Assembly: GCF_947258575.1 (NCBI RefSeq)
Contig: NZ_CAMYIV010000003.1
Location: forward strand, 62,001 to 126,000
Reading direction: 5' to 3'
Length of the DNA stretch: 64,000 nt
Source of the DNA: an uncultured Alcanivorax sp.
GTDB taxonomy: Bacteria > Pseudomonadota > Gammaproteobacteria > Pseudomonadales > Alcanivoracaceae
This document shows positions 1-64,000 of the stretch, piece after piece (the stretch's first letter is position 1; every line of letters begins with the position of its first letter). The notes below the pieces were generated by a model. The model ran no database searches. It saw nothing but the letters and a program-made list of their open reading frames with translations, and was not told the DNA's origin. A program made the position numbers and the translations under genes.

Positions 1-865
1 GGCAGTAGACCATGCGCTCGGCATTATCCACGTCCACAATTTGCACGGACTTGCCGGCAGTTGCTTCGGCACCATAGATCATCTTCTGCATCTTGCTGCC
101 CAGGTTGCGGCGCAGGATGGCTGGTTTCTTGTTCAGCAGGGTTTTCTTGTGGACGTAGAACTCATCAGGGTTTACCGCGCCCTGAACCACCATTTCACCC
201 AGGCCGTAGGAAGCAGTAATAAAGACCACGTCCTTGAAGCCGGACTCGGTGTCCATGGAAAACATGACGCCAGCGGCGCCGGTCTCGGAGCGGACCATGC
301 GCTGCACGCCAGCGGACAGGGCGACCAGCTTGTGGTCGAAGCCCTGGTGAACGCGGTAGCTGATGGCGCGATCGTTAAACAGGGACGCGAACACTTCCTT
401 GACGGCGATCATCACGCTGTCGATGCCACGAATATTGAGGAAGGTTTCCTGCTGACCGGCAAAGGACGCATCGGGTAGATCTTCCGCAGTCGCAGAAGAA
501 CGTACCGCCACCGGTAAATCAGCATTTCCTTCGCCAATCTCTGCGTAAGCCTCGCGGATAGCGCTGTCCAGCGCTGGCTGGAACGGTGCGTCCACAACCC
601 ACTGGCGAATCTGCTCACCGGTCTTGGCCAGAGCAACCACATCCTCAACATCAAGGGCGCTTAAGGCCTCGTTGATTTTCTGGGTCAGATTGTTGTGCTC
701 AAGGAACTCGCGAAAGGCTTCAGCAGTGGTGGCAAAACCGCCCGGAACGGAGACACCCGCTGCCGACAGATTGCTGATCATCTCACCGAGGGATGCATTT
801 TTGCCGCCTACGCGCTCAACGTCATTTTTCCCCAGGTCCTGAAACCAGACTACATATTCCGCCAA
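1..865 (-). CDS. ppsA: Phosphoenolpyruvate synthase, N-terminal part (cut by window edge)
   Basis: The first 288 codons of PEP synthase, which makes PEP, AMP and phosphate from pyruvate and ATP in gluconeogenesis. The reading frame begins at a TTG at 863-865 with AAAGGAGA just upstream. The product starts [20 protein letters not shown] and continues with [14 protein letters not shown], then [20 protein letters not shown], which are hallmarks of the PEP synthase/PPDK ATP-grasp domain. The phosphohistidine and PEP-binding domains lie outside the window. It is divergent from ppsR, the usual partner. The TTG start is chosen because the frame and the ribosome binding site agree and no nearby ATG fits. 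Confidence 0.95.
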
Positions 866-1319
866 GGTCGTCTCCTTTTTACGTATTACCGTTGATTACT
901 GGCCTGAGCCGGCTCTAATCGAGCCGCCATTCTACTCAAAACCCGCACAGTTTGCCCGCCCCTCGTCGTAATTTGGGTACGACTTTGGTCAATCCCTGCA
1001 TCTGCGGCTAGTCCTGCCCCTCTCGGGAGCACTATCCCATTGAAAATGAAAGGGTATTTAACCTGCGGACCAGCCTATGCGGCGCAGTTTAGAAGGATGT
1101 GAAGGCAGGGACAACGCCCAAGGCAGGATTTGCCCGACAACTTGAAAGATAGCACTAGCCCCTGCCTATCGCTCCCTCTAGACTGTCATCATTGAAAACA
1201 ATGACTTACAAACCCCGTAGGAGCGGCGCTTGAGCCGCGAATGGCTTTAGGCGTCTCTTGTCAGCTGCATTTCCCGGCTCAAGCACCGCTCCTACGGGCA
1301 CAGAAAACGGCTGAAACCA
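866..1319. other. Intergenic region between divergent ppsA and ppsR
   Basis: About 450 bases without a convincing gene. It should hold both divergent promoters, but I cannot assign them with confidence. A REP-like inverted repeat occupies 1214-1298, close to the ppsR start. Confidence 0.6.
1214..1298. repeat. REP-like inverted repeat, GTAGGAGC family
   Basis: The 24-base arms at 1214-1237 and 1275-1298 pair with a single mismatch around a 37-base loop. The outer bases CCCGTAGGAGCGG resemble the REP palindromes of Pseudomonas. Related copies lie near 19545, 20546 and 54710. It sits about 20 bases upstream of ppsR, so it is probably in the leader of that mRNA. Confidence 0.8.
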
Positions 1320-2138
1320 ATGAAAAGAACGGCATTCTATCTCTCAGATGGCACCGGCATCACCGCAGAAACCCTCGGTCACAGCATGCTCAGCCAGTTC
1401 GGTGATATTGAGTTTGTGCAGATCACCCTGCCCTTCGTCCAGTCCGATGAACAGACCCGGGAAGCCATTGCTCGCATCAACAGAGCGTCGGTAGAGGATG
1501 GCCAGAAGCCCGTTGTCTTTTCCACCCTAGTCAACAACGACCATCGCACCCTCCTACACGGCTGCGACGGACTGGTACTGGATCTGTTCGGCGCCTTTCT
1601 GAACCCCCTGGAAGACGAACTGGGCGTGCGCTCCAGCCACAAGATCAACCAGAGCCACGCCATCCGCGATGCGGAGTCCTACCGCATTCGTATCAATGCC
1701 GTACATTTTGCGCTGGACAACGACGACGGCGCCCGCACCCGCCACTATGATCAGGCGGATGTGATTCTCATTGGTGTCTCCCGCTCCGGTAAAACCCCAA
1801 CCTGCCTCTACTTGGCACTCCAGTTCGGGCTGTTCACCGCCAATTACCCCCTCACCGAAGACGACTTTGACGACCTGCGCCTGCCCAAGCCCCTGGTCGA
1901 GCACAAACAAAAGCTCTTCGGCCTCACCATCAACGCCGACCGACTCAGCGCTATCCGCAGCGAGCGCAAAGCTGGCAGCAAATACGCGTCCCTGCGGCAG
2001 TGTGATATGGAGTTAAGAGCCCTGGAAGCAATGTACAACAAACACAACATCCCCTACCTGGATGCCACGGAGTTGTCGATCGAGGAGATTAGTACGCGTG
2101 TATTGGCGATGAAGGGGTTGGAGCGGCGATTGCAGTAG
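1320..2138 (+). CDS. ppsR: PEP synthase regulatory protein (bifunctional kinase/pyrophosphorylase)
   Basis: A 272-residue DUF299-family protein of typical length. Family members inactivate PEP synthase by ADP-dependent phosphorylation of a threonine and reactivate it by phosphate-dependent removal. The start MKRTAFYLSDGTGITAETLG is the conserved N-terminus, and a P-loop, GVSRSGKTPTCLYLA, lies near residues 150-165. Its position divergent from ppsA supports the assignment. No strong Shine-Dalgarno sequence precedes the ATG, and a REP palindrome lies immediately upstream. Confidence 0.95.
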   Translation: MKRTAFYLSDGTGITAETLGHSMLSQFGDIEFVQITLPFVQSDEQTREAIARINRASVEDGQKPVVFSTLVNNDHRTLLHGCDGLVLDLFGAFLNPLEDELGVRSSHKINQSHAIRDAESYRIRINAVHFALDNDDGARTRHYDQADVILIGVSRSGKTPTCLYLALQFGLFTANYPLTEDDFDDLRLPKPLVEHKQKLFGLTINADRLSAIRSERKAGSKYASLRQCDMELRALEAMYNKHNIPYLDATELSIEEISTRVLAMKGLERRLQ

Positions 2139-2554
2139 CGGCCCTGCCATAGGAGCTAATCTGAAAGCGATTGACACCCAAAGCATAGTCTTTGCGGTCT
2201 TTCCAAGAAATCTTCATCCGCCGGCAGAGCCATTCGGAAAGGCCGTAGTAGTTTGAATGAGGTACTCGGTATAACGTTCCGTTTGACGGAGCTTATGAGT
2301 ATCCCCGGTTAACGCTGAAACTCCAGAACCTGATTTTGATAGACTGTGCTTGCACTCGAAATAGGTGTGGTGACCAGCCGGTTAAGCTGCAACCAGCCTT
2401 CTACTAAAAGTGGAAATTTCAGATAGAGAACAAACGGTTAACAAGTTGAGACTATGCGAAGCTTTCTGCAAAAAGAAATTAATTACGGAAACCTCTTGCT
2501 AAAGTTCCGCCATGCCAGAAGAAAACTCATCTGATACGCCAGGCCGACACAGTA
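2139..2554. other. Intergenic region, no gene seen
   Basis: About 415 bases between the convergent ends of ppsR and the large cytochrome lipoprotein gene. Base composition becomes visibly more AT-rich along it. It begins with a fragment resembling the REP half-site (ATAGGAGC near 2150). I see no hairpin with a T-tract that would be a clear terminator for either gene. Confidence 0.5.
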
Positions 2555-5500
2555 TTAAGGCTGTATGCTACAGCCGGCATGAAGCGCGCGTTGATCAAAA
2601 ATTATGAAGCGGTTGGTTTCCATACTTTCACACTGCCAACGCACACCATCCGGCCAGGTAAGAGTGATATCTCCCGCCTGAGCTTCGCCCATACCGAAAT
2701 GCAGGTCGGGTGGGTTTTGCCCGTTGAAATTCGTGTTAGCCATGCTGACACGGGTTTGTGTCTGCGTACCGTAATTGCCCCCAACATTAGCTTCTATGGA
2801 AACTTTAGTACCCAAGGCTTCGGTATTAGGCGATTCACCCACCAATCTGATTGACAGGAAGTGGTTACCCGGGCCGTACCCTACTTGGTTGCTAAAAAAC
2901 TGCAGCCCATTGGAGTGATCAAGAAGAGCGACATCCATATCCCCATCACGATCATAATCCAGGCAAGTAACCCCACGTCCATCGCTAGTTAACAATAGCC
3001 CCCAAGAAGCCCCCTGTTCGGAGAAAGTGCCATCCCCTTGGTTCATGAAAAGCCGCGGCAAGGAACCTTGATACTCGCTGGCAATGTCCCGAATTCTATC
3101 TTTCAGCTTCTGGCCTTGTTCATCTATAACGGCACTCTCAGGGATATTCCCAAAACCATTTACATGAAAAATATCGAGAAAACCATCATTGTTGAAATCT
3201 GCGAAACAAGCGCCCCAGCCCCAGTTTCCGTCGGCAACACCCACCTGTTCAGTCACATCTTTCAGCAAGATATCTCCGCCACCACTATCGTTTCGGTAAA
3301 GTCGGTTCCCGGTTACACCCCAGTTGCCCTCTGCCTCTCCATTCGGGTCATAAATCGAAGTAACAAACCAGTCAAGATCACCATCGTTATCATAATCACC
3401 GAGTGCAGAGCCCATGCCATTCTCATCAGTAATAACGGATCTGTCAGTTATATTAACAAAAGTGCCTTTTCCTGCTCCCTGCATTACAACACTGGTGCCA
3501 AAATCCGAAGCCAGCAGTAAATCTAATTCGCCATCGCCATTGAAATCGCCAGGCTGTGGTGAAAAATTCCAATTCTGAGAAAGATTGTTGTCAGAGAGAC
3601 CACCCTCAAAATCATAATGTTCGAGCTCAGTTCCTCTGTTATTTTTCCAAAAAACCGGTGCGGTCAAAATGTTGCCGAGAAACCAGTGGGCCAAAAATAT
3701 CTCTGGATAACCATCGTGATTACTGTCGGCAAACGATATACCGTAGGTATGACGACTGATAGAAAGGTCTGCTACACGATAATAACTGCCCTTATCATTA
3801 CCGGAATAGATCGGCAACATCTTGTCCTTGATATTGCCAAACAATAATTCTCGCCGATAATCACCGTTCAAATCGGCCATGGCAACACCAGTAAAACGAC
3901 CACCAGGATCATCTTCTAGCAATGGCTGGGCATCGAAACCGGCCTGCCCACCACGGTTGATATAAAATACCATTCCAGACCGATCACCACCTGCATAAGC
4001 CAAGTCTAACCAACAGTCGTCATTCAGATAGCTGGCACTGACACCGCCAGCGATCATAGTTGGTTCAGAAGTGAGTCCGCCAGTAAGACCCCAAGTCTCC
4101 GCATTAAAACCATGTGGATGTATCGGGTTGCCGAACAGATCATAAAGCCCGAATAAAATCGAGTTTCGTGGCAAAAAACCATGTCCAACATTAATGGTGC
4201 TCTGGCTTGGATATTCAGAACAATATTCGATTTCAGCAAAGGTACTACGAGCTTGGGCAGTAAAATTTAAATCCACAGTTTTCGGATAATCGCCCGGTTG
4301 TGCAGGCAGCTCATTATCATCAGTGGGTGGATCAAGTGGCGTAATCGGCTCAGCCGTCGGGTTAATACCACTGACGAGTAAATTACCATCAGGGTCATCG
4401 TTGAGACTAGGAACCCACTGGTTTCTGCAGGTATGATTTTTAACACAATCATCGGTAAGCGTGTGCAAAAAAGAAGCCAGGTCAGACACTTCCTGATTAG
4501 TCAAGGCCCTTCCAGGAAGAAGCGCTTCAGCAATAGAAAAGCTACTGGCATTCAGTGCGCTCTGTGAATGCGATAAAGCATAGCCATAAGACTGGGTTCC
4601 TTGAAACTGTGCCAGACTAGCCAGTGTAAAATCATAATCTTGTATACCCTGACGCGGATTGGCATGGTAACGAATAGCATCTTGTAAAAGATCAAAGGTC
4701 CCTGCATGACCATACGGCATGGTAACTTCAACATTCAGCAAGGAGGGCACTCGAAAAGCGTATCGATCTTCTTCCCTTCTTGTGCTAGCCCAACGGCCAA
4801 TGTCATCTTTTTCAGCACGCATAAAACCGCGCCCAATCTGCGGAAAAGCAACATTGTAGAATCCTTCATTGGTAAAAAAATCACCGCTATGACAACTTGC
4901 GCAACCCAGGCCACCCTCATCAATGGGCTCGAAAAACAAGCGAGCGCCACGCTTAGAAGATAATGAAATCGCATGATCATTACCTTCCACATAACGTTTC
5001 CACGGGGATTCAATAAAAATCATAGACTGGATATATTCAGCAAGCGCTCGCTGGATATTAATCAAGGTAATAACCTCTAAAGCGCTAGCCTGTGGTTGGT
5101 CAAATCCCTGCCGGAATCGTTGCAGCCAATTTTCGGGCCTATTCGCTGACAACATACCCTCATCCTGCTCTCCTCGCAGCCGAGCTGCCAGGTACTCCCG
5201 GTACTCCTCCTGAGATTTTGCACTAAAGAGATAGGCCCGCATTTCATTATGGTTGGTGAGGGGGAATTTGACAAAAATTTCCAGTATACCGTCAGCATCT
5301 GATGAATCGGGGAAATTACCGCTTTCAGGAGTGCGGATTGCTTGCCCTTTACCGCCAGCGACAACGTTCTCATCCTCCACAAATACTCGACCATCAAAAC
5401 TCATACTGCGGTCAAACAAGGCAGAGTTAAAAATTGTCTGACTATTCCGGTGCATGTTGGGGCCGCGATCAGCAGCTGGATCCAGATCTTTGGTGCTGTC

Positions 5501-5971
5501 CAGTCGACGCACAGGGCCGACTTTAGCTGCATCTACAGGAGCAACTCCAATTCCAAGTGAAAGCGCGTCGCTTCCACCGAAATCGGGCGTGTGGCAAGTA
5601 GCACACGAGGATGTCAGATCACCTGAAAGGGAATGGGAAAAGAAGAGCAATTGCCCTAATTTAATTTTAGGGTCTTCTGAAGGGGTTCGCTGGCGCTGCT
5701 GTCGTGGAGTTGCCGGATCCCCAGTTAGACCATTCTCCATGATTACGTTACGGAGCCAATCATCCAACGTTGCATTCGGCTCATCAGATCCAATATCTGT
5801 TTCACCAAAATCTGAGCCGTGATCGGGGTTAGGAGGTGTCTTTATGGCTGGATTTGCATCCACAGGAGCTTTACCAGTGCTGCCACCACCCCCGCAGGCA
5901 GACAACACTAATGAAACCACCAAAAGCCACAATAGACGCTGGCATTGGTCAGCTATTTTTCCTGATGTCAT
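2555..5971 (-). CDS. Lipoprotein fusing di-heme cytochrome c peroxidase, FG-GAP/VCBS repeats and an ASPIC/UnbV domain
   Basis: An 1138-residue protein. A lipoprotein signal ends in LSAC (Cys26). Residues about 80-510 match the MauG/cytochrome c peroxidase family, with two haem c sites, CATCH at 123-127 and CASCH at 357-361. From about 650 to 1040 there are repeated Asp-rich calcium-binding-like loops such as DFNGDGELDLLL, DYDNDGDLDWFV and DYDRDGDMDVAL, typical of FG-GAP/VCBS propellers. The last 80 residues (LTWPDGVRWQ and flanks) fit ASPIC/UnbV. It is the last gene of a minus-strand cluster of FilA-like secreted proteins. By inference it is an envelope-anchored oxidoreductase or a cofactor-modifying enzyme; the substrate is unknown. 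Confidence 0.8.
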   Translation of the reverse strand: MTSGKIADQCQRLLWLLVVSLVLSACGGGGSTGKAPVDANPAIKTPPNPDHGSDFGETDIGSDEPNATLDDWLRNVIMENGLTGDPATPRQQRQRTPSEDPKIKLGQLLFFSHSLSGDLTSSCATCHTPDFGGSDALSLGIGVAPVDAAKVGPVRRLDSTKDLDPAADRGPNMHRNSQTIFNSALFDRSMSFDGRVFVEDENVVAGGKGQAIRTPESGNFPDSSDADGILEIFVKFPLTNHNEMRAYLFSAKSQEEYREYLAARLRGEQDEGMLSANRPENWLQRFRQGFDQPQASALEVITLINIQRALAEYIQSMIFIESPWKRYVEGNDHAISLSSKRGARLFFEPIDEGGLGCASCHSGDFFTNEGFYNVAFPQIGRGFMRAEKDDIGRWASTRREEDRYAFRVPSLLNVEVTMPYGHAGTFDLLQDAIRYHANPRQGIQDYDFTLASLAQFQGTQSYGYALSHSQSALNASSFSIAEALLPGRALTNQEVSDLASFLHTLTDDCVKNHTCRNQWVPSLNDDPDGNLLVSGINPTAEPITPLDPPTDDNELPAQPGDYPKTVDLNFTAQARSTFAEIEYCSEYPSQSTINVGHGFLPRNSILFGLYDLFGNPIHPHGFNAETWGLTGGLTSEPTMIAGGVSASYLNDDCWLDLAYAGGDRSGMVFYINRGGQAGFDAQPLLEDDPGGRFTGVAMADLNGDYRRELLFGNIKDKMLPIYSGNDKGSYYRVADLSISRHTYGISFADSNHDGYPEIFLAHWFLGNILTAPVFWKNNRGTELEHYDFEGGLSDNNLSQNWNFSPQPGDFNGDGELDLLLASDFGTSVVMQGAGKGTFVNITDRSVITDENGMGSALGDYDNDGDLDWFVTSIYDPNGEAEGNWGVTGNRLYRNDSGGGDILLKDVTEQVGVADGNWGWGACFADFNNDGFLDIFHVNGFGNIPESAVIDEQGQKLKDRIRDIASEYQGSLPRLFMNQGDGTFSEQGASWGLLLTSDGRGVTCLDYDRDGDMDVALLDHSNGLQFFSNQVGYGPGNHFLSIRLVGESPNTEALGTKVSIEANVGGNYGTQTQTRVSMANTNFNGQNPPDLHFGMGEAQAGDITLTWPDGVRWQCESMETNRFIIFDQRALHAGCSIQP

Positions 5972-6077
5972 TACCGTATCCGGGATTCTTTATTTAATAG
6001 GTTTAAAGCAACACAAAAGCATTTTCTGTATGGAATACATTTTGAATCATCAAAGTAGAGCCGCGTATGGCTTTTAT

Positions 6078-7676
6078 TCAACAAAACCTAGCGCTTCCCC
6101 AGCAGTTCTTAAATGGAGGCTCTAGCCCAACGATATTGCCATCCCTTGCGGCTGAAGAACCGGTAATACCAGAAACAAAAGTTGTAACAGGCTGAGCTAT
6201 ATCTAAAGTAAAAGCGTCAGGAGCATACATAGCCCATCCTCTTTTTACTGACTCAACATAGCCTGGATACTGAACATCTTCTTTTTGAAAAGAAAGCCCA
6301 AAAAGATCAGAGGTCACATCAATTTGATGCACATTTGTCACATTAAATGGAAGATCGTAGTTGTTTAGATCAGTGTTGATAGCTCCATCAGATTTACTAT
6401 TAATTATAGCTTGATTCGTTGCCTCATTAGGATCATAAATTCGCAGGCCTGCAGCAAGCTGTCTTTTAATTTGATCTGAGACCCCACCGCGGAGCAACGG
6501 AAGTAATGTAGGACCAAAAATACCAACTAATGCTCCAGCATCAGTATCAGCCAATTCAAGGGGAGAGGCACCAACATTGGTAGAACCATCGTTGTTGCCG
6601 TAAACAAGGCTATTAACAACTCCTCCAAGCTCAATACCACTTACTGCCGCCTGATTTTGACGGTTGCCACTGAGAAGAACCGAATTACCATTTCGGGTAA
6701 CTGTGCCATAACTAACCAGAGCTTCCTGAAAGCGAATAGACGCAATCCCAATATCAAGAATCATATCGTCACCGAGATTAAGATATCCACCTTCTGGGGC
6801 TGGCAACCCAGCTCTATTACAACCAAAAAAACCACAAGCGGCAGGAGGAGATCCCCAGCTACTGGCGCCACCATTGTTCATTCCGCTCGTATCAGCACCT
6901 GGAGCCACACAAGGGCGATCTGCATATGCACAGGTAATAGCAACATTGTCTGCGCCTTGCATTTCCAGGTTTGCTTGGCCAGACATATACCCGCTGAAAG
7001 TATTTAGTGAACCAAAGCTTAAGGGTCCGGATACATCCTCACCACCTAGCCGAATACCCACCACTTCCCTGAGAGTTTTTGAATTATCATTTTTTATAGC
7101 AAACTGAAAAAAAGGACGCTCAATCAAAAAGTCTTTCAGCTGACTGGCAGTTCCAGCTGGGGCACCCGGAATTTGGCGCCCACGTGGATCCAAAGAAAGG
7201 CATGCTCCTGATGAATCAGCAACACAACCTAGAGAAAAATTGTCGATATCTAAATCACAAGCTCCAGGGCCATTAACTCCGCCACAGCCTAACTGCAGCT
7301 TCTCGAAATTTGTATTTAGTTCAAGTTTTGCATCAAGGCCCGCTTTATAAAACGTAAAGCCATTGGTGAACTCCTTATCCATTTGCAATAGCGCCTGACC
7401 AGACACATTAGACATTTCTTTGTCAGCCATCTCGGTCATTGCAGTGACCGGTGAAGCAATACTCAACAAAATAGCCGTCATACAAAATGCCAACGCTATT
7501 CCTGCTTTATTAGCCTGGATTGGAGAGAATAAAAAACCACGGGTAAATCCAGAGCAGTTCTGACACTCATTGGAAAAGGTCTTTTTCATGAAAAAAAAAG
7601 CTCTCTGAATAAAAATCCCTAGAGAGGCGAGAGCGTCAATGGCGGCCTTTATCATTATTCTCTGGTTGCTCATCAT
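6078..7676 (-). CDS. FilA-like secreted protein (532 residues)
   Basis: Unknown function. A hydrophobic signal segment ends near SIASPVTA, followed at once by the FilA-type motif MADKEMSNVSGQ, the most divergent of the five in this window. The rest is rich in Gly, Asn, Ser and hydrophobic residues with no enzyme motif, as expected of a beta-rich surface protein. It also has several cysteine pairs (CGGVNGPGACDLD, ACGFFGCN). The start is uncertain: ATG at 7676 gives a long N-region, while the ATG at 7589 (MKKTFSNE) gives a more normal signal peptide of 503 total residues; neither has a good ribosome binding site. It lies 59 bases after its upstream neighbour and 106 before the cytochrome fusion. 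Confidence 0.65.
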   Translation of the reverse strand: MMSNQRIMIKAAIDALASLGIFIQRAFFFMKKTFSNECQNCSGFTRGFLFSPIQANKAGIALAFCMTAILLSIASPVTAMTEMADKEMSNVSGQALLQMDKEFTNGFTFYKAGLDAKLELNTNFEKLQLGCGGVNGPGACDLDIDNFSLGCVADSSGACLSLDPRGRQIPGAPAGTASQLKDFLIERPFFQFAIKNDNSKTLREVVGIRLGGEDVSGPLSFGSLNTFSGYMSGQANLEMQGADNVAITCAYADRPCVAPGADTSGMNNGGASSWGSPPAACGFFGCNRAGLPAPEGGYLNLGDDMILDIGIASIRFQEALVSYGTVTRNGNSVLLSGNRQNQAAVSGIELGGVVNSLVYGNNDGSTNVGASPLELADTDAGALVGIFGPTLLPLLRGGVSDQIKRQLAAGLRIYDPNEATNQAIINSKSDGAINTDLNNYDLPFNVTNVHQIDVTSDLFGLSFQKEDVQYPGYVESVKRGWAMYAPDAFTLDIAQPVTTFVSGITGSSAARDGNIVGLEPPFKNCWGSARFC

Positions 7677-7735
7677 TTTGCCTGTTCTGTTGTTTGGTCG
7701 ACCAGATGCATATGCAAGGTAAACATTTCTTACAA

Positions 7736-10180
7736 TTACGGAGAGAATGGTATTGCTGCACTTTGAGGTTCTAGTGTGATACTTGAGTAAATTTGTGCCG
7801 AAGGAATAACCATTCGTCCAAGCTTGGCGTCACCTAGCATAATGCTGTCAATTATTACCGGCTGTCCCGCATTAGCACTTGAAATACCTGGAACAGTATC
7901 AAGAACACTACCCAGATGAGCTGCCGCCGCATAGCCGACTTTTATGTTATTAGCGATTATCATTTTGGGCTCAGGGCTCATTGCTCTTTCATTAGTCCCC
8001 ACGATGTCTACCCTGCCGTCAGTAAAGGCAAGATCGCCAGTTATATTGGCAAGCTTAATTGCTGCTTCAGGCTGACTCGGTTCAGCGATAGAAAGGTAAC
8101 TACCGCAATTTGAATCTCCTAAAGAGCCGCAATTTGACACGTCAGTCGTGCCGCCTAACATACCATCGCTGTGGCTAGTACCGAGGCTCAAAGCGCCGCT
8201 ATACCCCAAATAATTATTGCCAGATGTAGAAGCAGGATCAGATGGTGAAAATCTTAGATTTACCAAACCCTCCAAATTCAAATCCAGATTGGCTCCATTG
8301 ACGGTCTGAGCACGAGTTGTACTCTCAGGGTCGTAGTCAGGATGTCCAGGTAACAAACCTCCACCAAAGGTGGCACGGTAGTTGAACCGTGCTTCAGGGG
8401 AAAAAATATCGAGGCCGCCGGAGTAATAGTCGTTTCCAACCTGTGGTTTTACCCATATCCGGGTATCGTTACCAGCCACCACAAAACTTGAACTCATAAA
8501 ACCAATACCCATGCTGGCTTCAGTATCAGCAATCATCAAATGTGTGCCGTGATCCCAATTCTGAGTCTGTAGTTCATTGCTAGCGTCAAGAGTTTGTGAC
8601 TTGAGCAAGATATCAGCAATAATCCCATCTCCGCCGACATAAGAAGCAGACCCGGAATCATAACGACTGCCGCCGGGATACAAATAAAAGTTGGCATCAA
8701 TATTTGCCAATGAATAGATGAGCCCCCAATCAAATTCTCGGGTATTTACTGTTTCTCCATCTGACTGCCTCTCAAGAAGCCGCACTTTCCGAGAGTACGC
8801 TTGAAGTTGCCCGTCGCGAACAATAATGGCTAGAGCCCCTGAATCACCGCCATGGGTAAAGCCGTAATAATTGCCAATCCGCCCAGGCTGAATATTAATA
8901 AACTGCCCACCTGCACTAGCACAACCAGGAGCCTGGAAATTGGTTCCATGGCCCCAGCAGAGTCCGCCCGGGCCCTGCCCTGCTCCATTAATCACATCTA
9001 TTGCAATCAAAGGAAAATAGTGAGCCGATGGTTTTCGCTCTGTCCGTTCGCCCCACATAGTCCAGTCACCAAGCTCAAAGTTGACTCTGGACCGATCTAC
9101 GCTTGCAACATCTGCAGTTTCACCAAGCTTCCAGCGAAATTCGTTTTCCGCAGAAAGGAAGTTATTTGCAGCAATGTCGTCGAGATTCACATAATCCCAT
9201 TGGGAGCTAAAGCGTAACCCTTCCGAAGTTACAGCATTTACACCATTGGGATCAAAAGCACCGGCAGTCGCTCCTTGCCAAACACCGCCTGACATCCACT
9301 TCAGTTCAGCGTCACGAACACTGCCCAGAAAACCAAAATGCATTAAACCTCTTGCGTTATTGGTAATGCGGAACTCTTCCGCACCAACTTTCTGCCCATA
9401 GATTAAATCGAAGTCCAACGCTAAATTGATCAAATCTGAAGCTTGGATGTTCGAAGACGTTGGTATCTCTGATGAAGGCCCAGAAACTGCGTTTGGGTCA
9501 AACGGGTTACCTGCCCGATGCACGATAGACTGATCCTCAACCCCCAAGGTGCCTTCCTGAATTTCCCAACGAAGAGCGAAATCATGCAGCGCTATCCAGT
9601 GATTAGTATCGCCTCCTTGACGATAGAACAGATCAGCATCACGGATTTCACCCAGAAGATAGGCCTTGTTATAGCCCATGTTCAAAATGCCATTATTAAC
9701 AAGGTCGATACCACCTTCGAAGTCGAAGGCAAATGTTCCCATGGAACGAGAGTTGCTCGCGGAAGGAATAGTCAATGAATCAGTGCGCACACGTATACGA
9801 TTGTCTGTATGAAGACCCAGCGCCATCAGGGGCACCCCATCTCCGGCGGTACCAGCGTCAACCTTTAAAGTAGCTGCAGCCGGATCAGAGCCTGCCAAAG
9901 TGCCATCACTTTCGACCCCTGTGAGATCAATAGTATTGAGACTGAGTTCTGCGGCGTCAGGCTTCCATTTAATACTATCTGCGCTCCAACCTTCTGTTGC
10001 TTCAAGGTTTATGGTCAACCCGTCCTGCCCAGAAACACCTGCTAGGGCACTGTCATCCAAGGCCTGCATGGCTGAGCAAGGAACAGCTGCGATCAGCAGT
10101 GATGCTGACAGACCGCCTGTAAGTAACGGACGGGTCACCAGAATACAAACGCTTTGTGTTGTTATTCTGCGTTTTTTCAT
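7736..10180 (-). CDS. FilA-like secreted protein (814 residues)
   Basis: The largest FilA-like protein here. The signal peptide (to about AVPCSA) is followed by LDDSALAGVSGQDGLTINLE, the conserved motif in its fullest form. The remainder is low in Cys and Lys and rich in Gly, Asn, Asp and Ser with alternating hydrophobic residues, suggesting an extended beta structure. I see no catalytic motif. It starts 2 bases after the stop of the preceding gene, so the two are almost certainly translated from one mRNA. Similarity to FilA/DUF6160 proteins is recalled from the family motif, not from a search. Confidence 0.75.
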   Translation of the reverse strand: MKKRRITTQSVCILVTRPLLTGGLSASLLIAAVPCSAMQALDDSALAGVSGQDGLTINLEATEGWSADSIKWKPDAAELSLNTIDLTGVESDGTLAGSDPAAATLKVDAGTAGDGVPLMALGLHTDNRIRVRTDSLTIPSASNSRSMGTFAFDFEGGIDLVNNGILNMGYNKAYLLGEIRDADLFYRQGGDTNHWIALHDFALRWEIQEGTLGVEDQSIVHRAGNPFDPNAVSGPSSEIPTSSNIQASDLINLALDFDLIYGQKVGAEEFRITNNARGLMHFGFLGSVRDAELKWMSGGVWQGATAGAFDPNGVNAVTSEGLRFSSQWDYVNLDDIAANNFLSAENEFRWKLGETADVASVDRSRVNFELGDWTMWGERTERKPSAHYFPLIAIDVINGAGQGPGGLCWGHGTNFQAPGCASAGGQFINIQPGRIGNYYGFTHGGDSGALAIIVRDGQLQAYSRKVRLLERQSDGETVNTREFDWGLIYSLANIDANFYLYPGGSRYDSGSASYVGGDGIIADILLKSQTLDASNELQTQNWDHGTHLMIADTEASMGIGFMSSSFVVAGNDTRIWVKPQVGNDYYSGGLDIFSPEARFNYRATFGGGLLPGHPDYDPESTTRAQTVNGANLDLNLEGLVNLRFSPSDPASTSGNNYLGYSGALSLGTSHSDGMLGGTTDVSNCGSLGDSNCGSYLSIAEPSQPEAAIKLANITGDLAFTDGRVDIVGTNERAMSPEPKMIIANNIKVGYAAAAHLGSVLDTVPGISSANAGQPVIIDSIMLGDAKLGRMVIPSAQIYSSITLEPQSAAIPFSP

Positions 10181-10182
10181 GC

Positions 10183-11004
10183 TCAGAACCCGTACATGTA
10201 GAAGTTACCGCCGATGGCAATACCGGCTTGATGACCATTATTGTCGGCTATTTCAAAACCCAGGAAAGAGCCGAAATTATTGGCCTGCCAGCCTGGAGCA
10301 GCAGCCCAGATATCACCGACTTGCGGTTGATTGTATTCAACAGCAAGGCCCTCAACATACATACCCAGAAGTACATCGTTATAACCAGTACTAGTGCCTG
10401 GCTGCCCAGGGGAGCCTGCAGTATAAAGGCCGCCAGTTTCTATGTACTGAGCACGAACTGCAGGAGAGTTATCGATCCACGTGGTGGTGCAATCACCAAA
10501 AAGACAAGCCCCTGATTCATCCCGGAATTTTTCATCATTCAAGGCTATTGCTTTGTTAGCTGTGCTGACACCGTTGTCGGCTACCGGATCTCCGCCCAGA
10601 AAAGCAGCATCCAAGCTCAAGCGATTCATCTCTACTGAGGCATGCCCGTTTTTAAATACCAGCCAACCGAAGTCGCGGTTTTCGAGCTGCAATGCGAGAC
10701 GACAATTCTGGTTAGCAAGACTAGTCCCTCCATTTGGAGCGCTGCAGCCAAATGCGCCACCCAACGCCGCGCCCTGATTCACACCGGGCGAGGGATCACT
10801 GTTGTAATAATACTCCAGGCTGATAAGAACACCTTCCTGACCAGTGACGGCACCCATTTCAGAATCATCCATGCTCTCCAGTGCATACCCTGGGATAGCA
10901 AAAAGCATTGAGATTCCTGCAACAAGCGCAGCCCAAAAGGCTTTGCCTCTCGCGACAGGAGAGAGCGATATTCTGAATTGAGTACCCAGAGCCCTATTCA
11001 TCAT
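10183..11004 (-). CDS. FilA-like secreted protein (273 residues)
   Basis: A small member of the family. A signal peptide ends near IPGYA, then MDDSEMGAVTGQEGVLISLE follows. Two short cysteine-containing stretches (GGAFGCSAPNG and GACLFGDCTT) could form disulfides after export. The start ATG overlaps the end of the upstream gene by 4 bases, and the gene below begins 2 bases after its stop, so it sits in the middle of a tightly coupled operon. Function unknown; surface or pilus-type role by analogy with filA. Confidence 0.75.
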   Translation of the reverse strand: MMNRALGTQFRISLSPVARGKAFWAALVAGISMLFAIPGYALESMDDSEMGAVTGQEGVLISLEYYYNSDPSPGVNQGAALGGAFGCSAPNGGTSLANQNCRLALQLENRDFGWLVFKNGHASVEMNRLSLDAAFLGGDPVADNGVSTANKAIALNDEKFRDESGACLFGDCTTTWIDNSPAVRAQYIETGGLYTAGSPGQPGTSTGYNDVLLGMYVEGLAVEYNQPQVGDIWAAAPGWQANNFGSFLGFEIADNNGHQAGIAIGGNFYMYGF

Positions 11005-12302
11005 TGCCCTGCTCCCAAGGTGGTGATTTTCAGATGGTGTATTCGCATTCCTTCAATACGAGAAATACCAATATTTGTGACATCCTGAGTGCTCGCAGTG
11101 ACGCCAGCCCCAGGACTTGGTTCAGTCCCCCCACCAACAAAGTAAATACCGTTATCGGTAGATTGTGCACCCGGCACTGCAAAACCCTCAGTGGACCCAG
11201 GATCGTCGAAGCGGGTGAAATCCCCCCAACGTACATAACCACGCGTATCATTGTTGGGGTTTTGAATTTCTCCGTTGACGATATTGCAAGGTCCATCACA
11301 GTAGAAATCCTCATAAACTGCAGCAATATTGGGGATTCGGGTTAATTCGATAATAAAGTTACCGCGTTCGTTACCACTTCTTACTGCATCCAGAGTCAAT
11401 GCCTGGTAGTGCAATTGTCCAAGGGGTAGATAGGCATCAACATTTTTGAAGTACATGCCTTCATTATCTTCAAAGTCCGGCACCCAATGCAGGCGGTCTT
11501 CAGAGTTTGCTTTCTGACGCACAGAGAAGCGGAAGTCACCTGAAAGAGCACTTTCATAGGTGATGCCAAACGTATTGGAGTCAGCCCAAGGGTAGAGTGC
11601 CGAGTCCATACCAGTGGTGCGCATCAGTCTAAGTCGAGCGGGCCTGCCATCTGTCGTTACCGGTTTGCCGTGGATTATGGTCTGGCTCTGGAGGAAATCG
11701 GCACCACCAACGTTATAGCTATTGTTCCGAGCGCCATCGGCCGGATTGTTATTTAACCGATCCACCTCAAGCTCACCCCAGAAAGACCAGCGCCAGCGGT
11801 CAGTATCGCTGGGGCCTATCAATTCCATCACGGTAGGCATATTTGCAGGGGTGCTGAGGTAAGCGCCCGAATAGTCATAGCCTTCGTATTTGTAGGCACG
11901 CAGGACGTAGGGGTCGTAAATGGAGGCAAAGGCACCGATTCCCCCACCATTGTCCGTACCCATTGGACAAGCCAGGTGATCATTGCCGAAAGCCCCGCCG
12001 GAGCCACAGCCTGAACCATGCCAATCCATACCGGCGATTTGCTCTCCATTGGTAATGGAAAGGCCGTAGTAACGGGCATCACCCCGTTCCCAGCCTGCAC
12101 CCTGTGCTTGGGTTCCGGTCAGTTCTATATAGCTGGTAGGTGCAAAGCGAAAACTGAAATCATCCATGGCAAAGGCCAAACCTGCGCCCTGCACATCAGA
12201 CAGCGAGGAGTCATCCAGCTCTTGCAGAGCTATTACCTGGGAAGCGCCGAGGGTGAGGGCCGCTCCCAGCAGCAAGTGGGAAAGGGAGTTGTTGCGCCGC
12301 AC
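11001..12302 (-). CDS. FilA-like secreted protein, first gene of the 2.5-12.3 kb cluster (433 residues)
   Basis: The start is GTG at 12300-12302 with AGAGG about 7 bases upstream. The signal peptide (LLLGAALTLGASQVIA) is followed by LQELDDSSLSDVQGAGLAFA. The motif is recognisable but ends in G-A-G instead of G-Q-D/E-G. The rest looks beta-rich and contains WGELEVDRLNNNPADG-like stretches without enzyme motifs. It is promoter-proximal and overlaps the next gene by 4 bases. A perfect 12-base palindrome lies about 105 bases upstream of its start. Confidence 0.72.
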   Translation of the reverse strand: MRRNNSLSHLLLGAALTLGASQVIALQELDDSSLSDVQGAGLAFAMDDFSFRFAPTSYIELTGTQAQGAGWERGDARYYGLSITNGEQIAGMDWHGSGCGSGGAFGNDHLACPMGTDNGGGIGAFASIYDPYVLRAYKYEGYDYSGAYLSTPANMPTVMELIGPSDTDRWRWSFWGELEVDRLNNNPADGARNNSYNVGGADFLQSQTIIHGKPVTTDGRPARLRLMRTTGMDSALYPWADSNTFGITYESALSGDFRFSVRQKANSEDRLHWVPDFEDNEGMYFKNVDAYLPLGQLHYQALTLDAVRSGNERGNFIIELTRIPNIAAVYEDFYCDGPCNIVNGEIQNPNNDTRGYVRWGDFTRFDDPGSTEGFAVPGAQSTDNGIYFVGGGTEPSPGAGVTASTQDVTNIGISRIEGMRIHHLKITTLGAGQ

Positions 12303-12405
12303 TGTGACCTCTGTCTTGTTGTTATCAGTCTGACCGTGAACGGTTTTTGGGCAGGACTAGTTACTTATGCCACAAGACTACACAGCATGATAACGCTAGA
12401 CAACA

Positions 12406-12417
12406 TGTGTTAACACA
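12406..12417. promoter_or_regulatory. Palindrome TGTGTTAACACA upstream of the FilA-like cluster
   Basis: A perfect 12-base palindrome, 104 bases upstream of the GTG start of the first FilA-like gene. Its core GTTAACAC recurs at 30918-30925 upstream of filA. It could be a shared operator, but short AT-rich palindromes arise often by chance. Confidence 0.3.
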
Positions 12418-12601
12418 AACACCACATGATGTTAGATTTAAATTTTCATTAATTTCAATACGTTATAGATGGTAAACATCAAGTTTACACTTTCTATGAA
12501 TATACGTGCGCTACCAAAAGCGAGGATCTGTTACAAATATGCACACTTTACCGAGAAATGTAGATTCCAAGGCTATGTAGGAATGGTGTGCGAGTATTAA
12601 G

Positions 12602-12635
12602 GCCTAAGAGGGTTCGCCATGCGAGCATAGTTCCT
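12602..12635. repeat. Degenerate REP half-site
   Basis: The stretch contains GGTTCGCCATGCGAGCAT followed by a decayed TCCTAG end, closely resembling the right arm of the REP at 20546-20598. The opposite arm is not clear. Confidence 0.45.
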
Positions 12636-12671
12636 AGTGGGGAAGGACCTGACCCATTTGGATTTACAGGC

Positions 12672-14156
12672 CTACAGCGCAAGCATGTCCATGAATTCGT
12701 TAACGGGTATGGCTTCCAGTTCATCACGATCCCGGCAGAGCTCGAGGATACGTTCTGCTCGCCCTCTCGGAAAACTTGTCAGCAGGTGTCGTCGGAATTT
12801 GCTTTCCAGAACAGGGGTGCCCTCCTCCCTGCGACGACGGTGACCAATGGGATACTCAACGACCACCTTGTCCGTGTGGGTACCGTCTTTGAAGACTATC
12901 CGGATGGCATTGGCGATTGAGCGTTTAGTCGGGTCGTGGTAATCCGTTGAGTACTGCTTGTCTTCCAGCACCTCCATCTTGTCGCGCAGGGTGTCGATGA
13001 GAGGATGGCTTTTGTGGAAATCGTCCTCATAGTGCTCGGCAGTCAGCTCGCCGAATATCAGCGGTACGGCAACCATGTATTGCAGACAGTGGTCCCGGTC
13101 AGCCGGATTGGCCAGGGCGCCCTGTTTGGAAATGATTCGAATAGCAGAGTCATGGGTGGTGAGCTCAATCCTGTCGATCTGGTCGAGGCGATCCTTTACC
13201 TGGGAATGCAGCGTAACAGCAGCTTCACAGGCGGTCTGCGCATGGAACTCTGCCGGAAAGCTCAGTTTGAAGAGGATATTCTCCATGACGTAAGAGCCAT
13301 AGTCCCGCTGAAAGCGGAATTTACGCTCCTTGTCTGCTTTGACCTTCTGGTCCTTGTTGGTTTTGGAAAATGACACATCGTAGAACCCCCACTGCTCGGC
13401 GGTAAGGGCACCGGGTATCCCCATTTCCCCTCTCAGGGCAATATCAGCCAGCCGCACTGCTCGACTGGTGGCATCCCCGGCAGCCCAGGATTTCCGCGAG
13501 CCCGCGTTGGGAGCGTGGCGATAGGTACGCAGTGATTGGCCATCCACCCAGGCATGGGAAATCGCAGACAAGAGCTGTTCGCGGTCGGAGCCCATCATTT
13601 TTGCTGCAACCGCAGTGGAGGCCACTTTTACCAGCACCACATGGTCAAGCCCGACCCGATTGAAGGAATTCTCAAGTGCCAACACACCCTGAACTTCATG
13701 AGCACGGATCATGGCATCGAGGACATCTTTCATGGTCAGCGGCTCCCCACCCTGCGCCGCCCTTTGTTGAGACAGGTGGTCTGCTACGGCCAGGATCGCC
13801 CCCAGGTTATCCGACGGATGCCCCCACTCCGCTGCCAGCCAGGTGTCGTTGTAGTCCAGCCAGCGGATAGCACAGCCGATATCCCACGCCGCTTTGACCG
13901 GGTCCAGTCGATGCGGGGTTCCGGGCACCCGGGCGCCATGGGGAACCAGCGTTCCTGCCACTAAAGGCCCCAGATGCTTAGTGCATTCCGGGAAACGCAG
14001 GGCCAGCAGACCACAACCCAGGGTATCCATCAGACAGTAGCGAGCCGTGTCCCACGCCTCTTCCGAGTCAATTCTGTAATCGAGGACATAGTCGGCGATG
14101 GCCTGGATTTCCAGGTCGTAATCCGGGCGTTCATTGTGGTCGACGTTGGCGGACAT
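12672..14156 (-). CDS. prpD: 2-methylcitrate dehydratase
   Basis: A 494-residue MmgE/PrpD-family protein of normal length, dehydrating 2-methylcitrate to 2-methyl-cis-aconitate in propionate catabolism. Typical segments include [38 protein letters not shown] and [21 protein letters not shown] precedes the ATG. It is the last gene of the prp operon, separated from prpF by 166 bases that contain a long imperfect hairpin. Having PrpD together with AcnD/PrpF mirrors the Pseudomonas aeruginosa operon. Confidence 0.95.
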
Positions 14157-14251
14157 GGCAGGAGCCTCCCCTGGCTGGGTTAGCTTTCAGGGTCGCCCCG
14201 GGATGGCGGAGGGTCAAGGGCTGGAGAAGACTAAATCGGTGGGTATTCGCC

Positions 14252-14302
14252 TTGCTAGCAATCCCCCAACAGGGGTGAATGTTGTTGGGGCCTTGCTAGC
14301 AA
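14252..14302. repeat. Intra-operon hairpin between prpF and prpD
   Basis: An inverted repeat whose ends are both the self-complementary TTGCTAGCAA, with inner arms CCCCAACA and TGTTGGGG. There is no T-tract, so it is more likely a REP-type mRNA-stabilising hairpin than a terminator. Confidence 0.7.
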
Positions 14303-14322
14303 AGTGAGGTCGGACAGACAAA

Positions 14323-15501
14323 TCAGAAGCAGTCGCCGGGGACGCGCACCCAGCCTTCCATAAGCACGCGGGCGCTGCGGCTCATGCTGGCTTTGGTGGC
14401 GGTCCACTGGCCGTTCACTTGCTGGGCGCCGGCGCCGACGCGCAGGGTGCCGGAGGGGTGGCCGAAGGTCACGCTGTCACGTTCGCCGCCACCGGCGGCC
14501 AGGTTCACCAGGGTGCCGGGCACTGCCGAGGCGCTGGCGATAGCCACGGCGGCGGTGCCCATCATGGCGTGGTGCAGTTTGCCCATGGACAGGGCCCGGA
14601 CCAGCAGGTCAACATCACCCTCTCCAATTTGCTTGCCGCTGGAGGCTGCATAGGCCTTCGGCTTGGAGACAAAGGCGATCTTGGGAGTATGCTGGCGAGC
14701 TTCCGCTTCTTCGATATTGTCGATGAGTCCCATACGCACGGCGCCATAGGCACGAATGGTCTCGAACCTCTGCAGCGCGTCCTTGTTTTCGTTGATGTCG
14801 CCCTGCAGCTCGGTACCGGTGTAGCCGATATCTTCTGCGTTCACGAAAACCGTAGGAATGCCGGCATTGATCATGGTCGCCGGGAAGGAGCCAACACCGG
14901 GGACTTCCAGCTCGTCGACCACATTGCCGGTGGGAAACATGGCGCCGTCGCCGTCTGCCGGGTCCATGAAGTCCACCTGCACTTCTGCAGCCGGAAAGGT
15001 CACCCCGTCCAGCTCGAAGTCACCGGTTTCCTGGACGTCACGGTTGGTGATCGGCACATGGGCGATGATGGTTTTCTGGATATTCACCTGCCAGATACGC
15101 ACCACGGCAATGCCGTTTTCGGGAATCCGGTCTGCGGCGATCAGCCCGTTGTTGATGGCAAACGCGCCTACCGCCGCGGTCAGGTTGCCGCAGTTGCCGC
15201 TCCAGTCGATAAAGGGCTTGTCGATGGATACCTGACCGAACAGGTAATCCACGTCGTGATCAGCGCTTTCGCTCTTGGCCAGAATCACCGTCTTGCTGGT
15301 GCTGGATGTGGCGCCGCCCATGCCATCAGTGTGTTTGCCGTAGGGGTCCGGGCTGCCGATGACGCGCAGCAGCAGCTTATCACGGGCTTCTCCGGCCACC
15401 TGGGCCGATTCAGGCAGATCAGTGAGGCTGAAGAAAACGCCTTTGCTGGTGCCGCCACGCATATAGGTGGCGGGGACTTTGATTTGGGGTGCATGAGCCA
15501 T
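14323..15501 (-). CDS. prpF: 2-methylaconitate cis-trans isomerase
   Basis: A 392-residue PrpF-family protein (diaminopimelate-epimerase-like fold). It works with AcnD, isomerising the trans-2-methylaconitate made by AcnD to the cis form. The start MAHAPQIKVPATYMRGGTSK contains the conserved YMRGGTSKGVFF, and SGNCGNLTAAVGAFAI and HPSGTLRVG are family signatures. GAAGGAGA lies 7 bases upstream of ATG. A terminator-like hairpin with a T-tract is placed directly before that ribosome binding site. Confidence 0.95.
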   Translation of the reverse strand: MAHAPQIKVPATYMRGGTSKGVFFSLTDLPESAQVAGEARDKLLLRVIGSPDPYGKHTDGMGGATSSTSKTVILAKSESADHDVDYLFGQVSIDKPFIDWSGNCGNLTAAVGAFAINNGLIAADRIPENGIAVVRIWQVNIQKTIIAHVPITNRDVQETGDFELDGVTFPAAEVQVDFMDPADGDGAMFPTGNVVDELEVPGVGSFPATMINAGIPTVFVNAEDIGYTGTELQGDINENKDALQRFETIRAYGAVRMGLIDNIEEAEARQHTPKIAFVSKPKAYAASSGKQIGEGDVDLLVRALSMGKLHHAMMGTAAVAIASASAVPGTLVNLAAGGGERDSVTFGHPSGTLRVGAGAQQVNGQWTATKASMSRSARVLMEGWVRVPGDCF

Positions 15502-15516
15502 GCGATGTTCTCCTTC

Positions 15517-15550
15517 AAAAAAACCCCGACGTGCGAAGCCATCGGGGTTT
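15517..15550 (-). terminator. Terminator-like hairpin between acnD and prpF
   Basis: On the minus strand a 9-base perfect stem (15521-15529 with 15542-15550) is followed by seven T residues and then at once by the prpF ribosome binding site. It has the form of a rho-independent terminator inside the operon, so it could lower expression of prpF and prpD relative to the upstream genes. Confidence 0.7.
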
Positions 15551-15555
15551 CAGAT

Positions 15556-15622
15556 TCTTCGCCTTGCGAGCAAGGCTCCAACGGTTTGTTGTTGAAGGCT
15601 TACTCGCGTTACCAGGCGAACG
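15556..15622. repeat. REP-like hairpin after acnD
   Basis: An imperfect inverted repeat with ends TTCGCCTTG and the complementary CAGGCGAA, including GCGAGCAAGGCTCC. It lies just beyond the acnD stop and before the terminator-like hairpin. Confidence 0.5.
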
Positions 15623-15624
15623 AC

Positions 15625-18216
15625 TTAGCTCGCTTCTGCCATGAAATCCTTGGCGAATTTCTGCAGGATACCGCCGGCGGAGTACACGGAAACTTCCTCG
15701 GCAGTATCCAGGCGACACTTGACCTGAACCCGTTCCACATCGCCATTCTGGCGGTGGATCACCAGGGTCATGGTGGATCCGGGCGCGCGCTCACCTTCCA
15801 CGTCGAAGATCTCTGTGCCATCCAGGCCCAGGGTCTTGCGGGTGGTACCTTCCTCGAACTGCAGGGGCATGACGCCCATACCGATCAGGTTGGTGCGGTG
15901 GATGCGCTCGAAGCCTTCGGCGACGATGGCTTCCACCCCTGCCAGGGCTACACCTTTGGCCGCCCAGTCTCTGGACGAGCCCTGGCCATAGTCGGCGCCA
16001 GCGATGATGATAAGCGGCTGCTTGCGCTCCATGTAGGTTTCAATGGCTTCCCACATGCGCTTCACTTCGCCTTCCGGCTCGACCCGGGCGTGAGACCCCT
16101 GAATCACGTTGCCCTGCTCGTCCTTGACCATTTCGTTGAACAGCTTCGGGTTAGCAAGGGTGGCGCGCTGGGCGGTGAGGTGATCACCACGGTGAGTCGC
16201 GTAGGAGTTAAAGTCCTCCTCCGGCAGGCCCATCTTGTCCAGGTAGGCACCGGCGGCGCTATCCAGCAGGATCGCATTGGACGGCGACAGGTGGTCGGTG
16301 GTGATGTTGTCCGGCAGGATCGCCAGCGGGCGCATGCCTTTCAGGGCACGGGCCTCGGCCATGGTGCCTTCCCAGTACGGCGGGCGACGGATATAGGTGC
16401 TCTGCGGGCGCCAGTCGTACAGCGGGCTGGCAGCGCGTGCACCGTCGCCCTTCTTCTCGAACATGGGGATATAGGTCTTGCGGAACTGGTCCGGCTTCAC
16501 CGATGCCTTGACGATGGCATCGATCTCTTCATCCGCAGGCCAGATGTCCTTGAGCATGATCGGGTTACCGTCCTGGTCGTGCCCCAGCACATCCTTCTCG
16601 ATATCGAAACGGATAGTGCCGGCAATGGCGTAAGCCACTACCAGCGGCGGCGAGGCCAGGAAGGCCTGCTTGGCGTAGGGGTGAATACGGCCATCGAAGT
16701 TACGGTTGCCGGACAGTACCGCCGTGGCGTACAGGTCGCGGTCGATCACTTCTTTCTGGATCTTCGGATCCAGCGCGCCACTCATGCCGTTACAGGTGGT
16801 ACAGGCGAACGCCACCACATCGAAGCCCAGATTTTGCAATTCCGGCAACAAGTTGGCTTCTTCCAGGTACATCTTCACCGTCTTGGAACCCGGCGCCAGG
16901 GAGGATTTCACCCAGGGCTTGCGGATCAGGCCCAGCTTGTTGGCATTGCGGGCAATCAGGCCGGCAGCAATCATGTTGCGCGGGTTGCTGGTGTTGGTGC
17001 AGCTGGTGATGGCCGCAATGATCACCGCGCCATCGGGCATTTCGCCCTCTTTCTCTTCCCACTTGCCGGAGATGCCACGGTTGGCCAGTTCGGAGGCCGG
17101 CAGCAAGGCGTGCGGGTTGGACGGGCCAGCCAGGTTACGACCGACACTGGTCATGTCGAACTTGAGCACGCGCTCGTATTCGGCGGTCTTCAGGCTGTCC
17201 GCCCACAGGCCGGTGGCTTTGGCGTAGTTTTCCACCAGCGCCACCTGCTTGTCTTCGCGGCCGGTCAGCTTCAGGTATTCCAAGGTGTTGTCGTCGATAA
17301 AGAACATGCCGGCAGTGGCGCCATATTCTGGCGTCATGTTGGCAATGGTGGCGCGGTCACCCACGGACAGGCTGTCTGCGCCTTCGCCGAAGAACTCCAG
17401 GTAAGCGCCAACAACACGCTCGCGGCGCAGGAATTCCGTGATTGCCAGTACCAGGTCCGTACCGTTAATGCCCGGGCGCAGTTTGCCGGTGAGCTCCACG
17501 CCGACAATGTCGGGTAGACGCATCATGGACGGATTGCCCAGCATCACGTTCTCGGCTTCCAGCCCCCCTACCCCAACGGAAATCACACCGAGTGCATCCA
17601 CCATGGGAGTGTGGCTGTCTGTGCCGACACAGGTATCCGGATAGGCCACGCCGTCACGAACCTGTACCACCGGCGACATCTTCTCCAGATTGATCTGGTG
17701 CATGATACCGTTGCCAGGTGGGATCACATCCACGTTATCAAAGGCGGTCTTGGTCCAGTTGATGAAGTGGAAACGGTCTTCGTTGCGGCGCTCTTCCACC
17801 GCCCGGTTTTTCTCGAAGGCGTTCTCTTCAAAACCCGGGTGCTCTACGGCCAGGGAGTGATCCACGATCAGCTGGGTGGGCACCACCGGGTTGACTTTGG
17901 ACGGATCTCCACCCTGCTCGGCGATGGTGTCGCGCAGGCCGGCCAGATCCACCAGTGCGGTCTGGCCAAGGATGTCGTGGCAGACCACCCGGGCCGGGTA
18001 CCAGGGGAAATCCAGATCGCGTTTGCGCTCGATCAGCTGCTTGAGCGAATCGGTCAGCGCGTCCGGCGCACAGCGGCGAACCAGCTGTTCGGCAAGGATG
18101 CGGGAGGTGTACGGCAGTTTGTCATAGGCCCCAGGCTGGATCGCATCGACAGCCGCACGGGTGTCGAAGTACTCCAGCTCGGTGCCGGGAAGGGGTTTGC
18201 GGTATTCGGTGTTCAT
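15625..18216 (-). CDS. acnD: Fe/S-dependent 2-methylcitrate dehydratase
   Basis: An 863-residue aconitase-superfamily enzyme converting 2-methylcitrate to 2-methylaconitate. The 4Fe-4S cluster cysteines are visible in AAITSCTNTSNPRNMI and in FACTTCNGMSG; the swivel domain contains ADYGQGSSRDWAAKG. The start MNTEYRKPLPGTELEYFDTR at 18216 fits the family. The frame stays open 23 codons further upstream, but that part runs into a GAGAGGG palindrome and is not credible as protein. It acts with PrpF. Confidence 0.95.
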   Translation of the reverse strand: MNTEYRKPLPGTELEYFDTRAAVDAIQPGAYDKLPYTSRILAEQLVRRCAPDALTDSLKQLIERKRDLDFPWYPARVVCHDILGQTALVDLAGLRDTIAEQGGDPSKVNPVVPTQLIVDHSLAVEHPGFEENAFEKNRAVEERRNEDRFHFINWTKTAFDNVDVIPPGNGIMHQINLEKMSPVVQVRDGVAYPDTCVGTDSHTPMVDALGVISVGVGGLEAENVMLGNPSMMRLPDIVGVELTGKLRPGINGTDLVLAITEFLRRERVVGAYLEFFGEGADSLSVGDRATIANMTPEYGATAGMFFIDDNTLEYLKLTGREDKQVALVENYAKATGLWADSLKTAEYERVLKFDMTSVGRNLAGPSNPHALLPASELANRGISGKWEEKEGEMPDGAVIIAAITSCTNTSNPRNMIAAGLIARNANKLGLIRKPWVKSSLAPGSKTVKMYLEEANLLPELQNLGFDVVAFACTTCNGMSGALDPKIQKEVIDRDLYATAVLSGNRNFDGRIHPYAKQAFLASPPLVVAYAIAGTIRFDIEKDVLGHDQDGNPIMLKDIWPADEEIDAIVKASVKPDQFRKTYIPMFEKKGDGARAASPLYDWRPQSTYIRRPPYWEGTMAEARALKGMRPLAILPDNITTDHLSPSNAILLDSAAGAYLDKMGLPEEDFNSYATHRGDHLTAQRATLANPKLFNEMVKDEQGNVIQGSHARVEPEGEVKRMWEAIETYMERKQPLIIIAGADYGQGSSRDWAAKGVALAGVEAIVAEGFERIHRTNLIGMGVMPLQFEEGTTRKTLGLDGTEIFDVEGERAPGSTMTLVIHRQNGDVERVQVKCRLDTAEEVSVYSAGGILQKFAKDFMAEAS

Positions 18217-18267
18217 AGCCTGGGACTCTTGTTCAGGAGTGAATCCTGGGGAAAGGCGCCCTCTCCA

Positions 18268-18361
18268 CCGACCCCTCTCCCGCAAGCGGCAGAGGGGAGC
18301 TTAAACCCAACCTGTCTGGAGGGCCCCCTCTCCCATTTATGGGAGAGGGGCAGGGAGAGGG
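18268..18361. repeat. CCCTCTCCC/GGGAGAGGG palindromic repeat between prpC and acnD
   Basis: The region contains a perfect 12-base stem, 18325-18336 with 18339-18350, around a TT loop, flanked by further CCCTCTCC and GGGAGAGGG copies. It is a widespread type of intergenic palindrome; read as protein it gives the familiar spurious PSPPTPLPQ and SHLWERGRER peptides. Confidence 0.85.
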
Positions 18362-18368
18362 TGGTTTT

Positions 18369-19496
18369 TTATCGCTCGGCGATCGGCGTTACCTTGCGCA
18401 GTTCCGCACCGGTGTACTCAGCACTGGGACGAATAATGCGGTTATCGGCGCGCTGCTCGAACACGTGGCCGGCCCAGCCGGTCAGACGGCTGATCACAAA
18501 GATCGGGGTGAACAGCTTGGTGGGAATGCCCATAAAGTGGTAAGCAGACGCATGGAAGAAATCGGCGTTACAGAACAGCTTCTTCTCGCGCCACATGACC
18601 TCTTCACAACGAACGGATACCGGGTACAGCACGGTATCGCCCACATCATTGGCCAGCTTTTCAGACCACTGCTTGATGATGGCGTTACGCGGATCAGATT
18701 CGGTGTAGATCGCGTGGCCGAAGCCCATGATCTTTTCCTTGCGCTCCAGCATGCCCATCATTTCTTTCTCGGCATGATCCGCATCGGAGAACTTCTCGAT
18801 CATGTCCATGGCCGCTTCGTTGGCGCCGCCATGCAACGGGCCACGCAGGGAGCCGATGGCACCGGTAACACAGCTGTGCAAATCACTCAGGGTGGACGCA
18901 CAAACGCGAGCGGTGAAGGTGGAGGCGTTGAACTCGTGCTCTGCATAGAGAATCAGGGACACGTTCATCACCCGCTCGTGCAGTTCGTTGGGTTTTTCAC
19001 CACGCAGCAGGTGCAGAAAATGGGCGCCAATGGAGTCGTCATCGGTTTCCGGATCGATCTTCACGCCGTCGTGGCTAAAGCGATACCAGTAGCAGATGAT
19101 GCTCGGGAATGCGGCCAGCAGACGATCGGTGGCATCTTCCTGTTGGCTGAAATCGGTTTCCGTTTCCAGGTTACCCAGCATGGAACAGCCGGTGCGCATC
19201 ACATCCATGGGGTGCGCATCTTTGGGGATCTGCTCAAGCACGGTTTTCAACGCATCAGGCAGACCACGCAGGCTTTTCAGCTTGGCTTTGTAGGTGGCCA
19301 ACTGGTCCTGAGTGGGCAACTCCCCTTTCAGGATCAGGTGTGCCACTTCCTCAAATTCACAGTTCTCGGCCAGATCTTTCACGTCGTAGCCACGATAAGT
19401 CAGGCCAGAGCCACTCTTGCCGACGGTGGACAGTGCGGTTTTGCCTGCTACCTGGCCACGCAGGCCAGCGCCGCCGAGTTTTTTGCCTTCTGCCAT
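18369..19496 (-). CDS. prpC: 2-methylcitrate synthase
   Basis: A 375-residue citrate synthase-family enzyme condensing propionyl-CoA with oxaloacetate. Active-site regions are GSLRGPLHGGANEAAMDM and MGFGHAIYTESDPRNAIIK. The length and the start MAEGKKLGGAGLRGQVAG fit PrpC better than the longer GltA. AAGGAGAT lies upstream of the ATG. It sits between prpB and acnD, which settles the 2-methylcitrate role. Confidence 0.96.
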   Translation of the reverse strand: MAEGKKLGGAGLRGQVAGKTALSTVGKSGSGLTYRGYDVKDLAENCEFEEVAHLILKGELPTQDQLATYKAKLKSLRGLPDALKTVLEQIPKDAHPMDVMRTGCSMLGNLETETDFSQQEDATDRLLAAFPSIICYWYRFSHDGVKIDPETDDDSIGAHFLHLLRGEKPNELHERVMNVSLILYAEHEFNASTFTARVCASTLSDLHSCVTGAIGSLRGPLHGGANEAAMDMIEKFSDADHAEKEMMGMLERKEKIMGFGHAIYTESDPRNAIIKQWSEKLANDVGDTVLYPVSVRCEEVMWREKKLFCNADFFHASAYHFMGIPTKLFTPIFVISRLTGWAGHVFEQRADNRIIRPSAEYTGAELRKVTPIAER

Positions 19497-19544
19497 TGTT
19501 TATCTCCTTGTGAAACTAATATTTCGCCAATACGAATTCAGTTC

Positions 19545-19624
19545 TGTAGGAGCGCCTCTCGAGGCGCGAACCGGCTTGCCGATATATTCAAAGGCATGAT
19601 TCACACCTCAAGAGGTGATCCTAC
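19545..19624. repeat. REP-like inverted repeat between prpB and prpC
   Basis: Arms TGTAGGAGCGCCTCTCGAGG at 19545-19564 and CCTCAAGAGGTGATCCTACA at 19605-19624 pair with a few mismatches. It belongs to the same GTAGGAGC family as the element upstream of ppsR. Confidence 0.75.
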
Positions 19625-19634
19625 ATAAAATCTC

Positions 19635-20522
19635 CTAGCCCTTGCCCTTGGCAAAGAGCGCATCCAGCTTCTGCTCGTAATCGTGGTAATTCAGGAAATC
19701 GTACAGTTCCATACGTGTCTGCATGATGTCCACCACGTCTTTCTGGTGGCCCTGCTCGCGGATACTTTGATATACCTTCAGCGCGGCCTGGTTCATGGCA
19801 CGGAAGGCACTCAGCGGATACAGGATCATGTCCGCACCGGCTTCAGCCAACTCTTCGCGGGTAAACAGCGGTGTGGCGCCAAATTCAGTGATATTGGCCA
19901 GCAATGGTACGTCGCCCAGCCCTTCCTTGAAGGCCTTGTAATCTTCCAGGGTGTGTACCGCTTCGGCAAAGATGCCATCCGCACCGGCCTCAATGCAGGC
20001 TCGGGAACGCTCGATCGCCGATTCAAGGCCATCCTTCTGAAAGGCATCAGTGCGAGCAATAATGAAGAAGTCATCATCGGTCTTGCCGTCAACAGCCGCC
20101 TTGACCCGGTCCACCATCTCTTCCTGGGACACAATTTCCTTGTTCGGGCGGTGACCACAACGCTTCTGGGCCACCTGGTCTTCCAGGTGGACGGCGCCGG
20201 CACCGGCCTTGATCATTTCTTTCACAGTACGGGAGATATTGAACGCCCCACCCCAGCCGGTATCGATATCCACCAGCAGCGGGGTTTCCACGGCACTGGA
20301 GATTCGGCGCACGTCTTCCAGCACATCATTCATGCTGGTCATCCCCAGATCCGGCATGCCGTAGCTGGCATTCGCCACACCACCGCCAGACAGGTAGATA
20401 GCCCGGTAGCCGGTCTGCTCTGCCATCATAGCCGCATAGGCGTTGATGGTACCCATCACTTGCAACGGTTTTTCTTCGGCTAGTGCCTTGCGGAAACGAC
20501 CGCCGGCGGTGAGTTTGCTCAT
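19635..20522 (-). CDS. prpB: 2-methylisocitrate lyase
   Basis: A 295-residue isocitrate lyase-superfamily enzyme cleaving 2-methylisocitrate to pyruvate and succinate. [20 protein letters not shown] carries the catalytic Cys region, and [17 protein letters not shown] contains the metal-binding Asp residues. The length is normal. GAGGAGATC precedes the ATG. It is the first enzyme gene after the regulator. Confidence 0.96.
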
Positions 20523-20545
20523 GGTAGATCTCCTCGTTATGTGCC

Positions 20546-20598
20546 GTAGGAGCTTGCCTGCAAGCGAACAGCGTTCGCCATGCGAGCATGGCCCCTAC
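20546..20598. repeat. REP-like element between gntR and prpB that supplies the gntR stop
   Basis: The left arm 20546-20569 and the right arm 20573-20598 are imperfect complements ending in GTAGG. The TAG stop codon of the gntR gene (20595-20597 on the minus strand) lies inside the outer GTAGG of the right arm. Confidence 0.7.
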
Positions 20599-21290
20599 AG
20601 GGTATTACCCTGCACGGTATATTGGTTTTCGATATTCTTGCGCGCACTACTGATATGACGGCGCATCAATAGCTCGGCCATTTCGCCATCACGAGACTCG
20701 ATAGCCTCAACAATTCGACGATGCTCATTGAGGGCTTTCTGGGGCCGATTGGCCACGGTGCTGAACTGGTAGCGGTACATTCGTACCAGATGATACAGCT
20801 CACCGATCAGCAACTGGCTGAGAGTGGCATTGTGGCTGCCCTGAATAATGCGGTAATGGAAATCCAGATCCCCTTCGCGCTGGAAATAGGCGACATCTTC
20901 ACGGAGATCTTGCTGTTGCTCATGCTGGGCCAGCACATCATAAAGGCCGCGCACTTCGTCAGCGGTCATATGTTCCGCTGCGAGCCGGGCGGCCATGCCC
21001 TCCAGGGCTTCGCGAACATGATAGATTTCGATCAGGTCGTTGACGCTGAGGGAAGCGACCCGGGTGCCCACGTGCACCACTCTCTCGAGCAGTTTGCGGG
21101 ATTCCAGACGGCGGATAGCTTCACGAAGGGGGCCACGGCTGACACCGTAGCGGCTGGCCAGTTCGGTTTCGCTGACCTTGGAACCGGGCAGGATCTCCCC
21201 GCGCACAATATCGTCCTGGAGCCGGGCGAAGACCCGATCTGCCAGTGTGCGTGTGTTTTCAGGCAAGGAGCCCGGGGAAGCAACAGACAT
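20595..21290 (-). CDS. GntR-family regulator of the prp operon (FadR/FCD type)
   Basis: A 231-residue transcription regulator. The N-terminal winged helix (about residues 15-80) contains GEILPGSKVSETELASRYGV and GPLREAIRRLE; the rest is an all-helical FCD ligand-binding domain with the metal-binding pattern (DLDFHYRII, AIESRDGEMAELLMRRHI). It is the first gene of the prp operon, as in Pseudomonas aeruginosa. Two identical ATTGTTGACAAT boxes upstream are probable binding sites. The inducer is presumably a 2-methylcitrate pathway intermediate (inference). Confidence 0.92.
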   Translation of the reverse strand: MSVASPGSLPENTRTLADRVFARLQDDIVRGEILPGSKVSETELASRYGVSRGPLREAIRRLESRKLLERVVHVGTRVASLSVNDLIEIYHVREALEGMAARLAAEHMTADEVRGLYDVLAQHEQQQDLREDVAYFQREGDLDFHYRIIQGSHNATLSQLLIGELYHLVRMYRYQFSTVANRPQKALNEHRRIVEAIESRDGEMAELLMRRHISSARKNIENQYTVQGNTL

Positions 21291-21301
21291 AAAACAGCCC
21301 G

Positions 21302-21313
21302 ATTGTTGACAAT
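21302..21313. promoter_or_regulatory. Operator-like box 1 upstream of the prp operon
   Basis: ATTGTTGACAAT, an imperfect palindrome with half-sites ATTGT/ACAAT, lies 12 bases upstream of the gntR start. It fits the TTGT-N2-ACAA pattern of FCD-type GntR operators. An exact copy lies 63 bases further up. Confidence 0.65.
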
Positions 21314-21364
21314 CTGAACAACCGGGCTGGACTTTACGCCCCTAAACAGGATGTTTCAAGAGGC

Positions 21365-21376
21365 ATTGTTGACAAT
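21365..21376. promoter_or_regulatory. Operator-like box 2 upstream of the prp operon
   Basis: A second exact ATTGTTGACAAT, 75 bases upstream of gntR and just after the filF stop codon. The 63-base spacing is six helical turns, which would suit looping or cooperative binding by the GntR regulator. Confidence 0.65.
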
Positions 21377-21381
21377 TTGGC

Positions 21382-23331
21382 TCAGGACGATGGAGCCATG
21401 GGGTCACAAATTGCATCGCCTGGGGCCCCTTTGAAAAACTGCACTGCCCCACTACGTAAGGAATTAAATCGGCGAGCTTCGGGATCACTTGGTTCATCGC
21501 TGAAGCCAGCCAGAACAATTCTCGGCAGAAAAGTCTCTTCGACCCAACGAGCACGGAGGCCAATGTCGAAATTTCCATCAGACAGGCGATAAAGGGGAGC
21601 ACAATTATTGGCATCAACCGTCAAATCAACTCGGCCTTCGATTGTCGCATTGAAGTGCGGGGTATCTGCTCGTCGATCCATACCTGGCGCCAACCGGATT
21701 GACAGGTTGGCGCTTTTGGGATCATCAAAACTCCGTGTTACAAGACCAACGCCATAGGTATTACCGCAAACACCACCTGCACCAGTAGCTACGAGTCCAT
21801 TTGCACTAATCCTTAAACAAAACTCACCGATATCATTTTCGTCCATCCGAACACGCTCACGGCTTACGGTTTCGCCGCCAAGGGTCTCTGGGTAATTGCC
21901 ACCAGCGTTACTGATTTCTTCGTTTTCATCTGTATCTTCGTCAGGGTCGGCGATATCCATACACACTCCGGTGTCATCATCGTCGCCAAGATCATCATCA
22001 ACACAGGCCCGCATTAAACGAATAGTGTAATCACCAACCAACTCTGCAGGGATAGCAGGTTTAGCCTGGACAAAGCCAGTTTTGGTGGCTCGGAATGGAA
22101 GAGGCTCGCCGGTCAACTGTTCATCCAGTAACTCACCAGTGATTTCCCCTTTTTCTTCCTCCTGCAAGCTTGTGCCGGAACTCGGAAAATCAAGCTTAAA
22201 GTCGCTATTGCCGTCGATATCCACCCCCGCATAAAGGCTAGACCCGAGGAAACGCCCCGCAACCTGGGCATCAGTATTGTTGGCGGGAGCATCACCAATA
22301 CCTGCACTTAGCAGATTGACGGAAAGCGAATCATCATCCTGATTCTGAAGTTCAAGGATGTCCGACAGCCCTGCACTGGAACTAAAGCCCAGGTAATCCA
22401 GAACCTCATTACCACCTTCTGACGCCCGAACACCCAAGCCGCCACCAAGGATATCTCCATCTGGCAGAACTAACGCGTTGAGTGTGAAAGACACCGTAGA
22501 ACCATCTTCCCCGCCGAAGTCACAGCCCTCCAAAATGATGCATTCCCCCGCAATTTCAAAGGCATAGAGACCAGCGCGGGTCCGATCATTTCCTTCTACA
22601 AGACGACCCTCATACGCAGCGGTATCGTTGGCAAATCCATCAACAGGCGTTTCCGTGTTAACCCGGTCGATAAATCCCTGCCAAGCCGCCTTGAATTCGT
22701 CGAAATCGCTGTAATTAAAACCATTTTCTGCCCCAAGCTCAGGCTGGGCATCGAGTATAGTATTCGGATCCCCCGAGTCTGCGGGGAGATTCGGGTCACC
22801 CGGGATGATAATCTTCGCATCAGGATCATTACCCTGCTGATTAAGGGCATGCAGTAACGCGGACCGGTTCAATGCCGGGCTGGCAGTGCCTACCGCGCCG
22901 TCTTGAACGGTTGTCCTGCGGGGTGACTCAATTAGATCAGCCAGGGTTAGCTGGTAAGTTCCCTTACGCAATTGCTGCGGCAGTTTGTAGCTTCCCAGCG
23001 TCACCCGATTACCTTCAAAAATAGCGCTACCAATATAGAATTCAACGCTACGCGAGTTAGCCGGACAGAGTGCATGGAAAGCAGGAACTTCGATATTCAG
23101 GCCAGCAGGGGTATAAGCCTCGTCACGGGTATAACCGTTGGAGTTTCCACATTGATAACCCAGGTTCGCCACACGCGGGCCCTGTAGTTCAATCAGGGAA
23201 TCACCACGAGGGTTAATGTCACAGTTAGCGCCTAGCGGGCAACCAGGGACCGTGGCATCGGAAAAATCCTCGCCGCCATTACAGCCAGCAAACGCCAGGG
23301 CGGCAAAAGCCATTAATGTAAGGTGTCGCAT
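21382..23331 (-). CDS. filF: FilF-like lipoprotein of a putative pilus system
   Basis: A 649-residue lipoprotein: lipobox AFAGC (Cys17), then paired cysteines (PGCPLGANCDINPRG). The sequence is rich in Asp, Asn and Gly with acidic low-complexity patches (DDDLGDDDDTGVCMDIADPD). No enzyme motif is visible. The name rests on the order of neighbours C39 peptidase, beta-barrel, FadL-like porin, small lipoprotein, large lipoprotein, which I recall from the Acinetobacter fil locus; the biochemical role is not established. It is the last gene of the fil operon. Confidence 0.7.
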   Translation of the reverse strand: MRHLTLMAFAALAFAGCNGGEDFSDATVPGCPLGANCDINPRGDSLIELQGPRVANLGYQCGNSNGYTRDEAYTPAGLNIEVPAFHALCPANSRSVEFYIGSAIFEGNRVTLGSYKLPQQLRKGTYQLTLADLIESPRRTTVQDGAVGTASPALNRSALLHALNQQGNDPDAKIIIPGDPNLPADSGDPNTILDAQPELGAENGFNYSDFDEFKAAWQGFIDRVNTETPVDGFANDTAAYEGRLVEGNDRTRAGLYAFEIAGECIILEGCDFGGEDGSTVSFTLNALVLPDGDILGGGLGVRASEGGNEVLDYLGFSSSAGLSDILELQNQDDDSLSVNLLSAGIGDAPANNTDAQVAGRFLGSSLYAGVDIDGNSDFKLDFPSSGTSLQEEEKGEITGELLDEQLTGEPLPFRATKTGFVQAKPAIPAELVGDYTIRLMRACVDDDLGDDDDTGVCMDIADPDEDTDENEEISNAGGNYPETLGGETVSRERVRMDENDIGEFCLRISANGLVATGAGGVCGNTYGVGLVTRSFDDPKSANLSIRLAPGMDRRADTPHFNATIEGRVDLTVDANNCAPLYRLSDGNFDIGLRARWVEETFLPRIVLAGFSDEPSDPEARRFNSLRSGAVQFFKGAPGDAICDPMAPSS

Positions 23332-23375
23332 AAATCGTTACCTGTAATAGCAAGCCGGGTTCTACCCGGCTGAAT

Positions 23376-24191
23376 TCACTGGGCTGAAAGCAGCAACTCG
23401 CCTTTCAGCACCGCTTGCAGCCCATCAGTACTCGACTGCTCTTGTAAGTAAGGCAGGAAAACTACCAAGTGACGTTGACCGGGTTCGCGCGGCAAGGTTC
23501 CTTGCAGATAGCCGTATCGGTACCAGGTCTCCGGGTATTTTCGGCTGAACGGTTGATCAATCAGAAGCAGCGGTCGGCCAGCTTCATCAAGCCACAGCAA
23601 TTGTGCGGCCACGTAGTCCTGTTTTCGAATGAAGGCCTTCAGATCAAGAGTAGTCACATTCTTGTTTAGTGTCAGGGCCATCGCCTTGAGTGGCTCATCG
23701 CCCAGCATTACCGGGCTATCTTGGTCAAAAGTAACAAGAATTTCGGCCCCTGGGGCAAGTTCGACGGCTTCCTCCAGCAGATGCTGGCAGCAATCCTGCC
23801 GTATAGTGCGGTAGGTTTCCAGAAAACCGCTCTCAGCGACCTCAGCATACTCCGGTTCGACCCTGTCCAGCGCCTCCCGTTCAGCCACCATATCCACTGG
23901 GCGACTGGTTAGCTGGCCACTTTCGTCCACGTAGGTAATAAACCGATCTCGCTCTTTATCCTCAAGCTCCTGGTCTATCTCTTCGCTGGGCCGGTAGTCT
24001 TCCAGCGGCTCAGCAAGAGAAAGCCCACCAGCACTGCCATCAGCATCAATCGGTTTTTTGTCTTCGGGTTTCTCGATGGTGACCAAGTTACCCTGAGCAT
24101 CCGTATAAACGTAGAGCTCACCCTGCCCTGGCTGACCTTGGCAGGCAGCCAGCAACAGTATCAGCGGATAGAGAAAAGAGTATTTTTGCAT
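23376..24191 (-). CDS. filE: FilE-like lipoprotein of a putative pilus system
   Basis: A 271-residue lipoprotein with lipobox LLAAC (Cys17). The region after it, GELYVYTDAQGNLVTIEKPE, resembles the DUF4124-type strand repeat, and a charged linker (EEIDQELEDKERDRFITYVD) follows. The C-terminal half could be a small beta domain. Its start codon shares one base with the filD stop (TAATG), so translation is coupled. Assigned FilE by position and size. Confidence 0.7.
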   Translation of the reverse strand: MQKYSFLYPLILLLAACQGQPGQGELYVYTDAQGNLVTIEKPEDKKPIDADGSAGGLSLAEPLEDYRPSEEIDQELEDKERDRFITYVDESGQLTSRPVDMVAEREALDRVEPEYAEVAESGFLETYRTIRQDCCQHLLEEAVELAPGAEILVTFDQDSPVMLGDEPLKAMALTLNKNVTTLDLKAFIRKQDYVAAQLLWLDEAGRPLLLIDQPFSRKYPETWYRYGYLQGTLPREPGQRHLVVFLPYLQEQSSTDGLQAVLKGELLLSAQ

Positions 24192-25858
24192 TAGAACCGA
24201 GTTCGGAACGCCAGGCCCATGATAGTTACCGTAGCTTCAGTTTTGATATCAAGTCCGGCGTAGGGGTTATAGACCACATTGTCGATACCAGTGCAGTTGG
24301 CTGCACAGCTTGTATTTGCGGGAATTTCATCCTTGCTTCGCAGCTGTGCAATACCCAGATCGATATCGGTGTCTTTGTCCCATTTATACCCAAGACCAAG
24401 GCTGTAATACTTCGCCTCATTGATTGGAACCAGCGGACTACGCCGATCCTCCGGAATCGCTGAAGCACGTGGCTCGTAACCGGCACGAAGCTGGATACGA
24501 CCTGTAAGATCATAGGAAGCACCAAATGCCAGATTCCAGGTGGACTGATAGTTCAGCGGGTAACTTAAACGGGACGAAGTGGATCCAGGCGAAAACAAAC
24601 GAGCCAAGCTTAGTACCGCAGAGCTACGATCAAAGGTGAAATCAAAAGAATCCCACTCTTTGTAATCGGCCCAGACAGCATCGATGTTGAACTGTAGTCT
24701 TTCTGTGGGCCTGATCTTGATGCCAGTCTGGAAAGAGGCGGGCATCGTCAAATCCATGCTTACACGCCCCACTTCTTCTGCTGCGACACGGGAAGGAATG
24801 CCAAGCACCGCCAGGGCAATAGCCCCCGTTGCGGAGCCGCCAATACCATTAATTGTCTCCTGGGCAGCATTGGAGTAGCTGATCTTGTAGTCACCGCGCA
24901 TATGCGTTTTGGCTGCAGAGCGATACACAGCACCCCAGGCAAAACGTTCATGGGGCTCCCACAGTACCCCCAGGTTATAGGAAGGGCTGAAACGCTGGTC
25001 CATTTTCACATCAAGAGAAGCCAGATTCTTGAACGGTCCCAAGCCCTCTTCCGGACGACAGATCCCGAAGAGAATCAGATCCAGAGCGATATTGGACTCG
25101 CCTTTAAAAGGCGCACAGATGCTTTCATCCAGCACCCTGGCAAAACCCAACAGCTCATTGGGGGCACGAAAATCCTGCTCCAGGGCCACAGCCTGAAAGC
25201 TCATACCGATGGAAGCACCAATTGAGAGCTCATCATTGACACGATACCCAACCGAAGGAGAAAGATAAGTAATACGCTCCAGCGCTACCCGCTCCCCCAT
25301 AAAGTTGCCGACATCATCTTCATCACGGTAAAAACCAGCCGCCATAGGGAGATACGTGGCGGTGCCAAAAGTGAACTTGGAACCTGCTGGACGAATGGAA
25401 AAGGCCGGCAGAGGGCCAGCAATCAAAGGACCAGGGGGCAAATCCACCGTATCGTTAATAAACGGCACATAGAGAGAAATGCCCTCAATAGTACTATTGG
25501 CGGTTTTGAAATCCCGACAGAAATCCACACCATCGTTGGGTGCGTCGTTACAGACAACCGGATCATCGGAAAAACCGAAAACATTGTAGTCAGGGGGTGC
25601 GGAAAACTCGGAGTTCAAACTGAAGTCCGCAGCCAGAAACTGCAAGTCGACCCTGCGTCCGTCCAGCTTGGCCAACCCTGCTGGATTGAAATGAATGGCC
25701 ATAATGCCTGGGGGATCAGCCGTTACCGCATGGCCCATGCTCATGGCACGCACATCAATCGCCAAGTTGTTAGCCAGCTGGGCTCTGCTGCTTGTCGCAA
25801 ACAAGCCCGCCAGCAAAGCCGCCAGGCCGCAGACCAAAGCCTTATTATTGTTCTTCAT
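24191..25858 (-). CDS. filD: FadL/OmpP1-type outer-membrane protein of the fil locus
   Basis: A 555-residue outer-membrane beta-barrel. The signal peptide (ALLAGLFATSSRAQ) is followed by LAIDVRAMSMGHAVTADPPG and IMAIHFNPAGLAKLDG, the N-terminal hatch motif of the FadL/TodX family, in which NPAG is diagnostic. The C-terminus TIMGLAFRTRF ends in Phe as outer-membrane proteins do. FadL proteins import hydrophobic compounds; in the fil locus the barrel may instead serve the secreted filament proteins (inference). Confidence 0.85.
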   Translation of the reverse strand: MKNNNKALVCGLAALLAGLFATSSRAQLANNLAIDVRAMSMGHAVTADPPGIMAIHFNPAGLAKLDGRRVDLQFLAADFSLNSEFSAPPDYNVFGFSDDPVVCNDAPNDGVDFCRDFKTANSTIEGISLYVPFINDTVDLPPGPLIAGPLPAFSIRPAGSKFTFGTATYLPMAAGFYRDEDDVGNFMGERVALERITYLSPSVGYRVNDELSIGASIGMSFQAVALEQDFRAPNELLGFARVLDESICAPFKGESNIALDLILFGICRPEEGLGPFKNLASLDVKMDQRFSPSYNLGVLWEPHERFAWGAVYRSAAKTHMRGDYKISYSNAAQETINGIGGSATGAIALAVLGIPSRVAAEEVGRVSMDLTMPASFQTGIKIRPTERLQFNIDAVWADYKEWDSFDFTFDRSSAVLSLARLFSPGSTSSRLSYPLNYQSTWNLAFGASYDLTGRIQLRAGYEPRASAIPEDRRSPLVPINEAKYYSLGLGYKWDKDTDIDLGIAQLRSKDEIPANTSCAANCTGIDNVVYNPYAGLDIKTEATVTIMGLAFRTRF

Positions 25859-25888
25859 GGCATGCCTCTCACAACTGCAAATATCGGC

Positions 25889-26905
25889 TTAGGCACCGGG
25901 TTTCAGGCCGCTGAAATCAATCGGCATGGACAACCCAAGCAGCACGTCGGGAGAGTCTTCGGTCAGACCGAAGCCGAAACTCAGGTTAATGATTCGGTTC
26001 TTGGAAGAGCGCAAACCAATAGAGGTATTCACAACACTGGATGTAGAGTCTTCGGAGCGGGCAATACGCCCACCATCAAAGAAAAACTCGGTATCGAAAT
26101 TATAGGATTGCTGATAGCTGGCGCTCAGAGACACCTCGTAGGACAGCGCATAAGCTAACCCCATGGAAAAGTTGATGCTGTCCCCCGGGTTCACCTCTTC
26201 GAGGGTATCCGAGCCACGCCGCTGATTGATACCAGTAATATCAAACGCCATTGAATAACCCACTGAGCCATACAACACCACCGGATCAACAACCTTGCTC
26301 ATACTGACGCCGCCGCCCAGTGAATAGAAACCGGAGCCGCTGGACACCTCAGTGTTAACGTTGATGTCGTAAGGGCTGTCCCCGGTCGGCGTCGTCAGTG
26401 TGGTATAAAGTGTGGTATTTACCGCGCCGGGACGCACCGGGAACGGCTGATAACGTAACCCAAAAGACACATCACCCAGGGCTGCCTGGGAGACATCCTT
26501 TTCAGTATCGTACTTGTAGGAAACCGGCAGCCGAGTATTGAATGTCAGGTTGTTCCAGATACCATAATCAAAAGACAGCGAGGAGCCGAAGGAGTGCTGG
26601 GCATCCTGCTCAATCCGGAATCGGCTGATATTACCGCTATCCTCATCCAGAGCGATGTCAATCCGATCATCCCGGTAGTAGTTATAGTTTGCCGAGAAAT
26701 TCAGTGACATCTGGCCACTTGGCAACAGGGAGTACTGTTTTTCAGCCGCCTGAAAAACTTCTTCCAGGTTCTTTTCTTCGGTCACATCATCTTCTTTGGT
26801 CTGCAGGGCATCGCGTGCTTCTTCAACGCTTTCAGCCGCCCAGGCAACGGGCTGGGCAAGCAGGAGTGCAGCAATCGCTGCCACTTTTCCAGACTTCATA
26901 TTCAT
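25889..26905 (-). CDS. filC: FilC-like outer-membrane beta-barrel protein
   Basis: A 338-residue protein with a cleavable signal (VAAIAALLLAQPVAWAA). A short helical, charged segment (ESVEEARDALQTKEDDVTEE) precedes a long series of alternating hydrophobic strands (SLNFSANYNYYRDDR and others), typical of a transporter-like barrel. The ATG at 26905 is chosen because AAAGGA stands 10 bases upstream; the frame is open from 26941. It lies 30 bases before filD and 45 after filB. Confidence 0.72.
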   Translation of the reverse strand: MNMKSGKVAAIAALLLAQPVAWAAESVEEARDALQTKEDDVTEEKNLEEVFQAAEKQYSLLPSGQMSLNFSANYNYYRDDRIDIALDEDSGNISRFRIEQDAQHSFGSSLSFDYGIWNNLTFNTRLPVSYKYDTEKDVSQAALGDVSFGLRYQPFPVRPGAVNTTLYTTLTTPTGDSPYDINVNTEVSSGSGFYSLGGGVSMSKVVDPVVLYGSVGYSMAFDITGINQRRGSDTLEEVNPGDSINFSMGLAYALSYEVSLSASYQQSYNFDTEFFFDGGRIARSEDSTSSVVNTSIGLRSSKNRIINLSFGFGLTEDSPDVLLGLSMPIDFSGLKPGA

Positions 26906-26950
26906 GCAAAGCCGTCCTTTATTCTGTTTTTTATTTGCCACTGCAGGCTC

Positions 26951-27760
26951 TTATTTTCTGAAATAGGTGCGGGTTGGCACATTGATCACACGCTCTGTGC
27001 CATCCTCTTCCTCAATCAATACCCGGCGAAGCGTACTGGCTTTATCTGCCCAGTTTTCGATGGTATTGGTAAACACTGGAAACTCCTGGAAGGCCAGCCG
27101 ATTAATCGTGCGCTCGTCCAACAAACGGAGATCATAATCAGTTAACTCCAAACCATCCTGTGGCTCAAAACCGTTGGGAAAGACAATGAACAGAACATTC
27201 TGGTCCCAAACCTCTAAAAACTTTGATTCTGTGAAGCTGATATTTCCCAACGCCGGGTCAGCCACATATATATGGCCATCCTGATATTTTTTCAGCACCA
27301 CAAAATGCTTGAAGCCGCCATATGCGATAGGAACGATTGCCGGGTGATCAAGGCTCTTGATGTCTTTCATTTCTGCCTTGAACCCACCACTGGGGTGACC
27401 CAAGGCAGTTGCCAAACGTTTCATATCAAGAAGGGAGAAACCTCGCCGCTTAACAATTTTCTCGGTTTCACCAAACCGCAGAAGCCCCTCCATGATCTGG
27501 CGCTCCTGGAACTGGCGTCCAAGATATTGATTCAATACGGTGGTCAAGGCAGCAGAGCCGCAGGAATAGTCGTACGCCTGGCGCGTGACATTGTGATAAC
27601 GGAATTCAGAAACCGGTTTAACGGCCACCCCTCTCTCGCGCAGGGGCCCGTCACCAGTGGGGTGCTCGTAATAAATCACGCCTTTCTCGGGGGGCTCGAC
27701 TACAACCGACTCATTGGCGGCAAAGTAGATCAGCGCTACACCCAGCATGGACGTCAGCAT
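26951..27760 (-). CDS. filB: FilB, C39-type cysteine peptidase anchored in the periplasm
   Basis: A 269-residue protein with an N-terminal hydrophobic segment (MLTSMLGVALIYFAA) and a C39-like papain-fold domain. Active-site elements are all present: Gln61 and Cys67 in TRQAYDYSCGSAALTTVLNQ, His152 in GGFKHFVVLKKYQ, and Asp168 in HIYVADPALGN. C39 peptidases cut leader peptides at a double-glycine-type site; here the enzyme is free-standing and not part of an ABC transporter. With FilA-type substrates carrying a leader-like motif, a maturation role is plausible (inference). Confidence 0.85.
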   Translation of the reverse strand: MLTSMLGVALIYFAANESVVVEPPEKGVIYYEHPTGDGPLRERGVAVKPVSEFRYHNVTRQAYDYSCGSAALTTVLNQYLGRQFQERQIMEGLLRFGETEKIVKRRGFSLLDMKRLATALGHPSGGFKAEMKDIKSLDHPAIVPIAYGGFKHFVVLKKYQDGHIYVADPALGNISFTESKFLEVWDQNVLFIVFPNGFEPQDGLELTDYDLRLLDERTINRLAFQEFPVFTNTIENWADKASTLRRVLIEEEDGTERVINVPTRTYFRK

Positions 27761-27964
27761 GGCAAGTTATCCGCTGTTATTGTTATTGTTTGTTTCAAAC
27801 ATAGGCAGCCATGTTAACCATGTCCCAGTAGGCAGGCAACCACCTATTCAGACAGACTCGGGTGGCGTTCCAGCCAATCTTGCTGGCCCCCAAATAAAGC
27901 TTACCCCTTACAACACCGACCATAAGGCCTTGTTATTAAAGGAAACTTCAAACAACCCCCTCCC

Positions 27965-29878
27965 CTAGTCCGATAATGGCTCCAATCCCTGTGATCTGAG
28001 GGCATCCACCATAGGCCCCAGATAAGCCTCATATTTTTTCCAACGAGCAACGCCCTGAGTAAAGAGCCCCTGATTTACCTGGTTGATGCTTGCAGTGCTC
28101 ACTTTACCCTTGGCGCTGTGGAACTCCAGGCAGCGTGGATCCCATGAAAGCGAACAATAAGCAAGAAGCTCCTTGACCTGTGGCTCGAAATTACTGACGA
28201 GCATCTCATAATGCAGGGGGAGAAACTCTTGAGCAGGCAGTTGGCTATACCAAAAAGCCATATTGTCATAGAAAAGCGCCACTTCCCGGGCACACCCGTC
28301 CATGGAAAAGCTGAATAACTGACTGGCAAAATTTTGCCGATAACAGCCAAAGGCTACATCCATCATATTCCGCCGAAGATCGATAAAACTGGCCTCAGGA
28401 AAGGCGGCTTTTAGCAATCCGGCAAATTTATGATTGTTAATTCCTTTATTTACCAGACGTTTACGCGTATCAAAACCGGCAGCTGCCGCCGCCTCAAGAT
28501 AATACTGACGGAATTTTTCGACCTTTTCTGCTGACATTTCACGGTGTAACTCAGGAGCAGAAAACAAAGAGCGCTCACCAGTCAATGTAAACCAGGCCTG
28601 CTCGGCAAAGTCAGACTCCCCCGTTGCCTCAGCATCTCCATGTACCCCCAGAATCTGCTCTACCAAAGTACTTCCCGAACGTGGAAGGCTGAGAATGAAA
28701 ATTGGCGCGGGGGAAGATTGGGCTCTCGAATCCACCGACCATTCATGGATTTTTTCCGCGGAATAGCACTCACGCGAGGGCAGCACTCGTGAAAGATAGT
28801 TATCAAAATCGAAGCGGATCAGGCCATGCTTTAAATTGTTACCCTTTTCAAGAGATTGGAATTCCAGCTTCCTTTCCCCGGTAAGTTCGAAGTGAAAAGC
28901 CAACGCGAAATAAAAATCCGCTGCGGTCGATTGACGCCCAAACTTGCTTGCTAAGCGGGCCTGCTCCTTAACGCAGCTTAACTCTCCATCACTAAGAGGG
29001 CTTTTGGTGAGCTCCATAAGCTGCTTCCAGCCATTGGCAATTCCCGGCTCGCTTTGCAGCAGAAAACGCAAACGCTCACAGGCTTCAACATTGCGGCCAT
29101 GAATGTTATCAAGGCGCACACGTTGCAAAATCCAATCTGGCTCTTTCTGATGCAAAGCATCCACACCATCCAGAAATTTTTCAGCAAGATCATATTCACC
29201 GATATGCAAGTACACATCAACGAGCCGCCTCCGAGCTAGCACCCCAACAACCGGGTGGTCTTGAAGCTTTTCCAGCTCCTGCTGGGCTTGCCGATAACGA
29301 TTTGCCTGACGCAAGGCTTCGCCATAATCAACTTTAGGGCCAGCAGCGTCCGGAAAATCTGAAATCAATTTTTCAAGCAGACGAAGCGCCTTCAATGCCT
29401 GGCCTTTTTCCAGAAAACACACTGCAAGGCGTTGGCGAGCCTCAGGAAAATCAGGCTCACGCTGCAAAGCCCCGCTAAAGCAACGCAACGCTCGCTCGAC
29501 ATCCTTGGTGCCAAGCAAACTCTCGCCCAGGCCAAACCATGCTTTGGCCTGACTGTCGTCCTGTTGAATTACCTGCTGATAAATATTTGCAGCGTCCTGC
29601 CATTGTCCAGCCCGTACCAGCATTTGCCCCAATAAAAGGGCACGGTCGAGCCGCCCTCCGTCCAGGGAAATGGCCTTCTTGAGGCCGAGAATCGCGGGTT
29701 GTAGCTGATTCAAATTCGCACATGCCTGGGCGTAGATATCCCACGCCACACCGGACGTAGCGCCCTGCTGAAAGGCAAGATTGATAGCCTGCTGCGCCTT
29801 TTTAGAAAAGCCCTGTTGCAGCAATGAGGCAGCTTGGCGCACCAGCACTTGGGCATTCGGGGTTTGATTCATGGCCAT
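27965..29878 (-). CDS. TPR-repeat sulfotransferase family protein in the fil operon
   Basis: A 637-residue protein. The N-terminal 330 residues are TPR-like helix pairs (for example AWFGLGESLLGTKDVERAL, PDFPEARQRLAVCFLEKG). The C-terminal 250 residues form a sulfotransferase domain with the PAPS-binding loop LSLPRSGSTLVEQILG near residue 395 and the 3'-phosphate region FIDLRRNMMDVAFGCYRQ. No signal peptide, so it is probably cytoplasmic. It lies between filA and filB; the acceptor is unknown, with a cell-surface glycan or Tyr residues as possibilities. An efficient terminator precedes it, so it may be read at a lower level than filA. Confidence 0.85.
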   Translation of the reverse strand: MAMNQTPNAQVLVRQAASLLQQGFSKKAQQAINLAFQQGATSGVAWDIYAQACANLNQLQPAILGLKKAISLDGGRLDRALLLGQMLVRAGQWQDAANIYQQVIQQDDSQAKAWFGLGESLLGTKDVERALRCFSGALQREPDFPEARQRLAVCFLEKGQALKALRLLEKLISDFPDAAGPKVDYGEALRQANRYRQAQQELEKLQDHPVVGVLARRRLVDVYLHIGEYDLAEKFLDGVDALHQKEPDWILQRVRLDNIHGRNVEACERLRFLLQSEPGIANGWKQLMELTKSPLSDGELSCVKEQARLASKFGRQSTAADFYFALAFHFELTGERKLEFQSLEKGNNLKHGLIRFDFDNYLSRVLPSRECYSAEKIHEWSVDSRAQSSPAPIFILSLPRSGSTLVEQILGVHGDAEATGESDFAEQAWFTLTGERSLFSAPELHREMSAEKVEKFRQYYLEAAAAAGFDTRKRLVNKGINNHKFAGLLKAAFPEASFIDLRRNMMDVAFGCYRQNFASQLFSFSMDGCAREVALFYDNMAFWYSQLPAQEFLPLHYEMLVSNFEPQVKELLAYCSLSWDPRCLEFHSAKGKVSTASINQVNQGLFTQGVARWKKYEAYLGPMVDALRSQGLEPLSD

Positions 29879-29920
29879 GAAATCATCGATATAAAATAAA
29901 TTAACTATATATCGTTAAAA

Positions 29921-29955
29921 AAAATAAAAAACCCGACCTGAAAAGGCCGGGTTTT
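29921..29955 (-). terminator. Strong rho-independent terminator after filA
   Basis: On the minus strand the arms AAAACCCGGCC and GGTCGGGTTTT form a GC-rich stem closed by a TTTTCA loop, followed by a long T-rich tract. It lies about 30 bases after the filA stop and before the rest of the fil genes. Confidence 0.88.
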
Positions 29956-29985
29956 GGTTTGCAAGCCATACGGCAAGCTTCAGCT

Positions 29986-30846
29986 TTAGTGGCCAGAAAT
30001 TTCCAGGCTACCAGACAGCTGCAGGCCAACGAGCTCGATATCACCCACGTTGCCGCCAGTACCGTCACCGATGTTCAGGTTAGCCAGACGAACATTCATA
30101 CCGCCAGCATCACCAATCCCGGCAAGGCCAATGTTCAGGGAATCAGCATCGACATTAATACCAGTAGCGACAGTCAGATTGGCACCAGCGCTATCCACGA
30201 TGCTTACATCCTGGCTGATACCGCCACCGCTGTCAGCATCATTGATAGCAAAGCCGCTAATGGAGATACCATTAGAAATAGTGGTATCGATAGCGATCAT
30301 GTCACCTTGAGCTTCGTTACCCAGCTGGATGTTCAGGGAAGTCCCCGCACCCAGAGTCAGGGAGCCCAGGCTGATCACGCTGTCTACGCGGTTCGTGCCA
30401 ACGGAAGTGCCAACCGTCCAACCTGCACTAATTGTGGAGGCAGTAGTCCGACCGGAATCCGCCACGTCCAGATCACCCATGTTCACATCAATACCGTTAG
30501 CCAGATCCACGTTGATGTTCAAAGTCGGATCATTACCAGCATTGGTACCTGAATCAATTTCCAGGTCGATCTGAGCAGCACCACCACCGATAGCAGTAAT
30601 GGCAAAGTCCTGGAAGATAAGTGCCGCAGAATCAGTACGATCATTAGCAGTGACACCAGCGGGATCGGTAAAACCGTCAGCATCGTGAATACGCAGTTCA
30701 GCACTCAGTTCAGTGTTGAGGCCAATGCTAATACCATCCTGACCAGTCACGCCGGACAGAGCGCTATCTTCCATGGCTTCCATGGAAAAACCGGTAGCCG
30801 GGAGGGCTGCAACGGCGGCCGCCAGAGCAAGCTTCTTGAATTTCAT
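29986..30846 (-). CDS. filA: FilA, major secreted protein of the putative pilus system
   Basis: A 286-residue protein. The signal peptide MKFKKLALAAAVAALPATGF is followed by MEAMEDSALSGVTGQDGIS (motif at about residues 25-39). The body is Gly-, Asp-, Asn- and Ser-rich with regular hydrophobic alternation (LNIGDGTGGNVGDIELVG), has no Cys, and looks like a repetitive beta structure. GAGGAGATAAC before ATG is an excellent ribosome binding site and fixes the start; the frame is open 21 codons further upstream. A strong promoter-like region and a terminator just downstream point to an abundant product. The FilA name is by analogy with the Acinetobacter fil locus. Confidence 0.82.
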   Translation of the reverse strand: MKFKKLALAAAVAALPATGFSMEAMEDSALSGVTGQDGISIGLNTELSAELRIHDADGFTDPAGVTANDRTDSAALIFQDFAITAIGGGAAQIDLEIDSGTNAGNDPTLNINVDLANGIDVNMGDLDVADSGRTTASTISAGWTVGTSVGTNRVDSVISLGSLTLGAGTSLNIQLGNEAQGDMIAIDTTISNGISISGFAINDADSGGGISQDVSIVDSAGANLTVATGINVDADSLNIGLAGIGDAGGMNVRLANLNIGDGTGGNVGDIELVGLQLSGSLEISGH

Positions 30847-31147
30847 TGTTATCTCCTCGTGTGCACAACGTTTTGTTGTAATCGTTCGGGTGCCACGTTT
30901 GATCGGCACGCATCTAAGTTAACACAATGGTTACAAAAACAAATGCATCCGTTACAAAACTCGATGACGTCACTTTAATAGCATAGGCATTTGTTTTTAT
31001 TAGTTTTTGTACTCATGTGCACGCTCGTATCAATCGAACACAGATGTAAACAGTATGCCGGTTAAAGTCTATCTGTTACGCGCAGTAACAGAGTTGGGCA
31101 AGTTTCAGCCCGACAGGTAGACTAGTCGCTCCTGAAACTGGTTGCCC
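30847..31147. other. Divergent control region between filA and pabB
   Basis: About 300 bases, AT-rich near filA. It holds a long-spaced inverted repeat (30935-30998) with a TGACGTCA palindrome near its centre, and repeated TTTTGTAAC on the minus strand. The promoters themselves cannot be fixed by eye. Confidence 0.5.
30935..30998. promoter_or_regulatory. Nested palindrome upstream of filA
   Basis: A perfect 12-base inverted repeat, AAAAACAAATGC at 30935-30946 and GCATTTGTTTTT at 30987-30998, flanks the 8-base palindrome TGACGTCA at 30965-30972, whose centre is within 2 bases of the centre of the whole. It lies 89-152 bases upstream of the filA start, consistent with an operator or activator site. 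Confidence 0.5.
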
Positions 31148-32308
31148 ATGATGTCACCGAGCTGTCTCTTCAATAATACAAACGGACTGGTCGCACTAAG
31201 CCGGCCCGCGCTAACGCTATCTGCCAACAGCGAGGCGGAGCTTGTCACTTGTGTTCGGGAAGCTGAAAAGGCCCTAGAGGGAGGCTACGCCTTTGCTGCC
31301 GGGATACTACCTTATGAGGCAGGAGCATGGTTAAGGGGAGCAATTACCCCTTCCTCCTCGCGCGGTAGCGGTGACCAAAGCCATTCCGTCATGCCTGCCA
31401 TTATTCACCTCTACAAGAACGGCCCCGAGCCCGTCCGCAGCCTGAAGAGCCGCCAGGCAACGACATCCTTTTCCCTCGAAGGGGAATTTAAGGCAGAACA
31501 AAGTCGGGAGGATTATCTGCGCAGCCTGGCGAGGATCAAGGAATATCTGGCTGCCGGCGACTGTTACCAGGTCAATCTGGCCCAGCGTTTCAGCGCCCAC
31601 TTCCACGGCGATCCCCTTACGGCCTGGCTGGCGCTACAAGAGGCCCACCCTGCCCCGCACAGTTGCTACTTTGATGCCGGAGACAGTCAGATATTCGGGG
31701 TCTCGCCGGAGCGTTTTCTATCTATCCGTAACCGACAGGTGATGTCCGAGCCGATCAAGGGCTCGCGCCCGCGTGGCAATAGTCCTGAAGAAGATCAGGC
31801 TTTTGGCGATGAGCTGCTCTCCAACCCCAAGGATCGCGCCGAAAACCTGATGATCGTGGACCTGCTACGCAATGATCTGGGGGCCTGTTGTGAGGCCGGC
31901 AGCATTCAGGCGGATCCGCTTTTCGAGTTACGCCGTTTCAGCAACGTGCAACATCTGGTCAGCACAGTGACTGGCACCCTGCGCCGGGATCTATCCCCAC
32001 TGGATGCTCTGCTCGGCGCATTTCCCGGCGGCTCTATCACCGGTGCTCCGAAGAAGCGGGCCATGGAGATTATTGCCGAGCTGGAGCCAGCGCCCCGTGG
32101 CGCCTACTGCGGAAGCTTCTTCTGGATGGACAACCGGGGAAATCTGGACAGCAACATTCTTATTCGCACACTGCAAACCGAAGGCGACAGGCTCTATTGT
32201 CATGGCGGGGGCGGTATCGTGTTCGATTCTGTGCCGGAGGCGGAATATGAGGAGAGCTGCTTTAAAGTTGCCAAGCTGATGGGGGCGCTGGAAGAACGGT
32301 TTCTGTAA
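31148..32308 (+). CDS. pabB: Aminodeoxychorismate synthase component I
   Basis: A 386-residue chorismate-binding enzyme making 4-amino-4-deoxychorismate for folate. Typical motifs are MSEPIKGSRPRGNSPEEDQA, DLLRNDLGACCEAGS, and GSITGAPKKRAMEIIAELEP. The variable N-terminus is shorter than in E. coli. ATG at 31148 or 31151 are both possible starts and no strong ribosome binding site decides. It needs a glutamine amidotransferase partner, not present here. A terminator follows within 60 bases. Confidence 0.9.
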   Translation: MMSPSCLFNNTNGLVALSRPALTLSANSEAELVTCVREAEKALEGGYAFAAGILPYEAGAWLRGAITPSSSRGSGDQSHSVMPAIIHLYKNGPEPVRSLKSRQATTSFSLEGEFKAEQSREDYLRSLARIKEYLAAGDCYQVNLAQRFSAHFHGDPLTAWLALQEAHPAPHSCYFDAGDSQIFGVSPERFLSIRNRQVMSEPIKGSRPRGNSPEEDQAFGDELLSNPKDRAENLMIVDLLRNDLGACCEAGSIQADPLFELRRFSNVQHLVSTVTGTLRRDLSPLDALLGAFPGGSITGAPKKRAMEIIAELEPAPRGAYCGSFFWMDNRGNLDSNILIRTLQTEGDRLYCHGGGGIVFDSVPEAEYEESCFKVAKLMGALEERFL

Positions 32309-32362
32309 TCAGCACTAGCAGCAGTACGCCTCATGCAACACTCTAAAGCCGAGCCCTTCTAT

Positions 32363-32397
32363 AAAAAGCCGCACCCGGATTCTGGGCGCGGCTTTTT
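32363..32397 (+). terminator. Terminator between convergent pabB and thrH
   Basis: The stem AAAAAGCCGCACCC/GGGCGCGGCTTTTT has one mismatch and ends in a T-tract. It serves pabB, and its A-tract makes it usable from the thrH side too. Confidence 0.85.
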
Positions 32398-32454
32398 CGT
32401 TTCCAGCTCATGCTATGCACGCTTCACGCTGGTGCACGAAGCGTGTTGCCTGCC

Positions 32455-33072
32455 TTAAAGCGGGATATCGCGCGGGCTCGCTTTGACGATTTCCTTTTTC
32501 AGGTCCTCGTAACTGTGCACGGCGGGGAACTGGGGGAATTCGGCAATCACATTGTCCGGGGCGTGGAACAGGATGCCTTGTTCCGCTTCTGACAGCATGG
32601 TGGTGTCGTTGTAGGAATCACCTGCCGCGATGCAGTGGTAGTTCAGGGAATGGAATGCCTTGATCGATGCCCGCTTGGGATCCTTCTGGCGCAGCTTGTA
32701 GTCGGTGATCCTGCCGTTCTCGTCCACTTCCAGGCGATGGCAAAACAGGGTCGGCCAACCCAGCTTCTTCATCAGCGGCCTGGCAAACTCGTAGAAGGTG
32801 TCAGAAAGGATGATCAGCTGGAAGTTCTCACGCGCCCACTCGACAAACTCTTTGGCACCCTCCATGGGGTCCAGGGTATCGATGACTTCCTGGATGTCGG
32901 GTAGCCCGTAGCCATGCTCATCCAGAATGCGCAGGCGCATGCGCATCAGCTCGTCATAGTCCGGAATGTCCCGGGTAGTGGCACGCAGCTCGTCGATACC
33001 GGTCTTTTCCGCAAAGTTGATCCAGATTTCGGGGATCAACACCCCTTCCAGGTCCAGGCACAGCAATTCCAC
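32455..33072 (-). CDS. thrH: Phosphoserine phosphatase / homoserine phosphotransferase
   Basis: A 205-residue HAD-family enzyme. It starts with GTG at 33070-33072, preceded by AAAGGGGAAAA; the frame is open further upstream but that part runs into REP-like sequence. ELLCLDLEGVLIPEIWINFA contains the HAD nucleophile Asp motif, LSDTFYEFARPLM and AAGDSYNDTTMLSEA the other HAD motifs. The sequence matches ThrH of Pseudomonas, which dephosphorylates phosphoserine and transfers the phosphate to homoserine. Confidence 0.93.
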   Translation of the reverse strand: MELLCLDLEGVLIPEIWINFAEKTGIDELRATTRDIPDYDELMRMRLRILDEHGYGLPDIQEVIDTLDPMEGAKEFVEWARENFQLIILSDTFYEFARPLMKKLGWPTLFCHRLEVDENGRITDYKLRQKDPKRASIKAFHSLNYHCIAAGDSYNDTTMLSEAEQGILFHAPDNVIAEFPQFPAVHSYEDLKKEIVKASPRDIPL

Positions 33073-33199
33073 GGTTTTCCCCTTTGGGTTAATAAGGCGC
33101 GCACAATGTAGCGGCGCCCCGGGGGCTTTGCAACGGGGAGGCTGGATTTGGGGTAATGCAATTGTGTGAAAGTGGATCTTATGGGGTGATGCGCACACC

Positions 33200-33251
33200 G
33201 CCCAGGGGCCAGGCTTTGCCCGCTTACCGCCATGCGAGCATCGCGACCATA
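33200..33251. repeat. Degenerate REP half-site
   Basis: The sequence contains CCGCCATGCGAGCATCGCGACC, in two parts similar to the right arm of the element at 20546-20598. The opposite arm is decayed. It lies between thrH and cysB. Confidence 0.4.
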
Positions 33252-33265
33252 GTGGTTTGCGACTG

Positions 33266-34273
<1,008 letters not shown>

Positions 34274-34419
34274 TCAGTCACTATCCATTGTGGCAAATCA
34301 GGATATCAACTCAACCTGGTTATAAAAATATGAATAATTATTCGTTCAAAGCATAGATAACCGTCTTTATAGTAGCCCCGTCAAGTACTTCTCCCACAGA
34401 ACCTGTCTGGAGCCACTGT

Positions 34420-35217
34420 ATGCCGATACTGCAACCGGAGCTGCTTCTCTATATAAGCGCCGGTGCGCTGGTCGGTTTTGCTGTTGGCCTAACCGGGGTC
34501 GGTGGCGGCTCGCTGATGACTCCGCTCCTGCTCCTGTTCGGTTTCCCGCCTCAGGTTGCCATCGGCACCGACCTGCTTTATGCCGCCGTTACCAAATCTT
34601 CCGGCATGGTGATGCATGCCCGTCGCCGCAACGTGGACTGGACCATTATGAAACGCATGGCGGCCGGTAGCATCCCTGCCGCCCTGCTCACCGCGGCGGC
34701 GCTCTGGTTGCTGGCTTCCGATGCCGACGACTATGCCCCCTTGCTGACAACGGCGCTGGGTATAACCCTGATCGTCACCGCCATGGTGCTACTGTTCAAG
34801 CATCGTCTGCAGGCGATAGTGAACCACCGCCCATCTGGCTTACTGGGATCTGCTCAGCACCGGGCCGGCGTGTGGACTGTGGCAATGGGAATTCTGCTGG
34901 GCGTGTTCGTGACTCTGTCCTCGGTGGGCGCCGGCGCCATCGGTACCGCCGTATTGCTGATCCTCTACCCTGCCCTGGCACCGATTCGGGTAGTGGGTAC
35001 TGATCTGGCCCATGCGGTCCCCCTTACCCTGATCGCCGGCCTGGGCCATCTGGCTCTTGGCCATGTGGACCTGAGTCTGCTGGCTGCCCTGCTGATGGGG
35101 TCCCTGCCGGCGATCTACATCGGCACGCATGTGGGCCATCGGGTACCCAACCACATCATGCACCCGGTATTGGTGACGGTTTTGTTGGCGCTGGGGATCA
35201 AGTATGCGGTGTTTTGA
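34420..35217 (+). CDS. TSUP (TauE/SafE) family permease
   Basis: A 265-residue inner-membrane protein with about eight hydrophobic segments. AGALVGFAVGLTGVGGGSLM and TPLLLLFGFPPQVAIGTDL are the first TauE/SafE repeat, and FVTLSSVGAGAIGTAVLLIL the second. Family members move sulfite, sulfonates or other small organic anions. Divergent placement from cysB across 179 bases suggests a sulfur compound as substrate (inference). Confidence 0.88.
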   Translation: MPILQPELLLYISAGALVGFAVGLTGVGGGSLMTPLLLLFGFPPQVAIGTDLLYAAVTKSSGMVMHARRRNVDWTIMKRMAAGSIPAALLTAAALWLLASDADDYAPLLTTALGITLIVTAMVLLFKHRLQAIVNHRPSGLLGSAQHRAGVWTVAMGILLGVFVTLSSVGAGAIGTAVLLILYPALAPIRVVGTDLAHAVPLTLIAGLGHLALGHVDLSLLAALLMGSLPAIYIGTHVGHRVPNHIMHPVLVTVLLALGIKYAVF

Positions 35218-35238
35218 AGGAAGTCCCTGCTAAAGACG

Positions 35239-35300
35239 TAGGAGCTATGCCTGCATGGCGAACAGTCGCACTGTCTCAACCAGGTTCGCCGGTTCCGGCA
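35239..35300. repeat. Degenerate REP-like element after the TSUP permease
   Basis: Begins GACGTAGGAGCTATGCCTG with GGCGAAC and TTCGCC complementary blocks. The arms pair poorly and no terminator T-tract follows. Confidence 0.4.
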
Positions 35301-35333
35301 GGATCTGAGAAAGCCTCGGGCTAATGCGCGATC

Positions 35334-36251
35334 TCAGGCTTCCCCACTTTTTCGCCGATTGGCCACACCATGGGGGACATGGCCGGCCGCCACATGTCGG
35401 GCTGCGGATTCGCAGTGGCCCTGTTGATCATCGAAGAACACATCGGCACCGAACGCCCGCAGGAAATCCCCTTTCGCCAAGCCTCCCAGAAACAGACTTT
35501 CGTCCAGGCGGATATTCCAGTCACGCAGGGTTCGCACTACCCGTTCGTGGGCAGGAGCGCCCCGGGCGGTCACCAGAGCCGTTCGGATCGGGCAGGATGC
35601 CACCGGAAAGCTGTCCTGCAGTTGATGCAAGGCTGCCAGGAAAGGCTTGAACGGGCCGCCGTCCAGTGGCTGACGTGCGGAGCGTTTTTCATTCTCGGTG
35701 AAAGCCTCCAGGCCATCACTCTGGAAAATCTGTTCCGACTCATCGGAAAACAGCACCGCGTCGCCATCAAAGGCAATCCGCAAAATGCCATCCGGGCGCT
35801 GACACTGGCCGCCGGAAAGAATGGTGGCAGCTGCATAGCCGGCTTCCAGTACCTGCTGTACGTCATCCGGGTCGGTGGACAGAAACAGGTGGGCGCCGAA
35901 CGCAGACACATAACGGTGGGGGCTTTGCCCGCCGGCAAAGGCCGCACGGGTGATCGGCAATCCGTAATGCTCGATGGAGTTGAAGACCCGCAGGCCGGTA
36001 TCAGAGCTGTTGCGCGACAGCAGAATGACTTCGACCCGCCCCTTTCCCTCTTTCAGTTCGTTGATAGCCAGCAGCTTCTGCACCAGCGTGAAAGCATCCC
36101 CCGGCTCCAGCACATCGTCTTCATGACGGGTCTGGTAATCCTGAAACGCTTCCAGGCCCTCTTCCAGGTAGACCTTGTGGCTGTCTGCAAGATTGAACAA
36201 GGCACGTGAGCTGATCGCGATAACCAGCTTGCCATCAAAGGAAACCGGCAT
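35334..36251 (-). CDS. Cytosolic-type 5'-nucleotidase
   Basis: A 305-residue protein of the PF06189 family (relatives of animal cytosolic 5'-nucleotidase I). MPVSFDGKLVIAISSRALFN is the typical start with the catalytic region, RVEVILLSRNSSDTGLRVF and ILRIAFDGDAVLFSDESE carry HAD-like motifs, and FGADVFFDDQQGHCESAA is the last. It is predicted to dephosphorylate nucleoside monophosphates in the cytoplasm. The frame is open 22 codons upstream of the chosen ATG, but family similarity starts at MPVSFDG. Confidence 0.88.
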   Translation of the reverse strand: MPVSFDGKLVIAISSRALFNLADSHKVYLEEGLEAFQDYQTRHEDDVLEPGDAFTLVQKLLAINELKEGKGRVEVILLSRNSSDTGLRVFNSIEHYGLPITRAAFAGGQSPHRYVSAFGAHLFLSTDPDDVQQVLEAGYAAATILSGGQCQRPDGILRIAFDGDAVLFSDESEQIFQSDGLEAFTENEKRSARQPLDGGPFKPFLAALHQLQDSFPVASCPIRTALVTARGAPAHERVVRTLRDWNIRLDESLFLGGLAKGDFLRAFGADVFFDDQQGHCESAARHVAAGHVPHGVANRRKSGEA

Positions 36252-36656
36252 GATATGTCCCGGGTGAAGGTGAGTTTCGCCCAGTATCCTGCGCGCCACT
36301 TTGAATCGCAACAGCACAACGCAGCACCAGGTGTGCCAGTGCTTTAGCAGGAGGTGATCCCTGTGTTGCAGTGTGGTCTGATTCGCGATCCAGGCATCGC
36401 TTTGCTACCGGTTTCGTCTGTCTCTTCGTGCACGACAACCGCTGTTACTTGCCTGCGCCCTCCTCCGAGGGCCGCAATCAAACCGCTGCTAATAAGTCGC
36501 GCCCGGCGTTCTTTAATTGATCAATGGTTGTTCAGTCGTAGGATGTGGCATAAAGTTGCTACAGCAACGGCGTTGCACGTTACTATTGAATCCGGGCATT
36601 GCTGCTCTCCAGCACAAAGCCACTACGAACAATCCGAAGGGGAAAGGGAGTCATCC
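36252..36656. other. Intergenic region upstream of the AlgP-like gene
   Basis: About 400 bases between divergent genes. I see no further gene. Candidate promoter elements (TTGTTC and CATAAA around 36530-36553) face the AlgP-like gene but are weak matches. Confidence 0.4.
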
Positions 36657-37283
36657 ATGGCTGCTAGCAAGGTGAAAGATACTGTCGAGGAACTTCAGGC
36701 TCAGATTCGCAAGCTGGCTGAGCGCTTCGACAAGGAACGCGAGAAACAGATCAGTCAACTTGAGAAACAGCTGGAGAAGGTGCGCGATCGCCTTAACCAG
36801 GAAATGAAGCGTCAGCGGGAGTACTTCGCCAAAGTTGAAAAGCTGCAGGCGGAATACCGTGACCGTGCCACCGCCACCGTCAAGAAACAGATCGAGCGCG
36901 CCCGCAAGGCGGCAGAAGATGCCCGCAAACAGGTGGAAACCTCCCAGGGCCGCAAGCGCATCCTGGAAACCGAGGTTCGGGTTCTGAAGGCCACCGCCAA
37001 GCAGGCCCACAGCCTGTCCCGGGTTATCGGTCAGTACGAGAAAGACCTGGAAAAACGCGCCAAGGAAATTGAGCGCCGTGTAGCGCCCAAGAAAGCGGCT
37101 GCCAAAAAGGCACCGGCGAAGAAGAAAGCAGCTGCCAAGAAGGCTGCTACTCGCAAGGCTCCTGCCAAGAAGAAAGCAGCTGCCAAAAAGGCCCCCGCCA
37201 AGAAAGCAGCTGCCAAGAAGAAAGCACCTGCCAAGCGGGCTCCCGCCAAGAAGAAAGCCGCAGCGCCTTCTTCAGGCGACTGA
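36657..37283 (+). CDS. AlgP-like Lys/Ala-rich, histone H1-like protein
   Basis: A 208-residue protein in two parts. Residues 1-140 are a charged heptad-type coiled coil (KVKDTVEELQAQIRKLAERF and onward). Residues 141-208 are nearly all Lys, Ala and Pro in PAKK/AAKK repeats, the form of a histone H1 tail, as in AlgP (AlgR3) of Pseudomonas aeruginosa. Start ATG 36657 is supported by AAAGGGAG upstream. It probably binds DNA and acts as an architectural protein or regulator; AlgP affects alginate gene expression. A clear terminator follows. Confidence 0.85.
   Translation: MAASKVKDTVEELQAQIRKLAERFDKEREKQISQLEKQLEKVRDRLNQEMKRQREYFAKVEKLQAEYRDRATATVKKQIERARKAAEDARKQVETSQGRKRILETEVRVLKATAKQAHSLSRVIGQYEKDLEKRAKEIERRVAPKKAAAKKAPAKKKAAAKKAATRKAPAKKKAAAKKAPAKKAAAKKKAPAKRAPAKKKAAAPSSGD
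37090..37270. repeat. Coding tandem repeats for the PAKK tail
   Basis: Repeats built on GCCAAGAAGAAAGCAGCTGCC and variants encode the Lys/Ala/Pro tail. Such repeats are prone to length change by slipped pairing. Confidence 0.8.
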
Positions 37284-37297
37284 GCCAAGCCACTATC

Positions 37298-37325
37298 AAA
37301 AAAGCCGCCTCAGGGCGGCTTTTTT
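37298..37325 (+). terminator. Terminator after the AlgP-like gene
   Basis: A perfect stem AAAAAAGCCGCC/GGCGGCTTTTTT with a short loop. Symmetric A and T tracts let it act for the convergent PilZ-like gene too. Confidence 0.92.
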
Positions 37326-37341
37326 GTATTCGCAATCAGTC

Positions 37342-37731
37342 TTACCCCTGCGGGGAAAGCTGTTCTTCCATTCCTGCCAGATAACGGATTTGATGCTGCC
37401 GCGCGTCGCCAGCCAACTCACGCAAGTTGGAATAGGTGCGTAAACCAATCCGGTATGCCTGTCCCGCCCGATGACAACTGACCACTTCTGCCGATACCTG
37501 ACGCAGAATCATGCCAGGCGCATACAAGTCCAGCTTGAGGCGGGCACCCCGTGACAGACTCACCGGTGACGTCAGACCCACTCCATAGCGGTTGTAGTCC
37601 ATGGCCTTGGCACGGGTCACAAAGCGCCATCCGCCAATCAATCGGTGGCGAAAGATATCTACCCGCATTTGGGTATTGATTCGTGCCAGCTTGCGGCGGT
37701 TGGCACCGCGGTTTTCCCTGCTATCCATCAT
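37342..37731 (-). CDS. PilZ-like domain protein
   Basis: A 129-residue protein. An Arg-rich N-terminus (ENRGANRRKLARINTQMRVD) followed by AMDYNRYGVGLTSP resembles the RxxxR and (D/N)xSxxG signature of PilZ domains, which bind cyclic di-GMP; the Ser of the second motif is replaced by Tyr, so binding is unsure. Its start overlaps the end of the upstream gene by 11 bases, so the two are coupled. Confidence 0.65.
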   Translation of the reverse strand: MMDSRENRGANRRKLARINTQMRVDIFRHRLIGGWRFVTRAKAMDYNRYGVGLTSPVSLSRGARLKLDLYAPGMILRQVSAEVVSCHRAGQAYRIGLRTYSNLRELAGDARQHQIRYLAGMEEQLSPQG

Positions 37732-38404
37732 CGAACCGTATCAGCATCTGATCAAAATAACGCACCACCGCCGTCCTGGCGCTGGCCTCCATGCCCGGCA
37801 ACCCCTTGTGAGTGGCTGATGCCGTCGCTTTACAAATTGTAACACGAGCAGCCGATACTAATGCACGGTTTACCCGCCCCAATGTCAGACAAGCTACGGA
37901 GTTGTCCATGAAATGAGTGATCGCGCCATCATTGATCGCTTGCATCACATCCAGCAGTCCGGCCATGTCTTCTTCGCCAAGCAACCCTGCCTGGAACACC
38001 AGGCAGGCCTTTTCTGCCATGGCCGGTCTGAGGGGGTAAGCCACATACAATTTGCCACCTTGATAACGGCGCAGATTCTGGAAATATCGAGCCAGAGCCA
38101 GTTGCTCGTCGAGCGTGGTATTTTTCATCAAGCGACCAATCAGACTGTTCGCTGACCGGTTTATCACTCTCATGGCACCCAGAATCAACCTTGCCGATGC
38201 CCCCTTTGCCTCGGCGGCTTGCAGCGGCCCCTTGAAGAACACAGACAGCACTTCATCGACAAAAGGCACAACCAGAGCATCCAGTTCTTCAAGGTGACAA
38301 CGTCCGGGCTCAGCCAGCATGCCATCAATAAAGCCTTCAATGGACTGCTGAAGGGGTTGTGAGGCCTCGAACGCAATGTGGAGCGTGCTATCATCCATAC
38401 TCAT
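37721..38404 (-). CDS. Conserved protein of unknown function (227 residues)
   Basis: I do not recognise the family. It is a soluble, mostly helical protein with no signal peptide or membrane segment, for example FIDGMLAEPGRCHLEELDAL and MAGLLDVMQAINDGAITHFM. It starts at 38404 (ATG) or at the third codon ATG (38398). It precedes and overlaps the PilZ-like gene by 11 bases, hinting at a linked function, and is divergent from the DUF3108 gene with little space, so the two promoters must overlap coding sequence. Confidence 0.7.
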   Translation of the reverse strand: MSMDDSTLHIAFEASQPLQQSIEGFIDGMLAEPGRCHLEELDALVVPFVDEVLSVFFKGPLQAAEAKGASARLILGAMRVINRSANSLIGRLMKNTTLDEQLALARYFQNLRRYQGGKLYVAYPLRPAMAEKACLVFQAGLLGEEDMAGLLDVMQAINDGAITHFMDNSVACLTLGRVNRALVSAARVTICKATASATHKGLPGMEASARTAVVRYFDQMLIRFDDG

Positions 38405-38425
38405 TTAACTGGGGACACTGGGAAA

Positions 38426-39163
38426 GTGGCGAATCATACTGTAATCCTGCGGCCCTTACGGCTGCTGTCGGGCCTGTTGCTTTTGGCGTCCCAGTCATTG
38501 TTTGCTCAACCCGGCGATCAGCCTGCCCCCTTCCCGATAGCGCTCCAGCCTGCTGAAGCCGAGTACCGCGTTGTGGTCAATGGCATTCCCCTGGGCCTCA
38601 ATGCCACCATCCGTCTAACGCAGGAAGAGCAGGACTACCGACTGCATTTCCGGATTGAAAATCGCCTGTTTCAACATGAAGAAATCGCCACCTTCCGCTG
38701 GCATGATTGCACCGCTCGCCCCCATCACTATCGCCATGCCAGCGCCGGCTTCGGCCTGCGCCGCGAAGGGGAGATTGTGTTTGACTGGCAAGACCGTGAA
38801 GCCCAGGGCAGCAAGGCGATCTATCCACTGGTCGATGAGGCGCTGGATGCCTTGAGTGTCGCCATGGTGGCGCGCTGCAACATGGCCAGGGGAGACGCAG
38901 AGTTCAGTTATCCGGTAGCAGAACCAGACGGCATGGCAAACTACCAATACCGCTCTCTGGGTGTGGAAAATCTGGAGACTCCCGCCGGAGACTGGGATGC
39001 CGCCAGTATAGAGCGGGATTATCCGGAGCGGGGCAAGCGCTCCCGGTTCTGGGCAGCCCGGGAGCTGGATTACTTCATGGTCCGCATGGACCATCAGGAA
39101 AATCTGTTCGTGCGGGGACGCATTGAGTTGACGTCGTTCCGTTATCTGGCTACGAACCCCTGA
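38426..39163 (+). CDS. DUF3108 family exported protein
   Basis: A 245-residue protein with a signal sequence (LLSGLLLLASQSLFA) and a beta-rich periplasmic domain with AEYRVVVNGIPLGLNATIRL and QHEEIATFRWHDCTARPHHY. These fit DUF3108, a family of periplasmic proteins of unknown function. The GTG at 38426 with GGGA upstream is the best start; an ATG at 38378 would overlap the divergent gene by 27 bases. Confidence 0.75.
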   Translation: MANHTVILRPLRLLSGLLLLASQSLFAQPGDQPAPFPIALQPAEAEYRVVVNGIPLGLNATIRLTQEEQDYRLHFRIENRLFQHEEIATFRWHDCTARPHHYRHASAGFGLRREGEIVFDWQDREAQGSKAIYPLVDEALDALSVAMVARCNMARGDAEFSYPVAEPDGMANYQYRSLGVENLETPAGDWDAASIERDYPERGKRSRFWAARELDYFMVRMDHQENLFVRGRIELTSFRYLATNP

Positions 39164-39283
39164 ACCCTCCTCATCGGCTGCCCTTTGTCGCCAGGAAAGG
39201 CAGCCACCCGCCCCTCGCGACAAAGCACAACAACTGTTCCCTTCAGGCCAGGCTGAGTACGCAAAAAGTGATTGAGAGGGCCT

Positions 39284-39742
39284 CTAGACTCTCAAGCCGC
39301 TCCGCCAGGTTGGCAGCACTTTTGCCAGGCGGCGAGTCGCCTGGTTCACCACCTCATCCTGATCCTCTTCCAGCTGCCAGCGACGGGAATCCTGCTGGAA
39401 TCGCGCCCGGGGGGTCAGCTCCTGGCGCTGCTCACCACGATCAAATTGTTGACAGGTTTCGGCAAACTGATGAATGGCAGCCAGATCCACTTTCGGTTCG
39501 ATGCTGTCAGGCAGGCAATCCAACAGGGCACTGATACGAATGGAGGCCTCGCTTAACTCCACCTGTTTCTGCTCCACAGCGCGGCACAACACGTCAAGAC
39601 TCTCGATAATGTGCACCTGCTGAGCGCGGGTTTCCCGTGCCTCACGGCGGGCCAGCCAGAATCGCCAAAGCACCAGGCCCAGGGCTGCACCAATCAACAG
39701 CCCAATCAAGGCTGCCAGTATAAGTTGTCCGGCCTGGGCCAT
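39284..39742 (-). CDS. DUF2489 family membrane protein
   Basis: A 152-residue protein with one N-terminal membrane segment (QLILAALIGLLIGAALGLVL) and a cytoplasmic helical domain (VELSEASIRISALLDCLPD). Length and layout match DUF2489. The start at 39742 has AAGGAGA 8 bases upstream; the frame is open 37 codons further upstream without support. Function unknown. Confidence 0.75.
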   Translation of the reverse strand: MAQAGQLILAALIGLLIGAALGLVLWRFWLARREARETRAQQVHIIESLDVLCRAVEQKQVELSEASIRISALLDCLPDSIEPKVDLAAIHQFAETCQQFDRGEQRQELTPRARFQQDSRRWQLEEDQDEVVNQATRRLAKVLPTWRSGLRV

Positions 39743-39865
39743 AACGCATTCTCCTTGGAGTCTGTGAAGATAAAAAGCCATGCCGTCGGCATTGAAAATC
39801 CTTGGGCATAGCCGCATTGTACGCGGCACACTCTCTCTGCTACAGCACCGCAAACCGGAGGCACA

Positions 39866-40321
39866 TTGAACGCAGAGTTATCCGTCTGGCTGAAGCCATT
39901 GGCTCAGCAACTGGAACCCTGGCTGCCGGCACTCACGGTAAGCGGTATTGTCATGGCCCTGGCCTCCTGTGTCGCCATTCCCTGGCTATTACTGCGCATG
40001 CCTGAGGATTATTTCACCGAGAGCTATCAGCCCCACACCCAGCGAGGCCCTCTGGCGTGGTGTTTCTGGCTGATTCGAAACGTCCTGGCGATATTATTAC
40101 TGGTTGCTGGCATTGTGATGCTGGTGCTTCCCGGGCAAGGGCTGCTGACCATTCTGATAGCATTAATGGCCAGCACTTTTCCGGGGAAATACCGTCTGGA
40201 ACGCGCTATCATGCGCCGCCCTGGCGTCTTCCGGACAGCCAACTGGATTCGCCGTAAATACCACAGAACACCCCTGAAACATCCTGACGGACATGACAAG
40301 GACATCACCGATGGCCATTAA
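39866..40321 (+). CDS. PGPGW-type small membrane protein
   Basis: A 151-residue inner-membrane protein with two hydrophobic segments (ALTVSGIVMALASCVAIPWL and NVLAILLLVAGIVMLVLPGQ) followed by GLLTILIALMASTFPGKYRL and a basic tail. The LPGQG turn and the RLERAIMRRPGV region fit the PGPGW family. It starts with TTG, supported by GGAGG six bases upstream. It overlaps the mtnA start by 11 bases. Function unknown. Confidence 0.75.
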   Translation: MNAELSVWLKPLAQQLEPWLPALTVSGIVMALASCVAIPWLLLRMPEDYFTESYQPHTQRGPLAWCFWLIRNVLAILLLVAGIVMLVLPGQGLLTILIALMASTFPGKYRLERAIMRRPGVFRTANWIRRKYHRTPLKHPDGHDKDITDGH

Positions 40322-41339
40322 CAGCGCTGCCATCCGTTGGCATGACGACCACCTCGAGCTGCTCGACCAGCGACGTCTTCCGGCGGAAACCATCTGGCTG
40401 CCGATCCACGGCAGCGACGATGCCGCTACCGCCATTCATGACATGGTGGTTCGCGGCGCACCTGCCATTGGCATCACCGCCGCCTACGGCCTCGCCCTGG
40501 AGGCTGCGCGTCTGGGCGATGACGCTTCAGCGTTGGCGCTCGCGCCTGCCATTGCCACCCTTGCCGCCAGCCGCCCTACGGCCGTCAATCTGTTCTGGGC
40601 CCTGGAGCGTCTGCAGGGAGTCGCCAGCGACCTTTCCGGTGCCGCGCTGATCAGCGCCCTCAAAGCCGATGCGCAGGCTATTCACCAGGAAGACCTGGCG
40701 GCCAATCAACGCATGGGCGAACTGGGTGCCGATCTGCTGCCAGACAACGCCAGCGTCTATACCCACTGCAACACCGGTGCCCTGGCTACCGGCGGTCATG
40801 GCACGGCGCTCGGTATCATCCGCACCGCCTGGTCACGCGGTAACCTGCAGGAAGTCTACGCCGGGGAAACCCGGCCCTGGCTGCAAGGCAGCCGCCTGAC
40901 CAGCTGGGAACTGCTCAACGACGGCATCCCTGTCACGCTTGTCGCCGACAGTGCCGCCGGCCAGCTTATGCAGCAGGGCAAGGTCCAGGCCGTGATCGTG
41001 GGTGCCGACCGCATTACCGCCAACGGCGATACGGCCAACAAGATCGGCACCTACAATCTGGCCGTGTTGGCACGCCACCACGGCATTCCCTTTATCGTTG
41101 CGGCACCACTGTCTACCCTTGATGCAGAACTGCCCGATGGCAGCCACATTGTTATCGAAGAGCGTGACGCCCGCGAAGTGCGCAGCATTCAGGGCAAGAC
41201 GCTGGCACCGGCCCACTGCCCGGTGTACAACCCGGCGTTTGATGTGACACCCGCAGAACTGATCACCGCCATCGTCACCGAGCGGGGCGTGATACGAGCC
41301 CCCACCACCGATACACTATTGGCACATCTTCGTGGATAA
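40311..41339 (+). CDS. mtnA: Methylthioribose-1-phosphate isomerase
   Basis: A 342-residue enzyme converting 5-methylthioribose 1-phosphate to methylthioribulose 1-phosphate in methionine salvage. IHDMVVRGAPAIGITAAYGL, HCNTGALATGGHGTALGIIR and IVGADRITANGDTANKIGTY are MtnA signatures with the catalytic Cys and Asp. AAGGA lies upstream of ATG 40311. First of four salvage genes; no mtnP, mtnK or mtnE lies nearby. Confidence 0.96.
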   Translation: MAINSAAIRWHDDHLELLDQRRLPAETIWLPIHGSDDAATAIHDMVVRGAPAIGITAAYGLALEAARLGDDASALALAPAIATLAASRPTAVNLFWALERLQGVASDLSGAALISALKADAQAIHQEDLAANQRMGELGADLLPDNASVYTHCNTGALATGGHGTALGIIRTAWSRGNLQEVYAGETRPWLQGSRLTSWELLNDGIPVTLVADSAAGQLMQQGKVQAVIVGADRITANGDTANKIGTYNLAVLARHHGIPFIVAAPLSTLDAELPDGSHIVIEERDAREVRSIQGKTLAPAHCPVYNPAFDVTPAELITAIVTERGVIRAPTTDTLLAHLRG

Positions 41340-41343
41340 AAAC

Positions 41344-41979
41344 ATGATTGAGCGCCCCTACTCTACCGCCCTTTACCGGGATGCTGCCCATGCCCTGGCA
41401 ACCACTGGCCAGCGCATCTATCGGCAGGGCTGGTCGCCGGCCACCAGCAGCAACTACTCCGTGCGCCTGAATGCCACCCATGCGGCGATTACCCGCTCCG
41501 GCAAGGACAAGGGACTGCTGCAGGAAACCGATATCATGGCCGTGGACATGAACGGCCAGGCCGCCAGCGATGGCAAGCCATCGGCAGAAACCCTGCTGCA
41601 TACCCAACTGTACCGTCGCCATGACGCCGTGGGCGCCGTCCTGCATACCCACAGCCATGCCAGCACGGTGCTGACCATGCACTGGCCCGCCAACAGCATC
41701 ACCCTGGAAGGCTACGAGCTGCTCAAGGCCCTGGAAGGCTTTACGACCCATGACAGCCGACTGGTCATCCCGGTATTCGATAACACCCAGGATATTGCCG
41801 CTCTCGCCGACCAGGTGGATGCGGCCATGGCGGACGGTGATATTAGCCACGCCTACCTGATCCGCGGCCATGGTCTGTATACCTGGGCAAGCGATTTGCC
41901 CACCTGCTACCGTCAACTTGAAGCGCTGGAGACCCTGCTCGCCATAGAGCTGGATCGCCGCCGTTTGCAAGGAGTATGA
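41344..41979 (+). CDS. mtnB: Methylthioribulose-1-phosphate dehydratase
   Basis: A 211-residue class II aldolase-like enzyme, zinc-dependent, the second salvage step. WSPATSSNYSVRLN and ITRSGKDKGLLQETDIMAVD are family motifs, and AVLHTHSHASTVLTM plus YLIRGHGLYTWA hold the metal-binding His residues. An in-frame GTG at 41332 would overlap mtnA; ATG 41344 is preferred, 4 bases after the mtnA stop. Confidence 0.95.
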   Translation: MIERPYSTALYRDAAHALATTGQRIYRQGWSPATSSNYSVRLNATHAAITRSGKDKGLLQETDIMAVDMNGQAASDGKPSAETLLHTQLYRRHDAVGAVLHTHSHASTVLTMHWPANSITLEGYELLKALEGFTTHDSRLVIPVFDNTQDIAALADQVDAAMADGDISHAYLIRGHGLYTWASDLPTCYRQLEALETLLAIELDRRRLQGV

Positions 41980-41983
41980 CCCC

Positions 41984-42529
41984 ATGAGTGAACTGAAAAT
42001 TTTCCACGACAGCCAACCCGACACCCTTGAGCAGCACCTGACTGACAAGGCATCCATGGCCAAAGCTCTGGCTGCAGCGGGTATTCGCTATGAACAGTGG
42101 CAAGCCACACAGGCCCTGCCCGACGCCCCACAACAGGAGCAGGTCATCGCCGCCTACAAGGCAGATATCGATCGCCTGATTGATGAGGAAGGCTATCAGA
42201 CCGTGGACGTGGTCAGCATGGTGCCCGATCACCCTGAAAAAGCCGCGTTCCGACAGAAGTTTCTGGAAGAGCACCGCCACAGCGAAGATGAAGTGCGCTT
42301 TTTCGTGGAAGGCCAGGGCCTGTTCACACTGCACATCAACGACAAGGTTTACGAAGTACTTTGCACCAAAGGCGACTTGATCAGCGTCCCCGCCAACACG
42401 CCACACTGGTTCGATATGGGCCCGAATCCCCGGTTCGTCGCCATCCGCCTGTTCAATAACCCGGAAGGCTGGGTGGCTGATTTTACCGGCAGTGATATCG
42501 CCCAACGCTTCAACCGCCTGGAAAACTGA
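41984..42529 (+). CDS. mtnD: Acireductone dioxygenase
   Basis: A 181-residue cupin oxygenating acireductone in methionine salvage to give ketomethylthiobutyrate and formate with Fe, or an off-pathway set with Ni. Metal ligands lie in LEEHRHSEDEVRFFVEGQGL and in SVPANTPHWFDMGPNPRF. AAGGAG precedes the ATG, 4 bases after mtnB. Confidence 0.96.
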   Translation: MSELKIFHDSQPDTLEQHLTDKASMAKALAAAGIRYEQWQATQALPDAPQQEQVIAAYKADIDRLIDEEGYQTVDVVSMVPDHPEKAAFRQKFLEEHRHSEDEVRFFVEGQGLFTLHINDKVYEVLCTKGDLISVPANTPHWFDMGPNPRFVAIRLFNNPEGWVADFTGSDIAQRFNRLEN

Positions 42530-42643
42530 CACCCTCTCCCCGTCAGGAGTCATCGCTCGGACTGCAACAATGCCCTCGCTTGTAACGCTGAGGTTGCTGT
42601 TCAGCAAAAGGCTCCTGCAGACTATTCATTGTGTAGCGCAATC

Positions 42644-43318
42644 ATGATTAAAGCCGTCGTCACCGACATTGAAGGCACCACCAGCAGCATTTCCTTCGTC
42701 AAGGAAGTCCTGTTCCCTTATGCCGCCAGACAATTTCCGGCGTTTCTCGAAACGCACTGGAATCAACCGGAGGTACAGGCACAGGTGGGCGCGGCCGAGC
42801 AGGAAAGCGGCCGCACTCTGGAAAGCCCAGCCTCGGCCAATGCACTCTTTCAGCAGTGGATCCGCGATGACCGTAAAGCCACCCCGCTAAAAGCCCTGCA
42901 AGGAATGATCTGGCAGGCCGGCTATCAGAATGGCGATTACACCGCCCATCTTTACCCTGATACTGCCGTTGCCCTGCAAGCCTGGAAGGAAAAAGGGCTG
43001 GACCTTTACGTCTACTCCTCCGGCTCCATCGCCGCCCAGAAACTGTTCTTCGGCTACAGCGATGAGGGGGATCTGACCGGTCTGCTGTCTGGCCATTTCG
43101 ACACTACCTCTGGCCATAAACAGGAAACGGACAGCTACCGCACTATCCAGCAAGCCATCGGTTTGCCGGCGGAGCAGTTGCTGTTCCTGTCGGATATAGA
43201 GGCAGAACTGGATGCAGCGGCTGACGCGGGATTCCGGACTATTCGCTTGGACCGTGAAGGCAGCCAAGGGGAAAGTCGGCACCAGGTAGTCACTTCATTC
43301 GAAGAAATCGCCCTGTAG
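42644..43318 (+). CDS. mtnC: Enolase-phosphatase E1
   Basis: A 224-residue HAD-family enzyme that enolises and dephosphorylates the diketo intermediate to acireductone. MIKAVVTDIEGTTSSISFVK is the HAD motif I of the family, VYSSGSIAAQKLFFGYSDEG motif II, and LFLSDIEAELDAAADAG motif III. A 114-base gap separates it from mtnD. A large perfect hairpin follows 27 bases after its stop. Confidence 0.95.
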   Translation: MIKAVVTDIEGTTSSISFVKEVLFPYAARQFPAFLETHWNQPEVQAQVGAAEQESGRTLESPASANALFQQWIRDDRKATPLKALQGMIWQAGYQNGDYTAHLYPDTAVALQAWKEKGLDLYVYSSGSIAAQKLFFGYSDEGDLTGLLSGHFDTTSGHKQETDSYRTIQQAIGLPAEQLLFLSDIEAELDAAADAGFRTIRLDREGSQGESRHQVVTSFEEIAL

Positions 43319-43344
43319 GACCGCACAACGGGGAATCGGAAAAT

Positions 43345-43426
43345 GTAGGGTGCACTGAGCCTCAGGCGAACTGCACCGATTCGACGCCCGGATGGTGCAG
43401 TTCGCCTGAGGCTCAGTGCACCCTAC
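43345..43426. repeat. Perfect 33-base inverted repeat between mtnC and rlmG
   Basis: The arms 43345-43377 and 43394-43426 are exact complements around a 16-base loop. The ends are GTAGGGTGCA. There is no T-tract. The right arm includes the TAG stop codon of rlmG (43423-43425 on the minus strand). The perfect pairing suggests a recent or mobile origin or selection for structure. Confidence 0.95.
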
Positions 43427-44529
43427 GAACAACGCCAGACGACGAATTTCTGGTTGCTGCCCAGCACCTCCACGTTGGTAAACAGTTTGCTCAGCAGCTT
43501 GTGATAGCCCAGGTGGCGGTTACCGATCACCCGCAGTTCCCCGCCTGCGTTCAGCGCCTGTTTCGCTTGCCGGAACAGGCGCCGCGCCACATGATCCCCG
43601 ACCACATGCCCTTCATGAAACGGCGGGTTGAGAAGGATCAGATCAAAACGCGCATCGCACCCGGCCAGACCATCACCGAGATGAAATTCGCTGGTACTTT
43701 TCGGGTAATACCTGGCCACATTGTCACGGGCACTTTGCAGGGCCAGCCAGGATTCGTCGCAGAACACCAGATGACTGTCCGGGTGGGCCTGCAGCAGTGC
43801 CAGCCCGATCACGCCGTTGCCGCAGCCAAGGTCTGCCACCTTCGCCCCCGCCGTCAGACTGCCGGGAAGATGGGCCAGGAAAAACCGCGCCCCGATATCC
43901 AGCTGCTGCTGGGCAAACACCCCGGCGTGGACCGTCAACGGCCCCATGGGACCCTCCACCTGGGTGGGGTACGGGGCGATTGCGAGCCGCTCACCGGGCG
44001 CCGTCGCACTGAACAGGCGTGCCTTCTTCCAGCCTAGCTCCGCCCGGCCCTTGCCCAGGTACTGCTCCATCAAGGGCACCAGTTGATGAGGCAGGTGCTT
44101 GTCCATGCCCGCCAGCCAGACCGGTGTGCCGCCCGCCAGCTGCTCACTGAGCCACTGCAGCTGGCATTCCAGTAGCGCCAGAGATTTGGGCACCCGCATG
44201 ACCACCTGATCAGGGGCTTGCGACAGGTTATCAAACGGCCACAGGGTGGCGCCCGGCTCCGGCAGCTCATTGAGTAGGCAGTTATGGGTCAGTGCACGGC
44301 TGGCCATATAAGAATCGCCACTGCTGACCACTGGCCCATGGCGGCCTGCTGCCAAAGCCAGTGCCCCCTGCTGATCATTAACCACCAGCGTTACCGGGCC
44401 GGCATGGCGTTCCTTGAGAGTCTTCAGCAGATAGAGGTCGGCACTGTCCCAGGCCTGCAGAGGCTCATTCCGGCGACGGGGCCAGCGCTGCAGGGTCAAT
44501 TCGCCCCAGGGGTGCTCAAAGGTTGTCAT
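43423..44529 (-). CDS. rlmG: 23S rRNA (guanine-1835-N2)-methyltransferase
   Basis: A 368-residue methyltransferase with a duplicated Rossmann layout as in RlmG/RsmC. SAM-binding motif VADLGCGNGVIGLALLQA lies at about residue 230, and the catalytic DLILLNPPFHEGHVV at about 295. The ending ELRVIGNRHLGYHKLLSKLF followed by NQKFVVWRC matches RlmG better than RsmC. The stop codon lies in the palindromic repeat. Confidence 0.88.
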   Translation of the reverse strand: MTTFEHPWGELTLQRWPRRRNEPLQAWDSADLYLLKTLKERHAGPVTLVVNDQQGALALAAGRHGPVVSSGDSYMASRALTHNCLLNELPEPGATLWPFDNLSQAPDQVVMRVPKSLALLECQLQWLSEQLAGGTPVWLAGMDKHLPHQLVPLMEQYLGKGRAELGWKKARLFSATAPGERLAIAPYPTQVEGPMGPLTVHAGVFAQQQLDIGARFFLAHLPGSLTAGAKVADLGCGNGVIGLALLQAHPDSHLVFCDESWLALQSARDNVARYYPKSTSEFHLGDGLAGCDARFDLILLNPPFHEGHVVGDHVARRLFRQAKQALNAGGELRVIGNRHLGYHKLLSKLFTNVEVLGSNQKFVVWRCS

Positions 44530-44670
44530 ACCATTCCTGCTTGCCGATCGATCAGAGCGCGCATTCTGCCTGCCCTGCTGGCTGTTGGCCAGATTCTGCG
44601 CAAACAGCCGGGCGACACCTATTTAGGTATGGCATTTTGCAATTTCGCTGCTAGAATGCGCCAGCGAACT

Positions 44671-44747
44671 CGGAATATAGCTCAGCCTGGTAGAGCACTA
44701 CGTTCGGGACGTAGGGGTCGCAGGTTCGAATCCTGCTATTCCGACCA
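44671..44747 (+). tRNA. tRNA-Pro (anticodon CGG)
   Basis: A 77-base gene folding to a standard cloverleaf: acceptor stem CGGAATA with TATTCCG, anticodon stem CTACG/CGTAG with loop TTCGGGA (anticodon CGG), T-loop GGTTCGAATCC, and an encoded 3' CCA. A TAGAAT element about 14 bases upstream is a probable -10 box. A terminator follows. Confidence 0.97.
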
Positions 44748-44775
44748 ATTCAGGTCCTTGTCATCAAGGGCCTAC

Positions 44776-44803
44776 AAAAAAGGCCGCTTTTGCGGCCTTT
44801 TTT
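44776..44803 (+). terminator. Terminator after tRNA-Pro
   Basis: A perfect 12-base stem AAAAAAGGCCGC/GCGGCCTTTTTT with a TTTT loop, 28 bases after the tRNA. It also faces the convergent PEBP gene. Confidence 0.93.
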
Positions 44804-44811
44804 GTGTCTTC

Positions 44812-45441
44812 TCAGTCTGCCAATCTCGGGTTCAGTGTGTAGCTCACCGTGATACTGGCTTTGGCCAGCACATGCCCCTCCATGGCCGCCACAATGGCCG
44901 CCCCACTGAAGTCATCCTTGACCGGCAATGTGCTCACATCCAGTGCGTAAACGGTAAAGACATAACGATGCACAATGCTGTCGTTCCAGGGCGGACAGGG
45001 GCCGTCATAGCCGAAGTAACTCCCTTCCATATCCTCATCACCGGCAAACCAGCTGGTGTAGTCGTTAAGGCCATGCCGCAGACCCTGTGGAGCTGACGGT
45101 CCGTTTTTTCCCCGCGGTGTTATCCCCTGGCAATGGCTGCCTTCCATCAACTCGCTCTGGTCAGCGGGAATGTCGAACAGGGTCCAGTGATAGAAGTCCA
45201 CCCGCGGCAAGTCGGCAGGGACTTCGCGGTCTTCCTGATTCACATCATCCCCCGCACTGGGCACATCCGGGTCATGACAGACCACCGCGAAAGAGCGGGT
45301 CCCGGCCGGCTCGCCTTTCCAGGCCAGATGAGGATTGATGTTGCTGGACAGAGCCACATGGTTGTCCGGGTCAATCACTGCGAAAGCGAACTTCTCAGCG
45401 ATGGGAGCCTGATCGGTGAGGCTGTTACTGAGTAGCTCCAT
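44812..45441 (-). CDS. YbhB/YbcL-type phosphatidylethanolamine-binding family protein
   Basis: A 209-residue PEBP-like protein (Raf kinase inhibitor family). NPHLAWKGEPAGTRSFAVVC and HDPDVPSAGDD form the ligand pocket, and YFGYDGPCPPWNDSIVHRYV is the second conserved region. No signal peptide. Bacterial members have no settled function. Length and motifs are normal. Confidence 0.9.
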   Translation of the reverse strand: MELLSNSLTDQAPIAEKFAFAVIDPDNHVALSSNINPHLAWKGEPAGTRSFAVVCHDPDVPSAGDDVNQEDREVPADLPRVDFYHWTLFDIPADQSELMEGSHCQGITPRGKNGPSAPQGLRHGLNDYTSWFAGDEDMEGSYFGYDGPCPPWNDSIVHRYVFTVYALDVSTLPVKDDFSGAAIVAAMEGHVLAKASITVSYTLNPRLAD

Positions 45442-45525
45442 GGTACAACTCCTTAAATCAGTGTTTGCACAGCCCCAACCTTGCAGTTGCGGGCGATAAA
45501 TTCAACCTGTCATCACCATTTCGGT

Positions 45526-46038
45526 TCAAGCGATACCGGTCAGCGGGTGCTGGGATAATGGCCGGTACGTAGGAACCTCACCCTGTATCAGTTCACTCTG
45601 ATACAGACAGAGTTGATCCACCGACAGCAGCCACTGGCCCGTTTGTGGCGCCAGGGCCAGCCCCGGCTTTGCCAGGGTAATGTGCGGCCGGAAGGCCCGC
45701 TGTTCTCGCTCTACCCCCTGGCGACCGAGGGATTCCCACAGGGCTTCATGCAAGGCATTGAGGGAACCGGAAATGGTAGTGGTCAGCGCCAGGAAAGGGC
45801 CCTGCTGCGCGGGGAAGGGTTCACAGCAATCGAAATCCAGAGCAAACGCCGGAAAGCGGTCGGCCAGCGACTGTAATTCTCCAGATAATCTAGCCACTCC
45901 CGCCGGCGTACATTGCCCCAGAAAGGCCAGCGTCAGGTGCAGATTGGGTCGAGGGGTTGCCCGTGGCAATCCCAGGGAAAGCTCCTTGCACTGCCGGGCC
46001 AAAGACCCGGTGACCGGTACGCCGACAAAACAGCGCAT
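45526..46038 (-). CDS. thpR: RNA 2',3'-cyclic phosphodiesterase (2H family)
   Basis: A 170-residue protein of the 2'-5' RNA ligase/ThpR family. The two catalytic HxTx motifs are HLTLAFLG near residue 33 and HITLAKPG near residue 122. It opens 2',3'-cyclic phosphate ends of RNA, at least in vitro. It is divergent from rimO with about 130 bases between. Confidence 0.92.
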   Translation of the reverse strand: MRCFVGVPVTGSLARQCKELSLGLPRATPRPNLHLTLAFLGQCTPAGVARLSGELQSLADRFPAFALDFDCCEPFPAQQGPFLALTTTISGSLNALHEALWESLGRQGVEREQRAFRPHITLAKPGLALAPQTGQWLLSVDQLCLYQSELIQGEVPTYRPLSQHPLTGIA

Positions 46039-46170
46039 GAAAAAACCTCCTGTCTATTTAAGCCCAGCCGAGCGGCATGGCTTCAAAGCGGTCACGACGG
46101 TAGAATTGCGCCCTGCTCGCCCAGCCAGTGTTAGCCATCAGCGAACGGCAGCCAATCTCGAGGTATCACT

Positions 46171-47496
46171 ATGTCCGGTAAAGTCGGTTTCATCAGCCTG
46201 GGTTGCCCCAAGGCCCTGGTGGATTCTGAGCGTATTCTGACCCAGCTTCGCACGGAAGGCTATGACGTCACATCCAGCTACGATGATGCGGACGTGGTGG
46301 TGGTCAACACCTGTGGTTTTATCGACGATGCCAAGGCCGAATCCCTGGACACCATTGGCGAAGCACTCAGCGAAAACGGCAAGGTGATTGTCACAGGCTG
46401 CATGGGCGTGGAAGAGGACATCATTCGCAAGGTACATCCCTCGGTCCTGTCCGTCACTGGCCCGCAGCAATACGAACAGGTGGTTAACGCCGTTCACCAG
46501 GTGGTGCCTCCGAGCCAGAACCATGATCCTTTTCTCGATCTGGTCCCGCCACAGGGCATTAAACTGACTCCCCGCCATTACGCCTACCTGAAGATTTCCG
46601 AAGGCTGTAATCACAAATGCAGCTTCTGCATCATTCCCAGCATGCGCGGCAAACTGGATTCGCGCCCCATTGGCGATGTGATGGATGAAGCGGAGCGCCT
46701 GGTAAAATCCGGCGTGCAGGAGCTGCTGGTGATCAGCCAGGACACCAGCGCCTATGGAGTGGATCGCAAGTATCAGACCGGTTTCTGGCAGGGCATGCCA
46801 GTGAAGACCCGCATGCTGGAAATGTGTCAGGCCCTGGGCCAGCTCGGCGCCTGGGTACGCTTGCACTATGTGTACCCCTACCCCCATGTGGACGACATCA
46901 TCCCGATGATGGCCGAAGGTCATATCCTCCCCTATCTGGATATTCCCTTTCAGCACGCCAGCCCCAGCGTACTGAAAAACATGAAGCGCCCGGCCCATTC
47001 CGAAAACACCCTGGAGCGAATTCGTCGCTGGCGGGAGATCTGCCCGGACATCACCTTGCGCAGCACCTTTATCACCGGCTTTCCCGGTGAAACCGATGCG
47101 GATTTCGAGCTTCTACTGGACTGGCTGGAAGAAGCGCAACTGGACCGGGTGGGCTGTTTCACCTATTCCCCGGTGGACGGCGCCTCGGCCAATGCCCTGC
47201 CCGACCCGGTGGATCCGGACGTGGCGCAAGAACGCCGCGAGCGCTTCATGAACGTGCAGGCCCGTATCAGCGCCGCCAAACTGCAGAAGAAAATCGGCAA
47301 GACGCTGGAAGTGCTGGTGGACGAAGTGGATGAGGAAGGCGCTATCGCCCGCTCTCAGGCGGATGCGCCGGAGATCGACGGCCTGGTGTATCTCAACGGG
47401 CAAAGTGAGCTGAAGCCCGGCCAGCGGCTAATGGTGAATGTCGAGCACGCCGACGAGCATGACCTGTGGGGTACTCCGGTACCGTCCGGCCATTGA
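46171..47496 (+). CDS. rimO: Ribosomal protein S12 methylthiotransferase
   Basis: A 441-residue radical SAM enzyme adding a methylthio group to Asp89 of S12. The N-terminal domain has [20 protein letters not shown] and [14 protein letters not shown] and TGCMG for the auxiliary cluster; the radical SAM cluster is [15 protein letters not shown] near residue 148; a TRAM domain ends the protein. Full length. The transporter gene begins five bases after its stop. Confidence 0.97.
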
Positions 47497-47500
47497 TCCG

Positions 47501-48346
47501 GTGAACGACCAGCCACTCAAAGGCGCTCTGCTACTGGTCCTCGGTGAGGGTCTACTGGCGGTGATGGCCGCCATGATCAAGCATCTGACCGATCACCTCG
47601 ACACCGAGGTGATCGTCTTTGCCCGCAATCTGTTCGGGCTGTTGATTCTGATTCCGATCATTGCCTCCCGTGGCGGTTTTGGCCAACTGCGCACCCGCTT
47701 TCTACACCTGCACATGATCCGTGGTTTTACCGGGGTCACTGCCATGTTCTGTTTCTTCTACACCATTGGTCACATTGCTCTGGCAGAAGCCGTACTGGTG
47801 AAAATGACCGTGCCCTTTTTTCTGCCCATCGTGGCCTGGTTGTGGCTGCGGGAGGTAATCAGTCTGCGCACCTGGCTGGCCATCATCGGAGGGTTTGCCG
47901 GGGTTGCCGTGATCATGGATGTCAGCAGTGGCAGCGTGAATCCGGTGATGTGGGTAGCGCTGGCCGGCGCCGCCATCATGAGTGTGGCCAAGGTCAGCAT
48001 CCGGCGCATGGCCGTATCGGAGCCGGCGCAACGGGTCGTCTTCTATTTCGCCCTGTTCGCGACCCTGTTTTCCGCCCTGCCCCTGCCCTGGGCCAGCACC
48101 CTGCCCGCCGGCACCGATTATCTGTGGTTGTTCGCCATCGGCCTGGTAGCCACCGGCGGGCAATACGCCATGACTACCGCCTACCAGATCGCTCGCCCGG
48201 GTCAGGTGGGTGTCTACAACTACTCCTCAGTCGTCTGGGCCGCACTACTGGGCTGGATGTTCTGGGGCGAAACCCTGGTACTGACCACCCTGATCGGCAC
48301 CCTGCTAATTGTCGCCGCCGGCGTCTGGAATCTGAAAAGCCGCTAG
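47501..48346 (+). CDS. EamA/DMT-family transporter
   Basis: A 281-residue inner-membrane protein with about ten membrane segments and two EamA repeats (GLLILIPIIASRGGF, FLPIVAWLWLREVISLRTWL; YSSVVWAALLGWMFWGETLV). The GTG at 47501 is used as start because a start at 47438 would overlap rimO by 59 bases. Family members export small metabolites; the substrate here is unknown. Confidence 0.88.
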   Translation: MNDQPLKGALLLVLGEGLLAVMAAMIKHLTDHLDTEVIVFARNLFGLLILIPIIASRGGFGQLRTRFLHLHMIRGFTGVTAMFCFFYTIGHIALAEAVLVKMTVPFFLPIVAWLWLREVISLRTWLAIIGGFAGVAVIMDVSSGSVNPVMWVALAGAAIMSVAKVSIRRMAVSEPAQRVVFYFALFATLFSALPLPWASTLPAGTDYLWLFAIGLVATGGQYAMTTAYQIARPGQVGVYNYSSVVWAALLGWMFWGETLVLTTLIGTLLIVAAGVWNLKSR

Positions 48347-48474
48347 GGAACTCCTCAATCAATACCGAAAGACGAGCGTCGAGAATCTATTGGATATTGG
48401 CCCGCAGAGAAGGACACGAGGCGACAAAATCCCCTATGCTCGTGGGTCGGCAAAACAACAAACGGGATTTGTGC

Positions 48475-49425
48475 ATGCATTCATTGAAACTCAGCCTGCT
48501 GTTGATCAGCACTATCATCCTTTGCGGCTGCGACGGACTGGCCAAATGGGCCTACGAGAGCGGCTTGAGCCTGGAAAAGGGTCGCGCCGGCCTGACAGAC
48601 CAGACCCTGGAAACCCGCGATGGCATTCAATGGCATCTGCTACGCAGTGAAGGCCAGAACGACAAGCCGGCGGTATTGTTGATTCACGGTTTCGGCGCCG
48701 ATTCCAGTAACTGGGTACGCTTCGTCAACGAACTGGAAGGCGACTTTCACTTTGTCGTTCCAGACCTGCCGGGTCATGGCGAAACCACCCGTAACACGGA
48801 GCTGGATTACACCATGGCAGCCCAGGCCGAGCGCCTGGTGACTCTGATGGAAACCCTGGAAATTCCGGCCTATCACGTAGCCGGCAATTCCATGGGCGGC
48901 GCCATCACCCTGGCTCTGGCGCAAGCAGCACCCGAGCGGGTGCTTTCCATGGGGCTGGTGGATTCTGCCGGGCTGACTCGCCAGACCCAGGAGTTCAGCT
49001 CACTACTGGCAACCAGTGACAGCAACCCGCTGATACCGCGCAGCCCGGAACAATTCCACACCACGCTAAAGTGGGCCATGGAAGACGCACCTTATATCCC
49101 GGAATTCTTCATCGATATCATGGGCGCGAAAAAGGCGCAGAACGCTCCTGTGGCCGACAAGATCTGGAAGGATATGGACACTGACCCGGGAGTCAGCCTT
49201 GAAGGCACCGGCAAATTGGCCAGCCTGAAGCAACCGGCACTGGTTCTCTGGGGCCGGGAGGATCGCTTGTTAGGCGTGGACAACGTGGAGGTTTTCCTCA
49301 AGGAACTACCCAAAGCCCGGGCGGTGATTCTCGATGGTATCGGCCACGTGCCCATGGCAGAAGCCCCGACCAAAAGCGCCGATGCTTTCCGGGTATTCTG
49401 GCGGGAAGCCCAATCAGGCTCCTGA
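48475..49425 (+). CDS. Lipoprotein alpha/beta hydrolase
   Basis: A 316-residue hydrolase. The signal LSLLLISTIILCGC ends at Cys19, with Asp at +2, which in Enterobacteria keeps lipoproteins in the inner membrane. The hydrolase domain shows LLIHGFGADSSNWVRFVNEL, the nucleophile in VAGNSMGGAITLALAQ, an acid in WGREDRLLGVDN, and the His in DGIGHVPMAEAP. Esterase or lipase activity on small lipids is likely; substrate unknown. The reading frame is open far upstream inside the transporter gene, but the ATG at 48475 with a lipobox is the credible start. Confidence 0.88.
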   Translation: MHSLKLSLLLISTIILCGCDGLAKWAYESGLSLEKGRAGLTDQTLETRDGIQWHLLRSEGQNDKPAVLLIHGFGADSSNWVRFVNELEGDFHFVVPDLPGHGETTRNTELDYTMAAQAERLVTLMETLEIPAYHVAGNSMGGAITLALAQAAPERVLSMGLVDSAGLTRQTQEFSSLLATSDSNPLIPRSPEQFHTTLKWAMEDAPYIPEFFIDIMGAKKAQNAPVADKIWKDMDTDPGVSLEGTGKLASLKQPALVLWGREDRLLGVDNVEVFLKELPKARAVILDGIGHVPMAEAPTKSADAFRVFWREAQSGS

Positions 49426-49441
49426 TTCTTCTTTACCGTCG

Positions 49442-50689
49442 CTACGTTGACTGGGCCTGCCGCTGCTCCGGCGGTGTCCAGTCAAACGGCACCTGATAGC
49501 TCATCAGGAAACCACCCAGGGTAATCAGTACCCGCGAGATACCGATATAGGAATCGGGAATACTGATTCGCTCTTCACGGAAGCGCTGCATCAACTCCCC
49601 CATCGCCGCTACCGGCCCCTGCTGGTTGACCTTGTCAGTCAGCACAAAGAGAGCCAGCTCTTTCAATGTTTCCGGGCTTCCGCCTTTAAAACCTGCCTGA
49701 ACAAACAGCTCGCCGATATCCACATCCCCTTCAAAGCCCATCAGGCCGTACAGCAACCGTGAGTAACGACGCACTTCATCCGGCGTCAGCACGCCGATGG
49801 CACCGAAATCCAGAATCACTACCTGGCCCTGGTCGTTGACCAGGAAATTGCCCGGGTGCGGATCCGCCTGGTAGACCCCGAAACGGGTCACTTGCTGCAG
49901 GTAGCTGGTTAACAGTACCGAGAGCAGGTCCCTGGCCTGTTCCGGATTCGCATCCAGGTGGTTACGCAACCTTGCGCCATGTTCCCAGCTGGTCACCAGA
50001 ATGCGTTCACTGCACAGGTCATCGATCAAATCGGGAATACGAATACGGGCATGATGGGGCTGGCGGGAAAAACGCCGGGTGTTGGCGGCCTCATTACGAA
50101 AATCCAGTTCCATGGCGGTCATGATCAGCAGCTGCTCTATAGCCTGCTTCAGATCAAATTCCCGAAACCGGGGTGCAGCAATCGCCGCCAGGACCTCAAA
50201 CACCTTGGCATCCTGCTCGAACAGTTTCTTCACCCCAGGCAAACGCACCTTGATCGCCACATCGGTGCCGTCTTCCAGGCGCGCGCGATGCACTTGAGCG
50301 ATGGAGGCTACCGCCACCGGGTTCTCGTCAACCCAGCGAAAAGCGTCACGCCAGTCAGCACCCAGGGATCGTTTCAGGGCAGCGTCAATCCGTGAAAAAG
50401 GCACCGGTGCCGCGTCATTCTGCAATTGCTGAAACGCTTCAATATATTCCTGCGGCAGCACGTCTGGCCGACAACTGAAGAACTGGGCTGCCTTCACCCA
50501 GAAAGCACCATTACGTCGACACAGGGCAGTGACAATCTCGGCTCCCCGGCAGTGGCGCTGGTGGCGATCATCCTTGCCCACGCCCCCCGCATAGATCGCC
50601 GCCACACGGGCCATGGCCGTCAGTGCCCGTAAATACCGGGAACGGCCCCCAGCCAGGCCACTGACGCCGGCGATACTTTTCTTCATCAT
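49442..50689 (-). CDS. UbiB/ABC1-family atypical kinase with altered KxGQ motif
   Basis: A 415-residue protein of the UbiB/COQ8/AarF family. Kinase-like elements are intact: AVASIAQVHRARLEDGTDVA, invariant Lys in AIKVRLPG, Glu in MELDFRNEAAN, DPHPGNFLVND and VILDFGAIG. The family-defining KxGQ, which occludes the active site, is changed to K-A-A-Q (residues 66-69). It lacks the two C-terminal membrane segments of the second family member at 56624. Role unclear; relatives act in quinone or lipid metabolism. Confidence 0.85.
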   Translation of the reverse strand: MMKKSIAGVSGLAGGRSRYLRALTAMARVAAIYAGGVGKDDRHQRHCRGAEIVTALCRRNGAFWVKAAQFFSCRPDVLPQEYIEAFQQLQNDAAPVPFSRIDAALKRSLGADWRDAFRWVDENPVAVASIAQVHRARLEDGTDVAIKVRLPGVKKLFEQDAKVFEVLAAIAAPRFREFDLKQAIEQLLIMTAMELDFRNEAANTRRFSRQPHHARIRIPDLIDDLCSERILVTSWEHGARLRNHLDANPEQARDLLSVLLTSYLQQVTRFGVYQADPHPGNFLVNDQGQVVILDFGAIGVLTPDEVRRYSRLLYGLMGFEGDVDIGELFVQAGFKGGSPETLKELALFVLTDKVNQQGPVAAMGELMQRFREERISIPDSYIGISRVLITLGGFLMSYQVPFDWTPPEQRQAQST

Positions 50690-50812
50690 CAGGCTTTATT
50701 CATTATGGTTATTCACCGGAAATCGGTTTGCCCAGAGTAAGCCGCATAGATACGGCTTGAAACCCGTCGGCCTTGACCGTACTGTTTCTAGCTTTGCCGC
50801 TGGTGAGCGATT

Positions 50813-51448
50813 ATGTCAGGAACAGTTATACGCGCTGGAGAGCCGCATACCATTCGCACTCGCGGCATTACTCTGCTGCGTTCCGGCCACCGGGAAATCC
50901 GCCGCCTGAAACGTGCAAACCACACCCCTTCCATTCATGGCAACAAGGTCTGGAACTCCAGCTTCCTTATCATGGACCACCTGACCCGCCGAAAAATGTC
51001 CGCCGAAGAGCATATGATGGATATTGGCTGCGGTTGGGGGCCCCTCTCCATCTTTGCCGCCAAGCGTTTCGGTTGCCGGGTCACAGCCGTTGATGCAGAT
51101 CCGGATGTGTTCCCCTATCTGGACCTGCATGCCCAGATCAACAAGGTCCGGATTGACCAACAGCAGGATAGCTTCGAGAAGCTCACCCAAAAGCGCCTGG
51201 CCGATGTGGATATCATTGCCGGTGCCGACATCTGTTTCTGGGATGAACTGACTCCGGTGCTTTTCAACCTCATCCGCCGGGGACTGCGCAGTGGCGTCAA
51301 ACAGGTGATCATCGCGGACCCGGGCCGCTCACCGTTCTATGCCCTGGCAGAAAAATGCGAGAATGCCGGGATGGATGCCCGTGTGGTGGAGCGCCGGACA
51401 AAAACCCCGAAAGTCCTCAGTGCGGATCTGTTGATTATAAATCGCTAA
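50813..51448 (+). CDS. Class I SAM-dependent methyltransferase
   Basis: A 211-residue protein with SAM motif I MMDIGCGWGPLSIFAAKRFG near residues 67-86, and an acidic VTAVDADPD as motif II. FLIMDHLTRRKMSAEEH and VIIADPGRSPFYALAEKCE resemble the protein/small-molecule methyltransferases of the METTL/NNT group. Substrate unknown. It is divergent from the UbiB-like gene and 109 bases before lon. Confidence 0.82.
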   Translation: MSGTVIRAGEPHTIRTRGITLLRSGHREIRRLKRANHTPSIHGNKVWNSSFLIMDHLTRRKMSAEEHMMDIGCGWGPLSIFAAKRFGCRVTAVDADPDVFPYLDLHAQINKVRIDQQQDSFEKLTQKRLADVDIIAGADICFWDELTPVLFNLIRRGLRSGVKQVIIADPGRSPFYALAEKCENAGMDARVVERRTKTPKVLSADLLIINR

Positions 51449-51557
51449 CCCAGCGGCCTGCGATGCACCCAACATGCGGTGCCCGCCGGTGCCGCACTAT
51501 TGATTTTTCGCACGTCGCCACCATGTTGTTTCCACGCTGAATGGAAGTGACAACATT

Positions 51558-53930
51558 ATGAGCCAAGACGATAGCAATACTGTTGAGCAACCCTCTAGCA
51601 GCCTGGCACTGCCTGACCAGCTGAAACCCCAACGCATCTACCTGATTCCCGTCCAGCACCGGCCTTTCATGCCGGGGCTGGTACAACCGGTGATGCTGGA
51701 CAAGGAACGCTGGCAGGCCACCCTGGAACGAGTCAGTCAGACCCCACACCAGTCGCTCGGGCTGGTCTATGTCGGCGAGAACGACCCGGATTCGGTGACG
51801 CCCGAAGATTTCCCGGAATACGGCTGCCTGGTCAAGGTCCATGCCCTTAATGAAGAAAACGACCAGTTCCAGCTGGTGGCCCAGGGCACCACGCGATTTC
51901 GTATTGAAAACTGGCTGACCCGCAAGCGGCCCTTCATGACCGAAGTCAGCTACCCGGAGCCCCGAACCGAAGCGGATGAAACCATCCGCGCCTTCGGCAT
52001 GGCCATTATCAATACCATCCGCGAGCTGTTGCCTCTGAATCCGCTTTACAATGAAGGGCTGCGTCACTATCTACAGAATTTCTCCCCCAGCGACCCTTCT
52101 CCGCTGACTGACTTCGCAGCGGCGCTGACCAGCGCCAACGGCGTGGAACTGCAGGCCATTCTGGAAACCGTGCCGCTGAAACCGCGCATGGAGAAAGTCC
52201 TCACCCTGGTCAAGAAAGAACTGGAGGTGGCCCGGCTGCAGAGCCAGATTTCCGAAGAGGTCAACGAGAAGGTCAGCCAGCATCAGCGCGATTTTTTCCT
52301 CCGCGAGCAACTCAAGATCATCCAGCGCGAGCTCGGCCTGAGCAAGGATGACAAGACCGCCGAAGCAGAGGAATTCCGCGAACGCATGAGCGCCCTGTCG
52401 CCGCCAGAATCTGTACAGAAACGTTTTGACGACGAGCTGCAAAAGCTATCGGTGCTGGAAACCGGCTCACCGGAATATGGCGTTACCCGCAACTATCTGG
52501 ACTGGCTCACCAGCGTACCCTGGGGCCAATACAGCGACGATAATCTGGATCTGAAACATGCCCGGCAGATCCTGGAAGCCCACCACAGCGGCCTGGATGA
52601 TGTGAAGGACCGGATGGTGGAATTCCTGGCCGTGGGCGCCCTGCGTGGCGAGGTCAAAGGGTCCATTATCCTGCTGGTGGGTCCACCGGGTGTGGGCAAG
52701 ACCAGCATCGGTAAATCCGTCGCCGATGCCCTGGACCGCAAATTCTATCGATTCAGCCTGGGCGGCATGCGCGACGAAGCCGAGATCAAGGGCCATCGGC
52801 GCACTTACATCGGCGCTATGCCCGGCAAGCTGGTGCAGGCTCTCAAGGAAACCGGCACCGCCAATCCGGTGATCATGCTCGACGAGGTGGACAAGCTCGG
52901 GCAGTCTTTCCAGGGTGATCCGGCATCGGCCCTGCTGGAAGTGCTGGACCCGGAACAGAACCAGGATTTTCTCGACCACTACCTGGACGAACGGCTGGAC
53001 CTGAGCCACGCCCTGTTCATCTGCACCGCCAACACCATGGACAGCATTCCCGGGCCCTTGCTGGACCGCATGGAAGTGATCCGACTGTCCGGTTATATCA
53101 CCGAAGAGAAAGTGCAGATCGCGCGCCAGCATTTGTGGCCCCGAGCTCTGGAACGTGCCGGCGTAAAACGCGGCCAGTTGCGCATCAGCGACAGCGCCCT
53201 GCGCCAGATCGTCGAAGGTTATGCCCGTGAAGCCGGGGTCCGTAATCTGGAAAAACAGCTCAACAAAATCATCCGCAAAGCGGCGGTGAAGCTGCTGGCC
53301 GGGGAAAAGAAACTGAGCGTGTCCGGCAAGAACCTGGCGGATTTTCTCGGCCAACCTTACTTCCAGACCGAGAAGACCCAGCGAGGCGTGGGCGTGGTAA
53401 CCGGCCTGGCATGGACATCCATGGGGGGCGCCACGCTCTCCGTGGAAGCCAGCCAGGTGCACAGCAAGCAACGGGGCTTCAAGCTCACCGGCCAGCTTGG
53501 CGATGTCATGAAAGAGTCCGCGGAGATTGCCTACAGCTATGTAGCCAGCCATCTGCGCGATTACGGGCTGAGAGAGGAGCGCCTGGATGAAGCCTTTCTC
53601 CATCTCCATGTGCCGGAAGGGGCAACCCCCAAGGATGGCCCCAGTGCCGGCATCACCATGGCAAGCGCCCTGCTGTCGCTACTGCTGAAAAAGCGTCTGC
53701 CGCGCAAAGTGGCCATGACCGGCGAGCTGACCCTCACCGGCCAGGTACTGGCGGTGGGCGGCATCCGCGAAAAAATCATCGCCGCCCGGCGAGTGGGTAT
53801 TCGTGAGGTGATTTTGCCGGACGCCTGCCAGCGGGATTTCGATGAACTGCCGGGGTACCTGAAAGACGGACTCACCGTGCATTTTGCCAAGCAGTATGAT
53901 GATGTCTTTCAGGTACTCTGGGGTAAATGA
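51558..53930 (+). CDS. lon: ATP-dependent protease Lon
   Basis: A 790-residue LonA-type protease. An N-terminal substrate domain (RIYLIPVQHRPFMPGLVQPV) is followed by a coiled region, the AAA+ domain with Walker A LVGPPGVGKTSIGKSVADAL near residue 373 and Walker B NPVIMLDEVDKLG, and the protease domain with catalytic Ser in PKDGPSAGITMA (about residue 695) and Lys in GGIREKIIAA (about 738). It degrades damaged and regulatory proteins. The N-domain differs from that of E. coli Lon, so it may be a second Lon paralogue. Confidence 0.95.
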   Translation: MSQDDSNTVEQPSSSLALPDQLKPQRIYLIPVQHRPFMPGLVQPVMLDKERWQATLERVSQTPHQSLGLVYVGENDPDSVTPEDFPEYGCLVKVHALNEENDQFQLVAQGTTRFRIENWLTRKRPFMTEVSYPEPRTEADETIRAFGMAIINTIRELLPLNPLYNEGLRHYLQNFSPSDPSPLTDFAAALTSANGVELQAILETVPLKPRMEKVLTLVKKELEVARLQSQISEEVNEKVSQHQRDFFLREQLKIIQRELGLSKDDKTAEAEEFRERMSALSPPESVQKRFDDELQKLSVLETGSPEYGVTRNYLDWLTSVPWGQYSDDNLDLKHARQILEAHHSGLDDVKDRMVEFLAVGALRGEVKGSIILLVGPPGVGKTSIGKSVADALDRKFYRFSLGGMRDEAEIKGHRRTYIGAMPGKLVQALKETGTANPVIMLDEVDKLGQSFQGDPASALLEVLDPEQNQDFLDHYLDERLDLSHALFICTANTMDSIPGPLLDRMEVIRLSGYITEEKVQIARQHLWPRALERAGVKRGQLRISDSALRQIVEGYAREAGVRNLEKQLNKIIRKAAVKLLAGEKKLSVSGKNLADFLGQPYFQTEKTQRGVGVVTGLAWTSMGGATLSVEASQVHSKQRGFKLTGQLGDVMKESAEIAYSYVASHLRDYGLREERLDEAFLHLHVPEGATPKDGPSAGITMASALLSLLLKKRLPRKVAMTGELTLTGQVLAVGGIREKIIAARRVGIREVILPDACQRDFDELPGYLKDGLTVHFAKQYDDVFQVLWGK

Positions 53931-54021
53931 GTTGAGAGAAACGAGTGATGCGTAGCGAAAGGCAAAAACGGACTGAGGTCCCGGAGTCAGTATCTCTGCG
54001 ATCTCAACGACGAATTGCCCG

Positions 54022-54699
54022 ATGAATTCACCGGCCGACAAACCCTACTATATCGTGCCCACCTGCCATGAGCGGGTGGGCACGGTGTACAGGGACGAGC
54101 ATATTTTGCTGGTCAACAAACCGGCCTATCTGCTCAGTGTGCCGGGGCGCGCACCGGAAAATCAGGACTGCGCCGTGCGACGCCTGGCCCGCAAGGATCC
54201 AGACATACGCCTGGTCCACCGGCTGGATCTGGATACCTCCGGCATCATGGTGTTCGCCCTGACCCGGCCAGCGCAAAGCCAGCTCAGCCGCCTGTTCCAG
54301 CAACGTACCGTGAAAAAACGCTACCAGGCTGTGGTTCATGGTCTGGTGGAAAGGGAGCGTGGCAGCATCGAACTGCCGCTGATTCCGGACTGGCCCAACC
54401 GGCCACTGCAGAAGGTCTGTTACGACACCGGCAAAGCCGCCCTCACGCATTACCAGGTACTGGAGCGAGACATTGTCGGCAATCGCACCCGACTGGCACT
54501 CAGCCCGGTTACCGGCCGCAGCCACCAACTACGCATTCACTGTCGGGAGCTGGGCCACCCGATCATCGGCTGCGATATGTACGCGCCAGCGGAGATCGAG
54601 GCATTGAGCCCGAGACTGCTATTACACGCGGAGTGGCTAGCCTTCAACCACCCGATAACCGGGCTCTGGCAGGAATTCACCTCACCCTGCCCGTTTTAG
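54022..54699 (+). CDS. RluA-family pseudouridine synthase
   Basis: A 225-residue RNA pseudouridine synthase. The catalytic Asp lies in RLVHRLDLDTSGIMVFALT; PLQKVCYDTGKAALTHYQVL and SPVTGRSHQLRIHCRELGHP are the other motifs. The absence of an S4 domain and the length fit RluA (23S rRNA and tRNA) more than RluC/RluD. A single REP arm follows the stop. Confidence 0.92.
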   Translation: MNSPADKPYYIVPTCHERVGTVYRDEHILLVNKPAYLLSVPGRAPENQDCAVRRLARKDPDIRLVHRLDLDTSGIMVFALTRPAQSQLSRLFQQRTVKKRYQAVVHGLVERERGSIELPLIPDWPNRPLQKVCYDTGKAALTHYQVLERDIVGNRTRLALSPVTGRSHQLRIHCRELGHPIIGCDMYAPAEIEALSPRLLLHAEWLAFNHPITGLWQEFTSPCPF

Positions 54700-54732
54700 G
54701 GCCGGCTTCGCACCTCAAGCGGTGCTCCTACA
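54700..54732. repeat. Single REP arm after the pseudouridine synthase gene
   Basis: CACCTCAAGCGGTGCTCCTA matches the right arm of the REP at 19545-19624. No left arm is seen, so this is a relic. Confidence 0.6.
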
Positions 54733-54759
54733 GATAGCCGCTAATCCAGGTTTTAGTAG

Positions 54760-54777
54760 CTATTAACTATTCACTGT
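54760..54777. repeat. 18-base dispersed repeat, copy 1
   Basis: CTATTAACTATTCACTGT occurs here exactly, and in inverted orientation at 59104-59121. Both copies flank intergenic ends. Confidence 0.7.
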
Positions 54778-54795
54778 TAACTATTAACTGCCTTT

Positions 54796-55119
54796 TCAGT
54801 CCCAATCATCACCGTAGTCGTGCAGCAGCTCTTCCCCGGCCTTGATGGACTTCAGGGCCACCACGGTCAGGTCGTCATAGTAAGCCACGTTGGGCTTCTT
54901 GCCGTGGTTGATGAAACGTAGATCGCAGAGCACCCGGTAGCGCTCGTTGCCTTCGTCATCCAGCGATAACACATAAGGGCCATCTTTCTTGGCTACCTTG
55001 GTTTTACACAACCCCAGCTCGGTATCTTTCTTTATGCGCTGGGTGGCAAACAGACCACGACCATGGACGGCGCTATGGCGCACTTCCAGTAAATCGTCAC
55101 GGAGATAGGGTTTTGACAT
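54796..55119 (-). CDS. Small SET-domain protein
   Basis: A 107-residue protein, essentially a bare SET domain. LEVRHSAVHGRGLFATQRIK and RFINHGKKPNVAYYDDLTVV and GEELLHDYGDDWD match the SET motifs, including the knot sequence with Asn-His and the Tyr of DYGDDW. SET enzymes methylate protein lysines. It lacks the pre- and post-SET parts. Bacterial targets of such small SET proteins are mostly unknown. Confidence 0.88.
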   Translation of the reverse strand: MSKPYLRDDLLEVRHSAVHGRGLFATQRIKKDTELGLCKTKVAKKDGPYVLSLDDEGNERYRVLCDLRFINHGKKPNVAYYDDLTVVALKSIKAGEELLHDYGDDWD

Positions 55120-55208
55120 TTTTTCGCACTTTACGTTACTGACACAGCCATGGCATCTTGCCAGAAAAGCGGTAACAGTTGAAAAATTCGATGCAAGGGA
55201 TGCATGTC

Positions 55209-56627
55209 ATGGGTTTTGCCGATTTTCCGTTTGAGTCACGTTACGTCACGGTGAATGGCCACCGCCTTCACTATATCGATGAAGGTGAAGGACCGGTACT
55301 GCTGTTCATCCATGGCAATCCCACCTCCAGTTACCTGTGGCGCAACGTGATCAAACCGCTTCGTGGTCAGTATCGATGTATCGCTGTGGACCTGATCGGT
55401 TTCGGCAACAGCGACCAGCCCGATATCGATTACCGCTTCCTGACCCATTACCGCTATCTGGAAGACTTTGTTGCCGCACTGGCACTCACCGATATTACCC
55501 TGGTACTGCACGACTGGGGCGGCCCACTGGGTTTTCGACTGGCGCAGCAACAACCCCAGATAGTCAGCCGCCTGTGCTTTATGGAAACCTTCCCGTTCAC
55601 CTGCGACTGGGATGAGTTCCCCCTGCCCCTGCGCCCGCTTTTCTTCGCCTTTCGACAGGAACGCCTGGGCCGGTTTCTGATTATCAACCGCAATCTGTTT
55701 GTCAGGATGGTGCTGCCTTTCGGGGTTATCCGTCACTTGCCGCGCAGTGTACGACGTATCTACCAGAAGCCTTTTCGTCAGCGGGCGTCCCGCTACCCGG
55801 TGTATGTCTGGCCCAACCAGCTACCGATCAATGATCGGCAGGATGAAACCTGGCAGGCCATTGAGGAGATTGAAAAGGGACTGGGCAGTATGCCCCAGCC
55901 CATGCTGCTACTGCGGTTTCGCCCCGGGGCCGTGCTCGGCCCGGCGCGCATTCGCTGGTTGCTGGAACAGATCCCCAATCTGGATATTTCCGATTGCGGT
56001 CGGGGTCTGCACTATGTGCAGGAAGATAACCCCGAGGCTATCGCTGATGCCATCCAGCACTGGCTGCATCCCCTGGCGGAAACCATCGCAGAGCAGATTC
56101 CCCCCGCAAATCCGCGTCTGTACGAATCCGACGAGTATGCAGAGCCACTGACCTGGTACTACGGCGAAAGCCGTTATGGTCATGCTCTGGTCGCCGAGTC
56201 TGCTCATGGCCTGATCCACTTTGATTTCTGCGACAACAGGGACGATGCGCTGGTCAGATTGTCACAGCGCTTCCCCGCCGCGAGCCTTACCGAGCAACCC
56301 ACAGCGACATTACTGGCCACTCTGGACCACCCCGATTGCGCACCGACTCCGCTACATCTTTGCGGTACGCCGTTTCAGCGACAGGTGTGGCACTCGCTAT
56401 TACACATCCCCCCAGGCAGCACCCGCGCCTATGGTGAGATTGCCCGGCAAATTGGCAGCCAGGCCCGGGCCGTTGGCCAGGCGGTGGGCAAGAACCGCCT
56501 GGCGATCCTGGTGCCCTGCCACCGGGTCACCCGTGCCGATGGGGGGCACGGCGGTTTCTACTGGGGCACAGCGCTGAAACAGCGGCTGCTGGAACAAGAG
56601 GGTACGACAAAAGGAAATTCCCCGTGA
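55209..56627 (+). CDS. Haloalkane dehalogenase fused to O6-alkylguanine-DNA alkyltransferase
   Basis: A 472-residue two-part enzyme. Residues 1-290 are a haloalkane dehalogenase of the DhaA/LinB subgroup: FIHGNPTSSYLWRNV with halide-binding Asn37, catalytic Asp102 and halide-binding Trp103 in LVLHDWGGPLGF, acid Glu126 in CFMETF, and base His268 in GLHYVQEDNPE. Residues about 310-470 match the C-terminal domain of Ada/Ogt: LTWYYGESRYGHALVAESAH, GTPFQRQVWHSLLHIPPGST, and the methyl-acceptor Cys437 in ILVPCHRVTRADGG. Both catalytic sets are intact and the frame has no stop. ATG 55209 is chosen for AAGGGA eight bases upstream. It overlaps the next gene by 4 bases. Confidence 0.93.
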   Translation: MGFADFPFESRYVTVNGHRLHYIDEGEGPVLLFIHGNPTSSYLWRNVIKPLRGQYRCIAVDLIGFGNSDQPDIDYRFLTHYRYLEDFVAALALTDITLVLHDWGGPLGFRLAQQQPQIVSRLCFMETFPFTCDWDEFPLPLRPLFFAFRQERLGRFLIINRNLFVRMVLPFGVIRHLPRSVRRIYQKPFRQRASRYPVYVWPNQLPINDRQDETWQAIEEIEKGLGSMPQPMLLLRFRPGAVLGPARIRWLLEQIPNLDISDCGRGLHYVQEDNPEAIADAIQHWLHPLAETIAEQIPPANPRLYESDEYAEPLTWYYGESRYGHALVAESAHGLIHFDFCDNRDDALVRLSQRFPAASLTEQPTATLLATLDHPDCAPTPLHLCGTPFQRQVWHSLLHIPPGSTRAYGEIARQIGSQARAVGQAVGKNRLAILVPCHRVTRADGGHGGFYWGTALKQRLLEQEGTTKGNSP

Positions 56628-58285
56628 GTATTCTCCACACCGGCAAAGATCTGTTGCGCATGAATGAGCTGGCCACCATTCTGCTCAAATACGGCTTTGC
56701 CGACGTGATTCGTCGACTGGGCTTGTCCACGCCAGTGGAACATGCCGGCAAGCTGGTACGCAGTTCCATGCGCCCAGACATGCTCCGCATGGGCACCGCC
56801 GAACGGCTGCGCCATGCCATGGAAGAGATGGGCCCCACCTTCGTGAAACTGGGGCAGGTGCTGGCCACCCGGGTTGACCTGTTCCCGCTGGACTGGATTG
56901 CCGAGTTCGAGAAGCTTCAGGATCAGGCCACCGCCATCCCCTATGAGGAGCTGGTCCCCCATATCGAAGCGGCCCTGGGCAAGCCTCTGGAATCCGCGTT
57001 TGCCCGCATCGACTCGAAACCCATCGGGGTCGCCTCCATCGGCCAGGTGCACAGCGGCCTTACCCGCCGTGGCCAGAAAGTGGTGCTGAAGATCCAGAAA
57101 CCCGGCATCCGCGCCAAAATCGAATCCGATCTGCGCCTGTTGGACCAGCTCGCCAAACTGGCGGCGGACAACTCGGTGGAGCTGCGCCGCTACCGCCCCG
57201 TGGAACTGGTGCGCGAGTTCAAACGGTCTTTGACCCGGGAGCTGGATTTCACTATCGAAGCGCGCAACGCTGATCGCATTCGCAAGAACATGCGCTCTCT
57301 GAAGTGGCTGACAGTTCCCCGGGTGTATTGGGAGCTGTCATCACAGACCCTGCAAGTGCAGGAGCATATACAGGGCATTCCCGCCCGTGCCACGGACCAA
57401 TTGGATGCAGAAGGCCTCGACCGGGTTCTGATTGCCCGGCGCGGTGCCCTGGCCGCCTGGAAGATGGCTCTGGAGGACGGCTTTTTCCATGCCGACCCGC
57501 ACCCGGGCAACTTCATCATCCAGAGCAGCAACCGCATTGCCATGCTGGATTTCGGCATGGTGGGAAAGCTCAGCCATAGCCGCCGCGAGCAGATTCTACA
57601 GATCACCCGCTCGGTGGTGTTACGCGAGGCCGAGCAATGCGCAGCGGTGCTCTCCAACTGGTCCGATGGCCAACCGGTCCGCTTCGATCAGCTGGTGTCT
57701 GACGTGGAGGACGTGATCAGTCAGTATCACGGTATCTCCCTGTCACAGCTGGATATCAGTGCCCTGCTCACCGATATCACCGCGCTGGTTCGCAACCATA
57801 ACCTGGTGCTGCCCAGTGATATCGCCCTGTTCATCAAGGCGATTATCACGCTGGAAGGGTTCGGGCGTCTGCTCAACCCGGATTTCGATCTGATGACCGA
57901 GGCGGAGCCACTGCTCAAACGCATGATCCGTACCCGTTATTCCCCGGTGCGCCTGGCCAAAAGTCTGAGCCTGCGCGCACTGGACGTGGTGGACAAGGTC
58001 TATGCGCCGCCCCACGCCAGCAATTTGCCGCCGCAACAGGAGGGCAGCATTGATCCTCGCCACCTGGAAAGACTGGTGGCACGGCTGGAACGCGGCCAGT
58101 ATCGGCAGGTCCAAGCATTATTGGTGGCAGCCGGTTTCATCGGCGGTTCACTGATGCTGGCTGGCCGTGTGCCCCCGGCACCATGGGAAATTTCCCTGTT
58201 TGGCCTTATCATCTTCCTCGGAAGTGCCGGCTGGGCAAGCTGGCTTATGTTTGTGTCCCGCCGTTTTCTGCGGGAATGGGAGTAA
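56624..58285 (+). CDS. UbiB/ABC1-family atypical kinase
   Basis: A 553-residue UbiB family protein of typical length. It starts with GTG overlapping the dehalogenase-alkyltransferase stop (GTGA). The KxGQ motif (VKLGQ, residues 74-78), GVASIGQVHSG, invariant Lys in VVLKIQKPGIRAK, ELDFTIEARN, DPHPGNF and DFGMVG are all present, and two membrane segments end the protein (QALLVAAGFIGGSLMLAG, ISLFGLIIFLGSAGWASWLM). Such proteins support quinone biosynthesis or lipid transport. It is not the canonical ubiE-ubiJ-ubiB operon, so it may be a paralogue rather than UbiB itself. Confidence 0.88.
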   Translation: MSILHTGKDLLRMNELATILLKYGFADVIRRLGLSTPVEHAGKLVRSSMRPDMLRMGTAERLRHAMEEMGPTFVKLGQVLATRVDLFPLDWIAEFEKLQDQATAIPYEELVPHIEAALGKPLESAFARIDSKPIGVASIGQVHSGLTRRGQKVVLKIQKPGIRAKIESDLRLLDQLAKLAADNSVELRRYRPVELVREFKRSLTRELDFTIEARNADRIRKNMRSLKWLTVPRVYWELSSQTLQVQEHIQGIPARATDQLDAEGLDRVLIARRGALAAWKMALEDGFFHADPHPGNFIIQSSNRIAMLDFGMVGKLSHSRREQILQITRSVVLREAEQCAAVLSNWSDGQPVRFDQLVSDVEDVISQYHGISLSQLDISALLTDITALVRNHNLVLPSDIALFIKAIITLEGFGRLLNPDFDLMTEAEPLLKRMIRTRYSPVRLAKSLSLRALDVVDKVYAPPHASNLPPQQEGSIDPRHLERLVARLERGQYRQVQALLVAAGFIGGSLMLAGRVPPAPWEISLFGLIIFLGSAGWASWLMFVSRRFLREWE

Positions 58286-58292
58286 CAGAACA

Positions 58293-59084
58293 ATGAAATT
58301 TCGACGTCTGATTATGGTTTCCGCCCTTACCGCCGGGCTGGTGGCCTGTGCTACCTCGCCACTGGGCCGCAATCAGTTCCTGCTGATGCCCGCCGGTGAG
58401 ATGGACCAAATGGGCGCCACCGCCTATGCGCAAATGAAGGAAGAAAAACCACAAAGCAAGAATAGCCGCGAAGTGAACTACGTCCTCTGCGTCAGCAATG
58501 CCATTACCAACACGGTGGGTGGCAACCAGCAATGGGAAGTGACCGTGTTCCAGGAAGACAGCGCCAACGCGTTTGCCCTGCCCGGCGGCAAGATCGGTGT
58601 CCACACCGGTCTGTTGGGTGTGGCCAAGAACCAGAGCCAACTTGCCGCGGTGATCGGCCATGAGATCGGTCATGTGCAAGCTCAGCACTCCAACGAGCGC
58701 ATGTCCCTGCAGTACGCCACGCAAAGCGGCATGCAGTTGTTGGGCGCTCTCGCCGGCCAGGACAGTGCAGCCAAACAGGGAGTCATGGCAGCACTGGGGG
58801 TGGGTGCAGAATATGGTCTCGCCCTGCCCTTCAGCCGCAAGCATGAAGCCGAAGCCGATATCATCGGCCTTCAGCTGATGGCTCAGGCCGGGTTCGATCC
58901 CCGCGAAAGCGTGAATCTGTGGCAGAACATGGCAGCGGCCAATGGTGGTAACGAGCCACCGGAATTCATGTCCACTCACCCTTCCAATTCCACCCGGATT
59001 GAAGGGCTGCGAGCCCGTATCCCGGAAGTGATGCCGCTCTATCAGCAGGCACAGGCGGCGGGACGCAAGCCGCAGTGCGGATGA
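58293..59084 (+). CDS. M48-family metalloprotease, lipoprotein
   Basis: A 263-residue protein. The lipoprotein signal ends LVAC (Cys19). The zinc-binding HEIGHVQAQH lies at 123-132 and the third ligand in HEAEADIIGLQLM; LPGGKIGVHTGLL is the conserved strand. This is the BepA/LoiP-like outer-membrane-associated protease group, which acts in envelope quality control. ATG 58293 is used because the lipobox follows; the frame is open upstream inside the kinase gene. It follows that gene by 7 bases. Confidence 0.9.
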   Translation: MKFRRLIMVSALTAGLVACATSPLGRNQFLLMPAGEMDQMGATAYAQMKEEKPQSKNSREVNYVLCVSNAITNTVGGNQQWEVTVFQEDSANAFALPGGKIGVHTGLLGVAKNQSQLAAVIGHEIGHVQAQHSNERMSLQYATQSGMQLLGALAGQDSAAKQGVMAALGVGAEYGLALPFSRKHEAEADIIGLQLMAQAGFDPRESVNLWQNMAAANGGNEPPEFMSTHPSNSTRIEGLRARIPEVMPLYQQAQAAGRKPQCG

Positions 59085-59103
59085 GAAAGGCAATGAACAG
59101 TTT

Positions 59104-59121
59104 ACAGTGAATAGTTAATAG
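59104..59121. repeat. 18-base dispersed repeat, copy 2
   Basis: Inverted copy of the 18-mer at 54760-54777 (ACAGTGAATAGTTAATAG). It lies 20 bases after the M48 gene. Confidence 0.7.
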
Positions 59122-59154
59122 CGCGCGGGACCGGTTAACTCTGTCCTGAAATGC

Positions 59155-59190
59155 AAAAGGCCGCGTCCAAAGTATGGGCGCGGCCTTTTT
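59155..59190 (+). terminator. Terminator between convergent M48 and nfuA genes
   Basis: The stem AAAAGGCCGCGTCC/GGGCGCGGCCTTTT ends in T residues. It can serve both convergent genes. Confidence 0.88.
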
Positions 59191-59244
59191 GCTTTCGGGC
59201 TATTTAGTAGCCTTACTCGTGTTACAACGTTGAACTTGCCACTT

Positions 59245-59841
59245 TTAGCTGTAGTAAGCGTTATCCGTGACAGTGTGATCGGTCTTGTCGCGCACACCGG
59301 TCAGGTCCGGCACGCGCTCCTTGAGGGTTTTCTCCACGCCGTCGCGCAGGGTCACATCCACCACGGAGCAGCCCTGGCAGCCGCCGCCGAATTCCAAGAC
59401 GGCCACGTTATCCTCGGTCAGCTCCAGCAACTGGACGCTGCCGCCGTGGGCCGCCAGGTTGGGATTGATCTCGGCATACAGCACGTAATTGATCTTCTCT
59501 TCGATGCTGGCGTCTTCACTGATGTCCGGCACCCGGGATTTCGGGGCGCGGAAAGTGAGCTGACCGCCCATGCTGTCCTTCTTGTAGTCGATCACCGCAT
59601 CTTCCAGGTAGCGCACGCTCTTGCCTTCCACCCAGGCATGAAAGCCCTCGTAGTCGTAGCGGACGTCGCTGTCTTCCTGCTCGCCATCCGGGCAATAGGC
59701 CATGCAGCACTCCGCATGGGGGGTACCGGGACGCTCTACAAAAATGCGCACGCCGATATCGCCCTGATCCTGCTTGCCCAACAGGTCACGCAAGTAATCC
59801 TGGGCGGTTTCGGTAATGTCGATCAACTGCTCTGCCATCAT
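59245..59841 (-). CDS. nfuA: Fe-S biogenesis protein NfuA
   Basis: A 198-residue Fe-S carrier with an N-terminal degenerate A-type domain (DITETAQDYLRDLLGKQ; HAECCMAYCPDGEQED) and a C-terminal NifU-like domain with the cluster motif GGGCQGCSVVDVTL (CxxC). NfuA passes 4Fe-4S clusters to targets such as lipoate and methylthio enzymes. Two adjacent ATG codons (59841 and 59838) follow AGGAATC; either may be the start. The frame upstream is open but unsupported. Confidence 0.95.
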   Translation of the reverse strand: MMAEQLIDITETAQDYLRDLLGKQDQGDIGVRIFVERPGTPHAECCMAYCPDGEQEDSDVRYDYEGFHAWVEGKSVRYLEDAVIDYKKDSMGGQLTFRAPKSRVPDISEDASIEEKINYVLYAEINPNLAAHGGSVQLLELTEDNVAVLEFGGGCQGCSVVDVTLRDGVEKTLKERVPDLTGVRDKTDHTVTDNAYYS

Positions 59842-60041
59842 GATTCCTGTTCGGGATGAATGGCCACCTGGGGGTGGTAATGCTTTCCTGACTATTTTAG
59901 TCAGGTACTCCCCAGTTGCAATGGTGCCGTGGTGAAGTGAATTCAACCCTGCCCTTCTGCGCTGTTACCCAGCGCCCGGCAAGCGTACAATATTGAGGGT
60001 AGTTATATTGTTTAGCCAATCGCCAAAACGCAGGATTTTCC

Positions 60042-60275
60042 ATGTCCGAGCAGCATCACACCCCCTCCGACCAGGGTAAAAAACCGACGCTGATCCAGAC
60101 GATCAGCAGCATTCTGGCCGCTTTATTCGGGGTCCAGAGCTCGAAAAACCGCGAGCGCGACTTCACCAAGGGCGATGCCGGTAACTACATCGGTGTCTAT
60201 GTGGTGCTGGTTCTCGCACTGGTCATCGGCATGATCGTCACCGTGAATATGGTGCTGGACGCGGCCGCGAAATAA
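60042..60275 (+). CDS. DUF2970 small membrane protein
   Basis: A 77-residue protein with a polar N-terminus, QTISSILAALFGVQSSKNRE and then one membrane helix (IGVYVVLVLALVIGMIVTVN). This is the DUF2970 form, found near sulfite reductase and other genes in gammaproteobacteria. Function unknown. It stands alone between nfuA and cysI. Confidence 0.85.
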   Translation: MSEQHHTPSDQGKKPTLIQTISSILAALFGVQSSKNRERDFTKGDAGNYIGVYVVLVLALVIGMIVTVNMVLDAAAK

Positions 60276-60398
60276 GCCCACCCGTTATAGCGATATGCCA
60301 AGATATTTCTTTTCACTATAAGGGCGCTTTGTTAGAGTGCCGCTCTCCCTCCCCCGAGGGCGACGCTTACCTGTTGAATTCTAACCCGAATCTATGAT

Positions 60399-60426
60399 TT
60401 GACATGGATTTAGGTTCAAGCATAAA
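60399..60426 (+). promoter_or_regulatory. Candidate promoter of cysI
   Basis: A perfect -35 TTGACA at 60399-60404 and a weak -10 CATAAA at 60421-60426, spaced 16 bases. Transcription would start about 10 bases before the cysI ATG, giving a very short leader. CysB sites are not discernible by eye. Confidence 0.35.
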
Positions 60427-60444
60427 GGACGGTGAATCGGTCCC

Positions 60445-62091
60445 ATGTACGTCTATCAGGAACATGACCAGCAGCTGCTGGAAGAGCGGGTTGCGCAGTA
60501 TCGCGACCAGACCCGCCGTTATCTGGCTGGAGAATTGAGCGAAGACGAGTTTCTCGCCCTGCGTCTCCAGAACGGCCTCTATATTCAACGTTATGCGCCG
60601 ATGCTGCGTATTTCCGTTCCTTATGGCTTACTGGCGAGCCGTCAGCTGCGCCGTCTGGCTCATATTGTGCGCACCTATGACAAGGGCTTCTGCCACGTCA
60701 GCACTCGCCAGAATATTCAGCTGAACTGGCCGTCCGTGGAAGAGGTGCCGGATATTCTTGCCGAGCTGGCTGACGTGCAGATGCACGCCATTCAGACCAG
60801 CGGCAACTGTATCCGAAACATCACCACCGATGAATTCGCTGGTGTGAATCCGAAGGAAATTGAAGATCCGCGTCCCTGGTGCGAAATCATTCGCCAGTGG
60901 TCCACCTTCAACCCGGAATTCGCCTACCTGCCGCGTAAATTCAAGATTGCCGTCAATGCCGTCCCCGATGCAGACCCGGCCCTGATCGGCGTCCACGATA
61001 TCGGCGTACAGCTGGTTCACGGTGCCAACGGCGAGACCGGTTTCCAGGTGTGGGCCGGTGGCGGCCTGGGCCGTACCCCCATGACCGGTTCAGTGATTGG
61101 CGAGTTTGTTCCCTGGCAGGACCTGCTGCCCTACCTGGAGTCCATCCTGCGGGTGTACAACAAGTACGGTAACCGGGACAACAAGTACAAGGCCCGCATC
61201 AAGATCCTGGTCAAGGCCCTGGGTGCCGACAAGTACCGCGAGCTGGTGGAACAGGAATTTGCCGAGCTGAAAGACGGCCCCATGACCCTGACCAAAGAAG
61301 AAGTGGAACGCATCCAGTCCTGCTTCTCTGCCCCGGCCTACCAGACCGAGGATACGGCCGCCCTGGAAGCCAAACTGGCCGAAGACAAGGCGTTCAGCCG
61401 CTGGTATCACACCAATACCCGCGCCCACAAACAGGCCGGCTATCGTGCGGTTACCCTGACCCTGAAGAAAACCGGTCGGGTACCGGGCGACATCAGCGAC
61501 GAGCAGCTGGAAGCCGTTGCCGATCTGGCGGACCAGTACAGCTTCGGCGTGCTGCGCAACAGCCACCAGCAGAACATGGTACTGGCTGACGTGGCCGCCT
61601 CGGATCTCTACGACCTGTGGAAAGCCCTGGACGCCCTCGGTTTCGCCACTCCCAACCTGGGCCTGATCACCGATATCGTGGCCTGCCCCGGTGGCGATCT
61701 GTGCGCCCTGGCCAACGCCAAATCCATTCCGGTGGCGGAATCCATCCAGCGCCGCTTCGACAACATGGATTACGTGCACGACCTGGGACTCATCGACCTG
61801 AATATTTCCGGCTGCATGAACGCCTGTGGCCACCACCACATTGGCCACATCGGCATTCTCGGCGTGGACAAGAAAGGCAAGGAGTTCTACCAGGTCACCC
61901 TGGGCGGCCGTGGTGACCGGGAATCCCGTGTCGGCGAGAAACTGGGCCCGTCGTTCGAGTCTGATCAGATCACCGATGTAGTGGAAAATATCATCAAGCT
62001 CTACGTGGAAAAACGCCTCGAAAACGAGCCGTTTATCGACACCTACGAGCGCATTGGCATGGACCCGTTCAAGGAGCGCATCTATGGGTAA
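60445..62091 (+). CDS. cysI: Sulfite reductase haemoprotein subunit
   Basis: A 548-residue siroheme-4Fe-4S enzyme reducing sulfite to sulfide. The cluster and siroheme ligands are in VACPGGDLCALANAKSIPV (C-x5-C) and ISGCMNACGHHHIGHIGILG (C-x3-C). HVSTRQNIQLNWPSVEEVPD and TSGNCIRNITTD bind the anion/siroheme. Length is close to the usual 550-570. No cysJ flavoprotein is nearby, so the electron donor may be ferredoxin-like or encoded elsewhere. It overlaps the DUF934 gene by 8 bases. Confidence 0.95.
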   Translation: MYVYQEHDQQLLEERVAQYRDQTRRYLAGELSEDEFLALRLQNGLYIQRYAPMLRISVPYGLLASRQLRRLAHIVRTYDKGFCHVSTRQNIQLNWPSVEEVPDILAELADVQMHAIQTSGNCIRNITTDEFAGVNPKEIEDPRPWCEIIRQWSTFNPEFAYLPRKFKIAVNAVPDADPALIGVHDIGVQLVHGANGETGFQVWAGGGLGRTPMTGSVIGEFVPWQDLLPYLESILRVYNKYGNRDNKYKARIKILVKALGADKYRELVEQEFAELKDGPMTLTKEEVERIQSCFSAPAYQTEDTAALEAKLAEDKAFSRWYHTNTRAHKQAGYRAVTLTLKKTGRVPGDISDEQLEAVADLADQYSFGVLRNSHQQNMVLADVAASDLYDLWKALDALGFATPNLGLITDIVACPGGDLCALANAKSIPVAESIQRRFDNMDYVHDLGLIDLNISGCMNACGHHHIGHIGILGVDKKGKEFYQVTLGGRGDRESRVGEKLGPSFESDQITDVVENIIKLYVEKRLENEPFIDTYERIGMDPFKERIYG

Positions 62092-62575
62092 GGTAATCAT
62101 TGATGGCGCCATCGCGGACAACCAGTGGCAACGACTGGAAAGCGATGCTCTGGAAAGCGGCGTGCCAGCACAAGGCAAAATCATTGTGCCGCTGGCCTAC
62201 TGGCAGGAAAACCGCGATACCCTGATCGCCCGTGGCGATGTGGCCGTATGGCTGGCCCCCGGCGAAGAGCCCAAGGACCTGGAAGACGATCTGGACAGCC
62301 TGCCTCTGGTAGCAATCCACTTCCCGGCCTTCAAGGATGGTCGCGGCTACTCCTATGCCCGTGAGCTACGTACTCGCTATGGCTTCAAGGGTGAAGTTCG
62401 CGCTACCGGTGATGTGCTGCGTGACCAGCTTTTCTATATGACTCGCTGCGGATTCAATGCCTTTGAAGTCCGTGCGGATCGTAATATTGAAGAAGCACTG
62501 CAGGGCCTCAAGGATTTCAGCATTACCTACCAGGGCGATGTGAACGACCCCAAACCGATCTACCGCCGGGCCTGA
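62084..62575 (+). CDS. DUF934 protein, sulfite reductase partner
   Basis: A 163-residue protein with MGKVIIDGAIADNQWQRLES, VWLAPGEEPKDLEDDLDSLP and FKGEVRATGDVLRDQLFYMT. The DUF934 family is nearly always encoded next to this type of sulfite reductase and is thought to help sulfite reduction. It starts within the last codons of cysI, so translation is coupled. Soluble, no cofactor motif seen. Confidence 0.9.
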   Translation: MGKVIIDGAIADNQWQRLESDALESGVPAQGKIIVPLAYWQENRDTLIARGDVAVWLAPGEEPKDLEDDLDSLPLVAIHFPAFKDGRGYSYARELRTRYGFKGEVRATGDVLRDQLFYMTRCGFNAFEVRADRNIEEALQGLKDFSITYQGDVNDPKPIYRRA

Positions 62576-62602
62576 ACGACAAGCCCTTCAACGGCAGATC
62601 TC

Positions 62603-62638
62603 CGAAAACGCCGCTGGCTACAACCAGCGGCGTTTTCG
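62603..62638. terminator. Shared terminator of the cysI operon and zntB
   Basis: A perfect 15-base stem, 62603-62617 with 62624-62638, with a 6-base loop. Its arms contain AAAAC/GTTTT rather than long T-tracts. The zntB stop codon (62618-62620) lies in the loop, so the right arm is also zntB coding sequence. Confidence 0.75.
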
Positions 62639-63574
62639 CATCCAGATGGCGACGCCAAGGGCAATCACCCCCACGCCGGAACAGAACCACCAGAAAGCAT
62701 GCGGATCATCGACGCCCGGCAACCCGCCCACATTGATACCGAACAGACCGGTCAGAAACCCCAGCGGCAGGAACAATGCCGAAATGATCGCCAGCAGATA
62801 CATACGATCGTTGATCGCTTCGTTCTGCACCGAAAAGACCTCTTCCTGCAACAAGGTGGCATGCTCCCTTGCTGCATCCAGATCTTCCAGCAGACGTTGC
62901 AAACGATCCGTTGCCTCGCGGATCAGCATGGTATCCTCTGCCGCAAACAGCGCTTCATTCTGCAGCTTGATCAATGCTTCACGCTGGGGAGCAAGATACC
63001 GTCGCAGCGTAATCGCTCGCCGGCGTAGCAGGCTCAATTGTGGCGTCAGACTGGATCTGGGGGCTTCTTCCAGCTGCAGCGCACAGCTCTCCACTTCCGA
63101 TTCCAGATTCTCGATCACCTCTTCCATACGCCAGATCAGCTGATCCACCAGTTCGGCCACCAGAGCGCTGATGGATGCCGGACCCTGCTCACTGTCCAGG
63201 GAGCCCTTCACCGCATCAACACTGAGCAAGCTCCGCTTCTGGCTGCTCACCAACCCCCTTGGTCCAACCCACATACGCAGGGCGATCATGTCTTCAGGGC
63301 GTGCACCGGGATTCAGGTTAACGCCGCGCAAATACACCAGTACGCCACCGGCCACTTCCGAGGCACGGGGGCGGGTTTCCGCTGCGGTCAGCGAATCAAT
63401 CACCGCCTGCGGTATCGACTGCCGGCGCAGCCACTGCTCACTTTCTTCGCGTGTATAGTCCAGATGCACCCAGTAAGCGGTCGTTTCCGCCAGAGGCTGC
63501 TCGGCAGCCAATTCAGTTGCGCCACCCCGCCCATTCAGTTGCAATGCAATTTTCAGCCAATTGCTGTCAGTCAT
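62618..63574 (-). CDS. zntB: ZntB/CorA-family metal transporter
   Basis: A 318-residue inner-membrane transporter. A large soluble N-terminal part with long helices (MEEVIENLESEVESCALQLE) is followed by two C-terminal helices separated by GINVGGLPG, which has the GIN motif of ZntB rather than the GMN of CorA. It is expected to carry zinc or other divalent cations as a pentamer. Its last codons form one arm of the terminator hairpin shared with the cysI operon. Confidence 0.88.
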   Translation of the reverse strand: MTDSNWLKIALQLNGRGGATELAAEQPLAETTAYWVHLDYTREESEQWLRRQSIPQAVIDSLTAAETRPRASEVAGGVLVYLRGVNLNPGARPEDMIALRMWVGPRGLVSSQKRSLLSVDAVKGSLDSEQGPASISALVAELVDQLIWRMEEVIENLESEVESCALQLEEAPRSSLTPQLSLLRRRAITLRRYLAPQREALIKLQNEALFAAEDTMLIREATDRLQRLLEDLDAAREHATLLQEEVFSVQNEAINDRMYLLAIISALFLPLGFLTGLFGINVGGLPGVDDPHAFWWFCSGVGVIALGVAIWMRKRRWL

Positions 63575-63661
63575 TGTGGCTCATGCCCTTGTTGTCCCGC
63601 CTGGATTTCATCGAAATATCGCATGACTATAGAATGCGTGAGTGACTTTCTTCAGACAAAT

Positions 63662-63690
63662 AAAAAAGCGCGGCATAGCCGCGCTTTTTT
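63662..63690 (-). terminator. Terminator between zntB and the reductase gene
   Basis: A perfect 13-base stem AAAAAAGCGCGGC/GCCGCGCTTTTTT around ATA. It is placed after the stop of the reductase gene on the minus strand only, though its symmetry allows either direction. Confidence 0.92.
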
Positions 63691-63713
63691 ATAGAGATTG
63701 AATGCTTCGGGCA

Positions 63714-64000
63714 TCAGGGCAAGCGCACGACCACACGCCCCTGTACGCCACCCTGGAGAATTTTATCTACCCAGGCATTAACACCGTCCAGTTCAACCTC
63801 ATCCGCTTCCAGCAGGGACAGATCCACAGGCATCCACTCGTCCGCAAGCAACTGCCACATCTGCTGTTTGATTTCGCAGGGCAACTCAACACTGTCCACA
63901 CCCAACAGGTTCACACCGCGCAGAATAAAGGGCAATACCGTCATTTCCAGCTTGGGAGATGCCGCCAATCCACAACAGGCGGCACAGCCACCATATTTAA
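63714..64000 (-). CDS. YhdH/AcuI-type NADPH-dependent reductase, C-terminal part (cut by window edge)
   Basis: The last 95 codons of a medium-chain quinone oxidoreductase/acrylyl-CoA reductase. The frame reads KYGGCAACCGLAAS, then TVLPFILRGVNLLGVDSVEL, which is the YhdH/AcuI C-terminal signature, and ends QGRVVVRLP. The catalytic and NADPH-binding N-terminal part is beyond the window. AcuI reduces acryloyl-CoA, made from DMSP, to propionyl-CoA, which the prp operon could use; that link is an inference. Confidence 0.88.
   Translation of the reverse strand, partial: KYGGCAACCGLAASPKLEMTVLPFILRGVNLLGVDSVELPCEIKQQMWQLLADEWMPVDLSLLEADEVELDGVNAWVDKILQGGVQGRVVVRLP

What the first reader, a model, noticed from the sequence alone, without database searches (positions are those of the whole stretch)
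55209..56627. Natural fusion of a haloalkane dehalogenase with an O6-alkylguanine-DNA alkyltransferase
One unbroken 472-residue frame keeps the catalytic Asp102, Glu126 and His268 and the halide-binding Asn37 and Trp103 of a DhaA/LinB-type dehalogenase, followed by an Ada/Ogt-type domain with PCHRV and its acceptor Cys437. Alkyl halides are both dehalogenase substrates and DNA alkylators, so the protein could destroy the alkylating agent and repair its damage. The two halves are the families from which HaloTag and SNAP-tag were made. I do not recall a characterised fusion of this kind.
Basis: partly seen in the sequence, partly recalled or inferred. Interest (0 to 1): 0.9.

Follow-up and report, generated by a model that had tools for sequence, protein, structure and literature searches.

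The report
Dehalogenase fused to DNA-repair protein
Some marine oil-degrading bacteria carry a single protein that joins an enzyme that breaks down alkyl halides to a protein that removes the DNA damage alkyl halides can cause; the join is real and old, but its double function has not been tested.

Summary
Window 55209-56627 (+) encodes 472 aa: a haloalkane dehalogenase (HLD; NF002938 316 bits, cut-off 241) joined by a variable linker to an Ada-type O6-alkylguanine-DNA alkyltransferase (PF01035). It is no assembly error: 12 of 46 family genomes (Alcanivorax, Alloalcanivorax, a third genus) carry the unbroken frame in the same slot, and a thirteenth seems split by a contig break. Both halves are under purifying selection. 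The HLD tree nests four HLD-only genes, the A. dieselolei DadA type, inside the fusions, so these probably lost their repair half; DadA was insoluble in E. coli (PMC3938430). One genome keeps only the repair half, one a deletion scar. No fusion was seen outside the family in overlapping draws of 369, 390 and 398 genomes, and no paper on it. Most likely: a bifunctional alkyl-halide defence protein (hydrolyse the agent, repair O6-alkylguanine); inferred, not shown. Bolder: the HLD shields the repair cysteine from dihaloalkanes, which can turn alkyltransferases into DNA cross-linkers (PMC8024977).

The parts
55209..56627 (+). HLD-alkyltransferase fusion gene, 472 aa
   Evidence: same frame in 12 of 46 family genomes
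55209..56078 (+). haloalkane dehalogenase half, aa 1-290; pentad Asn37, Asp102, Trp103, Glu126, His268
   Evidence: NF002938 316.1 bits; residues invariant in 12 of 12 fusions
56079..56144 (+). linker, about aa 291-312, low conservation (21-43 residues between the flanking columns in 12 fusions)
   Evidence: the bounds are a choice made from the alignment
56145..56366 (+). alkyltransferase N-terminal subdomain, about aa 313-386, fast evolving
   Evidence: aligns with the front part of Ada-C 1sfe; 9 of 74 positions invariant in 12 fusions; no Pfam match of its own
56367..56606 (+). alkyltransferase DNA-binding and acceptor domain, aa 387-466, acceptor Cys437 at 56517-56519
   Evidence: PF01035 101.5 bits; 35 of 80 positions invariant in 12 fusions
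55151..55170 (+). TGGCATCTTGCCAGAAAAGC block with TGGCA-TCT-TGCCA inverted repeat between the divergent SET gene and the fusion; possibly a promoter or operator of the ABC1 operon or the SET gene
   Evidence: exact in this slot in 19 of 46 family genomes, three of them (G004, G012, G039) without HLD or alkyltransferase there; function not tested
56624..58285 (+). ABC1/UbiB-type kinase gene, start overlaps the fusion's stop by 4 bases (GTGA)
   Evidence: PF03109 239 bits; next gene after the fusion in 8 of 12 fusion genomes, in G009 cut by the contig end
54796..55119 (-). divergent small SET-domain gene that bounds the slot upstream
   Evidence: PF00856; synteny

Best explanation
A bifunctional alkylation-defence protein. 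Step 1 (inferred from the intact HLD-II pentad): Asp102 attacks the carbon of a haloalkane, the halide leaves to Asn37/Trp103, and His268 with Glu126 hydrolyses the alkyl ester to an alcohol. Step 2 (inferred from intact alkyltransferase residues): the C-terminal domain binds DNA and takes the alkyl group of O6-alkylguanine onto Cys437 once. Shown here: one unbroken frame, both active sites kept, purifying selection on both halves, a fixed place in the genome across genera, and absence of one half or both in related lineages. Inferred: both activities, that they serve the same stress (alkyl halides met by marine oil degraders), and that joining them gives a 1:1, co-located supply rather than a new activity.
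For: Family hits for both halves. Five HLD and nine alkyltransferase positions kept in 12 of 12 fusions; HLD positions kept in 4 of 4 HLD-only proteins; alkyltransferase positions kept in the G020 stand-alone form. dN/dS well below 1 in both halves in 8 of 8 pairs, with the linker at 0.26-0.64 in the 6 pairs where dS could be computed. The order of lineages in the HLD tree is that of the Lon tree (one fork inside Alloalcanivorax differs, see full report). The frame is kept also where the downstream kinase is gone: G010, G041, G045, and none seen beside it in G028. Alcanivorax strains are reported to degrade haloalkanes (PMC3938430, passages).
Against: No activity, expression or structure is known. 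12 of 17 genomes of the genus lack the gene, so it is dispensable. G000 has another, stand-alone Ada-like frame. Four genomes keep the HLD without the alkyltransferase in the slot, so the halves can exist apart. The alkyltransferase half evolves faster, and its Tyr-to-Arg spacing in the DNA-binding motif is two or more residues shorter than in 23 of 24 other alkyltransferase rows compared, the 24th having been misread by the script; this could weaken DNA binding. The alkyltransferase trees do not follow the Lon tree for G028 and G020. The HLD-only relative DadA gave only inclusion bodies in the one paper seen. AlphaFold models were poor.
Confidence: 0.6

Rival explanations
1. Shield model (a special case of the best explanation): the HLD protects the alkyltransferase's own cysteine. 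Dihaloalkanes such as 1,2-dibromoethane react with the acceptor cysteine of alkyltransferases and turn them into DNA cross-linkers; an attached HLD removes the dihaloalkane before it reaches Cys437.
For: Overexpressed AGT paradoxically raises 1,2-dibromoethane toxicity in bacterial and mammalian cells, by reaction at Cys145 (PMC8024977, passages); characterised HLDs act well on 1,2-dibromoethane, for DadB 236 nmol/s/mg (PMC3938430, passages). Both nucleophiles are kept in 12 of 12 fusions.
Against: G000 also has a stand-alone Ada-like frame that a tethered HLD would not protect. Small haloalkanes diffuse quickly, so local depletion by a slow enzyme is doubtful (general knowledge). No data on this protein.
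Confidence: 0.15
2. Co-expression only: the two halves are active but work independently, and the fusion merely fixes their ratio in one operon with the ABC1 kinase.
For: The linker is variable, 21-43 residues, with relaxed constraint. The halves occur apart in other lineages: HLD-only in four genomes, alkyltransferase-only in G020.
Against: The joined frame is kept over the divergence of three genera (HLD 60-68% identical between genera in the rows compared) in 12 genomes.
Confidence: 0.35
3. One half is no longer enzymatic in its usual way: the alkyltransferase serves as a DNA tether or an alkylation sensor that switches the HLD, or the HLD half has another substrate.
For: Shorter turn before the recognition helix in 15 of 15 rows from this slot; faster change of the alkyltransferase N-subdomain, 23-39% identity between genera in the four rows compared.
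Against: Acceptor Cys, His, hinge Asn, Arg, Tyr and Glu all kept in 12 of 12 fusions, and the HLD pentad in 17 of 17 HLD-bearing rows.
Confidence: 0.2
4. Assembly or frameshift artefact.
For: None found.
Against: Same frame, no stop, in 12 of 46 family genomes; among named records, Alcanivorax jadensis T9 (92% identity, aa 1-472) and Alcanivorax sp. DSM 26293 (83%, aa 1-472) hold it.
Confidence: 0.01

Closest known systems
Haloalkane dehalogenase subfamily HLD-II (DhaA, LinB, DadB) and DadA of Alcanivorax dieselolei B-5
   Same: HLD pentad Asp-His-Glu with Asn and Trp; 41-46% identical to the DhaA-type and ancestral HLD chains listed; DadA-type genes are 61-62% identical and sit in the same slot
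   Different: No HLD matched outside the family in these calls had both halves in one place; this one carries an alkyltransferase. The DadA type has no second half
Ada C-terminal domain / Ogt / MGMT alkyltransferases
   Same: PCHRV acceptor motif and partner residues; best solved match by sequence is E. coli Ada-C, 1sfe
   Different: Two residues fewer between Tyr408 and Arg420; fused behind an HLD; none of Ada's zinc domain or AraC-type helix-turn-helix
Known alkyltransferase fusions: AGT-EndoV of Ferroplasma acidarmanus, archaeal ATL-EndoV, C. elegans AGT-2 (PMC10779285, passages)
   Same: An alkyltransferase joined to another domain; AGT-EndoV joins two repair activities
   Different: Here the partner would act on the alkylating agent, not on DNA

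Membership tests
Haloalkane dehalogenase (HLD-II type) | Full-length match to the HLD equivalog model | tested here: met
   NF002938 316.1 bits against cut-off 241, aa 6-290
Haloalkane dehalogenase (HLD-II type) | Pentad Asp nucleophile, His, Glu, halide-binding Asn and Trp | tested here: met
   Asp102, His268, Glu126, Asn37, Trp103; 17 of 17 HLD-bearing rows; pentad as described for DadB in PMC3938430 (passages)
Haloalkane dehalogenase (HLD-II type) | Halide release from haloalkanes | not testable with these tools
   needs purified protein
O6-alkylguanine-DNA alkyltransferase | PF01035 domain above the curated cut-off | tested here: met
   101.5 bits against 27; TIGR00589 95.6 against 46.4
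O6-alkylguanine-DNA alkyltransferase | Acceptor Cys in PCHR[VI], with His, hinge Asn, Arg finger, Tyr, Glu (roles recalled) | tested here: met
   9 of 9 positions in 12 of 12 fusions
O6-alkylguanine-DNA alkyltransferase | Usual length of the turn before the recognition helix (not a formal criterion of the family) | tested here: inconclusive
   Tyr-Arg spacing 12 in 15 of 15 rows from this slot; 14 or 15 in 23 of 24 other rows, the 24th misread by the script. Differs from the usual, but whether it matters for function is unknown
O6-alkylguanine-DNA alkyltransferase | Methyl transfer from DNA | not testable with these tools
   needs purified protein
Ada adaptive-response regulator | N-terminal zinc/methyl-phosphotriester domain and AraC-type helix-turn-helix (recalled) | tested here: not met
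   no such Pfam match; PRK15435 (Ada) matches only profile positions 190-350 of 354, 107.8 bits against cut-off 345
Alkyltransferase-like protein (ATL) | Another residue in place of the acceptor Cys (recalled) | tested here: not met
   Cys437 present

The most novel reading that the evidence does not exclude
A natural one-chain defence in which the enzyme that destroys alkyl halides is tethered to the suicide repair protein that those halides would otherwise poison or turn into a DNA cross-linker, so that detoxication protects the repairer as well as the genome. DadA and the stand-alone G020 repair protein would then be natural split halves of it.
Probability: 0.18. Interest if true: 0.88.

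Novelty: new variant of a known kind. Interest (0 to 1): 0.7.

Why it matters
The natural substrates of many haloalkane dehalogenases are unknown (recalled). A conserved physical link to O6-alkylguanine repair is a direct genetic hint that at least this lineage serves defence against DNA-alkylating halides, and it makes that idea testable. Sister lineages with one half only give natural controls, and suggest that DadA's insolubility in E. coli may reflect a missing partner domain. It also joins, in nature, the two enzyme families used as HaloTag and SNAP-tag (both appear among the solved relatives). One current HLD mining use case discards proteins with additional Pfam domains (PMC13355053, passages), which may help explain why such proteins stay unstudied.

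Tried and rejected
Frameshift or assembly artefact: rejected (12 of 46 family genomes with the joined frame). Recent horizontal gain in Alcanivorax: disfavoured, because HLD identity between the window and three Alloalcanivorax fusions (66-68%) is close to that of the neighbours RluA, SET and ABC1 (68-77%) and the HLD and Lon trees agree on the main lineages; not formally tested. DadA as the pre-fusion state: disfavoured, since a tree holding all 13 fusion rows together without the DadA type is rejected at p-AU 0.017. The 20-base upstream block as a control site private to the fusion: rejected, since it also stands before the kinase in three genomes without the fusion. No promoter call rests (1 site found, 1.2 expected). 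AlphaFold on the whole protein (8 sequences, pLDDT 59.3, pTM 0.44) and on the second half (5 sequences, pLDDT 67.8, pTM 0.60) was too poor for domain geometry; the Foldseek matches name the expected families but with rmsd 11-30 A, and nothing rests on them. Viral contigs: four scans gave four loci, one with an HLD piece and three with alkyltransferase pieces; none of the four holds both. No alkyltransferase was found at E 1e-3 in 25 of 25 fetched loci that hold HLDs of other kinds. Plasmids: 0 records with a place covering 80% of the query.

Limits: the genome draws overlap and were listed only to E 1e-30 or 1e-40, so an independent fusion with a very different HLD could be missed. Dropped before counts: 4 of 37 stretches (G017, G021, G027, G035) had no or too short a Lon match and are not in the Lon tree. 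In one search rows that the motif pattern could not read were left out by the script, and the tyrosine of one row was misread (L140, printed 5). In one search the 'hinge Asn' shown for the HLD-only rows is an alignment artefact of their last residues. In one search the linker dS could not be computed for 2 of 8 pairs. The program flagged long branches in the trees, among them G028 and G020, and a long-branch join of the fusion and Ada-type groups.

Full report
WHAT IS THERE. The frame 55209-56627 (+) starts with ATG and runs 472 codons to TGA. NCBIfam places aa 6-290 in haloalkane dehalogenase NF002938 (316.1 bits, cut-off 241) and aa 387-464 in TIGR00589 (95.6 bits, cut-off 46.4); Pfam gives PF00561 aa 29-187 and PF01035 aa 388-465. 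By sequence, the first half's solved relatives are DhaA, ancestral HLD and HaloTag; the second half's best is the C-terminal domain of E. coli Ada, 1sfe (E 3.6e-26), with SNAP-tag further down.

IT IS NOT AN ACCIDENT OF ONE ASSEMBLY. Of 46 held genomes of the family, 12 encode the whole fusion on one contig without a stop: G000, G002, G005, G009, G010 (genus g1), G042, G032, G045, G041, G034, G018 (g3), G028 (g7). A thirteenth, G043, has the HLD running off one contig end and the alkyltransferase coming in at another contig's end next to the kinase, as expected if the break lies inside the gene. The genera are named by inference: contigs of equal length in the named collection are Alcanivorax jadensis T9 (92% identity), Alcanivorax sp. 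DSM 26293 (83%) and Alloalcanivorax venustensis ISO4 (57% in the best segment). All five HLD and nine alkyltransferase positions checked are kept in 12 of 12 fusions. NG86 dN/dS over eight pairs (some sharing a genome): HLD 0.04-0.20, alkyltransferase 0.10-0.24, linker 0.26-0.64 in the six pairs where it could be computed. The linker varies from 21 to 43 residues between fixed columns.

THE PLACE. The gene order methyltransferase - Lon - RluA - SET (divergent) - fusion - ABC1 kinase - M48 peptidase - NfuA - sulfite/nitrite reductase is shared between the genera (genes from M48 on were not matched or not reached in every stretch). In the window the kinase's GTG start overlaps the fusion's stop. 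Twelve of 12 fusion-less Alcanivorax genomes have SET next to the kinase with 92-462 bases between. The fusion stays in frame in G010, G041 and G045, which have no close match to this kinase, and in G028, where none was seen beside it. A 20-base block with a TGGCA-TCT-TGCCA inverted repeat (55151-55170) is exact in this slot in 19 of 46 family genomes, including G004, G012 and G039 that have no fusion there, so it probably belongs to the kinase operon or the SET gene rather than to the fusion alone. G028 lacks it.

ONE HALF ONLY. Four g3 genomes (G025, G029, G036, G038) have an HLD of 294 aa alone in the slot, 61-62% identical, straight before the kinase. G029 is a single 4,928,223-base contig and carries two HLDs; the length of the one in the slot and its company fit DadA (294 aa) of A. 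dieselolei B-5, described in PMC3938430 (passages) as relatively independent of HLD-II and always found in inclusion bodies. That G029 is B-5 is inferred. In the HLD tree the 17 slot proteins form one group (100/100); within it G028 stands outside, then Alcanivorax fusions against (DadA type, Alloalcanivorax fusions), supports 99/95 and 99/94. The Lon tree of 33 genomes groups the same lineages in the same way, with the place of G028 and G020 unsure. The two trees differ inside Alloalcanivorax: HLD joins G042 with G032 (100/98), Lon puts G042 with G018, G034 and G043 (94/93); this could be recombination or error and was not pursued. Holding all 13 fusion rows together without the DadA type is rejected, p-AU 0.017. 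So the DadA type most likely lost its repair half.

G020 (g5) has a stand-alone alkyltransferase in the slot. It groups with the fusions (99/96 against 16 Ada-type rows; 85/90 on the core alone with six Ogt-like and two outside rows added) and shares their two-residue shorter Tyr-Arg spacing (12 in 15 of 15 rows from this slot, G020 and the second G009 copy among them, against 14-15 in 23 of 24 other rows). It starts MNLFADLP, like the fusion's MGFADxPF; that is only suggestive. Against a simple history, the alkyltransferase trees put G028 and G020 next to or among Alloalcanivorax rows, unlike the HLD and Lon trees; both are long branches in a short alignment, so I give this little weight. G039 keeps the upstream block, the start codon and the first four codons (M G F A) of the HLD, then nothing recognised of the rest: it looks like a deletion scar. 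Together an old fusion with repeated losses is the simplest history; it was not modelled formally.

HOW WIDESPREAD. No single place matched both halves outside the family among the 94 relatives (listing cut short) or in draws of 369 genomes of the class, 390 of the order and 398 of the phylum (the draws overlap, and lists were cut at E 1e-30, 1e-40 and 1e-40). The one scan of 84,980 named genomes, by exact peptide patterns, returned 10 loci: five fusion-type, all from Alcanivorax or Alloalcanivorax (one cut by a contig end), four HLDs alone and one fragment. No plasmid record held 80% of the protein in one place.

MECHANISM. Both halves work, in known relatives, by moving an alkyl group onto an enzyme nucleophile: HLDs onto Asp, then hydrolysed (general knowledge); alkyltransferases onto Cys, irreversibly (PMC10779285, start of abstract). 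Intact residues, low dN/dS and retained joining make it most likely that both work here, giving removal of alkyl halides and repair of O6-alkylguanine. A sharper idea comes from toxicology: 1,2-dibromoethane reacts with the acceptor cysteine of AGT and cross-links it to DNA, and overexpressed AGT paradoxically raised its toxicity in bacterial and mammalian cells (PMC8024977, passages), while HLDs turn over 1,2-dibromoethane well (PMC3938430, passages). A tethered HLD could guard its partner. This is a proposal only. Against it stands the additional Ada-like frame in G000.

WHAT IS KNOWN. Searches for papers with haloalkane dehalogenase together with methylguanine and fusion (two listed, reviews on biomolecular engineering and on noncanonical amino acid tools, not opened), O6-methylguanine and bifunctional (one, the same amino acid review) and methylated-DNA (none) found no report of this fusion in the open library; most subscription papers are not held. 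The other searches were seen as listings with starts of abstracts, except that passages of four papers were read. Known alkyltransferase fusions are with endonuclease V and with a histone-like domain (PMC10779285, passages). In one HLD mining use case proteins with additional Pfam domains were excluded (PMC13355053, passages).

RESULTS AGAINST. The gene is absent from 12 of 17 genomes of the genus. The repair half changes faster and has an unusual turn. Its trees disagree with the Lon tree for two rows. There is no activity or expression data. Structure prediction failed to give a usable model.

Noticed in passing
window 49442-50689 (-) and 56624-58285 (+): Two ABC1/UbiB-type kinases lie about 6 kb apart; both score under the UbiB cut-off (205 and 422 bits against 487.55), and a 29% identical relative of the second is elsewhere in the genome (G000:C12).
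   Followed up: partly
window 55151-55170: A 20-base block with an inverted repeat, exact in 19 of 46 family genomes between the SET and kinase genes, with or without the fusion; the regulator, if any, is unknown.
   Followed up: partly
L101 (G039): Apparent deletion scar: the start and first four codons of the HLD remain in front of the kinase gene.
   Followed up: partly
L004, L031, L039 (G009): This metagenome-assembled genome holds two versions of the fusion, one whole and one in two pieces on other contigs, so it probably mixes strains.
   Followed up: no
L157 (G237): An alkyltransferase in a frame whose preceding part looks like an AraC-type helix-turn-helix (read by eye, not searched); fusion-type alkyltransferases fall in the same larger clade (97/95) as this row.
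   Followed up: no
window 48589-48996 (+): A weak match to the HLD half (24% over 137 aa, E 6e-9), probably another alpha/beta hydrolase.
   Followed up: no
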